Source of the DNA: Gonatopus flavifemur
Taxonomy: Eukaryota; Arthropoda; Insecta; Hymenoptera; Dryinidae
NCBI GenBank assembly: GCA_018340375.1
Contig: JAFFJZ010000002.1
Span: forward strand, 50,054,001 to 50,118,000
Direction of reading: 5' to 3'
Length of the DNA stretch: 64,000 bases
The number at the start of each line of letters is the position of its first letter. Position 1 is the first letter of the stretch. The notes below the pieces were generated by a model that did no database searches, was not told the origin of the DNA, and worked only from the letters and a program-made list of their open reading frames with translations. The position numbers were made by a program, and so were the translations under genes. Shown in pieces: positions 1 to 64,000 of this stretch.

Positions 1-86
1 GAGAATTGCGCCGAATAATATAATAGAACAATGCATGATTGAATTTTGAAATCTGAACACAATTCAAAATCATATCCAATCAATCG

Positions 87-386
87 CACTCAGAGAAAAA
101 AAGTTGCTGAAACAGCAAACCTCGAAGATTTGCTTTGCTTATATGGCAAAACTTGTTGCTAAATTAGCAAATAATTTGCTGTCACAGCAAAAATCTTGCT
201 CTCTTAACAAGCGCTTGCCATTCAGCAATCCGAGATTGTAGATATACAGACAACTAGGAAATTTGGCTACATTAGCAAATATCTTGCCAAAATAGCAGAA
301 TTTTTGCTGTAACAGCAACCGTTTTGCTAATTTAGCAAAGCAGATTTTTCGAAATTGCTTTTTCAGCAAGAATTTTTCTCTGCGTG
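87..386. repeat. Type-B hairpin element (TTGCTG/CAGCAA arrays)
   Basis: A 300-bp element with inverted ends: left CACTCAGAGAAAAAAAG, right (reverse complement) CACGCAGAGAAAAATTC. It is flanked by CG on both sides (85-86 and 387-388), read as a 2-bp target duplication. The interior is many degenerate copies of TTGCTG..CAGCAA and TTTGCTAA, in both orientations. No coding frame. The same family recurs at 27190, 42155, 42617, 47031, 50593 and 62570. Confidence 0.8.
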
Positions 387-392
387 CGATAA

Positions 393-1346
393 CACAGAGG
401 CCTGCGAGGTTTTCCCCCCTTGGAACTGGTGACCATTTCCCAGAGTAATTTGCTGCGTAGAATCCGAATCCGGAGTCAGAATTAGGCTATCACGTCAGGA
501 TTTTGAGATATCTAAGGGTATATACTGGGAAAATGCATTTTTATGCTACTTTTGAGGTTATGTACAAGACGCATAAAATTTTCTTGATCTTTTTCCTCAA
601 CTGCAGCAATTTATACTACTCTTCCCGTTTGAAATGAGCTATTGAACGGCCATGTATGATTTTTTCTCGTTAAGTTACGACCATTCTAAGTTGTGTAATA
701 TGTCCCAACAACATAATCAGCATTCACATGTATTACACTGATCGGCCATGAAATTCTCATTTCTGAAGTAATCTGGCTGCAGAATTGCTATATCATGTCA
801 GATTTTTGGGATATTTCGACCTAAAAATGTGGAAAACACTGTTTTTTGACATATTTGGGGTTGCGTAAAGTCGGAAGGTATTTTTTTTCACAAAACTAAT
901 AGATGCTCCTCAAAGTATGAGTCGTCCTCTTCCAAATGCCGTTGATTTTACTCAAATATCTTTTTTTTTTTTCATTGAGATACGACAATTTGAAATTTGT
1001 GCGCTCATGTATTCAATAAATAGGCGGAGACACAATTTTCAAACTGTCGTATCTCAATGAAAAAAAAAAAAGATATTTGAGCCAACTCAACGGCATTTGG
1101 AAGAGGATGACTTATACTTTGAAGTGCATCTATTAGTTTTGTGACAAAAAATTACCCTTCGACTTTACGTAATTCCAAATATGTCGAAAAACAGTGTTTT
1201 TCACAGTTTTAGATCGAAATATCTCAAAAACCTGACGCGATAGAGCAATTCTGCAGCCAGATTCGGATTCAGCGCATCAAAATGCATTTGGAAGAAGACA
1301 TTATTGTTCGAGGGGGGACTAAAAAGTCATATTTCGCAGGCCTGTG
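393..1346. repeat. Long palindromic element, CACAG ends
   Basis: Ends match as inverted repeats (CACAGAGGCCTGCGAGG left, CACAGGCCTGCGAAATA from the right). Two long arms, about 771-1003 and 1031-1262, pair with each other around a short loop; each arm carries a run of 12-14 A or T next to GATATTTGAG. Part of the arm (GAATCCGAATC...CAGGATTTTGAGATAT) is also present once more at about 460-515, so the left side has a partial duplication. No coding potential seen. Confidence 0.7.
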
Positions 1347-4300
1347 TAATATAAGACGACAAAGTTACACACTAATTCGATAATAATTTCCAATACCTCG
1401 TGGCAACGTTGCTCGAAAAGTCATCTCGTATCGCAATCAAGGGAAATTCATCTCGTTTTCAGATCGTATCACGTTGCAAAGAATAATTCTATTCTCCGCT
1501 GACAAAAGGTTTTCTTCCCTCGCGCGAAACTCATGATTATGATGAGAAGGAATTTATCAAAGGAGTAATTTGTCAGATCCTCCGAATCGATATTCCGGCT
1601 TTTTCCCATCTCTTGCACAATATTTTTCTTCCTCCGTGTTCCTTCAAAACGAGACAGTAGACGACTAATGGTCGTTGGCCGAACCCGCAGTTACGACCAC
1701 ACGCAAGGAATTTCAAATTTGTCGGACTGAATCCTCCGGTATGATTCTTAGGAAGAAATGCGCGCGGAATAACAACGCTTTTTAACAGTCAAAGCCAAAA
1801 GGTGACGTGAAATCAAAAGAGAGAACGACAGAAGCAGCAGAAGAAGAAGAAAAAGGAGGGATGTCCTGTACGTATCCTGCATACGGGAAGAGATACCTCC
1901 TCGTTTTTGTTGTCCTTTTTTTGACATATGACCATCGTAAACGGACTCTAGAGATTAACTTCGTCAGGTGAGACGATATTTCAGAACGCTCTGATGTCTC
2001 CATTCTATCAGTTCACAAATTTTTTTTCCCTCTGTCCCGATTGAAATAGTTAGAATGGTTTATAAGAATGTGGGATTCGATCGAGAGGAACGGTGAATTT
2101 CCCTCCATTGCCACGTATTACCACGTGTACGTAACACGTATTATCCAGGTACTTGCAGTACAGTGAGAAAAAAATGATGACCCATTGATTGTTTTCAATT
2201 CGCACGTTAGCTTTCTCGAAACACTTGGATAATAGTTCGGTTGAAATAAAGAAGAGATCTGACAAACAATCTTGGATTATGAAAAAAAAACTTTGGTGTG
2301 AAAATTCACACAGTTCGCGTTTATGCTAGGTCTAAAATTACAATAGAAGCAAGTATAACGAGTGCTAACGTCATCGTACGAATCTTACTGCATACCAACC
2401 GGTGGTTATAATCAATCAAAATAATGAAAAGGATGATCAACGGGGGAGCGATATTTAATTCTGATTGCATTTCACGGTAGAAATCACAAATCTCTTGTTA
2501 CAAATTTCATCCTTCCTATGGTATTCAGAAATCAAGAAGACAAAGAGAAATGTCTCAAGTTCAGTTCTGATCTAACAGTATTATTCTGTGTTGCAAGATG
2601 TGTTATTACATTGATTATGTTAAGCAGGTCTGAGTTATTTGAAAGTCGATGGAAAGTTGGTCATTTGGTATGGTACGACGAATCAAGCTCATTGATGGTT
2701 ATCTGCGAAATTATGGAAGGGAATGAAAATAAAAAAGTGAGAACGTAAAGTGAGGGGATATAGGAATCAACGAAGATATACGTTCGATGTTGCAGAAATA
2801 AATTAATTTCCATACCAAGTGGAAGTTTCTTGGGTGTTTTTTTGCTCATCAAGATTACTTTCATTGGGATTTCCATTCAAATTATACGAGTGCGTGATGT
2901 ATTCGTGATATAAAGATGCATTTACCTGTGCACCCGAAAAAATGAATAATTCGATACGTTGAGTATACGGCGAGTCGCGAAGGTGAATTTTGTTTTTCTG
3001 GGAGGATTTTGTATTCCGAATTCTGAATAATCTTGTCGACAACTGTATGTATTCCCTTCATCTTCACATCTATTACTGTCGATTGATTAGATGTAATACC
3101 CAAGTAGTGATTACTCCAACCACTTTATCGATCCCCACAACCAATAGTACCGATGGAATGTTATGGGATTGAGTGTATATAGAATAAGTATCGGATCATT
3201 TTCAACGATAATTACTGTCCTCGAATGCTTAAATTGAGACATCTCTGTTTATAAATTCCGATGATTTTTACAAGGTTGATAAAAGAACAAGCACACGCTG
3301 ATGATAGAGACACAACCGATTTAGAGTAAATTTATGTATTTGAATTGGCGAAGAGTGGATTTTCCGTAGCTATGGGATAACCAATAATGGAGTATACAGT
3401 ATATACCGGTGGGATGAAATCAATGAAATCACCAATAACTGTTGGGAGAAGTCAAGAACAGTGGAATCGAGCACGTACACCTACGTACAAGTGGTATACG
3501 TATGAACGTAACGTCATAAAGAGGAAAGACTGATCCGATATGTAGGTGTGGATTATGACGAGAGAAATGGCATAATATGCAAGAGCGGTTTCAAGCCTCG
3601 ATACAATTACCATGAATTTTATGGAATATTATTATATTTATTTTATTCAGTCTCGCATAAATTCGATCAACTGAATAATGAGGGATGCTTTTGGGATAGT
3701 TTGAACATTTGAGATTGAGTTTTAGTTATATCATTAACTTGATAGCCTTCCATTATGCCTGATCAAATAATTACGATTATAATAATAATCAAAGCGCGCA
3801 ATGTATTAATAACTGTGTTCAAAGCGTGTGGAGAGTTCAAATCATCCCTCGGTTATGGCGTATTAGATTCCAACGACAAAGCGAGGTTTCGCTATTATCG
3901 TTCCTATGAAATACAAGTCAAATATCTCTGAATATTTTTGTTGTACAGAGAAACCGACTGAACAGCCGAATGATTTATGGAGCTAATTTTTACAGGCTTA
4001 TCGATCCAAAAATTCAACGAAAACTTTTGTCTCAATCTCAATTTATTCAAACAACATGAGAAGGGATGAACAGTTGTGAACTTTTATTCTATATTTCAAT
4101 ATATTTTTCACAACAAAGGTATTTTATTTTTGAGAAACAAAGTCCATGTAAAATAAACAGTTCCTGAAGCATTTGAAACGATACCAAATCATCAAGCCCT
4201 AAATTCTCAATCGACTTGCTTCTTCTCTTCGAGAAAGAAAAAAGCTGCACGCATCTCGATACTTCACCTTTATATTTTTCACTGTACGCAATGTTTCAAT

Positions 4301-4635
4301 GAGTCAGAGGTTGTGAAAAAGTTGTTCCATCATGTGCAATCTACAGCGGAGAAAGAATTTTGCGTAGGTTGTTTCTTCTCGTACCGGGTTCAAAGACGAA
4401 GAATATTACGGGGGAGAAAAAACACAGACAGCAATGTTCTCACTAGAATAATTCGACGCAAATGGAATGATAGGTTTGACTGATGCTATTCGTGCATGAA
4501 TATGTATTCGAGTTCGATTCGGTTGGTTGATACCCAATCGATAACATTGTTCGTCGTACTGATCTAATCCGCTTTCGCGGTGTCCAACCGTCCCAAAGGA
4601 TTATCGATTATCAAAAGTGTGGAGTTTTTTCTCAC
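1347..4635. other. No gene recognised (single-copy, intron-like)
   Basis: AT-rich sequence without convincing open frames, hairpins or repeat ends. A purine-rich GAAGAAGAAG stretch lies near 1840. If the minus-strand gene continues past 4636 this would be its next intron, and further small exons could be hidden here. Confidence 0.5.
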
Positions 4636-4713
4636 CTCTTGTTGAATCCAGGCCTGCTGCTTGATCGGTGCATCCGGTGCGATGGCCACCCTCCCAGCAG
4701 TTCTTTGCTTATA
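4636..4713 (-). CDS. Candidate internal exon, unrecognised host gene
   Basis: A 78-nt stretch on the minus strand ending in a good donor (CAACAAGAG then GTGAGA). The acceptor is either after CACGAG (exon starts 4713) or six bases later after TATAAG (exon starts 4707); both keep the same frame. In phase 0 it reads YKQRTAGRVAIAPDAPIKQ then QAWIQQE, with normal-looking codon use. The polyglutamine exon at 19648-20048 ends in phase 0, so it can join directly. The other two frames are also open from the downstream acceptor, so the frame rests on the phase match. Local GC is clearly higher than in the flanking DNA. No domain recognised; the next exon lies below 4636 or outside the window. Confidence 0.58.
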
Positions 4714-6213
4714 CTCGTGAAGAATCGGAATTTTTGAATTTTTGTCACAGGATGATAGTACTACTTCACGTTCTATCTACATTGAACGAGAAAAAAAAAC
4801 AAATTTTATTATGTTTGAACGATTGAAATTTAAATCGCAGGTATAATTTCATAGATTTTTATTATCGTACTTTGCGATCATTCACAACACGCGTGTTGAA
4901 TAATACCCTACAGTTATATTTTGTAAAATTATACTGATTTTTGACCGAGAATAGTCATTTCTCTCGATACCATTTCGAATTCATAGAAAATCTGATAATT
5001 CGAATTACACGTTGTCGGTGCATGGAAAATATTTGATAACGATGATAAGGGACAGGTATTTTATATATCAACGTTGCGCATACAAGATGGCATGGATCCA
5101 ACAACCAGAGTATTATCGAGTATCAATGAATCGACTTTAGGTGTCGCTGAACTAAAACCGGCTCAAGATATCGCTAGTCCAGTTGCTATCTCTTTGGAGC
5201 GTACGCGTAGAGAAGGTACTTAGAAGAAAGCAAGCGTGATGAAACGAGCTACCGCGCTGGAAAATAAATGCATCTAAGCGCCATGGTAAACGAGTATTAT
5301 GTTTATGTATACCGGATGCGTATTGCGATCGAGATGATATATCATTAATGCAGTCAATTTTTTTTCTCTTCTCTTCCTGAAACTCTGGTACATTCACGGA
5401 CAGGCGATTTTGAATTCTTCCAGGTACTTTTTTTTCCTCTGACATTAACATAATGTATGTAATGTGGTAGATCCAACGAAATACATTGATGGCATGTTTG
5501 TACGTTCCAACGAATTCTTTTCCGACTATTCGTATCTACTACACCAATGGTCGCATAATGAATTTCTTGTCTGAAAAGAATCGTAGAGAATTATCGTGTA
5601 CATCAATCAAAGTAATCAAATAGAATGATTAGTCGTACTCTTCAATCTTTGTACAATTAAATCACGTGACAGGAATGGATGAATGAATTTCTTCTAGTTC
5701 CCACAACCGGATTTGTGCGACGAAACAAAATAGTGCACAGCGGAGTGTGAATTTCAAAGACGAACCGATACAATTTTATCTCGAGAATATTGTGTTTGAC
5801 GTTCCGAGGAATCTATTGATTTTGAATGAATTTCATGTATATGGAGGTTCGGATGTAATGAAGCATAATCCACATGAAATCCTTATTATCGAGATAAGTC
5901 GAAAACCGGTTAACACAAGTCGATTAATATGGTATGGAAATTACTATTTAACGGTGAACAAGTTTGTTGTGTGAGAGCGAAATGCGTTGGAAAATATAAT
6001 CATTGAGAATTGATATTATATAAGATTTTTTTTCGGGACAAGTACATAATAAGTGAAATCGATTTTATTATAGATTTTATAGATAGACTTCTATGCTACT
6101 GAAACAAAATTTTTAGGAAGACGTTATTTGGACTATTGTATCGGAAGATACAAATTCATCTTGATCCTCTGGATCTGAGCAGATTATTCTGAAGTTTGCT
6201 CTGGTTTTGACAA
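4714..6213. other. No gene recognised (intron-like)
   Basis: Low-complexity AT-rich sequence. Open frames such as 5152-5451 (minus) show no recognisable protein and no splice context. Nothing repeat-like with paired ends was found. Confidence 0.45.
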
Positions 6214-6359
6214 CACGGAGAAACAGGTATCTTGAAAAATACCATAATTTAGGAATTTTTGGCGTTGGTCTAACCCGAGTCAAAATATTTACGTGAAGAT
6301 ACCTCTAAAAGTACCATAATGGCTGGGACTTTTATGAGGAAGGTACCATACTTATCCGC

Positions 6360-6600
6360 ACAGCACAGAATATTGCAGTAATATCGCAGTAATATTATTT
6401 TGTGATATTGTGATATTGCAGGGAAATATTACTGCGATATTGCCGTAATATTTCATGTCCGCGCAGATTGATTGCAGCAATATTGCAGCAATATCACAGC
6501 AATATTGTAATATTACAGCAATATTTCAGTGATGTCACAGTAATATTTCACACCTGTCGATATTATAAATTTTAGTAATATTGTGGCAATGTTTCAAGGG
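6360..6600. repeat. ATATTGCAG short-word array (left arm)
   Basis: Dense degenerate copies of ATATTGCAG and AATATTGC in both orientations. A matching array at about 9395-9545 lies near the other end of the same large element. Confidence 0.8.
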
Positions 6601-7384
6601 GACACTAATTGCCCGCAATTGAAAATATAACAGTATACGGACTCGACAAACATTTCCTCGGTAAGAATTATCTGAACTGAATTCATGAATGTATCTGAAG
6701 TTTTCAGGAGATAATCTTTAATACTTTATTTGCGATACAAAGCCCAAATTTTCAAATTCCAAAGAATTCTTATCCAACATTTGTGAGAAAGTTTGAAATT
6801 CAAAATTTGGATTCTGCACTGCGATAAAGTACAGAAGATTATTTCTTGAGAATGTTTGCTCACAGGGTACACTGGTATCCTCTGAGAGCATGTGATACCA
6901 ATACCAGGACCTTAGCCATTTTATTTACAACAAAATGGATAGAATCAATTCAATGGAATCAAAATATCTCTCCGTACACAGTAATTTTCAAAATTTATTG
7001 AAGAACTGCTGTACACAGCCTTATTTTGATTTTATTAAAAGATTTTTTGAATGTTATAAACAAAATAGCTGTCGTCTGGGCCCTAGCATCCCTCAAAGTG
7101 AATTGTTCATGTGAGGTTTCTAGGATATTCTTCACAAGTTTTGGAATATCGCTCTGTAAAGTGTTTCTTTGCAGTCATATAAGTATTCAACGATTGAGGC
7201 ATAGAACAATATTCTGAGAATGAATTGCAAGGTATTCGAAAAGTCTCGTATGAACAATTTGGTTAACATCAGGGTGTTATAGCACCCTCGCTATAGTATC
7301 CTTTTCAAGAAATACGAGCGACAGTGTTCCTTGACAAATGTAATTTGAAACTTGAAGAAAAACGAAACATTGTGATTATAAGCA

Positions 7385-8819
7385 GATACCAGTGCCATGA
7401 GAGCAGCTGATTATTTTTTTGGAGATTTCGCAAAGGGGGTGAACAGGGGGAAGTGCTTCAACTGGAAATTCCAACGAAATTGATCGATGATACATTTCTT
7501 TTAAATAGAATAACCAATCGAGGAGAGAAAAATTCCCGGTCGTCACAAGCCTGGTGAAATATAATAGATATTTCGATATACCTTCGTTTGATTACCTGGG
7601 AAAAAAAAATCTCTTTGAATCTCTCTGAAATGTCTCTGAATTTCTCTGAATCTCTCTGTATTTTGGGACAAATTCCAGAGAGATTCAGAGTAATTCCAGA
7701 GTAATTCAGAGGAAGTTAGAGACTTTTCCGATAGTGATACGTTCTGAATTCTTCAACTTTCTCTGAATCTCTTCGCATATCACTGAATCCCTCAGAGTTT
7801 TATATATTTAAATTTCAAAGCTCCCTCTGAATTTATCTGAATATCTCTAAATCTCTCTAAATCTCCCGGAATCTAATGTATTCAGATTTCAAAGCTTCCT
7901 TTGAATTCCTCTGAATTTCTCTGAATTCCTCTAAATCTCCGGGAATTCAATGTATTCAGATTTCAAAGCTTCCTCTGAATTCCTCTGAATTTCTCTGAAT
8001 CTCTCTGGATTACTCTGAATCTTTCTGAATTCCTCTGGATATTTCTAAAAAATTCCACGCACAATTTTTCTCAATTTATCTTCCTCTGGAAGTCTCTGAA
8101 ACTTCCAGGAAGCCTCTGAAATGCAGGACCAAGAATTGTATTGAATTCATTCCTCTCTGAATTTCCCAGACTTCCCCCGCATCTCTCTGAATTCCGCTGA
8201 ATCTCTCTGAATCTTTCTGAAAAATCCCACGCACAATTTTTCTTAATGCACCTGTCTCTGTAAGTCTCTGATACTCCCTGAATACCTCTGGAATCCTGAA
8301 CCAAAAATTTAGTTGAATTAATTCCTCTCTCAAGTTCTCTGAATTCCTCTGAATCTTTCTGAATTACTCTGAATCTTTCTAAATTCCTCTGAATATTTCT
8401 GAAAAGTTCTACGCACAATCTTTCTGAATTCATCTATCTCTGAAAGTGTCTGAAACTCCTTGAACGCCTCTGAAATGCAGGACCAAGAATTCTACTGAAT
8501 TTGTTTCTTTCTGAATTTTCCAGAATTTCCCTGCATCTCTCTGAGTTCCTCTGAATTTTTCTGAATCCTTCTGAAAAATTCCAAGCACAAGTTCTCTCAA
8601 TCCACTAGTCTCTGAAATCCTCTGAACCACGCTGGATTGCTCTGAATTTCTCTGATTCTTTCTGAATCTCTCTGAAACGTGAAATTTTCAGAGAGATTCA
8701 GAGAGATTTTTTTACCAGGGTTGGTAAAGAATAAAGGTACTTCAAGATATTTCAATTGTATCTCACCTGTTTCAGAAAACCTTACAGACAAAATCAGCTG
8801 ATCTCATGGCACTGGTATC
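7385..8819. repeat. Inner inverted-repeat element, GATACCAG ends
   Basis: Left end GATACCAGTGCCATGAGAG and right end (reverse complement) GATACCAGTGCCATGAGAT pair over about 30 bp and continue into CAGCTGATT. A second inverted pair lies just inside (GGTGAAATATAATAGATATTT near 7553 and its partner near 8765). The body is the CTCTGAA array. The small element at 17709-17949 has the same GATACCA terminus. Confidence 0.7.
7600..8700. repeat. CTCTGAATTT minisatellite with ~175-bp higher-order units
   Basis: About 1.1 kb of degenerate CTCTGAATTTCT-like words. From about 8050 a longer unit repeats; the landmark ACGCACAA falls at 8057, 8230 and 8411 and a variant at 8583, giving periods of 173, 181 and 172 bp. 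Each unit also contains GCAGGACCAAGAATT or a variant. Minus-strand open frames here exist only because the repeat lacks stops; I do not call them genes. Confidence 0.85.
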
Positions 8820-9394
8820 GTCTCAAAGTCTTGTAATTTATATAACAACTGTCATTTTTGTGGGTTTCAAGGAATATGAAATTTTTTCGGTCATACAAAA
8901 AATCTTAATTTTTTTCTCTTTATATTGCTCAGGGGTGAAATTGGAAAAATCCTGATTTTTGAAGACAAATGTGAGTTCAGGCATATTTTTTCTACTTCTC
9001 ATGGCATTCAAAAATCCTACAGAGGAGGAAACTATTCTTCTATTTTTTTTATATTTTGAGACCCGAATCAGGAACAGTATTATAATTTTAAATGATGTTT
9101 TTATAATATTTTACAAAATATCCCATCTTCGAAAATAGAAAAAGATGAAACTGTGGGAGGGGTATGGGTTTTGCATTTCGAAGGATTTTGAAACGATTGC
9201 AATGAACCGGACTCAGAAGGAACCCATTTTTTCACTACTAAAGTTTACTACACAACACACATTTCCATTTTCATCCATTTCTCATGTCCACTCATGAATA
9301 CAAAAACAAAACAATATCGAACCGTTTTGAACTAATTTTCACATGGAAATTGGCCAGGATTCAAGTTTAGGCATGTATTACAAATTCCTGTTTG

Positions 9395-9545
9395 CAAAAT
9401 ATTACCGCAATATTTCAGTGTGATTCATGATATATTATCGACGCTGTAATATTGCAGTGACATTACATTGCAATATATATAACATTGTAATATTGCTGCA
9501 ATATTACATTATGATTTGTAATATTACGTCAATATTGACGGCGAA
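9395..9545. repeat. ATATTGCAG short-word array (right arm)
   Basis: Partner of the array at 6360-6600, with the same AATATTGC/GCAATATT words, just inside the right end of the large element. Confidence 0.7.
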
Positions 9546-9783
9546 AATCTATAAATCATGGTATTTTTCAAGATATCTGTTTCCTCGGTGAAGGATTGTA
9601 ACACTAAGAAATGTAGTTGAAAACGAGGATTCAGAAATGCTGGACGATTTTTGTTCTGGAAAATTCAACCAAATCCCAACAAATGTTGACTACAGCATAC
9701 GTTTGTTATTTTTCATCACAATATTTATCAGGAACTCTTTAAAAGATACGTACAGGCAGGATATTCAAACAAAACATATTATA

Positions 9784-9950
9784 CACTGTAAAAAAACTCC
9801 TTCGCAATATTCAGGAAATTTGACTATAATCTTTTGTAACCACTCCCTTCTGAGGAAGTATCCCGAAAATTCAGAAGGAAGTGGCTCTAAAAATGTATAG
9901 TCACAGTTTACAATTCTGAATTTTCAGAAGAAATTGTTTTTCAAACTGTG
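9784..9950. repeat. Possible small CAC-ended element
   Basis: Begins CACTGTAAAAAAACTCC after TA and ends with the reverse complement of CACAGTTTGAAAAACAATT. The interior has CAGAAGGAAG and CTTCTGAGGAAG words in opposite orientation. Right flank does not repeat the TA, so the boundary is uncertain. Confidence 0.4.
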
Positions 9951-12387
9951 CGTTAGAATTGCTATGAATTCTAAAAGACAAAAATTGCAAAATAAAAACA
10001 TTTCCCGCTTGGATTTGTTTAGCATTATCAAAATACATTGATTTTCGATGAGAGAATCGGACGGAAATCTCAATTGTTAATAGCTCAACGTTCCTGAATT
10101 TTCATTTCAAATAAAATCCGCTATACATAAAAGTGAAATAATGACTTCCTCCCACCATAAATTCCATAAATTTGATCGTAAGAGTATTAGCACCTGCGTA
10201 TAATTTGTCAATAAAAGTTGTTGTTATATAAATATATAGGGTAGATTTACAAACATATAACGTGGGAAAACCTGCACTTTTGTTCCCAAATTAATACTCC
10301 ATCCATTCAACATTGCTTATAAAGAATAATAATAAAATATCAGGAAGACACTTCAAAGTCAAGTTTCCGTCTATTTTACAATTCAGCTAAGCGTAATATT
10401 TCTCACCAAGATTGCGTGATGAACATCAACTTTCATCGCAATAGTTATCGTAACCAACTTACAATAGGATTTCTCTAAATGACATGGCGTCATACAACCA
10501 GAGTCAGAAATTTTTATTCATAGATGTTATCGAGAAGTCGTTGGCACGATTGAGTCACTTTCTGTTATTCTTAGTTGCATACTCAGTTCAATAATGGATA
10601 ATCAATTATGTTCTAACAATTGGAAAGGAGGCTTGAATCGCTCGAACTGTACATTCATGTGAAGACATTGTATGCACCTCGAGTGTGTAGAAAAAATTAT
10701 ATGATTTATATAATCACATATGAATTGAATAATTCTAGTGATTTTTATAACAGGTTCATAATCTCTCAAGTTTAATATTGTATTTTAATTCTTCGTAATA
10801 CGTTACTCGACGTGGGTGAGTTGTTTTCCACCTGGAGATTATTCCAGATGATTTTCCACATTCGAATCGAAGTCTCAATTAGCAATGCCGTAACGAACAT
10901 TGCTTTTCCTTCTCAATTATTGGAGAAGTCGTGCATCCAACGGTACATTAAGAAACAGTTCGCCGATTGATGCATATTGATGTTTGGAAATAGCGTTTAT
11001 TCTATGAACAATGTAAACGTTTGTACACTTTGATCGCTAATTGCTTATGTAGGTGATGTAAATGGTAATACGCATCGATCAATTATTCCCGCCTATTATT
11101 CAAAGTGGAAATGGAACAAAGGTAGTATAAGCTGTGTGCAGATGGAAGAAAATTCATAGCGGAAAATACAGTGATGTTGCTGTAATGTTAGTTGTTTGAC
11201 ATTTTCTTGGGAATAGCAGTGGAAAACAAGAAGCGATAAGCCGATTTGTCAGAATTTCCGAATTCGGAACGACAAATCCCCCCACTCAGGAGTAAATCAG
11301 GTTTGCTTTGATTTTTGCCATGTAAAAAAATTAGACCAACTAGGTCCAAGTTAGACATGAATTGTGTATGGAAATGGGCATGCAAGAACTATTATAGTGT
11401 TATTTGAAGAGAGGACCAATAGATGAATCATTTAAACATGTATAGTTTTCTATGCCCATTCCCATACACAATATATGTCTGGTTTTGATCAAGCTATATG
11501 TCTAATTTTGTTACATGGGTTTGCCCTGATCTCACCTTGTTCTCACCCTGTTCCCATTTTCAAAATTCTTATTCAACCTAATGTTCACCTTTTTTGGATC
11601 TAACTCAACTCTGATTTGTTGCGTATTAATTACAGAGTGAATCAGAACACGTTCACATGCGAACTCAGATTCCCATCCGGCACTAAAAATACACTGCATT
11701 TTCACCATTCCGTAACATGAAAAAAAGGTTTGTTAATTAGAACTAATTAAATCACGAAAATCGGCCATTTTTTAAGTATCTGATCGTATCTTCCCCTTAA
11801 TTTCAATGATTATTGGCAGACAGTTACCCTTCGATCGTAATATCACGTAGAATGTTGATTTGAAAAAAAAACATAGTACGTCATGTCAGTTAGTTGGTTC
11901 TTGATGGCAATTACATTGGATAATAATTCGACCAAGAGAAACGTATATAATACTTATCTCTATGCCTTCCTCTACTTACCAGCGCGAATTGATTGTGCTA
12001 TGTCATAATTCCTTTTTCTTATCTGAACTAGTCTTCGAACGGAGGAACTGGTCCTCTCAAGATCATGAGATTAAATTAATAGGATTGACAAGCGCATCTT
12101 CTTCCCACGGAGTCATTTTAATTACCACCTTCATCAATGAAGTAATCATCTTAGCGATGAATGCATATTGTGATATTTATTCCCGTTTTCTTTATATCTC
12201 TTCAAGTTTTTACATCATATCCAATAAGATTGAAAAACAGATGCAGGTGTGAATTGAATTCAATGAACTGTTCATTCAACATACTGAAGGAATCGGCTGT
12301 TCTATGGAGAACCTAACATAACTTCCATGCTTTCATTGTATTTGAAACTAATCTAGTTCAATAAATTATTTGTTTCGTTAACATATG
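9951..12387. other. No gene recognised; one hairpin near 11.3-11.5 kb
   Basis: AT-rich intron-like DNA. The only clear structure is an inverted pair with arms about 11296-11382 and 11451-11530 (GGAAATGGGCATG against CATGCCCATTCC-like sequence, and CCATGTAA against TTACATGG). Other parts show no paired ends or plausible exons. Confidence 0.5.
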
Positions 12388-13156
12388 CACAGTGAAAAAT
12401 TTTGTGTATTTTTAACTAACGTGCATGTCTCAAACGGTCCACTCAAACTTTGTGTTAAATATTGATACGAAGGATGTGAGAAATTAACACAAAAGTGTCC
12501 CGGTCCCGGTTACCAACATCAATTCGGTACTGGAAATCAGTGTGGTTCCGACATTGAGAACCAATACTACGAGTATTGATCGCCATTCAAGTACCGACGA
12601 CTGTTACTCAACCGTTATTTGCGCTGTTGTAACTTTGGAAGGTTTTGAATGCATTATCAAAATTGCTGCACTAGGGGGAATTTGGAGTGAAATTTATTAT
12701 GGGATCATAAGATGCCCGCCAACGGTTGCAGCCTGTATCAAGCCGGTACTGGACCATTCGTCAATTTCTACGTGGCCAATCAAGTCTTCTCTCAAGGTAG
12801 ACGAGATATTCATGCACATTGGTTTGGTACCGAATCAACGTGGGAGGCCAACGCTTGCGTACTAAAATTGTGCCGTTGTTAATCCAACATTGATGGAAAA
12901 GTGGGCAATAACGGTTGGTTCAAATATCGAACCAATCGTCACCATCGGCTCAGTACCGGAATTTCTACGTGGGAGAAATTTACTATGGGACTTTGCAACC
13001 GAGGAACAGACTGAACTTACAATGAAATTTACTATGACGAGACAATAGAAACATGATCAAATTCACTATGTTTTACAGTAAATGCCATTGGAAAGTCAGT
13101 CTGTTCCTCGGGCACAATAATCACATAGAAAATTTAACTACAAATGTATCTCCGTG
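12388..13156. repeat. Composite CAC-ended element with TACCG/ACGGTTG repeats
   Basis: Left end CACAGTGAAAAATTTTG after TG; right end reads (reverse complement) CACGGAGATACATTTG before TA. The middle has GGTACTG, ACCGTTGATGG and TACCGAC words in both orientations, and an inner hairpin around 12998-13110 (GAGGAACAGACTGA against TCAGTCTGTTCCTC). Related sequence (CACTAAAATTGTGCC, ACCGTTGATGG) recurs at 17260-18360. Confidence 0.5.
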
Positions 13157-13448
13157 TATGGTTCTGTGTAATTCATCGAGACATCGATAACTCGTTACCT
13201 GATATTTGTAAATGTACCTCAATATTTCATATTCTTCTAGCAAGACTTATGAATTAGAATGAGAACTGAAAATTTATATCCAACGACAGGATATTACTCC
13301 GCCATGATTCGCATTACTAATAAACTATGACTTGAACCCATCATCAATATGCAACACATGAGTCAAAGAGTCTAAACTTCGAATCTGAATCTATCAGATG
13401 ATAAATTGATTTGAATCGGTTAGATCTCTCAAAATCAGGTGTGTAGGA

Positions 13449-13515
13449 GTACTCGAAATTGTCGAGTATTTTCGACTCGAGTATCTTCCGCTACTCGAAA
13501 TTTTTTCGAGTAATT
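13449..13515. repeat. ACTCGA/TCGAGT word cluster
   Basis: Repeated ACTCGAAAT, TCGAGTA and ACTCGAGTAT words in opposite orientation over about 65 bp; another short-word hairpin, without identified ends. Confidence 0.55.
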
Positions 13516-13998
13516 CGTTAATTTTCTCAAATTTCCAGAAATCCTGTAGATCTTTCTTTATTCAACTTTTATTCATTATTTTCTTTACTTTTTCTAAAGA
13601 CGTAATTATTTTGTCACTAAACATTATTTATTTTGCAATAAAAAAAATTGACTCATTTATTGCTCAATGCCTAGTCTATAACATTTGTCAAATAAGCAAC
13701 AAGTGAGTTAGTTTTTTATTATTCATATTCGTATTTGACTTCATATTTGAATATTTAATATATGATTCATTTAAATTTTTGATGAAAATATTCTTCTTTT
13801 TCTTCTAAAAGTTATATGTATTTATTATTCAATTCATTATTAATTCCTCAAAAAATACATCCATTAAAGAGAATGTGACTAAATGTGAGAATTCGTCTTC
13901 ATTCCATCATGCATTCCAATATGTACTAATCGAAGGTTTGAAAATATATGCTATATTTTTGTCGCTTTTGTTAACTATAAATAAGCCTTTCTCTCAGT

Positions 13999-14541
13999 TT
14001 GCTACGTCGAAAACGTTTAAGAAACGGTTAAGGAATGGTATGCTGACTTCAGATGTGGTTGCACTGCAGACATAAATAATACTGAACGCTCAGGTCGCTC
14101 AAACTCAGCGGTTGTGCCTAAAAACATCGAAAAAGTTCATAAAATCGTTTTGAACGATAGTAAATTGAAGTTGCGTGAGATAGCAGAGGAGTTCAAGATA
14201 TCAAAAGGCAGCGTATATTTATCATTCCGCATGAACATTTATCAACAAGAAAGTTGTGTTCAAAGTGAGTGCCGCTGTTGCTCACGGTTGATCAAGAACA
14301 ACGCATCGATGTTTCAGAGCATTGTTTGCAACTGCTTCAGCGCAACAAACAGGTGTTTCTGCGTCGATATGTGGTAATGGATGAAACACGGATCCATCAC
14401 TTCACTCCGGAGTCAAATCGGCAGTCAGCGGAGTGGAAAATTGCAGGTGAAAGTCGACCAAAGACGCAAACATCAGCTGACAAGGTTTTTTTTGTATTTT
14501 GTTCATCGATTAACTCGACAAAACTAAGCTGTTTCAACTGA
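13999..14541 (+). pseudogene. Mariner transposase relic (N-terminal half)
   Basis: Conceptual translation from about 14027 gives KEWYADFRCG, then TERSGRSNSA, VPKNIEKVHKIVLND and LKLREIAEEFKISKG. These match the second helix-turn-helix region of mariner transposases. A frameshift follows near 14220-14275; the next frame reads LLTVDQEQRIDVSEHCLQLL, RRYVVMDETRIHHFTPE and RQSAEW. The first catalytic Asp is in MDETR, where the family normally has DETW. Upstream sequence has a stop (ENV*ETV). Homology fades after SADKV near 14485, so the second and third catalytic Asp and both terminal repeats are missing. It resembles the 22.6-kb copy more than the Mos1-like ones. A dead, truncated insertion. Confidence 0.8.
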
Positions 14542-14925
14542 AAGTAAGCACCGCAAACACATGTTGACACGGTGGAAAAGTTTGAATTTCAGTCCAGTTC
14601 TCAAGCAAGATGCAATCACATTCAGTCCGATTTTGTATTGTGAATTGCTGCCAGTCACTGTATTTTACAGATCTGGTGCTCAGCAATTACTGGCTGTTTG
14701 AAGATCTCAAAAGAGAATACTTCAGGGAAAGAGAGTTAGAAACTGAGGCGTATTTTGAACACGAATAAGACAAATCCTTATACATGAAGAAAAAAACTTT
14801 GCTGGAATAGCAAGAATTCCGCTGTTTCAATGAAATTTGCTTATTAGCAAGCAAGTTTGGCCCTGTTGTGCTTTCCCATACAATTATGGTTCGTAGGAAA
14901 TGGAAATAATGAATCTTAGTGCGGG

Positions 14926-15106
14926 TACTTTTGAATTTGGCCCCAATTTGGACCAGCGTTAGGCCAAGATTGGGGTCAATTTATCTCCCGAGCATGTGTG
15001 TACAATCCTCAGCGTGTATGAATTTTGGTCCAGTCTTGAGCCCATATAGGCACGGTGGGGCTCAACACTAGGTCCAAGACTGGGCTGAAATTCATGCCTG
15101 CTGGGG
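14926..15106. repeat. GGCCCA hairpin element(s), type A
   Basis: The 15007-15106 part is a clear hairpin: CCTCAGCGTGTATGAATTTT at the left pairs with AAATTCATGCCTGCTGGGG at the right, with GTCCAGTCTTGAGCCC against GGTCCAAGACTGGGC inside. A second, more degraded copy (GGCCCCAATTTGG...) precedes it. Similar copies lie near 17507, 48384 and 52540. Confidence 0.65.
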
Positions 15107-15855
15107 TAGGATTCAAAGCAATTTTCTAATTTCAAAAAAAAAGGAAGGGGCAGTATTGATTGCCTCGTCTGGGTTCATGGTGGGCCAATGGTGTTACGAA
15201 TCCTCGGGCAAAGCAATACAGCCAAGCTGGGAACGATGTTATCATCTCAGGGTCTCGCGTTAGGCAGAATGGGCTTAGATTGGGTCCGCTGTTAATACAC
15301 ACTTGAGAATGAACGGCAATTGATTGTTTCAGCGAATCAAGCTTTGCAATAGTAGCGAAGAACTGACGATTATAACGAATCAGTTCGTTAACAAAGTGAA
15401 TTGTCATTGTTAGATCATTCAATGCACATTGAAAATAGCTCAATCTTTTTCCTTCGTATAAAAAGAAAGCATCGAATTGTTAGAGAAACGTTGAAAGCAA
15501 TATATCACCCTGAATAACGTCAAATTTTGTCTAGAAGGTTTTGTTTTATTTATTAGACCCAGGCTTTATATGAGAAGTGCTTGTTTTCGACTCTCTAACG
15601 TCAAAGCCTTCCTTTAGACAACAAAATTAAATAGTAAGTTGAGACAACGACCTGGATTCAATTCTCTATTTTTGGTAATTCGATTTTGCCATGCGATGGA
15701 ATACTTTGTAGTAACAGTTCGTTGTACGTTACGTATGCATCACGTACACGTTCTTGGGAAGTTTCTCAGAGCCCTGAGACTCTAGACAAAGCCAGCAAAA
15801 TGAAAAAAAAAACGTAGGGCAGTACTATACGAATACATGTGAGTTTACCGTTTAC
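15107..15855. other. No gene recognised
   Basis: Contains minus-strand frame 15132-15443, which shows no recognisable protein and overlaps GGCCCA-like repeat words near 15180-15290. Treated as repeat-derived or intronic. Confidence 0.4.
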
Positions 15856-15905
15856 CGGAAGTTACTTGCTCCTGATAGTCGTTCAGATAAACGTACGTCA
15901 CTTTG
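15856..15905 (-). CDS. Candidate exon, frame uncertain
   Basis: On the minus strand a strong pyrimidine tract (TTTCTTTTTTCTCTAATGGAAG) precedes a 50-nt stretch ending CTTCCG then GTAAAC, a plausible donor. One frame reads KVTYVYLNDYQEQVTS with host-like codons; another reads QSDVRLSERLSGASNF and is the one in phase with the polyglutamine exon upstream. Using it shifts the frame of the 4.7-kb exon, so it is either alternatively used, part of another transcript, or a chance splice-site pair. Confidence 0.35.
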
Positions 15906-17260
15906 CTTCCATTAGAGAAAAAAGAAATACTGAAAGAGGTTAAATTGTCAATACAATTATCTCGATTATGGGTCATAGAATACATCTTCGTCTGAAAATT
16001 ATTGAAATATACAAGCATCGACGTCGCTTTTAAAAATATTTTCTTAAGTTACATCTCGAGAGAAAATTCACGTAATTATCGATCCGCGAAGGTTCTGTAC
16101 AAATTTTCTATTCTAGTGAAAAACGATCCATGAGGATCATAAGCCATCAATCGTCTCTGAAAAGAATCGACCCATAGTTTCGAATCTTTCTTTCCCTCTT
16201 GTTTTTTGCATAACCAAGTTCCAAGACTAAAATAGAATTATATACTTGTCCGTACGCGCATCGAATACATTGGATTATTTGTATGTAAGTAAGCGCCTAC
16301 GCGCCTTAAACGTCAACGAAGAGTCGAGTATATAGCAGTGAAAATGATTTTCATGAGTAAAGCAAGCAAGGTCTTTAGCCCAAGTGGTTTTTTCTTTTCT
16401 TGTTAAACTTTGTTCACAGTCGTCGTAAATGGCATGGACGAAGGTGAGAATTCAAATATATACTTGGTTTCTCGGTTTCTCCAATGATGTACATCATAAA
16501 CTATAACACATTGTCTCGTTCGATCTTTTGGAAATGATTCGAAATTGTCTTCATCTATGTTGTAAAAAGAAAAATCTTCTTATTCTCGTACGGTTAAGAA
16601 ATAGAAAAAGAATCACAGCGTACGTAACGACGATAAAGATCCTTATGGCGTATACAGGGGCACGTAGAAGACGTACGCAGCAGGTAAATTAACAGACACG
16701 ACACACACACGTTCACGTATACAGTAGGTCGTTAATTAGTTTACACCGTACCATCCATGACGTGCACGCGCTCTCCATCTCGCTGCACTTCACTATAAAA
16801 CCACCTACGTGTACATTTTTTTTCCATTGCTTTTTCTCGCCAAATAAAGTATATTATTCAATACATGATGTTTTTTTTTTCGTCAAATTTACGAGGTTCC
16901 AAGGTATATCGAGACGACAAACAATGAGGTCAGAACGATCTTTTAATGGACAAATGCAAAAACGTGTTATATCTTCACATTCCCTCTCAAAAGAATTTAT
17001 TATCACAAAAAAATAGGGGAATTGCGCGAGCAGAACGTGAATTCTTGTATATATAATTCTGTGTGGTTGAGTGTTTGCGATTTCAAGGGAGAATCATGAG
17101 AATCATCCAAAGCATATATCAACTCACGTATTTCACATCCTACGAATATCCACGAAATTGAAGATCGATTTGATATTCATGAATCGTTGATATTCATAGA
17201 ATTTGACAAAGGAATTCGAATTCGTTCGGATTATGTATATACATTCCAACTACCAATGTA
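15906..17260. other. No gene established; two plus-strand micro-exon candidates
   Basis: Mostly intron-like. On the plus strand 16420-16443 sits between a strong acceptor (TTTTCTTTTCTTG...TTCACAG) and GTGAGA. 16658-16683 sits between TATACAG and GTAAAT. Neither has a supported partner exon. An (AC)-rich stretch lies near 16700. Confidence 0.3.
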
Positions 17261-18360
17261 GAAATTTAACAATTGTCCAGTACTGGCTTGATACAAGTTA
17301 CTAGTTTGCAACCGTTGGTGACAGAAGTTGGTTGGACTGCGGAATTATAATGCTAAATAACTTTGATCTGGTACCGATCACCTACCATCGTCAACCATTG
17401 GTGACTGATATCGGCAACCCATAGTCTTTCAATATTTAAAATCATATCATGTATCTACGTTCATGTGGGCTCGGATATTCTGGCACTTCCGTAATATCCT
17501 TTGCGTGTATGAATCTAGGCCCCACTTTGGCCTAGTTAGTGGGTCCATGCTGGACCAGTGCAGGTCCCATGGTGCGTACATACTGGGGATATAAATCATG
17601 ATGGAAAGACTGTTATCTCGAGATTAGAAAATCATATTCATGAACAGTTCACGACAATAATGTCATAAATCCTATTGAATTGCATAGAATACATTCCTCA
17701 GTTAAGGGGATACCAGCGACCTCTGACGATGCAACCCGAGCCAAATCTTTTCTGACAAATTATTCGAAAATAAAGCAATGAAATCAAAATATCGCTCTGT
17801 GCAGACCATCTTTATTGATTGAAAAAGGTCTGTACAGAGCGATATTCTCATTCCATTGTTTCATTTTCGAATGATTTGTCAGAATGGTTTTTGGTGGTGT
17901 TCTTTGTTAACCAATGGTTATGGTTGCATCTTTAGGGGTCGTTGGTATCACCTGAAGAAAGACAGGCTTCAAATTTTTACTACCTTATAGAGTTCAAAAA
18001 TCCGTAATAATAATACTATTATTTTATAAAATATTTCACTTTGTAGTATTTTCTTGTTTCCAACCGTGCATCGAACAATGCAGACTTCTCATATTGTTCA
18101 AATCCACAGTATGAAAAATGTGTGAAAATAAACAAATCTTTTGTAAAAGTACACTAGATATTTGTTCACATTGATTTGTTACCGACTCAGGGTTCAAAAC
18201 CAACGATTGTTCACTAAAATTGTGCCATTTTTTATCCAAAATTGGTGGAAAATTGATCAACGACAGGGAGTTCGGTTATCAAGCCCAGTACCAACTTGCA
18301 ATGGATAGACAACCGTTGATGGCCTATGTCGTCTCAGTACCGATTCATTTGTCACCGTAA
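17261..18360. repeat. TACCG/ACCGTTG repeat region with nested hairpins
   Basis: Shares words with 12388-13156, partly inverted (TACTGGCTTGATACAAG near 17281 against CTTGTATCAAGCC-like sequence near 12735). A type-A GGCCC hairpin interrupts it at about 17507-17587 and a GATACCA-ended element at 17709-17949. Confidence 0.55.
17709..17949. repeat. GATACCA-ended hairpin element
   Basis: Left GATACCAGCGACCTCTGACG and right (reverse complement) GATACCAACGACCCCTAAAG pair, continuing into ATGCAACC. Inside, CTGACAAATTATTCG pairs with CGAATGATTTGTCAG, and AGCGATATT-type words pair around a short loop near 17820. 241 bp, non-coding. Confidence 0.75.
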
Positions 18361-18944
18361 AACTGGGATTCATACTCGAGTGAATGAGGTATTATGTAGC
18401 CTTAATGTATACATGTAGTTTATTTTTGTTTCTTGCTAATTACTGGAGAGATAAACGAAATATTCCTCTCTTGAATCCGGCCGAGTAAACTTCGACGCTG
18501 CACACACACCTTAACGAGGCTCGCGATGTTTGAATTTTAACATCCTTGTGAAAAATTCATCCCCCGGATCTGTTTAAGTTCGCCGTGATCTTGATCGGAT
18601 CGTGACAAGGATTCCCATGCAATACTGGGGCGTTTCGAATGTTCTATGAACGTGCATATAAAATATTCATACACCATTAGGATTGGAATGCTTGCGTCCT
18701 ATCAAAAATGTGTTAGGAGAACCTTGTCTGAAGCGAAAATCAACATCGAAATATCAGGAAATTGCGTAAATTGAATGAATAAAGTATGAGAGAAGTAACA
18801 CAAATATAAACTACCAGATTCAATTTAAGATTTTAAGAGTGCATGAGAATCTTCATTTGTGCCGAGTTTGTTCTCTTCAAGATTATTTACATTTGATCCT
18901 AATCGTGTGATTTTTCATTTAAACTGGCTAAAATTTAGTCACAA
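18361..18944. other. No gene recognised
   Basis: AT-rich intron-like sequence; no repeat ends or exons seen. Confidence 0.45.
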
Positions 18945-19323
18945 CACTGAAAGAATTTTACTCCAAGAATTACCGTTAAATTTTAATGATCGCGGGACAA
19001 GTGGAAATTCTTAAAAGAATCGCTGTGCATTCTGTAAATTTCGTGGGATTTATCTCTCCAAATTGTTTGAGAATTCACTCATTTTTAAAGCTGCACAGTA
19101 ATTTTTTTTTCAATTTCTGCTTGTCCTCCACACTGTGAAAAATTTTCTGAAAATTCAAACTGTTTTTGTAATTTTTTACAGCAACAGTTCTGAGTTTGCA
19201 GATGTATTCTGAAAACTTATCCATACTGTTCTCAATTTTCAGAATAAATCTGAATACTCAGAATTTTTTACAGCGCGATTACTGGAATTTCACGGTAGCT
19301 TTTGAGAGAAAATTCTTTCAGTG
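18945..19323. repeat. CAC-ended hairpin element with a nested copy
   Basis: Ends CACTGAAAGAATTTTACTCC and (reverse complement, right) CACTGAAAGAATTTTCTCTC. AA flanks both sides (18943-18944, 19324-19325), a 2-bp target duplication. A smaller element lies inside at 19131-19275 (CACTGTGAAAAATTTTCTGA against CGCTGTAAAAAATTCTGAG). Confidence 0.72.
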
Positions 19324-19647
19324 AACATACTAAATTTCAATTGCCGCAGCAAGGTGTCCTCCTCTCAGTGGACCGAGTATTTAAAATGACATGTGACTGC
19401 AAAATTTTGTCCCCTCCATTATTGAAATAAATCTGGTTTCTCCAGTTGCAACGTGATGAAAATCTTCAGAAGTTCATAAGCATGTACTCCGGATGACGGA
19501 ACTTATTATTGTATCGAATGAATATTTAGTAACGTAGTTTTAATTTAGCGGATAATATCCCATCGTGAGATTTGAAATATCAAATATTTTATTTAGAAAT
19601 GATATCAGTCACATCATACGTCATGTAAAAAATATAAGAATACTTAC

Positions 19648-20048
19648 CGGAAATTTGCTACTGTGAGTTTGCAAGTTGGTGGATTGTTGCTGCTGTTGCT
19701 GTTGTTGCTGTTGCTGTTGCTGTTGTTGTTGTTGTTGTTGTTGTTGTTGCTGTTGCTGCTGTTGTTGTTGAGTTTGACTCGAACTTTGTTCGTCACCGTA
19801 TAAAGGTGGCATCCTGTATCCTGGCGCTATAGCCTGGCCAGAATGATTCCACAACTGAAGCTGATTTTCGTCCTCTATTGCAAGGCTTCCTCTACTTTTA
19901 GAGCCGGAAGTCGATTGAAGACTGACCAAAAATTCATTCGCCGTCTGTCGCCAATTATCCTCTTGGTGGTGTAAATTCTCGTTATATTGATTTTTCTGAT
20001 GGTTCGGCAGTAGCTTTTGAGGTGGTGATGGTTTGAAACCCTCTTCAT
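19648..20048 (-). CDS. Polyglutamine-rich exon, unrecognised host gene
   Basis: A 401-nt minus-strand exon. Acceptor TTCTGTTGCATTTCAG precedes it; donor is CCG then GTAAGT, close to consensus. Read after two bases that complete a split codon, it gives EEGFKPSPPQKLLPNHQ, then NWRQTANEFLVSLQS, GSKSRGSLAIEDENQLQL and PGYRMPPLYGDEQ. A run of about 28-30 Gln follows, encoded by mixed CAA and CAG, then STNLQTHSSKFP. The composition (Ser, Gln, Asn, Pro) points to a disordered regulatory region; no catalytic or DNA-binding motif is visible. The entry phase fits the exon at 29131-29214 (G plus AT makes Asp). It exits in phase 0, fitting 4636-4713. The exon has no in-frame stop and is the most secure host coding sequence in the window. 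Gene identity is unknown to me. Confidence 0.72.
19683..19771 (-). repeat. (CAA/CAG)n trinucleotide repeat in exon
   Basis: About 88 bp of CAA and CAG codons on the minus strand giving about 29 consecutive Gln. Mixed codons suggest a tract under protein-level constraint rather than a pure expanding repeat; length polymorphism is likely. Confidence 0.85.
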
Positions 20049-20936
20049 CTGAAATGCAACAGAAAAATTTGAATCATTTCAACTCTTTGAATAAATTTTG
20101 AAAATTCTCGTGAAAATCTTTTAATAGATTGGAAAAAACAAACTTTCCCAAGTTCAGTTCTCTAAATTTGAATCAGTGCAATCTTACTATTTCTGCGGCT
20201 AAAAGTCGACCACTCAATGAAATCAGTGAGATATCAGAGAATAGTCACTGATTTTGCAGTTGGAAACAGTTAATATTCACTAATTTCTAGTGGTCAGCTT
20301 TCCACTACAATTTCATTGTTCTAAATTTGCAGGTGAGATGTTTAGGATTGATGATAGTTAATCTGACCCTTATCTTGCTAGATTGTATTATTTTTCGAAA
20401 AGAACATACATAATTGGTGCAAATAAACAGGTCTAGAAATAAGTAACAGAAGTTGAGCATAACCTGTTCAAAATCCGGTGAAAAATGATTGTCAGGTTTT
20501 GAACGGTTTTTGTCCCTAGCAATCCAATTGAAAACTGACAAAATTCCTCTTCGATATTATCCAGAATTGATGAAATTAATAGTAAATTTTGAAATGATAT
20601 TTTTTTGAATTCACAAACTGTGATATCCAGTCGAAAACTGACAAAAATGCACCTGCCAGGTTTTGATAGAATGTTGCAATTTGGTAATTCACAAAAAAGA
20701 AGGGAAAGAAGTTTGTCAACGAAAAACAAAAAGCCTTACAAGTGATTTTTGGCCCGTTCAGGCAGGCATTTTTTCAGCAGGGGTCAGATTTCATGAGAAG
20801 TCTTTTGATAATCAGAACGTCCCATGGTAGATAAAAAAGTGTTCAAAATATATTATGCACCACAAACATTTGGAGAATATGCTTCCTGGTAAATTCCGTC
20901 CAACTGAAATTCGATACAAAATAACTGATGATATTT
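20049..20936. other. No gene; one small hairpin
   Basis: Intron-like. A weak inverted pair lies at about 20207-20305 (GACCACTCAATGAAATCAGTG against CACTAATTTCTAGTGGTC). Minus-strand frames 20305-20541 and 20433-20729 show no recognisable protein. Confidence 0.4.
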
Positions 20937-21352
20937 GATAATTAAGATGTGTGTAGAGTAGTGTTCGGAGCGGCGCCATCAATTAACGGAGAAACAATCC
21001 AATTAGCCGAGCAGTGCTTTTTTATTGCAAAAGCCAACGTTTGGCCCAGATACTGAGCATTTTCAAGGCAAAAAATTACAACGTAGAGATGAAGTGGAAG
21101 ACTCCATCATTGAACTCACAAAAAAATTGGATGGGGTCCGATTGGGGGGCCGCTCCGAGCACTATATACTCTACACATATCCTAATTATTGAAGCACCCC
21201 ATCCAATTTTTTTGTGGGTTCAATGATGGAGTCTCCCACTTCATCTCTACGTTGTAATTTTTTGCCTTGAAAATGCCCAGTATCTGGGCCAAACGTTGGC
21301 TTTTGCAATAAAAAAGCACTGCTCGGCTAATTGGATTGTTTCTCCGTTAACT
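20937..21352. repeat. Double inverted repeat in order A-B-A'-B'
   Basis: Block B (about 20978-21143) reappears almost perfectly inverted at about 21188-21350; roughly 160 bp with only a few differences. Block A (about 20937-20977, with TGTGTAGAGTA and CGGAGCGGC) reappears inverted between them (about 21147-21192, GCCGCTCCGAGCAC...TACTCTACACAT). The direct repeat AACTGATGATATT flanks the structure near 20925 and 21352. No coding function. Confidence 0.8.
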
Positions 21353-22270
21353 GATGATATTCGGTTGTACTTCGGTAAATTCTCGGTTTTTAGTAATTTC
21401 ATGGTTGGTTTTTGACGATTTTCAACTGGAAGATAACAAAATCCAACAGGAAAATTGATTATTCTGAAATCATTGAGGGTCCTCGGGAACCAAAACGCGC
21501 AAAATCACGGCCACATTTCTCAAACGTTCAGAAAACTCTTGGTGCTGTCTGGGGAGGGTACTTTTTCCTTTACCTGATTTTAGTATGTTTTTCTCAAAAT
21601 TATAAAAGGGAAAAATCTTTGACACATATGTTTACGTGATTAAGTTTCGTGGCACAAAAGAAACGAAAGAAGTATGAGTTCCCTGTTGGTTAACCTTTTG
21701 AAGTGTATACATTTTCTCTGTCGGGGAATTTTAATAACAAGTTAGCATTCCTGTGAAAACGAAATCATCCGAACCCATCGATAGTGCAAATCTCTACTTG
21801 AAAATGGTGCAAACTTATTCAAAATTTGCACTTTTATCATTGGAAAAATTTCATTTTAATAAGAACCAATCCCCGTGTAGAGATTTTCCCGAGCGTCCTG
21901 TATTGAATACAGGCCCTGTACGGGCATATGTTAGGTATCCCAACATAGAGCTACCTAGTCTTAGCCAGCAAAGGGCCTACCCGGATTGCTATTATTAGCC
22001 CCGACTTTTCTAAGCTTGGGTCACCCGTATACAGCCCATGTGGGGGAAAGTTGAGCTACCACTGTGTTCCCCTGTTATGAGAATTTTGGTGCGCCTAACT
22101 ACAGCCCGTGTAGAGCCTACTCGGGTTGCTATTATTAGCCGGCAAGTTTTTCCTGATGGGACAAAACTATCTTTTTTTCTTGTCATTCCTGTGAGTGTAA
22201 TAATTTCCAAAGATTACTGCTGAAAAATATACAAAGTTGATATTGTTTTTATTTTATAAACTAGTAAGGT
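21353..22270. other. No gene; GGCCTA/AGCCCA repeat words
   Basis: From about 21880 to 22210 repeated words of the type GGGCCTACCCGG, ACAGCCCATGTGGG and TACTCGGGTTGCTATTATTAG occur, the last twice (near 21976 and 22121). Looks like a degraded GGCCC-type element. Confidence 0.45.
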
Positions 22271-22520
22271 GAACTCTGAACACTGAACAAAATGTGGCAA
22301 ATCGTTTCTGGAACATTCCAGATACTGCTGATGGCCTACCATTGTAATGTTTCAAATAAAATGTCTCAAAATAACATGTCTGCACCGTTCTTGAGACATC
22401 AAACAGTGTTTTAAAAATGTTATTTTGAAGCGTTTCATCCGAAACGTTACAAAGACAGAATATTAGCAATCTGGAACGTTTTAGAAACATTTCGTCACAT
22501 TTGATTCAGTATTTCGAGTT
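22271..22520. repeat. Hairpin element, ~50-bp imperfect inverted ends
   Basis: Left GAACTCTGAACACTGAACAA... pairs with right ...TTGATTCAGTATTTCGAGTT; also CTGGAACATTCCAG against CTGGAACGTTTTAG. The interior has AAATGTTATTTTG-type words like those in the element at 32096-32497. Confidence 0.6.
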
Positions 22521-22559
22521 GAAGATTGTTTGATGTTCATGCGAAGAACTTTATTAATA

Positions 22560-23852
22560 CGAGGGTGGATTGATAAGTTTCCGGCCTGACACAGAAAAAC
22601 AACGTTTCTAAGGATTTTTTTTTTTTTATTTCTCAACATAATCTCCTCCAAGGCTGATACATTTCTCATAGCGGTGTTCTAGTCTAGTAATGCCATCTCT
22701 ATAGACTGATTCGTCAAGCTCCTCAAAATACCCATTTACAGCTTCGATTACTTCTTCATTGTCCGCAAATCTCTTACCGCCAAGCCATTTTTTGAGGTTA
22801 GGAAACAGATAATAGTCACTCGGGGCTAGGTCTGGAGAGTAGGGAGGGTGCGGCATTAATTCAAACTTCAGATCGTTGATTTTAGCCATCGCAACGATTG
22901 ACGTGTGCGCTGGTGCGTTATCGTGATGAAACCAGATTTTTTTCTTCGCCAGATGAGGTCGTTTAATTTTCACTTCGTGGCTCAAACGTTGCAATAAGTC
23001 TGCGTAGTATTGACCAGTGATAGTTTTACCCTTTTCAAGGTAATCAATGTATATAATACCTCTTGCATCCCAAAAAACAGTAGCCATAACCTTGTTCGCC
23101 GAAAAATTGTTTTTGCCTTCTTTGGAGTTGGTTCCCCTGGTCCAATCCACTGTTTAGACTGTTCTTTGGTTTCAGGAGTGTAGTGGTGGACCCAAGTTTC
23201 GTCAACGGTTACGAATCGACGCAAAAATTCGCTTGGATTACGCTTATACAACGCCAAATTGGCGGTAGAAATGTTCTTTCGAATCAATTTTTGGTCGACT
23301 GTTAGCAAACGCGGCACCCATCTTGCACAGAGCTTTTCCATATACAAATGTTGGTGCAAAATATTTTGTACACGTTCATATGACATCTTACAGGTCTCAG
23401 CTATCTCACGAACTTTTAATCTGCGATCTTTCAGCACTATTTGATGGATTTTTTCGATCATATCTGGAGTTGTGACCTCAATGGGGCGTCCTGAGCGAGG
23501 CTCATCAGAGGTGCTCACACGACCCTTTTTAAACTCGGAAACCCACTGCTTAACGGTTGAATATGATGGGGAGGATGTCCCCAGTGTTGAGTCCATCTCT
23601 TCTTTAATTTCCTTCGGCGTTAACCCCTTCAAATAAAAGTATTTGATGACAGCACGATTTTCCAGCTTTTCCATTTTTACGAAAAACACAGAGGCGTCTT
23701 GGTCAGCGTGCTCTCAAAACTAAACTAACATGGCGATCGGACTGAAACTACAGCTACAAGCTATCTAAGGATGGTACTATAGAACGCCACCTCAAGGTAG
23801 GCCTAGTGGCGCCATCTCTTGGTCAGGCCGGAAACTTATCAATCCACCCTCG
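22560..23852 (-). mobile_element. Mariner transposon, near full length, perfect TIRs
   Basis: 1293 bp flanked by TA (22558-22559, 23853-23854). The terminal repeats are identical over 31 bp and begin CGAGGGTGGATTGATAAGTT. Length, ends and a single transposase reading frame are those of a complete mariner. Identical ends and only one visible coding lesion suggest a recent arrival. Orientation is taken from the transposase, on the minus strand. Confidence 0.95.
22626..23674 (-). pseudogene. Mariner transposase with one frameshift
   Basis: Start chosen at [11 protein letters not shown] (23674), the usual mariner N-terminus. Domain order is normal: N-terminal helix-turn-helix ([30 protein letters not shown]), second helix-turn-helix ([19 protein letters not shown]), linker [11 protein letters not shown], then the DDD catalytic core. 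The Asp residues are seen in [24 protein letters not shown] and YSPDLAPSDYYLFP. The C-terminus is RYEKCISLGGDYVEK. One base is missing in a T run on the coding strand at about 23101-23106, between KKAKTIF and [12 protein letters not shown], shifting the frame. Otherwise about 349 codons, the family norm, with all three catalytic Asp present. As written it cannot make full-length transposase; a sequencing or assembly homopolymer error is a real alternative. It differs clearly from the Mos1-like copies at 38, 49 and 60 kb. Confidence 0.92.
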
Positions 23853-23854
23853 TA

Positions 23855-24947
23855 CTTTACACCGATTTGTTGTTATTTATTTTTTTTTAATATAAATCAA
23901 CGTTAACAACGAGCAAGAACGGAAAAATATTCCATCAAAAATTATTATGTCCAAACTATTAGCTAACTATGTCAAAAAAAAAACCGTAGAAAAATAACTT
24001 CGTGGTTAATTTTAGGGCCCAATAACGCTTTTCTGGTTTTTTGATGGAGTCAGATAATGGATAAACATAGTAATATTGGGTGGAATATTTTCTCCATAGA
24101 ATATTTATCTTATTTAATCATTTTCGCAACAATTTATTATACCTCCCAAGGCCCTAATTTCGAAGCCTGCATTGGCCCCATCGTGGGTACCTCACATAGG
24201 CCCAAGCTGGGAATCCAGTACAGGCCCCGCAAATAGAGGCGTGACAATCCTGTCTAGAGTCTGTAATGAAGTGAGGATGCCTAGTTTGGCCCTGGCTACC
24301 GCCAAGAATCAATTTCCACACGGGTCATTTTAATGATGCCTTTTCTTATAGGGATACGCCAAAGAAGCCACTCATTTGAAATCTGTGACTTCATGGCTAT
24401 GTCTTCTAGATAAAGGCGATGTTTGTAAAATGCTACTCCACCAATTCCAATATAAATTCTCCAACGACAAAAGACGCCAAATTTATCACAGATAAATGAT
24501 GGAAAAACAATAAGATCCCAAATCGCATATATCAGAACTCGTGAAATGCGCATAATTTTTATATGTTTTTGGGTTACTTATTTTCTAGAGTTCCATCATT
24601 CGCGCAACATTGGTGGACGATTGAAGAATTTGTTTATCAATGTTGGGCCAATGATGAAATTGTAAAAATTAATTAACCCAATAGTATATAAAAATTATGC
24701 GGCATCTCACAATTTCCAATATATGTTGTTTTTATCGTCAAAGTTTGCCATGAGGAGTATACGCAATATGAATCAGCGGTAGGAGCTCTGTGGTGTCACC
24801 AATAGCAAAGCACGATTGACTGTTCTTCCAGAGAATTATCTGAGTCTTATTTATTCCTTGTACGCATCTCTCACTACTCGCGAGAAACACTCGATCGGTA
24901 AGTTAGCTGGCAATTCAGCCATCAAAAGCTAAAATTAAGGAGCATGC
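23855..24947. other. No gene; GGCCC words near 24.15-24.3 kb
   Basis: A stretch at about 24150-24300 has repeated GGCCCC, AGGCCCAAGCTGGG and TGGGTACC words typical of the type-A hairpins, without clear ends. 24560-24700 carries CAATGTTGGGCCAATGATG words shared with 26415-26850 and 33740-34050. Confidence 0.4.
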
Positions 24948-25006
24948 CAGGGTTGTCAGGTCCCATCCACAATAAATCGCCGATTTCTGACGCGCAAGTC
25001 TCTCAA

Positions 25007-25090
25007 AGTCGCAGAAATGATTTTTACCATGCAAGTCGCCTAAAGTCGCAGAAATGATTTTTACCATGCAAGTCGCCTAAAGTCGCAGAA
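25007..25090 (+). repeat. 37-bp tandem repeat inside hAT-like element
   Basis: Two full units and a partial third start at 25007, 25044 and 25081, each beginning AGTCGCAGAA and containing ACCATGCAAGTCGCCTAA. The first two are identical. They multiply the subterminal AGTCGC word. Confidence 0.9.
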
Positions 25091-25619
25091 AATTATAAAA
25101 ATTTCTTTTTCAAAGGTGGTCAAGTATTATATCATTTATCCTTGCTCAATATATCATTTTGTTTTTGTCTAATAAATAAGCTAAGAAAGAGAAAGATTAT
25201 GTTGCGCTTGAGTGCTCTCAAAGACCAATCCTACCAACTAAATTTGAAGTTTAACCAAGGTTCAAATCGTAAATCCTGAATTCCGATTGGCTGATCTTGG
25301 ATTTACATCTGGTTTAAGTTTTGAACCCAGTCGCAGAACTATGAACTTTTTGGATTGCGGTAACCACTTTCGAAAATTTCTTTTTAAAACATTTGATCAA
25401 ATAACACATATAAATCAAGGACGTCGTTTTTTCTGCGCGTCTTGAATTGCGCCAACTTCACAGAGACACATTGTTTAGCTTTGACGCTGAAATCTAGAAC
25501 TTGTAAAAATCGCTCGACGCTCGACGCTATAGATGCTGGTATGAAATTACACCTTAACCCTTTCTTTATTGAGATTATTTAGTGTATTATCCCTGCTTCA
25601 AAATTCCGATTAAAACCTA

Positions 25620-25842
25620 CACTGTCAGAAATATCTGGAAGTTTTTTTCAATTACGTACATGAAATCAGGTTCATATACATTCTGCATTAAATTTAATGT
25701 ACAAAAACATGAAAAAACTATGGATTATGCTATAGTTTACATTAAATTTCATGTAAAATGTGCACGAAACTGAATTCATGTACGTACTTGAAAAAAACTT
25801 CCAGTAAAAACATTAAAATTAATGCAGAAATTTTCAACAGTG
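25620..25842. repeat. CAC-ended hairpin nested in the hAT-like element
   Basis: Ends CACTGTCAGAAATATCTGG and (right) AATTTTCAACAGTG; TA on both sides (25618-25619, 25843-25844). Arms pair, for example GGAAGTTTTTTTCAA against TTGAAAAAAACTTCC and ATTAAATTTAATGTA-type words. Confidence 0.82.
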
Positions 25843-26416
25843 TATATGAACCGATTCAATTCCGATGCGAATCCACGATCCTATCTTATTCGCGATGAAT
25901 AAAAACCAATAGGGATGAATCAGATTGGTTCGGAAATATCTGAATAAACATGCCCCTGGAATAAGGAATCGGGTAGTGTTGAATGAGAATTGGGTTGATA
26001 AGAAAATTCTGATGCAAAATTCGGATAGATTCCAATTAAATTTTGTAAATCGGTTTTAATAAGGTTTTTAAGCAGGAATCGTTTGGAGCATCGATATATT
26101 AGAATGAAAGGAACAAGTGTGGAGGTTTTGCACGAGTGGGAAGTGGGTTTGTAGATCGTGGCTTCAATTAAACTTTTCTTCCATCAAATGGAATTTCTAG
26201 GAGATTTTTAGTGTACTTCAGTTGGATAATCTTAGCGAACCGATCCGATTTTCGGATTCTGTTCCTTTTCTTAGAATTTTTGGTCCTTGGAAAAATCGCC
26301 TAAAAGTCGCCGTTCAGAATAGCGAATATCGCCCAATTTTTGAACAATCGCAGATCTGAAAATTTGGTCGCAAATTGAGTTGTCAAATCGTCTAATCTGA
26401 CAACCCTGGAGCATGC

Positions 26417-27189
26417 CAATATTGACCCATGCTATCACCAATGATCGGCACTATTACATTGAAAACCACTTTTTATCCAGACAGGACCAAAGTTTGTGGC
26501 AATATTCAACCACGTGTCAAATGATTCTCACTTCTAATAGAATATATTGTTCGGTCAATGTTGGACCAAGGATGAGCCAGCAAGCGTTAAGCCTGGCGAG
26601 ATTGTGAATCAATGGTAGGCTGAAAACCGAAATTCATTGAATACCGATATCGGTGCGACATTATATTTGTTGTTGATCAATATTGAATATTTATAGATTG
26701 CCAAGCCTTGCCTGTCAACGTTGCGCCAAGCTATATTCAATTGTCAGCATTGGCGGAACCTAAAAATTTTTATATGGGATCCGGCTATACTTTATCTATA
26801 TTGCACCATGCTCGTACCAATTGCAAGTTTCTATATGGGTCCTCTTTGATTGCAGTGAAAAGTCGATCCTAGCAAATAAATACGTGGACACTGCAAGATC
26901 AACAAATGCTAACTAGAGAAATTTTTTGACTCAAACAGAGTGAGATTCTACCCATTAGGTAGCCATATCCCTATTCAGAATACAAGGCAGAACCGAAGAA
27001 TTTCCTTTCAGATTCTGATCGGTTGTTGTCCCATTCTAGACATAATCGGACATAATTTGAAACGACATTCGATAGGATTTGTTGGAATACCGAATCAATC
27101 TGATCAAATCCAGTTCTCGCATTTTCAGCACAGATAGCAGAGATTTCATTCGAATGAACTTCACACTTGATCAGATTCGGAGAATATTA
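26417..27189. repeat. GTTGGACCAA/ATTGGCC repeat region, no gene
   Basis: Continuation of the repeat interrupted by the hAT-like element: TGTTGGACCAAGGATGAGCC, CAACGTTGCGCCAAGC and CAGCATTGGCGGAACC words, also found near 33740-34050 and 48220-48700. No protein recognised. Confidence 0.5.
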
Positions 27190-27445
27190 CACGGAGAGAA
27201 AAAATTTGCTGACGCAGCAAATCGAAGTATTATATATAGAATAGCAAAATTTTTTTCTGACCTAGCTAAAAATTTGCTATAACAGCAATCGTGTTAGCTA
27301 CGACAGCAATTTTTTTGCTGCCACAGCTAAAAAGATTGCTGGAACAGCAAATAGTTTGCTGTCAAAGCAAAAAATTTGCTGCTCTGGCAAAAGGAACCCA
27401 GCAAAAGTAGATTTCGCTGCCACAGCGAATTCCTTTTTCTACATT
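27190..27445. repeat. Type-B hairpin element
   Basis: Starts CACGGAGAGAAAAAATTTGC after TA and ends AGCGAATTCCTTTTTCTAC, a mutated right end. Interior of TTTGCTG..CAGCAA words including GAAGTATTATATATAGAAT. It is the same sequence type as 62570-62784 in the opposite orientation. Confidence 0.82.
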
Positions 27446-28401
27446 TTGTATTACGTGTACATTTTTTCAGAAGAAGGGATCTAACTAACTCCCTTGGTGA
27501 CTCAAACATATGTTATGACAAAGTATATAAATAAATTAAGCGTACCTCTACACTTTCCTCCTACTATTAGGAATGAAGACCACTCGCCTGTTCAATGAAA
27601 TGGAACGGAGGAGAAGACCTCTTGCTGTGAAGATGGCTTTATGATCAAATCTCCCTTTCACACAAATCTAATTATAAGAAAATACTCGAATGTTCATCTA
27701 GCACCTTCTCCACCATTAGAACAACAAAAATTCTTCCTTTTCAAATTTTATAGATTGATGATTTGTCGGCAACACACAATCCCACATCTTGATATCAAAA
27801 TCTCGCGATTTGATTTTTCACTCTACATATCCTTGAATATCCCCAAACATATTTCTGAACGCTTTTTCATTCCGTATCAGTGATTTTCATTAATTACATT
27901 GAAAAAAAAAGGTTGAATACAGTGCAGGGAACAGAGATCGATCCTCGAACGTAAAATCGTGAAAAAAAACGAAGAGGAAAGAAATAACCATATTTCAGGG
28001 GATAATAACACTTATTATATGTAATGTCATAAATCAAAAACTCGTTCATCTCGCAAGTAACTGCAAGGAAATGTACCTCGATATATAGATCGAATATGTA
28101 TAGATTTACTACCCCACTACATCATACTCATATTGCATTCTCAGAGAAATTGTCGAAGGAAAAAGTTCTAGAGAACAGGAAAAGAATGTAATACATCCTT
28201 CACAATCTGAAGGTCGATATTTATGTCAATTACGACGCAAGGCTATACGGATCTCCATGCTCCGGAGGACGGATCGATGATTCCAGATAACTTCAAAGCC
28301 AACACAGTCGGGGTTCCCCGTCTTCCGCGCGAAGTGCGGCAAGCTTTGTCAATCTCGAATACATGTTTTCAAATAAAAGAACATGATCTTGTAATCGCTA
28401 A
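27446..28401. other. No gene established; GC-rich patch 28230-28370
   Basis: Mostly intron-like. The 28230-28370 patch is markedly GC-richer than its surroundings and open on both strands (plus: GYTDLHAPEDGSMIPDNF; minus: KTGNPDCVGFEVIWNHRS). No convincing splice pair was found on either strand. It may be an untranslated exon or a missed coding exon. Confidence 0.35.
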
Positions 28402-28451
28402 CTAATTTTTCAAACCCTGAATATATCTGCGATATCTTTCATCTTCATTAC
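28402..28451 (-). CDS. Candidate alternative terminal exon
   Basis: On the minus strand a strong acceptor (GATGTTTTCTTGTACAG) precedes 50 nt that read, after two bases, NEDERYRRYIQGLKN and a TAG stop at 28402-28404. The entry phase fits the donor of 29131-29214 (G plus GT makes Gly). Using it would end the protein here instead of continuing to the polyglutamine exon. No AATAAA was found downstream on the minus strand, so a real 3' end is unproven. Confidence 0.35.
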
Positions 28452-29130
28452 CTGTACAAGAAAACATCGATAAATTGGATAAGAAATAAAATTCATCTGA
28501 ACATTTCCTATTGTCGATACGAAAATTGCTTCCCAATTGTAATATTTCCAACTGAAAATCCAATGTCCCTCTTAATGTCTGGTATACATCGAGAGAAACG
28601 AAACGTCTCACCGAGTATCGCCCGGGGCACTTGAAGAGCAGAAAAAACCAATAGAGAAGTTGAGAAAGATTCTCTCGCTCGCCAAATGCCTTAGGCAATT
28701 TCCAATAGATCATGCGGTTTCTTCTGATATTAGGAGAGATGTCGAAGAGCACTACATTCGATTCGTATTGGTTTTAAATGTTCCAAAGCAATCGTTCAGT
28801 GTCGAAATAGTATCTTTTGTTCTCAATATATCACCTCAGTTTTCAACAAAACTGTAAATATTTTAATCGAATGTTTCCATGCTCTGTCTTTTCCTCGAAG
28901 TACATTCATCGTTTCTCATATTCACGATATTTGACAATTATGGATCAAGCATACCAGCTGGGCAAGAAAAATCCTCTCTTCTCCACTCTACATCCAGAAT
29001 TCTTGAAGAAATATTTCAATTTTCTCCAACTGTTGAAATCGTAACCCAAACGATGATTCGAATAAAATCAAACTCATCGGAAAGACAAATAATCAATAAT
29101 CTGATGGAAGAAATGTAGAAGTTTCTGTAC

Positions 29131-29214
29131 CTTGATTCAAATACTGTCGCCTAAGACGATTCTCCTGCTTAACTTTGCGGACGGTGGTAGCCATCGCGTG
29201 TTGACTGACCATCT
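29131..29214 (-). CDS. Candidate internal exon, unrecognised host gene
   Basis: An 84-nt minus-strand stretch between ATACTTCAG and a donor AATCAAG then GTACAG. After two bases it reads MVSQHAMATTVRKVKQ then ENRLRRQYLNQ, a basic, probably helical segment. It enters and leaves in phase 1. That matches both the exon at 45529-45570 (A plus AG makes Lys) and the polyglutamine exon (G plus AT makes Asp). The pyrimidine tract of the acceptor is poor, so the alternative is a first exon starting at the ATG 29210-29212; an in-frame TAG lies about 20 codons upstream. Either way the coding frame is the same. Protein unidentified. Confidence 0.58.
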
Positions 29215-31667
29215 CTGAAGTATACTCTATGTTTTTTTGCCTTTTTCTCTTGATCTTCAAGTCTGCCAACGAACATAAATTATTTCCAAGCGAATACTAT
29301 TCGTCGGAACTTTTCTTATATTCATACACTTTATTATGGTCGTCTCTACTTCCGTCTATATAACATTTGATCGGATTTGTTACTCGTTTGAATCTCCTAC
29401 GTACTTTCCTGGTCGATCAATTCGGAGTGATCGTGGTTAGCTTTTTTCTATCCTCTCTTTGTTTATATTTTCACATTTCACTTGAATCGATACACGTTCA
29501 ATCACAAAGCTGGGTAACCGAACGCTATGCACTATTGCACTTTACCCTATAAAACGACGAGCGTAGAAGTTCGATCCTTTGGTGTGAAAAATCTAAAGCA
29601 TGTTGATGTTTTTGTCGGATTATGAAACGGATCTGGGTATTTTGTTCTTCCTCGGGATTAAATCACTCCTATCGGTGTTTAAAATTCATCAAATATATTC
29701 CAGTTTCATTTAAATGGGAAAATGAAGGACAATGATCTTAAAATTTTGAAGTTGAATTGACAATCAGATTGAAACCTGCGGTTTATAGAATTATGAACAT
29801 ACAGATGTTCTGAATTGCTGTGTCAATGTCAGTTTCCTTAGAGTGATCTACAAAACAGTCTTAATAATCTCCTCGTAATTGGATATAAAGAGAAATTCAA
29901 CTTGAATTCTGTTAAAATAAACACTTCAATGTCATTCATGAGTTTTTACGGTGAGCGTGGATGTAGGTCAATTTTTCACCATAGGAAAATTACGACCATT
30001 CAAACTTGACACTCATAAACCACTTGTCGAAGAAATTATTTCATTTCAATGCTCGAGGGCTTCAGACGAAGTACATCGAGAATTATCTTACACAACCACT
30101 TAGCGCAGTTCGCCGGGATATTTACGAGACACTGTTTTGACAGTCATGACTACTAGCAGAGCGACAGATGTAGATTTTACATTTTTCATTACACGTATCC
30201 GACCCAAATGTTGAAGGAAGTGCTAACGAATGAGTTTTCCGACCCGCACGTTGGCCACCTTCGATTCGTACTACTGAAACTGGAGAAGTATACAAACTTT
30301 CCATTGAGTGAACGTCTGGTTCCGCCATCCTGACTTCGCTTCCGGTATATCGTCCCACTACTACTACCACTACGTTCTACTACTACTGCACCATTACTAA
30401 CGCTGCTGTTGCTACTACTCCTCGAGCTAACACACATTTGAAATATCCACGTACGAAAAAGAAAGAATTACAGTCGGTGGAACTCGCAGAGAGAAAGGGA
30501 AGCAGAATAAGACGAAAAGTAACGATGGATGGGGCATAATTTATTCCACGTTCATACCCAGACACTGACTCCGCTTTTACATCGAGCGAATATCAAGTCA
30601 CATTATTTTCCGTTCTGAACCTGAATAAGACGCACGAGTCGAGTACAATCATGTGTTCTATACTACCACAAGTAGGGTGTTGTTGATTTGCGGAGTTACG
30701 CCGAGGAACCCTTGTCTTGAAATCCCGCTTCATTCTTCCGGTCTTGTCACAAAGAAATGAAACAAGGTTATAAATAGAATCAGAGTTAATCCATACAAAA
30801 ATCATCCACTCATTCTTTCCAGTCATTCTTCAGAAACTTTCATTGATGAAAATCCACGATGCTTGAATATAGGGTATAGGGTGGGTACGTATATATTCGA
30901 CGTTGTAATGTAAGAAAAATTAAACAACTGAAATTCATATATCTGTCTCCAACGTGGAATAATTATAAGAAGAACAAAGTTCCGAATTTTAATTGCTAGA
31001 ATAAATAAAAAATAAACCCGAACGAAAGAACCCACGTCGAAGAATTCATCAAGAGGAAAGTTTGATGGATAATAAAAATTGAAAGCTATCACAATTAATT
31101 CAATTGGATTCTAAGGAGAAAACGTGTATCGTATGTTTCTTTGAATTGATTTGATCGACGAAGAGAGAGAAAGACAGATGGAAAAGCGATTAGTCTGCCA
31201 GGAGCAAAGAGGAGAGTGTGTACATTGCATGCAGCAAGTCGATTCGAGATGTGAGTTTTCTTTTCCTATTTTCTCAATTTCATCCTTTCTTGTCCTAGAC
31301 TCGTTCCACGAGTGAAGTTCTTGCACGTTTCTTGTACACACGCTTGTGCGTGTATCGAAAAACAACTGCAGAGAGATACAGAAGATGAAGCAAACTCCTC
31401 AGATCTGTGTGTTTTTTTCAGTTTTCCATTTTCTACAAATCCCAAGAGAAAAGGAATGAATCTATTCCGAAACGAAATACGATATGTGTGCTCGATACAT
31501 TCTTGATAACAGAAAATATTACGAATTATGGTTCATGCGGGTGAAAAGAATATAACGAAACAAAGAAAAATAACTGAATCAAATTCATAATATAGAGAAC
31601 CCATGAGAGGCGACACACTTCTTCCGCCTCTCGAATTATTCAAAAGATTGAAGTTTAATCAAGGTAC
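29215..31667. other. No gene established; serine/TAC-repeat patch near 30.3 kb
   Basis: Intron-like overall. On the minus strand an ATG at 30328 in good context (GTCAGGATGGCGG) opens a 68-codon frame to 30122 reading MAEPDVHSMESLYTSPVSV, RIEGGQRAGRK. GTAAAA within it could be a donor. Its possible phase does not fit the exons at 29.2 kb. Upstream, 30356-30425 is rich in TAC/TAG trinucleotides. A separate first exon is possible but unproven. Confidence 0.35.
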
Positions 31668-31960
31668 ATTCCCTAGTAGAAATCACTGTAGTGAGTCTCC
31701 AGGCCATTACAAGGCCTCACCAGGTACTTGCGAGGCACTTCCGAAGTCTGATAATGGCCTGACAAATAACTGGAGCGATTTTTCCAACTCCTATAGTTGA
31801 ATTTCAGCTGCTGCAGTAAAATTTTTAGCTCCATCAACTGAATTTTAGCCAATATCGCTGAGAAATTAGCTCTTCCGTGGGTGCTGAAATATTTAGCGAT
31901 ATTAGATCAAATTTAGCTGATGCAGCTAAACATTTCATGCCATGTGGTTCGAATTGATTG
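31668..31960. repeat. CCCTAGTAGAAAT element fragment plus AGCTG words
   Basis: 31668 starts CCCTAGTAGAAATCACTG, the terminus also seen at 42734 and 39272. Inverted GGCCATTACAAGGCC and TAATGGCC words follow. 31800-31935 has AGCTGCTGCAG, TTTTAGC and GCTAAA words like type-B elements. Right boundary not found. Confidence 0.5.
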
Positions 31961-32095
31961 CATTTTAAGGGAGTACATACCTTTTAAGGTTTGAAAAAAT
32001 CGACGTTTTTTTATTCTTGAAATCTATTCTACAACTATTCAAGAATATATTCCCAAAATTTCAAAGCGGAATTCGAAAAATTACGAAAGTTACAA

Positions 32096-32497
32096 CCCAG
32101 ACAGCACTGAAACGTTTTGAGAACATTCACAAAACATGGTTGGTAATATACGAAACATGCAAAAAACGTCCCAGGATATTTTAAAAACGTTACATGTATG
32201 TTTTGGAAACGTGAAAATGTCCTAGGAAGTTTTATTTACGTTTTCGAGGGAGGTTATGGAAACATTTTACCGAACATGATTCAAAAACGTCGCATAAATG
32301 TTTTCCTTATTTCTTTCAATTATTGAAATGTTCCAAAAATATTTCAAGAACATGAAAATAATGTTTTCAAAATCTAACAGGATGCATTAAAAAAAAAACG
32401 TTTTTAAAACATCCAGGATATGATGTTTTCAGAATCAAATCTAGGAAACCAGAAACAAGTTTCTAAAATGTTCCGAGAATTTTCGGTGCTGTCTGGG
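32096..32497. repeat. MITE with CCCAGACAGCAC ends and AAACGTTTT words
   Basis: 402 bp. Left CCCAGACAGCACTGAAAC and right (reverse complement) CCCAGACAGCACCGAAAA. The interior has repeated GAAACATT, AAAAACGT and ATGTTTTC words in both orientations. It abuts the 5' side of the Mutator-like coding relic and has probably separated it from its upstream part. Confidence 0.78.
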
Positions 32498-33250
32498 AAC
32501 GGTTATAAGACGACAGGGCCTGAGAGCTGGTGTAAGTGGGATAGAGCCGATGGAGCTTCAGGTGACGATCCAACAACAATAAAGCACCCTTCACCACTCC
32601 ACCCTGACGTGCAAGAACTCATTGTGTCGATTTATGAAGATTTAACGAGAACAGATTTGCTGGAAAGATGTTCAGGCGGCCACACGCAGAACGCCAACGA
32701 AAGCTTCAACTCCACAATTTAGCGTCTAGCTCCTAAACACCTTCACTGTGGCTTAAAAGTAGTCGAAATAGCAGCTTATATGGCTGTTGGCATATTTAAT
32801 GAAAGATATTCATCTATCCTTCGAATTATGAACGATTTAAACATCAAAATTGGGTCCACATGCTATCACTTCGCCGGAAAGCAGGATGAGATGCGTAGGA
32901 AGCGGCAGGGGCGCCGCAGCCTTTTTAGGACCAGAGAGGCTCGTACAATGCTTGCACTGTGAAGAATAATCGGACTTTTCCTATATCGGAATATTCCGAT
33001 CACGCGATAGAAAATCAATTTCCAGTAATTGTTTATGAAATTTACCATAAATTGAACTGAAAATTCCGAACTTTATGAAATTTCCACTATCATTTCCCAT
33101 TAAATCCCTAGTAAAACATGGAGAATTCCTAACGCATGGATGGCTTTAATTACTTCATAAGATTTATGTGAAGTTTCCCATAGAAATCTTTCACAGTGTG
33201 ATGAATGATGTGAATCCGGTGATTCTGACATTGAAGCAAACGCGTCCTAA
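32498..33250 (+). pseudogene. Mutator-like transposase relic (C-terminal part)
   Basis: Conceptual translation reads TGPESWCKWDRADGA, HPSPLHPDVQELIVSIYEDL, LLERCSGGHTQNANESFNST, then a TAG where the family has Trp, then RLAPKHLHCGLKVVEIAAYM, IFNERYSSILRIMNDLNIKI and KRQGRRSLFRTREARTML. The ESWCKW, LLxRC-GG-TQN-NES and LAPK blocks are what I know from arthropod proteins carrying the Mutator-like transposase domain; that assignment is from memory. A CAC-ended hairpin (32955-33198) interrupts the 3' end. Past it the same frame resumes DE, a stop, then CESGDSDIEANAS and a final TAA at 33248-33250. The 5' part is missing beyond the MITE at 32497. Two stops and two insertions make it dead. Confidence 0.68.
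32955..33198. repeat. CAC-ended hairpin inserted in Mutator-like relic
   Basis: Ends CACTGTGAAGAATAATCGG and (reverse complement, right) CACTGTGAAAGATTTCTATGG, with TG on both sides (32953-32954, 33199-33200). Removing it with one TG joins ACAATGCT to TGATGAATG and restores the relic's reading frame. Same family as 52694-53156 in opposite orientation. Confidence 0.88.
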
Positions 33251-34429
33251 AACAAATGGAGAATTCTTTCTGTCATGAAAGAAAGAAAAGAAAGAAAGAA
33301 AAGAAGGGGGTGGGGGGCCTCACTCAACGGCCCCTCCAGTTGGTCGCTACCTAAAATAGTCATTGCTGCATCAGTGAAGGGGCAAGAGTACCTCAATTCT
33401 GCTGCAGCCCTGACTTTGAGTCAACCGCCCTCAACAGAAGAAAGATAGCGAGTGATAAGTAATGGTTGAGGAAAGAATTCACCTGGCGGCGTTTTATCTT
33501 GATCCAATGAGGAATTTTAAATAAGAAAGTTACTTTTACTGTAATGAATGACTGAAGGATGTTGAAAAAACCCATAGCGAGCTAGTCACTACGGTAAAAA
33601 AACCACTCTCTGTCATGAAATCTTCGAATGAGACTTATATATCCCTTTGAATACTTGGTTCACCACTCGCGGGAAGTAAGCATCACCCTGGCGGGAGTTG
33701 TTACAATTTGCGGCTTGAGAAGGGAGTTTTATCGTGGATCGAGCTATCGCTCAAGTTGAGTCAACCTCCCACCCAAACTAGGCACAACCATTGCCTAAGC
33801 CGAGCCAAGCCCAAGGCATTGGTCAAGCTGGGCCAATCTACCACCCATGCTTTGAGCAACATGAAAATCCACTGTCATCCAGGGTTGCCTATCAGTTTTT
33901 TCTTCTTCAAGCAATATTGGTTAAAGAATGAGCCAGTTGTGGCGCAGCCTATGACCAATGATGTATCAACGAATGTCATTTATTGATCGCCTATATTTGC
34001 CCAGCCTTGCGCCCGGCTATGTTCTATCGTCAGTATTAGCGAAGCCTGAAGAATTTGATCCCAGTGAAATTTACCAATTTCAATAGATTCTTGAATACTG
34101 AAGGATTTGAGAAGAGAAATATTCATAAATGAAGTCACACTATCAATCATCTCACGCCTTGTTTGAAATTTTATCCAATGTTGTTCGGTTTCATTCGACA
34201 TTTTCAGTAAGATATTTTCAAGTAAAGTTCAAACACAGCAAGTTCTATGAATATATCTTGAAATGCATGATTCAATTCGAAACATGTTTTTCCAGGACCT
34301 CGTTTGATGGTTTGATTTTTGACTATCAATTCGAGCAATGCGCTGCTTTACCCCATCGGACTTCAAATCAAAATCAACGTTATGGCATCGACGAATAACG
34401 TCCTTTCGACACCCGTGTGAAAATTAATT
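33251..34429. repeat. Mixed repeats, no gene
   Basis: 33278-33305 is an (AAAG)n stretch followed by G/C-rich GGGGGTGGGGGGCC. 33740-34050 has CATTGGTCAAGCTGGGCCAA, GGGCCAATCTACCACCC and AGCCTTGCGCCCGGC words matching 26417-26850. No protein or transposon end recognised. Confidence 0.45.
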
Positions 34430-35430
34430 CTTGGCGGCAGTTTAGGCCAAACTAGGCGTCCCCGTTTTATTTCAGGCCCTGTTTGGGTTACCTTTACAGA
34501 GCCTAGACAGGATTGTCACGCACTCATATTTAGGGCCTGCATAGTATTCTCAATTTGAGCCTATGTAGGACACTCATGATGAAGGTAATGCAGGCGATGA
34601 AACTAGGACCTTTAAAAGGATAATAAATTGTTACGAATATCATCAAATTGAATAAATATTGCAAGTAAGAAACTTCCTCAATTGAAAATTGGGTTATCCA
34701 AGGCCCTATCTGTACCTAGACCACTTCAACTTGAGTCCAGACAAGGGCTGGAATGAGCCGATTCCAATTTCTATTCGGGTATTCCACCCAACATTACTTT
34801 GTTCATACATTATCGGACTGTATCAAAAAACAGAACAGCCTCATTCAGTCTTGGAATTAACGATACAGTGATGTTTTTTCCGATTTGTTGACATTGTTCA
34901 CCGATAGGGTGAACACAGTAATCATGGATGAAATATTTTTTTGGGGGTATACACCGCAAAAAGTCGAAATTACCAATACGATTTCAGTAAATTTGCTCTT
35001 TAAAGTGGGTTTATATTCAAAAAAGGAGTTGATATAAGGACAAGGCCCTATGCAGGCTGCAGTTGGGTGCATTCAGATTTTCGAAACGGGGAAAACGTTG
35101 GGAATACAGTTTGGCCCTACATGGGTTGTATACAGGTATGCTTAAATCAAGATTTCCGGGAGAATACAGGAACCCTTCAAGGCCCTATTAAGGCTGTAGT
35201 TGTTGTGCCTAGATTTTTAAAACCGGGGAAAGAATTGGTAATGCAGCGTGGCCCCATATGGGCTTTATATGGGTGTCCCTGACTCAGAGAAATTAGACTG
35301 AATATCAGCAACCCGACTAGGTCCCTTAGTGGCTAAAGTTAGGACATCCTAAGGTTGGGTACCCAATATAAACCCATATGGGGCCTATATTCAATACAGG
35401 ATGCCCGGAAAAATTTCAACACGGGCAATG
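34430..35430. repeat. GGCCC/AGGCCC word-rich region
   Basis: Recurrent GGCCCTGTTTGGG, AAGGCCCTATGCAGGC, GGCCCCATATGGGC and TATATGGGTG words, concentrated at 34440-34600 and 35035-35420, with weakly related sequence between. Probably several degraded type-A hairpins; individual ends are not resolvable by eye. Confidence 0.5.
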
Positions 35431-36770
35431 CAACGTTCTTTCAACGTTCAAATAACGGTATGTGTAGGTTTATCACGTAAGGCTACTTTTGGCTGCTTTC
35501 TAGATTCAGTGGTGACATAATCCGAATTCAAGACTCCCTGTCTACAGTGTACATGGCTGATTATTCATCGTCATCCTTGCACATTGTCATCCAATAGTAA
35601 ATCCATGATGAACCGTTGATGGATGATTATCGATGCGATGCCTTCTATCCAATGATATATGGTGATTTCAATTATGAGACTGAAATTGCCTAAATTTCAA
35701 TCCCTCCACACCTGTTCGTCGACGAAAAGATGGAACAAAAGAGCATTGTGACCTTGTCACAACAGGTTGTTGTTGTTTCCATGAATGTTCATGAAATCCA
35801 GTCCATGACAAGTTTATTGAACTTCAATTCTTTGAAGTGTGTATCGATTGACTTGATTTGCAAGTATTCTCATGCATCGCAGTTGTAATTATCGTACCAC
35901 GATTCGATTAACGATGAATCCTGGTACGAGATCAGTTACTGGTAGCACCTCACGATCCAGTCTTCGCCTATTTTCTTTCTCTCCGATGTTCTTTTTTTGT
36001 GCATCCCGCTGGAGTACAATCTTTTCACGATAGTGTAGATCGCCTTCACATGTTCGTACATACATATACCTACATGACAGATGAACTTGGTAATTTATGG
36101 ACTATTAAATGATGGATAATCTTACGCATAATTATCGTTTCAGAAAATAAAAGGATGAAACATCGAAGGTATGTTGTATGGGGAAAATAAAAATGAACAA
36201 CCAATATTCGAGATAATATGGTTTCGCTTCGGTTGCGAGATATAATGTGAGATGGAAGATGAAAATTATGCTATTACATTTTTTTTTCAATTGGTGTATG
36301 CGTAAATATGTGCATATGCCGAGGTTGATGATGCGTCATATTGTTTTATCGATTCATATGAAAAGAAGCGTGGAATTTTCAGGTCTATTGTTCTGTAGAG
36401 TGAATCTGTCCCGTAATAACTAATTTTCTATGCTTCATAACGTGATGTTTCAGACAGCAAGAAGTAAAAGAAAGATGTGGAATTATAATGTTTCACTATA
36501 TTGTTTCACTATTGCGTTACCTAATCATGTTGATAATGCATCATTCAAATTATAACCAGAATAATTTCGAACTTATGTAAGAGCCATGTTTTTGTTACCT
36601 AGGGGTTATCTTTGAATTATGCAAAACGTTTTCAGTTCGTTTCCAACCCTCAAATTGTTCCTTATACACACATTGTGAGATTCCTCTGTTTTTTTGTAAG
36701 ATTTCTCAACCAAAATGGGCAACCAATCGCATGGAGATCATTAATTCATTATCAATAATCTTCATCACTA
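35431..36770. other. No gene recognised
   Basis: AT-rich intron-like DNA without paired ends or convincing exons. Confidence 0.45.
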
Positions 36771-36840
36771 CACTGTTAGAAAAATCTGCCAAAAACTTTA
36801 TAAGAATATCATCAAGTTTTTTACATAAACAGTTTATTAA

Positions 36841-37076
36841 AGAGACTGGAGCATGGGGAAGTGGGGGAGGGGAAAATTTCAACCCCTAAATGTGAACAAA
36901 TTTCACAATTTAATTTTTTAGCCTTCACAAATCATTGGGAAATTCAAAGTACGTGGCAGTGCGCAATCCGAAGTACGTAATTCATCATCATTCACTTCAA
37001 ATTTGTATCAATTACGTGTCTTTTCACGCAAAATTTGACATTTTCCCCTCCCCCACTTTCCCATGCTCTAGTTCCC
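36841..37076. repeat. TTAA-type element 1
   Basis: Left AGAGACTGGAGCATGGGGAA and right (reverse complement) GGGAACTAGAGCATGGGAAA, each continuing into GTGGGGGAGGGGAAAA. TTAA stands at 36837-36840 and TTAG at 37077-37080. 236 bp, non-coding. Confidence 0.7.
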
Positions 37077-37080
37077 TTAG

Positions 37081-37503
37081 AGGGCATCCATTAATTACGT
37101 GAGGTGTTCAAGGAGAGGAGAGGATCAAGATGGATCTTGCCAAATCTCACATGGGGGTGAGGGAGACTCTGGGGGAATGAAACATAATTTTTTTCTAGCA
37201 GAAAACGGTGTAAAATCGTGTGAAATTATTTTGAAAAATTTCATCACATCACTGTGATTTTAAATTACGGTAATATTCTCAAATGCTAGTCTTTGCTAGT
37301 CTTGAATAAAAGTAATAGAGAACAATTTTTGTTTTTTTTAATAATCCAACGCATTCTCACCTGAAACACAAATTTTGAAAAATCTCACGTGAGATTAGGG
37401 GAGAGGGGAGGGAATTGCGGAAAATATTACGAAATAACACCAGGGGGGGGAAGGGGGGTCAGAAAATCCTCAAAAATGCCTCACGGAATTAATGGACGCC
37501 CCC
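37081..37503. repeat. TTAA-type element 2
   Basis: Left AGGGCATCCATTAATTACGT and right (reverse complement) GGGGGCGTCCATTAATTCCG, both followed by GAGG. Flanked by TTAG (37077-37080) and TTAA (37504-37507). The GGGGGCGTCCATTAATT-type end is common among animal DNA elements; interior has GGGGGAAGGGGGG stretches and no open frame. Confidence 0.7.
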
Positions 37504-37941
37504 TTAAATTTCATAATAAAATATTGAATTTAATAATATAATTCTTGATGTTAAAAATTTTTTTCTTAATGTGGAGACTTCTCTTTTTAATTTTAATAAC
37601 ATATTCGTGAAATTCGATAAACAATTGTTACATTTCGGGAAGAAATTTTGAACTTCTATCATTAATATTGAATTCAAAGGCACTCGAGCATCAGGAGAAG
37701 CGGGTAAACTTTTGCATGAATCACTTGATAAATTGAAAATTGAAATCAATAATGATTGTGTAAATACCTGAAATTGCGCTCCAAATACAAAATTCTGATT
37801 TCTTCATGGTTCGCAGATATTAGAAAATGGAATTAAAAAAATTTCTGACAGATAGAGGTTATCTTGAAATCCTTTCATACTCGCCAAAAAATCAATCAAA
37901 GACTGAAATTTATATCTAGAGTCTAATCCTAAATTTTATTA

Positions 37942-38996
37942 TTGGGTAAGAGAATAAGTTTCCGCCCTCTTGGAAAAAGTGTTGCTGCTGATACTATTTC
38001 TGAGTTCACTCAAGTGCTATACTTGTGATTTGGAAATGTATATGTAAGGTGTCAATTGAGGTAGTTGACATTTGTTACAAGCGTAAACATCATTTTTTAT
38101 CTGGTGTCAAAAATGACAACGTTTGTCCCGACAAAACAGCATTTGCGGGAAGTTATGCTTCATTATTTTATTTCGAAGAAAAGTGCCGCTGAAACGTATC
38201 GTGTACTGTCCAATATTTACGGTGATCAAGCTCCGTCTAATACAACTTGTAAAGAGTGGTTTCGACGATTCCAAAGTGGCGATTTCGACGTGAGTGATAA
38301 AGAATGCGGAGGGGCACCGAAAAAATTCGAAGATGTGGAACAATTATTGAATGAAGATGCATGTCGAACCCTAGATGAGTTGTCTGAAGAGTTGGGTGTT
38401 GACAGGTCGACCGTCGGTAAACGCTTGCACAAGATGGGAATGGTCCAAAAAGCAGGTAATTGGGTGCCGCATCGACTAAAGCAGAGAGATATCGAGGGAC
38501 GTTTGGTAACGTGCGAGATGCTTCTTGAACGGCAGAAAAGAAAGAGTTTTCTGCATCGTATTGTCACTGGCGATGAAAAATAGATCTATTACGATAATCC
38601 TAAGCGTCGAAAAAGTTGGGGGCTGCCAGGTGTACCAGGTCCATCGACACCGAAGACAAATAGATCAGAAAGGTGTCATTTATTATGAACTTCTGAAACC
38701 GTCAGAAACAATCACTGGCGATCGTTACAGACTCCAGCTGATACGTTTGAATCGAGCTCTAAAAGAAAAACGACCGGAATGGGACGGTAGACATGATAAA
38801 CTTATCTTGCTGCATGATAATGCTAGGCCACATGTTGCTCAACCTGTTAAAAAATATTTGGAAGGAGTGAATTGGGAAATCTTGCCGCACCCGCCGTATT
38901 CCCCAGACATTGCGCCTTCGGATTATGTAATAATCCATTGTTCGAATAAAAGTCAACTTTTCTTGAAAAAGGGCGGAAACTTATTCCCATACCCAA
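37942..38996 (+). mobile_element. Mariner (Mos1-like), internally deleted
   Basis: 1055 bp between TA pairs (37940-37941, 38997-38998). Ends TTGGGTAAGAGAATAAGTTT and (reverse complement, right) TTGGGTATGGGAATAAGTTT, continuing CCGCCCT. About 250 bp shorter than an intact mariner because of deletions in the transposase. Confidence 0.9.
38113..38926 (+). pseudogene. Mos1-like mariner transposase, broken
   Basis: Starts MTTFVPTKQHLREVMLHY at 38113, typical of the mauritiana/Mos1-like group, with TCKEWFRRFQSGDFDV and the second DNA-binding part ELGVDRSTVGKRLHKMGM. Then WVPHRLKQRDIE and HRIVTGDEK, where the expected Trp is a TAG stop (38581). After YYDNPKRRKSWGLPG a deletion removes the usual IHGxKxMLCIWWD block and shifts frame; coding resumes DQKGVIYYELLKP. 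The second and third catalytic Asp are in LLHDNARPHVA and YSPDIAPSDY. Everything C-terminal of APSDY is deleted and the sequence jumps to the 3' terminal region. Clearly inactive. Confidence 0.9.
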
Positions 38997-38998
38997 TA

Positions 38999-39492
38999 TT
39001 ATTCACTCAAAATTTCCGTTGAATGCATAATTTATGAAAAAAATTTGACTCGATTCTTTCAGACCTTGACAATATGGAACTATGATATTTCATCAATAAT
39101 TTCGTATTAAATTAAAAAATTTTTCCAACAGTGTAATTATAAAAATCAAATTTGTATTGGAGGTTTGTGATTGTTATTCAAATTTCCCGGAGCTAGTGGG
39201 ATTGAATTTCGATTCCTACATGGATCACTGAAAAATCTATGGAAGGTAAATCTTGTGATGTCAGATCCCTAGTAGAAATGCTCCAGGCATAAACTCTCTA
39301 TTACATAGGAAGAAAAGTTACATTATAGATTGCTATTTCGCTGGCACTTACGGGACAGACTTACCAATATAATATTATCTCGTCAGACACTTCTTAAAAA
39401 CTATTATACTTGAAAATACAATATGGAAGATTTCTCACATTAGGTACTATCGAATATATGAATTTTTAGGAAGTGTCTGATTAAATGATATC
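38999..39492. repeat. CCCTAGTAG fragment and small hairpin
   Basis: 39270 has TCCCTAGTAGAAATGCTCC, the terminus of the family at 42734. 39379-39482 is a hairpin (TCAGACACTTCTTAAAAA against TTTTTAGGAAGTGTCTGA) whose right edge is interrupted by the next hAT-like element. Confidence 0.5.
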
Positions 39493-39916
39493 CAGTATTG
39501 GACTGGCTCACACCAAGGCCCCCGACTGGGAAATACGTCGGAACCCCTATACGGAAAACAATAGTTTATTTGTCCTCTCTCCATAGCATATTCCTTGGGA
39601 TTAATGAAATATTCAATCAAATCAAATAATGAAATGCTCGCCCCAAATAATTTGCTGTTCCAGATAAATGATGTATTCGCCAAAAGTAATCAATTTTGGC
39701 ACCCAATTGAATCATTGATTCCCACAAATAAATGTTTCATGAAGAAAGGACAAACTAATATTTTGTTTGCACTGTGGACGGAGCACATTCTCAAGAAAAT
39801 CAAGATTTTATCATAATTTATAAACAAAAGAAGGAAGACTGAGAACTGACCGGGCCCCCCAATACCGAAGGGCCCCCGGCGATCGTCGGGGAGCCGGGCG
39901 AGCCAGTCCAACACTG
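39493..39916. mobile_element. hAT-like MITE, 8-bp TSD
   Basis: 424 bp. Ends CAGTATTGGACTGGCTC and (reverse complement, right) CAGTGTTGGACTGGCTC. Flanked by ATGATATC on both sides (39485-39492, 39917-39924). Subterminal GGGCCCCCC/GGCCCCCGA words at both ends. No transposase. Confidence 0.9.
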
Positions 39917-42154
39917 ATGATATCATATATGTGAGACTGCTTCGTACGTGCTAGCAAAATAGTAATTTTTAATGTAACTTTTCACTTCGTGTAGACAAAA
40001 ACTGATATGGAAAACTTGATGAGGTGCTTTGGTCTGATGCACCGTTACAAAACTCGCGAATTCCCCTAGAGTCACTTCTGCTGGGAATAGATCTCATTGA
40101 AAAGAACAAAAACCGCATAGAAACGAATAGAAATGAATTAGATTTTGCACAGGGATATGCTCGAAATAAGGGAAAAATGAGACGATCGATAAATCGAATG
40201 TTGGAATAGGAGTATTAAAAAGAATGGCTGGAGGCAAAAAAAAACTTCACGCAGAGAAAAATGTACTCATCATCGCAAAAAAAACATCAATCATCGGTAT
40301 TATCCCACTTGAGAGAAACCTCGCAATCACAGGGAGAGACACGTATCATGGTCATAAATAATATAGCGCGAAGCATAACTTCCACTTCTGTTTCTTTATG
40401 AATCAATCACAATGTGTCAACCTGCTTTTATGGTCAATTAACCACAGTCAGATTTGAGTCAGATTTGGCGGGAATATGGGATTCTATATTCTTATCATGA
40501 TATTCGTCTCTACTCTTCTATGAGCGAGTTTCGCAGATTTCAGTTTTGATTAAATACCCTCAACATTCAGAAAAATATATTCTCCGTGAAGTTCAATGCT
40601 CCCTTCAATGAATTCACAAAAGCATAATTCACAACGGATTTCATGTATTATAGTCCCACAACTGTGGGAAGATGAGACTTCTAACAGGGTTTGCACTCAA
40701 TTCGTTATTTCAAGAAATAAATTGACATTATTGTAGAACAGAAGAGAAAAAAACTATCTATAGATGGAATGAATCCTCCTCTTGTCGATCATCATCTTTT
40801 CCATGCTCTTATTTCTAAAATTCTATTTGTGGAGATCTCGTTGGGGTATACAACGTGGTTTGTTGGCAGTTCACCTGCGACGCTCGCGAGTATGTGGAAG
40901 CATGCATGGTTGAACCGCTTAAGTGTTCTCTTGTCGAGCTCTTAAGTCCAGTCTTGCTTGCTTTCGAGCCAGCCGTCTTCTCGAGATCCTATACAACACA
41001 CGCACATGAGCTTGAACGTAATATTACACATGTACAATGGCGTTTCAAGCGTTCATGCGTGTATATGTATACATGTTTGTAGTAGGTGGACAAATGTACG
41101 TGCCTCGTTCATGGCGCTTCCTCAACGTACTTTCTCACGGACACAAGTTTATGTACGTCATCGTTTATATCTCAGTCGATGTGACCCACCTGCCAAATAT
41201 GCTCATGAACATGAATCATCTTGAGACATTCGAATAAAATAGGAATAAAGTCGTGTCTATCAATTCTTGTCTTCTCTGTCCCGTGTACGTGAATTTATTT
41301 GATGAACATTTCCACACCTGTTGATCGATTCACATTCTCAAGACAAGGTTACACAAATTTTACGCAAAAGTCAAAACAACAATCGAAATATTTTGAGACC
41401 TTTTCAGATCTTTTGTTGATATTTCATGGATTTATTGAAAGATTATGAATAATGTTGCTTAAAAGATGGCTCTTTGATACTCTTTGAAATTCAAGAAAAA
41501 TCTTCTGAACAAGACAAAATTCATTTCTATACAAGGATTTTCTAGCTCCCCTAATGCCGATGATAAAATACATTAGATGTAATACAACTTTATTTTCGGC
41601 CCTCCACGTTTGATAAATGACCGCACCTGTTTGGTTCCCAAGAACCGGAGAATCAACTTCTATATAAACTGTATTTATGTGTTTCTAATTGTTTGAAGAC
41701 ATGATAACTCCGAATACCGTGGAGAATAAAAGGAAAAGAATCTATTTTATGTGATTAAAAATACCTACAGCCGAATGAATAAAATTTGACTCAAATCCAA
41801 ATTGGCATTCTTGGTTGAGCGCATGAGCGATATCTACTCGAATGCTATATATTCAAGAAGTTCTATATAAGCGGTCCCTTTCCTTCAAGCAATTCAAGTC
41901 TCGCGTTGTAATGTACAAGCAATCAAGTCTGTTATATTACGATATACTCCTAGAGCTCTATTAATTCTATTTAAATCACATACATGTCTCATTAAATTAA
42001 TAACACTTGATATGACCAGATAATATGTTCCCAATCAATCAATCCAACCGTGTTGCAGCGATTGTGAAACTCGATAACAACACGCCACAGGCAAATCAGG
42101 CAACTGGAAATTCGATAAAATTCTCGTATACAATTTATTTACTCCAAGACTATA
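39917..42154. other. No gene established; GC-richer patch 40850-41230
   Basis: Intron-like. Between 40850 and 41230 composition is more balanced (GCGACGCTCGCGAG, CGAGCCAGCCGTC) and all plus frames are open for 60-90 codons, but none gives a recognisable protein and no splice pair is convincing. Could be a 5' untranslated exon or promoter. Confidence 0.35.
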
Positions 42155-42501
42155 CAAGGAGGAAAAAATTTGCTGATGCAGCAAATCGAGGTATTATATA
42201 CAGAATAAGGAATCTTTTTGCTAGCCTGGCTGAAAATTCACTGCCGCAGCTAATTGCATTGTTGAGAGAGCAACATGATTAACTAAAGTAGCAAATTTTC
42301 CGCTACACCAGCGAAATTTTTAGTCTTGTAGACAGAATAGCAAACATTTTTCACTGTCACAGCTAAAACACCGCTGGCATAGCTAACACAATTGCTGTGA
42401 TGGCAAATAGATTGCTGTCATAGCAAGAAATTTACTGTCCCAACACAAGATTTCCAGCACAATTAGGTTTCGCTGTGATAGCAAATTCTTTTTTCTCCGT
42501 G
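42155..42501. repeat. Type-B hairpin element
   Basis: 347 bp, TA on both sides (42153-42154, 42502-42503). Left CAAGGAGGAAAAAATTTGC (mutated CACGG), right (reverse complement) CACGGAGAAAAAAGAATTTG. Interior TTGCTG/CAGC words; shares ATCGAGGTATTATATA with other copies. Confidence 0.85.
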
Positions 42502-42803
42502 TAAAATTTGTATCAAAAATTTCGGAGAATATAATTTCGCATCAAAGTTGTTGAAAAATTTGTGTTCCAAAGTGCTAAAAAGCCATTTATTAAAAATCGG
42601 AACTTCTTAAAGTATACACGGAGGAAAAAGAAATTCGCTGTGACAGGGAAATCTAATTTTGTGGGTCTCTTCAGCAATGTTGTTAGCTTAGACAGCGATT
42701 TTTTTACTGTGGCAGCAAAAAATGTTTGCTTTCCCCTAGTAGAAATCAGTCTGGTTGTTCTTCAGGTCATCACTAGACCTTGCAATGCTCTCACAAGTAT
42801 CTA

Positions 42804-43282
42804 CACGGAAAAAACTTTAGGACTGTGAGAGTTCGAAATGTATGTAGGTAACTCTAACAGTTCAATGATTTTTGGTTATGCAAGTTCAAAATTCGAATCT
42901 TCAAAGTCCAAAACGACATTGAACTCGTATAGTCACACAATCCACGCCATTAAATCCAATAGTTTGGCGTGAAAGAGTGCGGCGCTGCGTCGAACTGCGA
43001 GAGCTAAAGCGATCGGACTCTCAGAGTCCGAGATTTCGTACTCTGAGAGTCCGATCGTTTGAGTTCTCGCAGTTTGACGCAGCGCCGCACTCTCTCACGC
43101 CAAACTATTGGATCTAATGGCCCGCATCGTGTGACTATAAGGGTTCGATGTTGTTCTGAACTTTTACAATTCAATTTTTTAACCGAGTCAAGTCAAAAAG
43201 TTGCACTGTTACTGTTCGAGTTACATTTGAACTCTTTCAGTACAAACAGTTGTATTGATTCAGTCCTAAAATTTTTTCCGTG
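42804..43282. repeat. CAC-ended long hairpin
   Basis: Ends CACGGAAAAAACTTTAGGAC and (reverse complement, right) CACGGAAAAAATTTTAGGAC; TA on both sides (42802-42803, 43283-43284). Arms of about 230 bp pair through GTTTGGCGTGA and GCGGCGCTGCGTC to a centre near 43030 (CTCTCAGAGTCCGAG). The innermost 60 bp are nearly perfect. Confidence 0.9.
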
Positions 43283-43284
43283 TA

Positions 43285-43532
43285 CACTGTAAAAAATATA
43301 CTTCCTAAACTGCCAAAGAAGTTTGGCAGTTTTTCACACAAACTTTTTTTGTAAATTACCAAACAAAAGTTTGTAAACATTCAAAAAATTTTGTGATTTC
43401 ACGAAGATTTTTGAGAATTCACAAACTTTTGTTCGGCAATTTACAAAAAAGGTTCGGAAATTATTTTTCCAAACCAAGTTTGTAAATTTCCAAGCATTTT
43501 TGTTTGGAATTCAACAAATTTTACTTACAGTG
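43285..43532. repeat. CAC-ended hairpin with AAACTTTTGT words
   Basis: Ends CACTGTAAAAAATATAC and (reverse complement, right) CACTGTAAGTAAAATTTG. Shares its left TA with the preceding element and has TA at 43533-43534. The interior repeats TTTGTAAATT, CAAACTT and AAGTTTG in both orientations. Confidence 0.85.
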
Positions 43533-43872
43533 TAGTGACTACGTTTGATGGCCTGGAGACTGGCTTAAGTTATTTCTAGTAGGGCTCCAACAAATGTCCA
43601 TATTATATACTGGGTGATTCGGAATTGCCGTACACTTTTTTGAGAGCAGATTCTTGATGAAATTCTGAAACGATTTTGATGCGGAATATTTTGATCTGAC
43701 CCTTAGATTCGGAAATATGCACTGTTAGAAAAATCTGCCTGAAACTTCATAAAAATATTATGAAGTTTTTTACATAATCATTTTATTAAATTTCATAATA
43801 AAATATTGAATTCAATAATATAATTCTTAATGTTGAGAATTTTTTTCTCAATGTTGATAATTTTGTTCTTAA

Positions 43873-44326
43873 CCCTTAGCTGCCACACTTCGCCAGTGTA
43901 ACATAGCTGCCACACTGGGGTCGATGATGACCCTAACTGTAAATGTATACCAAAGCCAAGCTATGCGTACATGAGCCTTGGAAAAATTTTAGAGAGTACT
44001 AAAACTATTCCCATTTCCAGTCAAATAATTTACCTAAAGGAAAATTGATTTCGAAGTTGTGCAAAAATTATGTGTATAGCACACATGGCATCGCTTCTTT
44101 TCATCGATCAATGGGTATATTCTCGGTTCTAGATGAAATTATCACTGTATCATGGAAAAAAATTATATGAAACATGGATAATCATGTCACGCTAGGGTGG
44201 AGTGAGGTGAAGAAACTCTAAAGTGGCACCAGATTGCGCGAAGAGTTCGAATTATTGAGTTTCTTGATGGTAATTCAAGATTGAATCATGTTGGGGTCAG
44301 TCTGACCCCAGTGTAGCAGCTAAGGG
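43873..44326. mobile_element. piggyBac-like (TTAA) non-autonomous element
   Basis: Flanked by TTAA (43869-43872, 44327-44330). Left CCCTTAGCTGCCACACTT, right (reverse complement) CCCTTAGCTGCTACACTGG. TTAA duplication with CCC ends is typical of piggyBac. The left end has a second AGCTGCCACACTGGGGTC copy and the right a GGGGTCAGTCTGACCCC palindrome. No transposase frame; 454 bp. Confidence 0.88.
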
Positions 44327-44438
44327 TTAATTGTGATAATATATTTGTGAAATTTAATAAACAATTATTACATTCCAGGAAGAAATTTTGAAATGTCATC
44401 ATCAATATCAAATTTAAGAACTATTATTGAATTCAATA

Positions 44439-44570
44439 TAGGGCTGGGGCTATAATCTGATTCAATGTGATTTTATATATAATTTGTATCAAGTTTTTAT
44501 ACAAATTTATAGAATCTTGATACAAATTATATATAAAATCACATTGAATCAGATTATAGCCCCAGCCCTA
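44439..44570. mobile_element. hAT-like perfect-hairpin MITE, 8-bp TSD
   Basis: 132 bp. Arms 44439-44493 and 44516-44570 are perfectly complementary over 55 bp and begin TAGGGCTGGGGCTATAATC. ATTCAATA is duplicated on both sides (44431-44438, 44571-44578). TAGGG-type ends and 8-bp duplication indicate hAT. Confidence 0.92.
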
Positions 44571-45528
44571 ATTCAATATGAAAATATGATATTTGATAAA
44601 GAATTTTGTATTGAATTTAAGAACTTTTTTAACAGTGTGAGCATTTTTTGATTATTTGAAAAAACCAAATATCTTGGAAGGACCATATCTTTGACATTTT
44701 AATCCAATATCATTCTCTAAGGCAGATCACGGAGTATTCCTGGAAAAAAATACAACCAATTTAGCGTTTTTCCTTGTAGAGTTATGGCGGTTGTGGAATT
44801 TTTGCATTCCAGCCAATCAGAATTCAACAACTTTGAATCGCTATAACTCCACAACGAAGGAAGCTAAATTAGTTTTATTTTTTTCCAGGAATACCCCGTG
44901 ATCTGCCTTACAGGATGATATTGGATTCGAATATCAAAGATATGATCCTTCCGAAATATTTGGATTTTTCAAAAACTCAAAAAATGCTTATATCTCCGGA
45001 TCCTCAGAATCAGATCTGAATATTCCTGATCAAAATCGTTTCAGAATTTCATTAAGAATCTGCTCTCAAAAAAGTGTACGGCAATTTCGAATCACCCAGT
45101 ATAGAATAGCGAACAAATTTTGCTGGAGAAAACAACATTCTTGGCTTGCACAACACAAAAGTCGCTGTCCTAGCTAACAAGATTGCCGTGATAGCAAATA
45201 GATTGATGTCACAGCAAAAAATTTTCTCTTCGTGTAAAAGTCGAAATACACGATAAAATCAGTTGAAGTTGAACAATTTTTCACGCTTCATGTACCGCGT
45301 GGAAATGCTACACACCGTGCAGTTGTATGCAAAACAAATAAAATTTTTCATAAAAATTCTTTCGTCGTTCGTCGCTTCTTATGATGTAGTCGGTAAATAG
45401 ATATTTATACCTCATTGCTATAACAGGTGAAGGAAAACAGTAAAAACAAACTCCCTAATCGGAAGCGCGCAATGAAAAGAATCCACCGTACGCGTATATA
45501 TCAGGACGATGTTAATTGGAATACTTAC

Positions 45529-45570
45529 TCGATAGATCTCTCAACGCTTTGCCCATTATCAAGATAATTT
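45529..45570 (-). CDS. Candidate internal exon, unrecognised host gene
   Basis: A 42-nt minus-strand stretch between TACTCGTCATTCAAACAG and a near-consensus donor (TCGA then GTAAGTATT). After two bases it reads IILIMGKALRDLS and leaves one base. Entry and exit are both phase 1; the exit joins the 29.2-kb exon as Lys (A plus AG), giving ALRDLSKMVSQH. If it is the first coding exon, translation could begin at the ATG 45555-45557. Short length makes chance possible; the phase match and strong donor argue for it. Confidence 0.5.
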
Positions 45571-47030
45571 CTGTTTGAATGACGAGTAAGGTATTTGAGT
45601 ATATCTGCATCGAATGAAATTCACCTCCATAAAAGTTGCAATGACAAAGGTGAGAATGGCTTCGAAAAGGAGTATTATAAAACAAAACATCACCGGAATC
45701 ATTTGAATAAAATCAACTCGAGAGAAAATTCACAACGTAGTAATAAAATTCCAACAACATCTGTGCAATTTTTATACATTATTTATCAAATGCCTTATTT
45801 CCTCCAATGTCAAATCGGCTATTGAGTAATCAAAATTCTTGTTGAAATGAGTAATTTGCACCATACGTATAATGTTATCCGATACGCTTCTAGTCAAGGT
45901 ATGATGGGTGATGAGATGAGATCTTCTCTAATATCATACCTCAATTTCCAACCATCTTGGATTATCTTGATGAAACACGGTAGTCAATACCACGGATCGA
46001 TGTTCAATTCGATTTTCAACAACACTGGGTTCTTGTACCTGAGTCATCATCTTCTTCATTTCATTTGAGGTCTTGTGCGTTTATTTTTCTTAACTCTGGT
46101 ACTTTGTATTCATTCATCAGAGGACAATAATTCCGAGTCTCTATACAATTGCGTCAATCGAAAGATTGTTCAATGATTCTACTATCTTGGATTGTACCCA
46201 GATACCATTTTGTGTGCGCAAAGAGTGAGCCTCGAGAGTCGCATCTTTATGCGTGCGGTTTGCCAATGTTTTGCTGGCAAATAATACTATCACTTGCCAT
46301 ATGCACGCAAATAGCAATCACGCTCACGTATGAGTGTGATGGCTTGCAGTTCTGTCAACTCATTTTGTCACTGTCGTGAATCGTTTACATTTTCGCGCAA
46401 AATGCTATTAGGGTGATATTGGATAATAGCAGTTTTTCACTGAAATCAGAAAATATTATCTATTCTCAAAAACTCTTTCTTCAATTTGAGGTTCTCTTGA
46501 GGTTTTACAGATACGTATACATATAATATAATTCATCATACTCCGTAAATATATATGGAAATTGAATATATAATTAAAATTCCAGAGTCCAAATGATTAT
46601 TATTGTTCCTTTTGCACGTAATTATCATCAATGCATATGAAGCAACCGACCCGGCATTTCACGTTGTGCGTGACAAGTTTCTTGTTGTTTTTATTACCAT
46701 CTTATGACGATGCGTTGTGTACATACAGACTTGTTTCTTGGTCTCTTGACACAGCTACTTCGCTATCCTTTTTCATTCAGTTCCCACGCTCTCGTTGTAC
46801 TAGTTTTAACAATTTATTTTATGTACTTCAGAACTTCACTTTTCACATTGAATTTCTTCAGTTCTTGGAAATTCAATCTCCAATAAATGACAATTCCCAA
46901 ATGATTATTCACGTTCAAAATTTTATAGTATTCCATCGTTCTTCCTTCCGACTGAAATATCGAACCTTGGGCCTGGAACAAGTGTAGAACTTTCCATGTT
47001 TTGCACAGAAGCGTACGTGAATTTTTCGTA
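45571..47030. other. No gene recognised
   Basis: AT-rich intron-like DNA. Plus frames 45595-45825, 45847-46068 and 46631-46987 show no family resemblance and no codon bias. No paired repeat ends seen. Confidence 0.45.
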
Positions 47031-47076
47031 AAATAGAGAAAAGAAATTTGCAAACGCAGCCAATCGAAGTATTATA

Positions 47077-47988
47077 CGAGGCGCGTTCATAAAGTAAGGG
47101 CCGTTTGGTCACAGAAAGAAACATACTCGTAAGAAACAAATTTTATTGCCATATTTAGTTAGGTACAAACTTACTTTACTTCTCTACATAATCGCCGTTC
47201 ACTTGTAAGCATTTTTCGTACCGCTGCACCAGCTTCTTTAACCCGTCTGCATAGAAGCTTGCCGCCTGAGAGTTGAATCAGTTGACAACGGCGTTTTTGA
47301 GTCCCTCTTGGGTTTCAAAACGTTGTCCACCGAGCCACTGTTTACACACAAGAAGAGGAAGTAGTCGCTAGTTGCAAGGTCAGGACTGTACCGTGGGTGG
47401 TCAAAAAGTTTCTAACGACAATCTTGAATTTTCTTCTTGGTTTTGGCAGCAGTGTGAGGACGCGCGTTATCGTGGAGGAGGATTATGCCAGATGACAGTT
47501 TCCCGCGGCATTTGTTTTGGATCACACGTCTCAATTTCTTGAGCGTTTCGCAGTACACGTCAGCTGTAGTTGTTGTCCCACGTTCCATGAAATCAACCAA
47601 AAAAACACCGTCTCTGTCCCAAAAAACTGTAGCCATCAATTTTCGACTCGTGTACGGAGTTTGCTTAAACTTTTTCGGTTTTGGTGAAGTTGAGTGTTGC
47701 CACTGCATCGATTGCAGTTTTGTTTCACAACACAGTGGCTCGGTGGACAAGGTTTTAAAACCGAAGAGGGACTCAAAAACGCCGTTGTCAACTGGTTCAA
47801 CTCTCAGGCGGCAAGCTTTTATGAAGAGGGGTTAAAGAAGCTGGTGCAGCGGTACGAAAAATGCTTAGGAGTGAACGGTAGAGGAGTGAAGTAAGTTTGT
47901 ACCTAACTAAATATGACAATAAACCTTGTTTCTTACGAGTATATTTCTTTCTGTGACCAAACGGCCCTTACTTTATGAACGCGCCTGG
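47077..47988 (-). mobile_element. Rearranged mariner: two inverted 3' ends
   Basis: 912 bp between TA pairs (47075-47076, 47989-47990). The left arm 47077-47341 and right arm 47732-47988 are inverted copies, roughly 90% alike by eye. Both carry the 3' end of the transposase gene (minus: VQRYEKCLQVNGDYVEK; plus: VQRYEKCLGVNGRGVK). Terminal repeats start CGAGGCGCGTTCATAAAG and CCAGGCGCGTTCATAAAG. The 5' half of a normal mariner, with its DNA-binding domain and first catalytic Asp, is replaced by the second 3' end. Confidence 0.92.
47176..47735 (-). pseudogene. Mariner transposase C-terminal half
   Basis: Minus-strand reading starts within ETKLQSMQWQHSTSPKPKKF near the right-arm junction, then LMATVFWDRDGVFLVDFMER, LHDNARPHTAAKTKK, DHPRYSPDLATSDYFLF and the C-terminus NGDYVEK with a TAA at 47176-47178. 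A frameshift or stop separates the HDN part from the SDY part near 47412. The catalytic Asp of HDN and SDY are present; the first Asp and all DNA-binding regions are absent. The group differs from Mos1-like copies (ends in YVEK, not YFE). Confidence 0.85.
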
Positions 47989-48147
47989 TATGTAGAATAG
48001 CAAGAGTTATCAGCGAAAGATTTCCTGTTCTAGTGAATTGTCACAATCTTTCAGCAATCCAGTTGGTTGTAGCAGCAAATTTTGCTGCTAGGGCTGCTCT
48101 GTGTACAATACCTCGATTCGCTGTGTTAACAAATTCTCGCTCCTCGT

Positions 48148-48884
48148 CCATCATAAGAGGAATTGATAGAAACCGATTAAAAAAACTAAAAACAAACACA
48201 TAAAAAAAGCCATTCGGAATTGATCATTGGTTCTAGACTGATGGATTAACATCGTTTCACGCTCCACCGATCTTATTTATTGACACAAAATGATCATTGG
48301 TAAAGCAAGGTTTGCCCCAAGACTGATGACCACAACCAAAATTGAGTCTAGCTATTGTATTGTCAATACTTGACGCAACACTTCCCTAGCATGTATGTAA
48401 CATGGAGCCTACACCGGCCCAGCATGGGCCCCATCCTGTTAATATGGGCCTAATACTGGGCCAGAGTGGGCCGGATTTTATACACGCTAGGGTTGTTCAT
48501 TTCATCCAGTTTATATTGAACCAAGGATTGACGGTAGCCTTCCCCAGACTTGAATAAATACTGAGACAACCGCAGATTGACTTGACATCAATTGGTACAG
48601 TATTTTGTCTTGTTCTGATTGATATTGACTCTGTATAAATAGTCAAAATTTGGGAGGGACTTTGCACTAACCTGTATTTTATTGTCAGCGTTGGTAAAAA
48701 CAACAATTTTTTATTTTTTTGAATCGGTTTAAATATCGCGCTTTTCTCGGGGCTGTGAAAATGTCATCAACCGACAATCCTTGACCATGAACAGAATCAA
48801 TTATGAATTTGCATTCACATTCGGATTTCTGTCAGATCAACAGCAACAAAAACCAAGTAGAGCGGAAGGTTCTCATAACATATA
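48148..48884. repeat. ATTGGT repeats with type-A hairpin at 48384-48492
   Basis: 48384-48492 is a clear hairpin: CCCTAGCATGTATG at the left, CATACACGC-like TATACACGCTAGGG at the right, GGCCCAGCATGGGCCCC and GGGCCAGAGTGGGCC inside. The flanks (TGATCATTGGT, AAGGATTGACGG) resemble the repeat at 26417-27189. Confidence 0.6.
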
Positions 48885-50134
48885 TTAGGACGTTGAATAA
48901 GTTCTCGCTGTTTTTTTACAAAATAAAAACTTTATTTAAAATATAAGGAAACAAAACGTTTTATTCAAAGTATTACCTATCACTAGAGACCACTTTCTCC
49001 CATATTTCTGGCAGTATATGAATTCCGCGGTGGAAAAACGACATGTCTTCTGAGGGTATCCAAGAATCGGCCCATTTTTTAGCTTCTACGTGAGAATGAA
49101 TACGCTGGTCAGCTAAACCATGTGCTATCGAACGGAATATGGCGGGTGGGGTAGAACTTCCCATCGAAGCGCTTCCAAGTAGGTTTCCACTGGTTTTGCA
49201 ACATGAGACCGCACATTGTCATGTAATAACAAAATCACTTTGTCGTGTCTCTTCTCGTATAGCGGGCGTTTTTCTTTGAGGGCTCGACTCAAACGCATCA
49301 ATTGAAGTCGTTAGCGATCCCCCTTGATAGTCTCATTCGGTTTGAGCAGCTCATAATGAATTACACCTTGCTGATCCCACCAAATACAGAGAAGAAGCTT
49401 CGAACCATGGACATTTGGTTTTGCGGACGATGTTGATGCATGGCCAGGCTGACCCCATGATTTTCTACGCTTTGGATTATCAAAGTGTATCCATTTTTCA
49501 ACGCCAGTCACGATACGGTGCAACAAACCTTTTCTTTTCTGCCGTTGAAGCAGTAGTTCACACGTGACAAAACACCGTTCGATGTCTCTTGGCTTCAATT
49601 CATACGGCACCCAATGTTCTTGCTTCTGGATCATTCATAACATTTTTAAACGTTTTGAAACAGTTGACTCATCAACTTGTGATTGTTTTCCAAGTTCTGC
49701 TAGCGTCTGAGATCGGTCTTCATCGAGTAATTCCTCCAATTCTCTGTCTTCGAATTTTTTTGGTGCGCCCGAACATTCTTCATCCTCAAGTTCAAAATCA
49801 TTATTTTTGAAGCGTCGAAACCGGTCTTTGCATGTCGAAAGAGCATTGTCACCATAAGTCTCAACAAGAATTCTACGTGCTTCAGTTGCAGATTTCTTTT
49901 GAATATTGTAGTGCAATCAAATTCCCCGCAAATACACTTTAGTTGGCACGAAAGTAGACATTTTCAAAACTAATAAGCAATGACTTTGTTTACACTGAAG
50001 TGAACTATCATACACTGAAATTTCAGGTTGGATACATTACTTCCCTGCAAGTGCGTTACCATTCGAAATTTCAAGCACGGACTACTGTTAGTGCCATCTG
50101 TGATGAAACAGCGAGAACTTATTCAAGGCCCTAA
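48885..50134 (-). mobile_element. Mariner (Mos1-like), decayed
   Basis: 1250 bp between TA pairs (48883-48884, 50135-50136). Ends TTAGGACGTTGAATAAGTTC and (reverse complement, right) TTAGGGCCTTGAATAAGTTC, continuing TCGCTGTTT; two mismatches in 29 bp. Confidence 0.93.
48973..49961 (-). pseudogene. Mos1-like transposase, multiply disabled
   Basis: ATG at 49959-49961 gives MSTFVPTKVYLRGI, then a TGA. The frame continues HYNIQKKSATEARRILVE, RFRRFKNNDFELEDE and SKRLKML, another TGA, then MIQKQEHWVPYELKPRDIE. The first catalytic site reads HRIVTGVEKWIHF: Asp is replaced by Val. KLLLCIWWDQQGVIHYELL follows, a frame break after ETIKGDR, then LLHDNVRSHVAK with the second Asp. A deletion of about 35 bp between PHPPYS and RSIAHGLAD removes the third Asp and shifts frame. 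The tail WADSWIPSEDMSFF...WEKVVSSD is still recognisable. Two of three catalytic residues are gone. Confidence 0.93.
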
Positions 50135-50136
50135 TA

Positions 50137-50592
50137 ATATAAAATATTTCATATACCACTTGATAATGTTACACTGTGAAATTTATTCTACAAACTGAGA
50201 AAATATGACAGTAATCGCTCACAACCACTCCTTTCCGAATTGTCAGAAGAATTTTGTTGGATTTCGAGAAACTTGATTAAATTTTCACAATACGTTCCGA
50301 CAATTTGGCTAAAGGTTCTCGAAATTCGCTAAAGTTAATCTGAGAATTCAGAAGAGAGTAGCTGTGAAAAATTTTATAATAAAGATTACATTACTCATTG
50401 TATATAAAATATATATAATATTATATATATTGTACACAAATTAAATATTTATTATATGTTTTTTATATATAATGACTACGAAAGTGAATAACGTTACAGT
50501 CCCTGATATCTATCCAGGTGCATGACAAAACTTCAATGAGATAGAAAGGAAAAAATCAATCATTCCCTGTGACCTCTCTTTTGCCCCAGTTA
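50137..50592. other. No gene; AT palindromes
   Basis: 50171 starts CACTGTGAAATTTATTC, possibly a degraded CAC-ended element reaching about 50374 (GTAGCTGTGAAAAATTTT). 50398-50475 is almost pure AT with TATATAATATTATATATA palindromes. Confidence 0.4.
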
Positions 50593-50675
50593 CCTGGAGA
50601 AGAAAGAAATTTACTATGACACCGAAATCTAGTTTGACTAGATTCCTTATGGCTGGAGCAGCAAATCCTTTGCTG

Positions 50676-51201
50676 CACGCACAGAAAAAATAATTTAGCT
50701 GCAGCAGCTAAGTAGCTAGCACGGACACGGATAGCCATTAAATTAGCTCCTGCAGCTGAATTTTAGCTGTTACGGCAAAAAAATTTGCATTTGCAGTCAA
50801 TTTATTTGCGGTAACAACTAAAATTTAGCTGCAGGAGCTAATTTGATGGCTGTCCGTGTCCGTGCTAGCTACTTAGCTGCTGCAGCTAAATTATTTTTTC
50901 CGTGCGGAAAGACCGGGTCTGTTAATATTTAGAAAAATGACTGTCAATTTAGGGAAAACGAGGATCGCTCAAAAATATTCGTACTGAGTCCACTGAAAAT
51001 TCGTAGTCGATGTATCAACAATTGATAGTTTCACTGTGAAAAATACCAATGAGACTATCAGCTGTCAATATTTTGACTACGGATTTTTGATAGACTCACT
51101 ACAAATATTTTCCAGCGATCCTCTTTTCCCCTAAATTGACAGTCATTTCTCTAAACGTTGATAAATTCTTTCTCAATATTAATAGACTCGGTCTTTCTGT
51201 G
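50676..51201. repeat. CAC-ended hairpin with a guest in its fourth base
   Basis: Left end CACG is followed at once by a guest, then CGGAAAGACCGGGTC; the right end reads (reverse complement) CACAGAAAGACCGAGTC. TG flanks both sides (50674-50675, 51202-51203). Arms pair through AATGACTGTCAATTTAGGG and AGGATCGCT. About 300 bp without the guest. Confidence 0.87.
50680..50904. repeat. CAC-ended hairpin, AGCTGCAGCAGCT words
   Basis: Ends CACAGAAAAAATAATTTAGC and (reverse complement, right) CACGGAAAAAATAATTTAGC. CG is duplicated on both sides (50678-50679, 50905-50906). Arms of about 95 bp pair almost perfectly (GCTAGCACGGACACGGATAG). Confidence 0.92.
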
Positions 51202-51295
51202 TGTGACAGCAAACTATTAACCATCATAGCAATTTTCTTGGCAACGACAGTGGAAGTGGGAAATATTTGCTTCTCCAGCAAAATCTCATTAGCTA

Positions 51296-51538
51296 CACGG
51301 AGAGAAGTATACGGTAACGGTTACTATGAAGAATAGTAATTTGGTGACAGATATTTAAAAATTGTAATAAGTGCCATGTGAAATCGAATTGAGTACGATA
51401 AACTGTTTACGTTGCCATGGAAACAATAGATTAACATCGTAATGATCACCAAATCGCGAGCCATCACTCACTTCCTATTCTAAAGTCGCAATGAGAACTA
51501 AGGCAAATGGTAATCAATCCCATATACTTTTCTACGTG
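51296..51538. repeat. CAC-ended hairpin
   Basis: Ends CACGGAGAGAAGTATACGG and (reverse complement, right) CACGTAGAAAAGTATATGG; TA on both sides (51294-51295, 51539-51540). Inner GGTTACTAT/GGTAATCA and GGTGATCATTACG-type words pair loosely. 243 bp. Confidence 0.82.
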
Positions 51539-51726
51539 TATTCCATATATAATACTGAAAATTTTGCTAGACCCGCAAAAAATTTGCTGCTCCAGTTAAT
51601 CATGATGCTCTCTCAGCAGTGCAGTCAGCTGTGGCAGTGAATTTTTAGCTAGGTCAACGAAAAGATTTCCTATTGTGTGTATAATACTTCAATTTGCTGC
51701 ATCAGCAAATTTTGTTTCTCCGTGTA

Positions 51727-52502
51727 AAACTGAATCAACCTACTCGCCAGATGACGTGCTTGAAGGAGTTGCTTCCAATTCCAGTCCATCTAATTCTCCC
51801 TGATAAACAACGTTCACGAAAATCCCTATGCATTGGACGGTTAAGCTTTCGTTATATGTATACAACAGGGTATTTTATTTCTTTAATCATTTCTCGTAAA
51901 TCAAAGTGCGGTTTATCACGAGATGCGAGCATTAATGTGAATATCAAATTGCGAGCGAAGTGAACGCCGGCAGGTTGTCACGACGCGAGCGTAACAAACG
52001 TCGTTAAGGTTACAAAGATGTGAGCGAAATGAGCTTCATTCGAATTATAAAAACACAAATGTAGTAAAGGCCGTTTAAATCATATAACATGAACGGAGCA
52101 AACATTTTTTAATGTTTTACGATTGTTTCAAATTCTGATACCACTTTTTTAACGCACTTGGTGCTCGTTGTGTAATGCATTTCACGGTAGTATTCTGTTT
52201 CGAAAGTTGATATGATATTCACGATTATTTGACAAAGAATGGATCAGATCTGAAGAGATCAAAATATCGTAGTTCATTAGAAATGACTGAGTTCAAAATG
52301 CTACTTAGAGAAAGATTGAATTGGAAACTGTTTTTATTCAATTCAATTTTTGTTCACTTCGTTTTTGTCAACTGAAATCGCGGAATAAAAACATCTGGGC
52401 CTATATTCAATTATTCAAGCCACGCCAATGCTGTTGAGGCAGTTAACAATGGTCAAAACATTGTACCAACATAGGCAGTCCATAATTCAACTTCGTCCCT
52501 TA
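51727..52502. other. No gene recognised
   Basis: Single-copy-looking DNA; the plus frame 51694-51963 begins inside the type-B element and has no family resemblance. GCGAGCGTAACAAACG-type sequence near 51950-52030 (several GCGAG/GTGAG words) is unexplained. Confidence 0.4.
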
Positions 52503-52693
52503 CAGTAAAAATTTTGCTTTGTCGAAAAGATTTCTTATAACCCACTCCGGCCCAGTCTTGGACCCATATTAGCAAGATGAGGTCCATGCTGTGCCCCATA
52601 GTACATAAATGCTAGGGCTGCAACAGTTTTCACTGTCTTTGAGATGTCTTCGTTTAAGAAATCTAAAAGATGTATCGACAACTCTTTTAGATG

Positions 52694-53156
52694 CACTGTG
52701 AAAAATTTCTATCTGAAACTTCACATAAATGTTCGGAAGTAATCAACACATACATGTGTTGGGAATTTTTCGTATTTTACCGAAAATTTACGGGGAAATG
52801 ATACTAAAAATTCCATACAGTTTTGATTCTTTAGTTAAATTTATGGGAAATTTCATACACATTTACCGGAAATTGATTTCCTATCCCATCATTGGAATTT
52901 TATGAAGCTGAAACTAGCAGATTTGAGCTAGCAGACTTGCACTCTAGTTTATTGTAGAATTGTCGTGGAATGATGAAACCGACACCAATGAGATTTCTGA
53001 ATCGTGTAATCTTTGAAAATATGTATTTTGAAAGAATTCCAATTTACATTGGCTCCGTTTATAAACGTGGTCTGCTAGTTTACGTCCGCTAGCTTCAGCT
53101 TCATCGGAATTTTCCGGTTGGTGTGTATAGGAAAATTCCGTTTATTCTTCACAGTG
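52694..53156. repeat. CAC-ended hairpin (same family as 32955)
   Basis: Ends CACTGTGAAAAATTTCTATC and (reverse complement, right) CACTGTGAAGAATAAACGG; TG on both sides (52692-52693, 53157-53158). Inner words TGGGAATTTTC and GAAAATTCCG pair. 463 bp. Confidence 0.85.
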
Positions 53157-53189
53157 TGTATTTTGGATTTCTTAAACGAAGACATCATA

Positions 53190-54440
53190 CACTGTAAAAA
53201 ATTTTTGTATGAAATTTAATAGAAAAGTATGTGAAGCAATTAACACATACATTTGGTTGTGAATTTTCAGAGAAACAATTTATTAAAATTCAAGGAGAGG
53301 TTTTGAAAATGTGTGAATCATTTCATGTTGGTATGAAATTTCAAAACGATTGTTGAATTTTCAATGAAATCCTTTTGAAAATTAATTATGAATAGGTATC
53401 AAAATTTCAAATGATTATCATAAATTTTATAACCTATCAATTCAACTTTCATATACTGGGAAGTATGAAAAATCAAAATACTAATTTTCATATTCAGTAT
53501 TGATTTTTTGACTATCGTATTTTCAATAAAATTCGCATATCTGTATTATAGATATGTAAGATTATTTCTAAATTAAGGAATAACATTCCGGAATTCTGGG
53601 ATTGTGAAATCTCGATTCGAGCTTCCTTCATATTATTGTACATCTTTCTTATATATATTTATATATTTATATATAAGAAAGATACAAAGATCATATTGAA
53701 AACATTGTAGTTCAAAAGTTAATATTGAAGATGAAATTCAGTTTATAGTTCTCATGTGGATATACATCAATATATCAATCCAAAACTTTGTAATTGAATT
53801 CTGAAAAATATTTAGCATCTTAGTGAACTTGATTATCATCAAACAGATGATTTTCAATTAACAAATTATCACCACGTGATTTATCAATTTTGCCGAAGAA
53901 CGTTTTATCATTTTGCAGGTACGATTATAAAGCGTGGATCTGCAGAAGACATGCGCAGGGACTTCGGCGCACAGTGAATTCATACACTTGTATATTATTT
54001 TTCAACAAAACTATTGAAATTTCATAAATAAAATTGTGAATATTCAAAATGTGATTGAAATTTCATAAATGAAATTTTGAATATTCAAAATGTGTTTGAA
54101 ATTTCACAAAAATCATTTGAATTTTTCACGTTCATTTAGAATTTTCATATGGTTGTTATTGAAATTTCATACTACCCTGCAAAATTCAACCATGTAAAAG
54201 ACAATTCAAATTGTAGAACTAAATCTTACAAAGCATGTTGGAATTTTAATTTTAATAAAGAATTTTAATACAAAATATTTTGAATTATAATAATACTGAT
54301 CAAAATTCAAATACGTTTGTAAACATTAAAATAGTAACATGAAATATTAGTGCTATTGTATATTAAATACGATTCAACTTGCATGTATTTGGAATTTCAT
54401 AACCAATTTTATATTAGAATTCAAACCTTTTTTTACAGTG
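53190..54440. repeat. CAC-ended element, 1.25 kb, GAAATTTCAT words
   Basis: Ends CACTGTAAAAAATTTTTG and (reverse complement, right) CACTGTAAAAAAAGGTTTG; TA on both sides (53188-53189, 54441-54442). Interior is a loose array of TGAAATTTCATA and ATTCAAAAT words in both orientations, plus an AT hairpin at about 53645-53690 (ATCTTTCTTATATATA against TATATAAGAAAGAT). Confidence 0.82.
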
Positions 54441-54498
54441 TAGCGACAGTGAAAACTGTTGCATGAGGGATCATTTAGACAAAGCAAAATTTTTGCCG

Positions 54499-55003
54499 TA
54501 TGGGGTTGATCCATCATCGATCACAGGCTGTGCCGCATGTCTAGCCTATCTTTCAACAAATATCGCTTGGAAGGGAAAACTTATTTCACACGAGGGTCTC
54601 CAGTGCATGGTGGGATACTCCCTCGAGCATTAGGCAACCCTGGATGGTGGAGGATTGTCATATTGCACTAATTGTAAGTATGGGTGATAGCTTGGCCTAG
54701 CTTGGGCGGTAACTTGAGCGATAGCTCGGCCAAGGGTGAAACTTCTTTCTTCAGCGACAAATGCACCCAAAAAAACAGTAATCTGAAAATGGGAGGAAAA
54801 GTCCCTTTCAATCAGAAAAGATATTTCACTTTCATTTCCTTCTTCAATTGAGAATATCCCTCTACGATTTTGAACAAATGAAAATTCTTTCACCACAGAA
54901 ACTAACCCTGTCAAATGAGAGGAAAATTTTTGATACCATATATTAGAGAAGAAACTGCATCGAAATTAGAGTAATAATTCTTTGGGTGTGGCATAACTCT
55001 TAC
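54499..55003. other. No gene recognised
   Basis: Includes TTGGGCGGTAACTTGAGCGATAG-like words near 54690-54740 that resemble the region at 33730-33800. Minus frame 54630-54914 shows no recognisable protein. Confidence 0.35.
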
Positions 55004-55043
55004 CAGGATACTTCCTGTTTTTTGCGAGTGACGAAGCAAGCAT
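55004..55043 (-). CDS. Weak candidate first coding exon
   Basis: On the minus strand an ATG at 55041-55043, directly after an in-frame TAA, opens MLASSLAKNRKYP and one more base, ending at TATCCTG then GTAAGA, a strong donor. The exit phase (1) fits the exon at 45529-45570 (G plus AA makes Glu), which would read KNRKYPEIILIMGKALRDLS. TTTACTAAAT just upstream could instead be a branch point of an intron ending at ACAG 55014, leaving an 11-nt exon. Evidence is thin. Confidence 0.25.
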
Positions 55044-55224
55044 TTAGTAAACATATAAGGAGATTTTCTCTTCAGAGGATTTCGAACCTGTATGTCGGAA
55101 TTATAGGATGCATGTTCTATTCTCAACCACAATAAAAAATAGAAGTTACCGTGCATTGACATGAGATGAAGACAGTGTCGACTCATCCCTAACAACCAAA
55201 CTTTTGTATGGTTTCGCATTGATG

Positions 55225-55387
55225 CACGGAGACAAAAAATTCTCTGGAACAAGCAAGTTTCTTAAACCAAACGACAATTCATCTTCTAGCGAATGAAACT
55301 TCGCAAAATTAGTGAAAAATCGTTAGGTTAATCAATCCATTTAGCAAGAACGACTTTGTTAAAATAGCGAAATTTTTCTTCTCCGTT
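55225..55387. repeat. CAC-ended short element
   Basis: Left CACGGAGACAAAAAATTCTC, right (reverse complement) AACGGAGAAGAAAAATTTCGC; TG on both sides (55223-55224, 55388-55389). 163 bp with AGCGAA/TTCGC words. Confidence 0.75.
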
Positions 55388-55389
55388 TG

Positions 55390-58300
55390 GCATTTGCCAT
55401 TATAATCCTCTCCCCAGGGTTGATTCTTGATCGTAGAAGCTATTGGGCTAAAATGATGTTATCATTTTAGTGTTGCGTCATGCTGGTAACCTAGGCTCGA
55501 CTCATCTTGATGAACCTTATGGGAACCCAACACCCATTCAAACTCTCAACTGGCTTCTATCCGTTTTCCTTGATGTTCCAGCACCTTGTTTCAAACCACC
55601 CATCAAACCTCACCAAATCTCATCTAATCATTCGTCAATGAATTCGATTAATTCCTCCAGCCATGACAAGAAATGTATCGAGAGTTACATGTTATTCTAG
55701 ATATTATCAATCCTAATGGAACAATAGAATGCATATACACAATAGGAGACGACAATACATGGGACAAGGAATTCCTGTAAAAAAGACGAAGAACTAAAAA
55801 GTTACTCCCTCTTATGAATTCTGTGAGGAAATATCAAACTTTTGATGTATCGGAGGTTATTCTTTTTCTACGTCAAGCAAAAAAAAAGCTTTATCCAACT
55901 TTTTCATCAGCGTACGATGTACAGCCTATCGTACTACGGCTACTAAATTTTGTTCCTGATAAAAACTTTGAATGTTTACCGAAGTTATTTCACTTCCATA
56001 CGTACCATACGCGTATGTTACAGAATATTTGCATTTGTAGATTCAAATCAGCCCTGAATTTCAACAAAAACAGGACACGTTGATAAAAGATTATCGCAAA
56101 AATTTTCATATCTATTGTAAACTGATTTCACGGGAGAACAAAGTTCAAAATCACAATACGAGAGTGAAAGTGGATGAATTGTTCTCCACGTATTCCTCAT
56201 TTGTCTGTCATATGTTATCACATACCATTCAGAACGGTCTATTGTTGAAACTTTTATCATGCGATTCCGTGGTACGCGTGCATGTGCATTAATAATTTTC
56301 CACATGAAAGAGAGGGATTCTTATTATACGTAGATAATCAAATTTCGTTGAAATTATCGTTATCGTGAAGTTTCATCTTATAATTGACGGAGAATTATCA
56401 CGTATCGTCATATTGATTGAGGATTTTATTATATTCCGGGGAATTAACCCCTTTCACGTCATTGAAGAATTAGCTCCCGGTTCTATGGTGGATCATTATT
56501 TTGTATAGAAATTTCTCCTCTGAACAAGATCCTGATAGAATGATAATAATTCTCTGTTCGTTGCATACTAAAAACCAGAAATCTTTCATTACCATTACAC
56601 ACGAAAGGTAAGACGATACGCGCTGATACGTGCACAATGGTGAGAGGTCTTTTCTTTCATCTTTGCTCGCAAGTGGAATGAAAACCCTCGGTAAAACTAG
56701 TTGACCGGCAAAAACTAGACGTCATTCAAGGGTCGTTTGTGTAGTCGCCAGCAACAGCCGCAGCGTAACAGCGTGGCAGTAGCGTTGTAAGCGTGGGCCA
56801 ATATATGCTCTGAGAGAACCGAAGCAACAACGAGTAAACGACCAAGAGACGACGTCACCGACAGCGGTCGGCGACAGCTTGTGTATGGCAATGCTGGAAT
56901 AAGAACAGAATAAGACGGAAGTGCCATGAGAACAACCCTCCTTGCTCACTTTCAGAAAAATAAAACCAATAGAGGAATAGGGGAAAAGAAGTGCCATTCT
57001 AAATAATAATAATAAAAAAAAAGGAATATATATATATATATATATATATATTCTGGAAATCGAATCGCTCTTAATGAGCAAACACACTTCACCTTGGGAA
57101 CTAAAAAACACGTTCTTTTCTATATCGAGTGTTGCGATCCGATGTACTTTGGTTCAATTAACTGGGTGGGATTCTGAGAACTGGAGAAATGTCGTGGAAA
57201 AAATAACGAGTCGCTTGTGAAACTCGCGAATGAATCGAGAATCCTCGCGCCTAACGAACATAAATCCGATATTACACAGCTATTATCGAGTATACAAATA
57301 AATTTTCAACAACGACGATTATTTTCTCATTCCGTGATTAGAGATATCGAATAAATATCTACATTGTAACGTATTACATGGCAAACATCTGCTGTGATGT
57401 TGAAATGACATATTTAAAACACGTAGGATAAACGTTTGTAGGAAGGAAAATTCAAGGAGAATGATTGAATGTCGCAGGAAATAAGATGTATCACGAGGGA
57501 AGAAACAGATGGTGAGAAATGATAATCAGGCTTGAGTGAGGAAACGATACGTATCAGAGGAGATAACAACGGCAGGAGAGAGTGGAGCTATAAGGGGTAG
57601 ATAAGGAACAAACAAAAGAACTTAGAATAAAACCAAAAAATACGAGAGATAGAAACATAATCTAGGATGCATCAAAGTAAATGAAGTAGAATTACGTATA
57701 GGATTCTGAGAAGATAAATGAGCATCTTACGAGACTCGTCTTCTATGACTTCGGAACCCTTCGAGTATCGTGATTACCATCGGGACTGAAAATCGACTCT
57801 TTTTCATTTACATATTTTATCAGAATCAAAGGATTCAACTTTTATGTTTGATGATATCACGATCTCATCTACAGAAAATTTGGTTGGTGAAATTTTCACA
57901 TCATCCCCCAATAAAAATTCATTGAATCTAATAAGTTTAGAATCGAAAAGAAGGTATTCTTCGTCAAATACGTACGGAAGAATCTCATTTCAAGTTTGTT
58001 TCTCCCTATTCCGCGCTGTAAAGATACAGAGGCATGCTCGAATGCTTCATACAATAATGAAGTGGAATACTGGTTTGAAACTACTTCACCCAAGTACTCG
58101 TATATGGATGTGTACGTACGCGCGTGTCGATGTGTATATAACCGATCAACGCGCTACCGTATATTGGGTTCAATGTCGAGTCAACTTGACATTATCGATC
58201 GTCTCATCGACTTTCTGTGCTCAGCGCTATCTTCCACCTCGTCGGAGTTGGTTCGATACCTCGTACCAAAGCGTCGAAGAAAGTATCTATCTCTCCGGTA

Positions 58301-59569
58301 TATTACTACTTACGTGTGTCTATATTTGTGTTTGCATATCCAGGACCAAGGTTGAAAAATAGATGATATGAAGATGGTGCTCTGTATAATGTTGAGATTA
58401 CGTTTCAAGACTCTAAGAAAATACGTCAGGATGTTCGGTATATACTGAAAAAACATTCATCGAGTGGTAACAAAATTTGTATCGGATGAACTCGACTCGC
58501 CTTATATTTTCCTATATATTTCACTATCTCGTGAACTCAACTTTGTGGAAGATACAATACTGGGATAATTAGATTAAAATACTTTCCACGCATAATGTTG
58601 CAGCACAGATTATTCGAAAGTAAGAACATTCTCATGTTATTCGAACCGTCATCGTATACCTACATATATACATATATATTTCTCATGATTCGTGAATACG
58701 TAATTACTATGTGAAATTAATCAGACTATTTTATATGTACAGATACACCGCGTGTACCAAGAGTGGTACTGTGAGAATTTATAATTATTTCATACGAGCT
58801 GCCGGACTTTCTTTTTTTTTTATGGATTTACTTGTAATAGAATCTCACATTTCATACAGAAGATGAAAGAATGCTTTAGGCTGTATATTGCATAGTTAAA
58901 GATTCGCTGGTGTGTGTGTGTATGAACTGATCAGGAGAAAAGTAGCCGCTACTTGGAGCCTTGTATTTACAAACTGGAAACATGTTGGGTTCGGTTACTC
59001 TGTGAGTAGTAGAAGTAAAAGTAGTGATGGTAGTAGTAGCGGTAGTGGATCCTATCTTAGTCTCTATATGTCCTTTAATGCTCATCCGGTGCCTTCGGAC
59101 TGAAAACGAATTATAGTAATTTGCTCGCCCCACAGTTCGCTATTCTCATTAAAAATAAGTTGAGTTGCTTCATATATATTAATACACATAGTATAAGCGC
59201 ATGGAAAAATATTGAGAGCATACGATCGTAAGCTTGTATGATGAATCTTTATTATTATTATAGCAAATTACGAAATAAACGAATATGAGAAAAACAGTTT
59301 TTTTTTAATGTCAGTTTAAATCTCTTATGTAGATTCAATCGAGTGAGAACTTTGAGAATTCCAACGTAAAGAAATGTAGAATCGATTGCTGTGTTGTCCC
59401 ATAAATATAATACAGGTAAAAATTGATCATCAGCGTTGGTCCAAGCATAGCTAGACTACAAAGCATAAACTGATGTTGAAATGCTACCGTTATTTAGTTA
59501 TATTCACGAGATTATCAGCAACATCGATTCATTACAAAGCAAAAGAATGACTCTTCGGAACAACTATAT
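55390..59569. other. No gene established; GC-rich patch and (AT)n
   Basis: Mostly single-copy-looking DNA. 56715-56930 is GC-richer with GCAACAGCCGCAGCG and GACGACGTCACCGACAGC, open on the minus strand without a recognisable product; a promoter or untranslated exon is possible. 57026-57051 is an (AT)13 microsatellite. 57844-58362 has long overlapping plus frames (172 and 119 codons) with no family resemblance. 58998-59045 is rich in AGTAGTAG. Confidence 0.4.
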
Positions 59570-59850
59570 ACAGAGAAATAAATTTGTAAAATAGGCGCTG
59601 TGAATCAAGCAAATTTGGAAGCCAAAAATTAAGTTGTACACTGACTAAATCTGAATCAGTGGAATAAATATACCAACCACTGTTGAATCAGCAACTATGC
59701 ACTGATAAACTCCAATTCAATAATGTTTGGTATAATTATAACTTATTTGCAGTGGAATTTCACTGATTCAGATTCAAAGAGCACCTAACAAATAAGATCA
59801 TGGAGAATTAGTTCGTCATTTGTACTTATCAATTCTGATTCTGTCAAATA
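59570..59850. repeat. CACTGA/TCAGTG hairpin words
   Basis: 59641-59785 repeats CACTGA, AATCAGTG and CCACTG in both orientations (CTGAATCAGTGGAAT against ATTTCACTGATTCAG), with TATACCAA/TTGGTATA near the centre. No sure ends. Confidence 0.5.
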
Positions 59851-61150
59851 TTGGGAGTACAAATTAGTTCGGTCCGGTTTGAAAAGATGACTCTCGCTCT
59901 CATGAATGTTTCATAGTCACAACCGATTTCAATTGTTTCAGAGAGGTTAGACACCTGTGAATAATATTCAGTTGATATCACTCCGAGTTCCTTCTAGAAT
60001 CCCGATTTTTACTCAGTGAAGTATATCAAATTTCGTTTTAACTGAGCAGCATTTGCGGGAGGTGCTAGTTTTCTGTTTTAATTGAAAAAAAAGTGCAGCT
60101 GAAGCCCATCGAATTCTTGTGGAAGTTTATGGTGACAATGCTCCAACTGATAAATGATGTAGGGAATGGTTTCGACGTTTCAAGAATGGCGATTTCAGTG
60201 TCGAAGACAAGCTTCGCTCAGGACAACCATAAAAATTCAAAAACGAGGAATTGGAGGCTTTACTCGACGAAGATCCGAGTCAAACGCAACAGGAGCTTGC
60301 GGAATCATTAGGAGTTACGCAACAAGCAGTTTCCGTACGATTACAATCCATGGGCATGATTCAAAAGCGAGGCAATTGGGTGCCTTATGACTTGCAGCCT
60401 AGAGACATTGAACGGCGATTTTTCACTTGCGAGCAGCTGATTCAAAGACAACGAAGAAAGGGATTCTCACATCGGATTGTGACAGGAGATGAGGAATGGA
60501 TATTCTACGATAACCCCAAGAAAAGAAAATACTATGTTATGCCCGGTCCATCGTTGCCATCGACTTCAACATCGACACCAAAGAGAAATATTCATGGTTC
60601 AAAGATCATGCTGTGTATCTGTTGGGACCAAAAGGGTGTTATATACTATGAGTTGCTAAAACCTCATGATTCTATCACGGGTGATCGGTATAGGCTACAA
60701 TTGATTCGTTTGAGTCGTGCGTTACGAGAAAAATGTCCGGAATACAAGGGAAGACATGACAAAGTTATTCTTTTACACGATAACGCTCGGCCTCATGTCG
60801 CAAAAGTAGTGACAAATTATCTGGAAACGTTGAAGTGGGATATTCTATCGCACCCGCCGTACTCGCCGGACATTGCTCCTTCCGATTACTGGTCATTCCG
60901 ACAGATGCAGTACGATTTGGCAGGCCACCGGTTCACTTCGTTCGAAGAAATAAAAAATTGGCTCCTAACTTGGATCGCCTCGAAAGACAAGACGTTTTTC
61001 CGTAACGAGATTCGAAAATTACCCGAAAGATGGGAAAAAGTGATAGCCAGCGATGGACAATACTTTGATTAATTTGATAATTCATGTTCTTCTGAAATAA
61101 ACGCATCTTTAACTGTAAAAAAAACGGACCGAATTAATTTGTACTCCCAA
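59851..61150 (+). mobile_element. Mariner (Mos1-like), full length
   Basis: 1300 bp between TA pairs (59849-59850, 61151-61152). Ends TTGGGAGTACAAATTAGTTC and (reverse complement, right) TTGGGAGTACAAATTAATTC, continuing GGTCCG; one mismatch in the first 26 bp. Confidence 0.94.
60023..61072 (+). pseudogene. Mos1-like transposase; intact catalytic domain, broken N-terminus
   Basis: The expected start codon is ATA (60023). SNFVLTEQHLREVLVFCFN follows, then TGA, KKSAAEAHRILVEVYGDN, a second TGA before CREWFRRFKNGDFSVEDK, and TAA before KFKNEELEALLDEDPSQ. From there the frame is open for 273 codons to SDGQYFD and TAA at 61070-61072. It contains ESLGVTQQAVSVRLQSMGM (second helix-turn-helix), WVPYDLQPRDIERRFF, and all three catalytic Asp in HRIVTGDEEWIFYDN, LLHDNARPHVAK and YSPDIAPSDYWSF. 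Total about 350 codons, the family norm. Without a start and with three stops in the first DNA-binding part it cannot encode a working transposase. Confidence 0.94.
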
Positions 61151-61152
61151 TA

Positions 61153-61574
61153 TTTCCAAGAGGTGATGGGAATATCCTTATGAAACATCCTCAGCAGCGC
61201 GATTCACTGAACTGTCTAGGCTCTTACCAGAATCTTACCAGGCGCTAGCCGCTAGCGAGGAACTTGAAAGAACCTGGCCATTTTCCATGTAACGCTTCCT
61301 CGGAATCATATCCATTTGATGATGGTTTCTGATCAGGGAATATGCTTGCCGATATTGACTCATTGAACCCTTAATTGCGACACAGAGGTGAAATCCACCC
61401 CAGCCCCATTCTACCTCAATTTCGAGTACCTTCGTGTAAGGGCATTGAGTCCGTAGCAACATTTGTAGATAGCCGCATTAATAAAATAAGTTATAAAAAG
61501 TGATAAAAAAACTTGATAAAAACATTCACTTCCAACATGCATTTTTGTATCAAAAAATCAAATAAATTAAATTA
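61153..61574. other. No gene recognised
   Basis: Single-copy-looking. TCTTACCAGAATCTTACCAGG near 61230 gives two donor-like GGTAAGATTC/GGTAAGAG sites on the minus strand, without an exon I could support. Confidence 0.35.
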
Positions 61575-61795
61575 ATTAAATTCTTTCTAGTGGTAGACAC
61601 GAGACAAGATAAGTTGAGATGACAGAACAACATCTCATCTTGGTCTCAAAACGATGCAAATTTCAAGTCTGGTCTCGATCTCGTGTTGATCTTGCCAATC
61701 AGCAAGTTGACTTGACTTAGATTATAATCCAAGTCTTATCTTGATCTTGTCTTGTCTCGATTTCGTCTCGGCGTCGATGGTTTCAAGAAGAAGGA
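61575..61795. repeat. TCTTG/TCTCG short-word array
   Basis: Left GACACGAGACAAGATAAG words pair with right TCTTATCTTGATCTTGTCTTG words; the middle has TGGTCTCGATCTCG. A hairpin array of the same style as CTCTGAA and TTGCTG arrays. Confidence 0.55.
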
Positions 61796-61874
61796 AATTC
61801 AAAGAGCTTCGTCGAATGGTCATTTATTGGAAGCTTCAATTTTTATTTACTCGTGGATGAAGCCTATTTCGAGA

Positions 61875-62004
61875 AGTGATGGGCATTTTTGTACTCCGGT
61901 TGCATTTTGAGTGGAGAATATTTTTTTCAATGTCATATTTTACTTTGAAGACATATTTCACACAAAAGAAAAGTACTCCTGGAGTACAAAAATGCCCATC
62001 CCTG
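61875..62004. repeat. Small hairpin, GATGGGCATTTTTGTACTCC ends
   Basis: Left AGTGATGGGCATTTTTGTAC and right (reverse complement) CAGGGATGGGCATTTTTGTA pair; about 130 bp. CAGGGATGGGC resembles hAT ends but no 8-bp duplication was found. Confidence 0.6.
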
Positions 62005-62018
62005 GGTGCTATCAACTG

Positions 62019-62274
62019 CACTGAGAAAAATTATCTATTATAAATTACCAGACTCGCTAATATATTGAAGATATACTTGCATTTTAAGGTTATATACCGA
62101 ACATTCTCATCAAAAGCATCGAACTTCCTATTATAAAATGTTATCATCCTACCATTAACCCCCAGAAAGTCTGGTACTTCTGAAGAGAATGTTTGGTGTA
62201 TAACTTCAAAATACAAGTATATCCGCAATATACTAGCGAGTCTAGTAATTTATAGTAGACAATTTTTCTCCGTG
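62019..62274. repeat. CAC-ended hairpin
   Basis: Ends CACTGAGAAAAATTATCTA and (reverse complement, right) CACGGAGAAAAATTGTCTA. Arms of about 100 bp pair (TATAAATTACCAGACTCGC; GAACATTCTC). Flanks TG (62017-62018) and TA (62275-62276), so the target duplication has probably mutated. Confidence 0.82.
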
Positions 62275-62404
62275 TATATGAAGTATAAACTCCAGATTTA
62301 GGTTGTTTGATTTGGTGTTTCTTAATTCTTTAACAGGGTTGGAGGATTTCATCAAACCAGTCATAAGACTGATTACTTCACGATGACGATGATGATGATA
62401 ATTA

Positions 62405-63583
62405 CACAGTGCTACACTGGTCAGGCACTTTTCGAATGACCTAGTGCACGTTGTTGGTCTGGTCGAATATAACACAAAACCATGTTTGAAAAATTTTTTA
62501 CATCCTCAAATTTTCAAGTTATGGTCAAAAAACTGATTTTTCGGGATTTTGTACATTTGAAAATTTCTGCACGGAGAAAAAGGAATTCGCCGTGGCAGCG
62601 AAATCTACTTTTGCTGGGTTCCTTTTGCCAGAGCAGCAAATTTTTAGCTGTGGCAGCAAAAAAATTGCTGTCGTAGCTAACACGATTGCTGTTATAGCAA
62701 ATTTTTAACTAGATCAGTAAAAAATTTTGCTATTCTATATATAATACCTCGATTTGCTGCGTCAGCAAATTTTTTCTCTCCGTGTGACTCGGCCAGTTTT
62801 GGACCAATTTCAAAATTCCAAAAGGGGTTCTGAAAGGGGAATGTTGGCATTTTCGAGACATATATATGTTTTTGAGTATTGAATAGAACTTAGTGGAAAT
62901 TTTTCCTCAAGAATTTGAAATTTTCATCTTTTTTTTTCATTTTTTCTATTTCAAAAGCACTTTCGCGACTATACTTCAAGAACCAATGGTTTATCATGTA
63001 TAGTATTGGAGTGTGTTCAATTCGGTGTGGAATGAGTCGTTGTTGATCGAAATCGATCAAGAATATTGTCGGAATTATACAATTTTTTCCAAAAAAGGAA
63101 ATTTTGTTCTCATACGAAAATTGATGTGAAGTTCAATTAATAATATTCTATGCATCATGAGACGTATTATGGTATCGAATATGATGTTGACTTGTTCTAT
63201 CATCAGGCTGAGAAAAGAATCTAGGCCAAATAGGTAGAACTCAGGCTAATATAATTATAATATTATAATAATAATTTAAAGTTCTTGAAGAAAAATTTCC
63301 ACTAAGTATCCATTCAATACTCAAAATCATATATATGTCTCGAATGTGCCAACATTCCGCTTTCAGAACCCGTTTGGAATTCTGGAATTGGTCAAAAAAT
63401 GGCCGAATTAGAAATTTTCAAACGTACAAAATCCCCAAAAATCAGTTTTTTGACCATAACTCGAAAATTTGAGGGTGTAAAAAATTTTTCAAACATGGTT
63501 TTGTGTTGTATTCGACCAGACCAACAACCTACACTAGGTCATTTGAGAAGTGTCTTTGGTTTTTTCTTTTTTGTAGCACTGTG
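62405..63583. mobile_element. Long palindromic element hosting a type-B copy
   Basis: Ends CACAGTGCTACACTGG and (reverse complement, right) CACAGTGCTACAAAAAAG. Arms of nearly 500 bp pair strongly, for example GTTGTTGGTCTGGTCGAATA, AACACAAAACCATG and TCGAGACATATATATG. The left arm is interrupted by 62570-62784; the right arm keeps the uninterrupted version near 63408-63411. Confidence 0.85.
62570..62784. repeat. Type-B hairpin element
   Basis: 215 bp, ends CACGGAGAAAAAGGAATTCG and (reverse complement, right) CACGGAGAGAAAAAATTTGC; TG on both sides (62568-62569, 62785-62786). Interior GCAGCAAAAAAATTGCTG, GCTAACACGATTGCTG and TATATATAATACCTCGA are the reverse complement of the copy at 27190. Confidence 0.9.
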
Positions 63584-63888
63584 TTATTTAAGAGACTTTA
63601 TTTATTTTTCTTAATCACTTGATTGACATTTAATTGTCATAATCCGGTTGTGATATCCGATGAGACTAGAAATTTGCACATATTATACCTTGAATAATAA
63701 AATTGTAGATGAATTTAGGATTTGAATGTTGCACTTTGAAAAATTTTGGTAGTAATTTTACCAAATGTCAATGGCAACAGCATTTACGTACGCAGTATCA
63801 GTAAAATTACATGATACATAATAATATAAAAATTACCAATCACACAGACTAGTGAATTCACTCATCCATCCAAGGTAAATTTAAACAT
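63584..63888. other. No gene recognised
   Basis: AT-rich; TTTGGTAGTAATTTTACCAAA near 63750 is a short inverted repeat. Nothing else supportable. Confidence 0.4.
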
Positions 63889-64000
63889 ACAGGGTGTCCC
63901 AGAGTTCGCGGACCGGCTTTCACAGGTATATTTTGCAGTCAAAATGAAATAATTTCCGGATTGAAAAAAATTTTTTCGACGCTTAGTTTTGGAGATATGA
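63889..64000. repeat. Partial CAGGGTGTCCCAGA-ended element, cut by window
   Basis: TACAGGGTGTCCCAGAGTTC opens a sequence running off the window. The start resembles the TACTGGGTGATTCG end of the element at 43610, suggesting the same broad class. Confidence 0.55.

What the first reader, a model, noticed from the sequence alone, without database searches (positions are those of the whole stretch)
42617..45234. Four-level Russian-doll insertion
Type-B element contains the CTGGGTGATTCG element (43610-45099), which contains a CAC-ended element (43720-44637), which contains a TTAA element (43873-44326) and a perfect-hairpin hAT MITE (44439-44570). A separate CCCTAGTAG element with two side-by-side CAC hairpins sits in the same outer host. 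Each layer has its own end repeats and target duplication (2-bp TA, TATA, TG, TTAA, 8-bp ATTCAATA), so the order of insertion can be read directly.
Basis: seen in the sequence. Interest (0 to 1): 0.85.

Follow-up and report, generated by a model that had tools for sequence, protein, structure and literature searches.

The report
Transposons nested four levels deep
Small jumping-DNA elements have inserted into one another four levels deep, and copies of the host elements elsewhere in the same genome show the landing sites still empty, so the stack is real but of an ordinary kind.

Summary
The window lies in an unnamed 636-Mb assembly. Every layer recurs there as a separate short element, and each guest site is empty in other copies of its host.

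Main chain: Type-B (42617-45234) > CTGGG palindrome (43610-45099) > CAC element (43720-44637) > piggyBac-like TTAA MITE (43873-44326) and hAT-like hairpin MITE (44439-44570). Side chain: Type-B > CCCTAGTAG MITE (42734-43584) > hairpins hp1 (42804-43282) and hp2 (43285-43532). Divergence falls with depth: nearest other copy 86-88% alike for Type-B, 91% CTGGG, 98% CAC, 99% TTAA, 100% hAT.

Corrections: the CTGGG duplication is TA, not TATA; the hairpin is 97% paired, not perfect; siblings in one host cannot be ordered by nesting. The CAC guest sits at TG, while six of six fetched copies sit at TA. Two loci show related families nested the other way round, so their activity overlapped.

A side result: the listed hAT-like copies cluster strongly (44 pairs under 1 Mb, against 1-8 in five other families), which suggests short-range spread.

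Verdict: real, well explained, a new example of a known kind.

The parts
42617..45234 (.). Type-B element, outermost host; CACGGAG...GTG ends, TA on both sides (42615-42616, 45235-45236)
   Evidence: Flanks are inverted repeats of each other; 39 other copies at 81-88% for its right part; both guest sites empty in 6 of 6 fetched copies
42734..43584 (.). CCCTAGTAG MITE, about 120 bp without its guests, inserted in Type-B
   Evidence: 8 other copies, all 9 candidates scored; alignment of copies
42804..43282 (.). hp1, CAC-ended hairpin element inside the CCCTAGTAG MITE; TA at 42802-42803 and 43283-43284
   Evidence: 31 other places at 81-93%, some partial; site empty in CCCTAGTAG copies
43285..43532 (.). 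hp2, CAC-ended hairpin element abutting hp1; TA at 43283-43284 and 43533-43534
   Evidence: 9 other places at 97-99%; stand-alone copies in L005 and L030
43610..45099 (.). CTGGG palindromic element, 570 bp without its guests, inserted in Type-B at a TATATA stretch (TA duplication)
   Evidence: 39 other copies at 84-91%; 28 of 39 span 545-590 bp; self-complementarity restored by removing the guest
43720..44637 (.). CAC element, 320 bp without its guests, inserted in one arm of the CTGGG palindrome; TG at 43718-43719 and 44638-44639
   Evidence: 39 other copies at 97-98% of its first 149 bp; 6 of 6 fetched copies 320-323 bp with TA on both sides
43869..44330 (.). piggyBac-like MITE 43873-44326 with its TTAA on both sides, inserted in the CAC element
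   Evidence: 39 other places at 97-99%; TTAA on both sides in 26 of 27 fetched copies
44431..44578 (.). hAT-like hairpin MITE 44439-44570 with its 8-bp ATTCAATA duplication, inserted in the CAC element
   Evidence: 8 other copies identical over 132 bp; 8-bp duplication with at most 1 mismatch in 28 of 32 copies, window's own included

Best explanation
A stack of successive cut-and-paste insertions of non-autonomous DNA transposons (MITEs). A Type-B element came first. A CTGGG palindrome entered it at a TATATA stretch and a CCCTAGTAG MITE entered it at another place. A CAC element entered one arm of the CTGGG palindrome at a TG. A piggyBac-like MITE (TTAA) and a hAT-like MITE (8-bp duplication) then entered the CAC element. 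Two CAC-ended hairpins entered the CCCTAGTAG MITE at one TA, the second at the duplication left by the first. Shown: separate identity of the layers, borders, duplications (except that of CCCTAGTAG) and empty sites. Inferred: that transposases acting in trans moved each family, and that hp2 came after hp1 and the hAT-like MITE after the TTAA one.
For: Every layer has other copies in the genome. Empty sites: CTGGG 28 of 39 copies with joined span 545-590 bp against 570 predicted, and relatives in L053 and L047 run ungapped across the CAC site; CAC 6 of 6 fetched, plus the in-window copy 36771-39134 at the TTAA site and L038 at both sites; Type-B 6 of 6 fetched at both sites; CCCTAGTAG 7 of 8. 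Removing 920 bp from the CTGGG element restores its symmetry best exactly at 43718-43720, i.e. guest plus 2-bp duplication: score 782, intact 470, 57 coarse positions mean 445, 50 shuffles at most 72. Divergence order agrees with nesting order.
Against: The CCCTAGTAG duplication is unclear. The CAC guest sits at TG/TG although 6 of 6 fetched copies have TA/TA. 11 of 39 CTGGG copies have a shorter joined span (385-544 bp), and the joining of overlapping pieces cannot show copies with large inserts (at least C359:8195350 and C1:40601547 lie in separate pieces), so 28 of 39 is a count of intact copies, not proof that no other copy carries a guest. The in-window Type-B copies align to the host only piecewise. 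No transposase source was identified.
Confidence: 0.96

Rival explanations
1. The inner pieces are normal internal parts of larger composite elements that move as one unit.
For: All layers lie within one 2.6-kb stretch, and most are of similar build (CAC ends, TA duplications).
Against: Copies without guests at the predicted lengths: CTGGG 28 of 39, CAC 6 of 6 fetched, Type-B 6 of 6 fetched, CCCTAGTAG 7 of 8. In each search the listed copies other than the window's covered single layers; lists are capped at 40 scored candidates.
Confidence: 0.02
2. Part of the outer structure (Type-B flanks, CCCTAGTAG element, hp1/hp2) came about by rearrangement or by elements landing side by side, not by clean insertion into one Type-B element.
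For: In-window Type-B copies match the two flanks only piecewise and in opposite directions; CCCTAGTAG shows no clear target duplication; hp1 and hp2 abut; another Type-B piece (42301-42508) lies just upstream.
Against: Six genomic Type-B copies align with the joined flanks in the same order across both sites. The two flanks are inverted repeats of each other. The hp1/hp2 joint is exactly one TA, as expected from insertion into a target duplication, and hp2 copies also abut at C99:2618592-2619093.
Confidence: 0.05
3. Assembly artefact: unrelated repeat copies wrongly joined.
For: The locus is repeat-rich and several guests have near-identical copies elsewhere.
Against: Every joint has the matching duplication or a symmetry break at the expected base, and the whole fits in 2.6 kb, shorter than a usual long read (inference; reads not seen).
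Confidence: 0.01

Closest known systems
Nested-transposon chronology: TinT (PMC3014933, passages read) and interruption analysis (PMC2517846, listing with start of abstract)
   Same: Relative age is read from which element interrupts which; here the divergence order agrees with it.
   Different: Those use genome-wide counts; this is one locus with each joint checked against empty copies.
Nested repeats in a 600-kb region of the fly Calliphora vicina (PMC3630058, passages read): 11 of 322 repeats nested, and a palindromic unclassified repeat of about 465 bp
   Same: Nested DNA elements in an animal genome and palindromic elements of unknown class.
   Different: The passages seen do not describe a four-level stack of MITEs; no sequence comparison with those elements was made.
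hAT MITEs such as mar of Drosophila (PMC3517528, listing with start of abstract, not used; seen)
   Same: Short non-coding element with TIRs; 8-bp duplication as in the hAT superfamily (recalled).
   Different: The element here is almost wholly a hairpin (63-nt arms, 6-nt loop); no sequence comparison with mar was made.
piggyBac superfamily (features recalled)
   Same: TTAA duplication, ends starting CCC.
   Different: Non-coding 454-bp element; no transposase source identified; one fetched copy (L016) has ATAA instead of TTAA.

Membership tests
MITE (non-autonomous DNA transposon) | Short, with terminal inverted repeats and many copies | tested here: met
   TIRs; at least 8 to 39 other copies of each layer
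MITE (non-autonomous DNA transposon) | No coding capacity | tested here: met
   No stop-to-stop frame of 150 aa or more overlaps 42617-45234; the elements without guests are 120-570 bp except none longer
piggyBac superfamily (TTAA element) | TTAA target duplication | tested here: met
   26 of 27 fetched copies, chosen as the closest; the other has ATAA on both sides
piggyBac superfamily (TTAA element) | Shares ends with a piggyBac transposase gene | not tested
   Genome search for PF13843 did not complete
hAT superfamily (hairpin element) | 8-bp target duplication | tested here: met
   28 of 32 copies with at most 1 mismatch, window's own included
hAT superfamily (hairpin element) | Shares ends with a hAT transposase gene | not tested
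   No search made
Tc1/mariner-like (CAC-ended, Type-B and CTGGG elements) | TA target duplication | tested here: inconclusive
   CAC: TA/TA in 6 of 6 fetched copies but TG/TG in the window copy; Type-B copy 62570: TG/TG; CTGGG: TA/TA in 6 of 8 sampled copies, TA/TG in 1, left end lost in 1
Tc1/mariner-like (CAC-ended, Type-B and CTGGG elements) | Ends shared with a DDE transposase of that superfamily | not tested
   No autonomous partner sought for these families; so not filed under Tc1/mariner

The most novel reading that the evidence does not exclude
The innermost hairpin MITE is a very recent element that spreads mostly over short chromosomal distances, with this locus inside one of its neighbourhoods: 10 of 41 listed places (window's own included) lie at C110:49.5-53.9 Mb, and nearby copies are more alike than distant ones. 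With the reciprocal nesting of the older families, the genome would be a readable record of overlapping bursts with different jump ranges.
Probability: 0.55. Interest if true: 0.45.

Novelty: new member of a known kind. Interest (0 to 1): 0.33.

Why it matters
The locus is a clean worked example of transposon stratigraphy: seven guests in one host, with empty landing sites found in other copies in the same genome and a divergence order that agrees with the nesting order. The clustering of the hAT-like MITE suggests that jump distance can be measured from one assembly, with other families of the same genome as controls. Nesting as such is ordinary in repeat-rich genomes.

Tried and rejected
Composite-element reading: rejected by guest-free copies. 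TATA as the CTGGG duplication: rejected by base count against uninterrupted Type-B copies and by the flanks of 8 sampled copies. A 3-bp duplication for CCCTAGTAG (TTC/CTC in the window, TAC/TAC in L082, TAC/CAC in L087, read by eye; L081, L083, L084, L085, L086 and L088 gave no clear match) was left open. Exact-pattern scans of viral contigs with CTGGG and TTAA ends found nothing. Rfam and tRNA scans of the window were empty. Paper searches for end sequences gave nothing or, judging by titles in the listing, only papers on other subjects. The random sample of 20 x 10 kb (20 of 60 regions drawn) gave useful single loci (L030, L038, L039, L044, L046, L047) but no copy numbers; in it Type-B, hp1 and CCCTAGTAG had no match at E 1e-4. 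Scripts only waited. An autonomous partner for the TTAA MITE (family PF13843) was asked for eight times without an answer.

Rows dropped before a count: in the 41 hAT-like places I left out two partial copies (C110:51667659 and C110:53227571) and the reverse-strand rows of the palindromes; both partial copies lie beside full ones and would add close pairs. In the hp1 list separate pieces of one copy were counted once. In one search separate pieces of CTGGG copies were not joined.

Full report
Setting. The window is bases 50054001-50118000 of contig C110 in an unnamed 636-Mb assembly of 402 contigs. It holds mariner-type transposase fragments, so it comes from a eukaryote, probably an arthropod (inference; organism not tested).

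The layers. Each layer was sought in the whole genome; each search scores at most 40 candidates, so the counts are lower bounds except for CCCTAGTAG (9 of 9 candidates scored). The TTAA element (43869-44330) matched 39 other places at 97-99% (40 of 5547 candidates scored). Of 27 fetched copies, chosen as the closest, 26 have TTAA on both sides with different flanks and one (L016) has ATAA on both sides. The hAT-like hairpin has 8 other copies identical over 132 bp (40 of 751 scored); 28 of 32 copies (window's own included) have an 8-bp duplication with at most one mismatch, each at a different target sequence. The CTGGG element has 39 other copies at 84-91% (40 of 1677), CAC 39 at 97-98% over 149 bp (40 of 2377), Type-B 39 at 81-88% over its right part (40 of 1892), CCCTAGTAG 8 at 80-91%, hp1 31 at 81-93%, some partial, and hp2 9 at 97-99% (40 of 1613 scored for the two together).

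Empty sites. (a) Guests of CAC: the in-window CAC copy at 36771-39134 runs through the TTAA site; L038 is empty at both sites; six fetched copies, of 39 listed, are 320 bp (one 323), against 320 predicted, with both sites empty and TA on both sides in 6 of 6. (b) CAC in CTGGG: without the guest the element aligns to its own reverse complement at 84% over 581 columns. A scan over removed stretches peaks exactly at 43718-43720 with 920 bp, that is 918 bp of guest plus a 2-bp duplication (score 782; intact 470; 57 coarse positions mean 445; 50 shuffles at most 72). In the genome 28 of 39 copies have a joined span of 545-590 bp; 11 are shorter, 385-544 bp; the longest is 583 bp. The joining of overlapping matches cannot show a copy split by a large insert, and at least two of the short ones (C359:8195350, C1:40601547) have a further piece nearby. 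Relatives in L053 and L047 run without a gap across the site. (c) Guests of Type-B: 6 of 6 fetched copies, of 39 listed, are continuous across both sites. (d) hp1 and hp2 in CCCTAGTAG: 7 of 8 copies are contiguous across the site (L086 with a 10-base gap beside it); L087 is deleted there.

Target duplications. For CTGGG the duplication is TA: uninterrupted Type-B copies B1 and L108 have 18 bases where the window has 9+11, and of 8 sampled CTGGG copies 6 show TA/TA, one TA/TG and one has lost its left end. The TG of the CAC guest is unusual for its family (6 of 6 fetched copies at TA), but the Type-B copy at 62570 also has TG on both sides. hp1 and hp2 stand as TA-hp1-TA-hp2-TA, as expected if one inserted into the duplication left by the other. 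The CCCTAGTAG duplication is unresolved.

Order and age. Nesting fixes Type-B, then CTGGG, then CAC, then TTAA and hAT-like; and Type-B, then CCCTAGTAG, then hp1/hp2. Nearest other copies agree: Type-B 86% over about 120 bp (88% over 105 bp), CTGGG 91%, CAC 98% over 149 bp, TTAA 99%, hAT-like 100%; CCCTAGTAG 80-91%, hp1 93%, hp2 99%. The window's CAC copy differs from a 7-row consensus at 13 of 320 sites and its TTAA copy from a 28-row consensus at 4 of 462. Siblings are not ordered by nesting; divergence suggests hAT-like after TTAA and hp2 after hp1. These are relative figures from the closest copies, not clock dates.

Reciprocal nesting. In L038 a CAC copy is interrupted by a palindrome with TA-CAGGGTGTCCC ends whose core is about 66% like CTGGG over 199 bases, the reverse of the window's order. 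At C2:76711 (L093) the left end of a CTGGG copy gives way to a Type-B-like CTCTCCGTG-TA end. These are one locus each. In the window, Type-B copy 62570-62787 interrupts another palindrome (62423-63555), and a mariner ORF (38065-39022) lies inside the CAC copy 36771-39134. So the older families were active in overlapping periods, and this nest is not the only one in the window.

Short-range spread of the hAT-like MITE. Among 41 listed places (window's own included; two partial copies left out) there are 44 pairs closer than 1 Mb, against a mean of 2.57 and a maximum of 10 in 500 simulations of uniform placement. TTAA has 8 among 40 places, CAC 3 of 40, CTGGG 3 of 40, Type-B 7 of 40, hp1 1 of 32. 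Among 32 fetched copies, pairs closer than 5 Mb (n=69) are on average 97.1% alike, others (n=427) 95.6%; 15 of 5000 permutations reach this. Caveats: the places are those most like the window copy; uniform placement ignores contig ends and insertion preferences; some pairs are copies beside or inside one another (for example L052, inserted in another copy of itself).

Comparison with print. Nesting as a clock is established: TinT (PMC3014933, passages) and interruption analysis (PMC2517846, listing). In a fly region 11 of 322 repeats were nested (PMC3630058, passages). 'Local hopping' is a known term (PMC2874221 and others, listing only). The end sequences were not found in the library, and one search gave only papers on other subjects by title. 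The finding is therefore a well-resolved example of a known kind, of modest interest.

Noticed in passing
44439-44570; C110:49.5-53.9 Mb: The hAT-like hairpin MITE has 8 identical other copies and its listed places cluster strongly (44 pairs under 1 Mb among 41 places; 1-8 in five other families), which suggests short-range spread.
   Followed up: partly
L038 (C370:29297519-29307518), about 2710-3829: A CAC copy interrupted by a palindrome related to the CTGGG element: nesting in the reverse order.
   Followed up: partly
L093 (C2:76711-76751): The left end of a CTGGG copy gives way to a Type-B-like end, again the reverse order.
   Followed up: no
62423-63555: A palindromic element interrupted by a Type-B copy (62570-62787) that has TG on both sides.
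   Followed up: partly
36771-39134: A second CAC copy, broken by an unidentified stretch (about 36842-37503) and by a region with a mariner ORF (38065-39022).
   Followed up: partly
L016 (C342:142563-143623): A copy of the TTAA MITE with ATAA on both sides instead of TTAA.
   Followed up: no
L052 (near C110:51667526): A hAT-like MITE inserted in another copy of itself.
   Followed up: no
C99:2618592-2619093: Two hp2 copies side by side, like hp1 and hp2 in the window.
   Followed up: no
C349:34131033-34131875: A piece 79% like the CAC element lies about 250 bases from a TTAA MITE copy, possibly another TTAA-in-CAC nest.
   Followed up: no
42301-42508: Another Type-B piece ends about 100 bases before the nest.
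   Followed up: partly
770-1263; 20977-21356; 47074-47991; 50678-50906; 50928-51155: Further palindromic or long-TIR elements in the window.
   Followed up: no
19621-20073: An open frame on the minus strand with a long glutamine run; no Pfam match.
   Followed up: no
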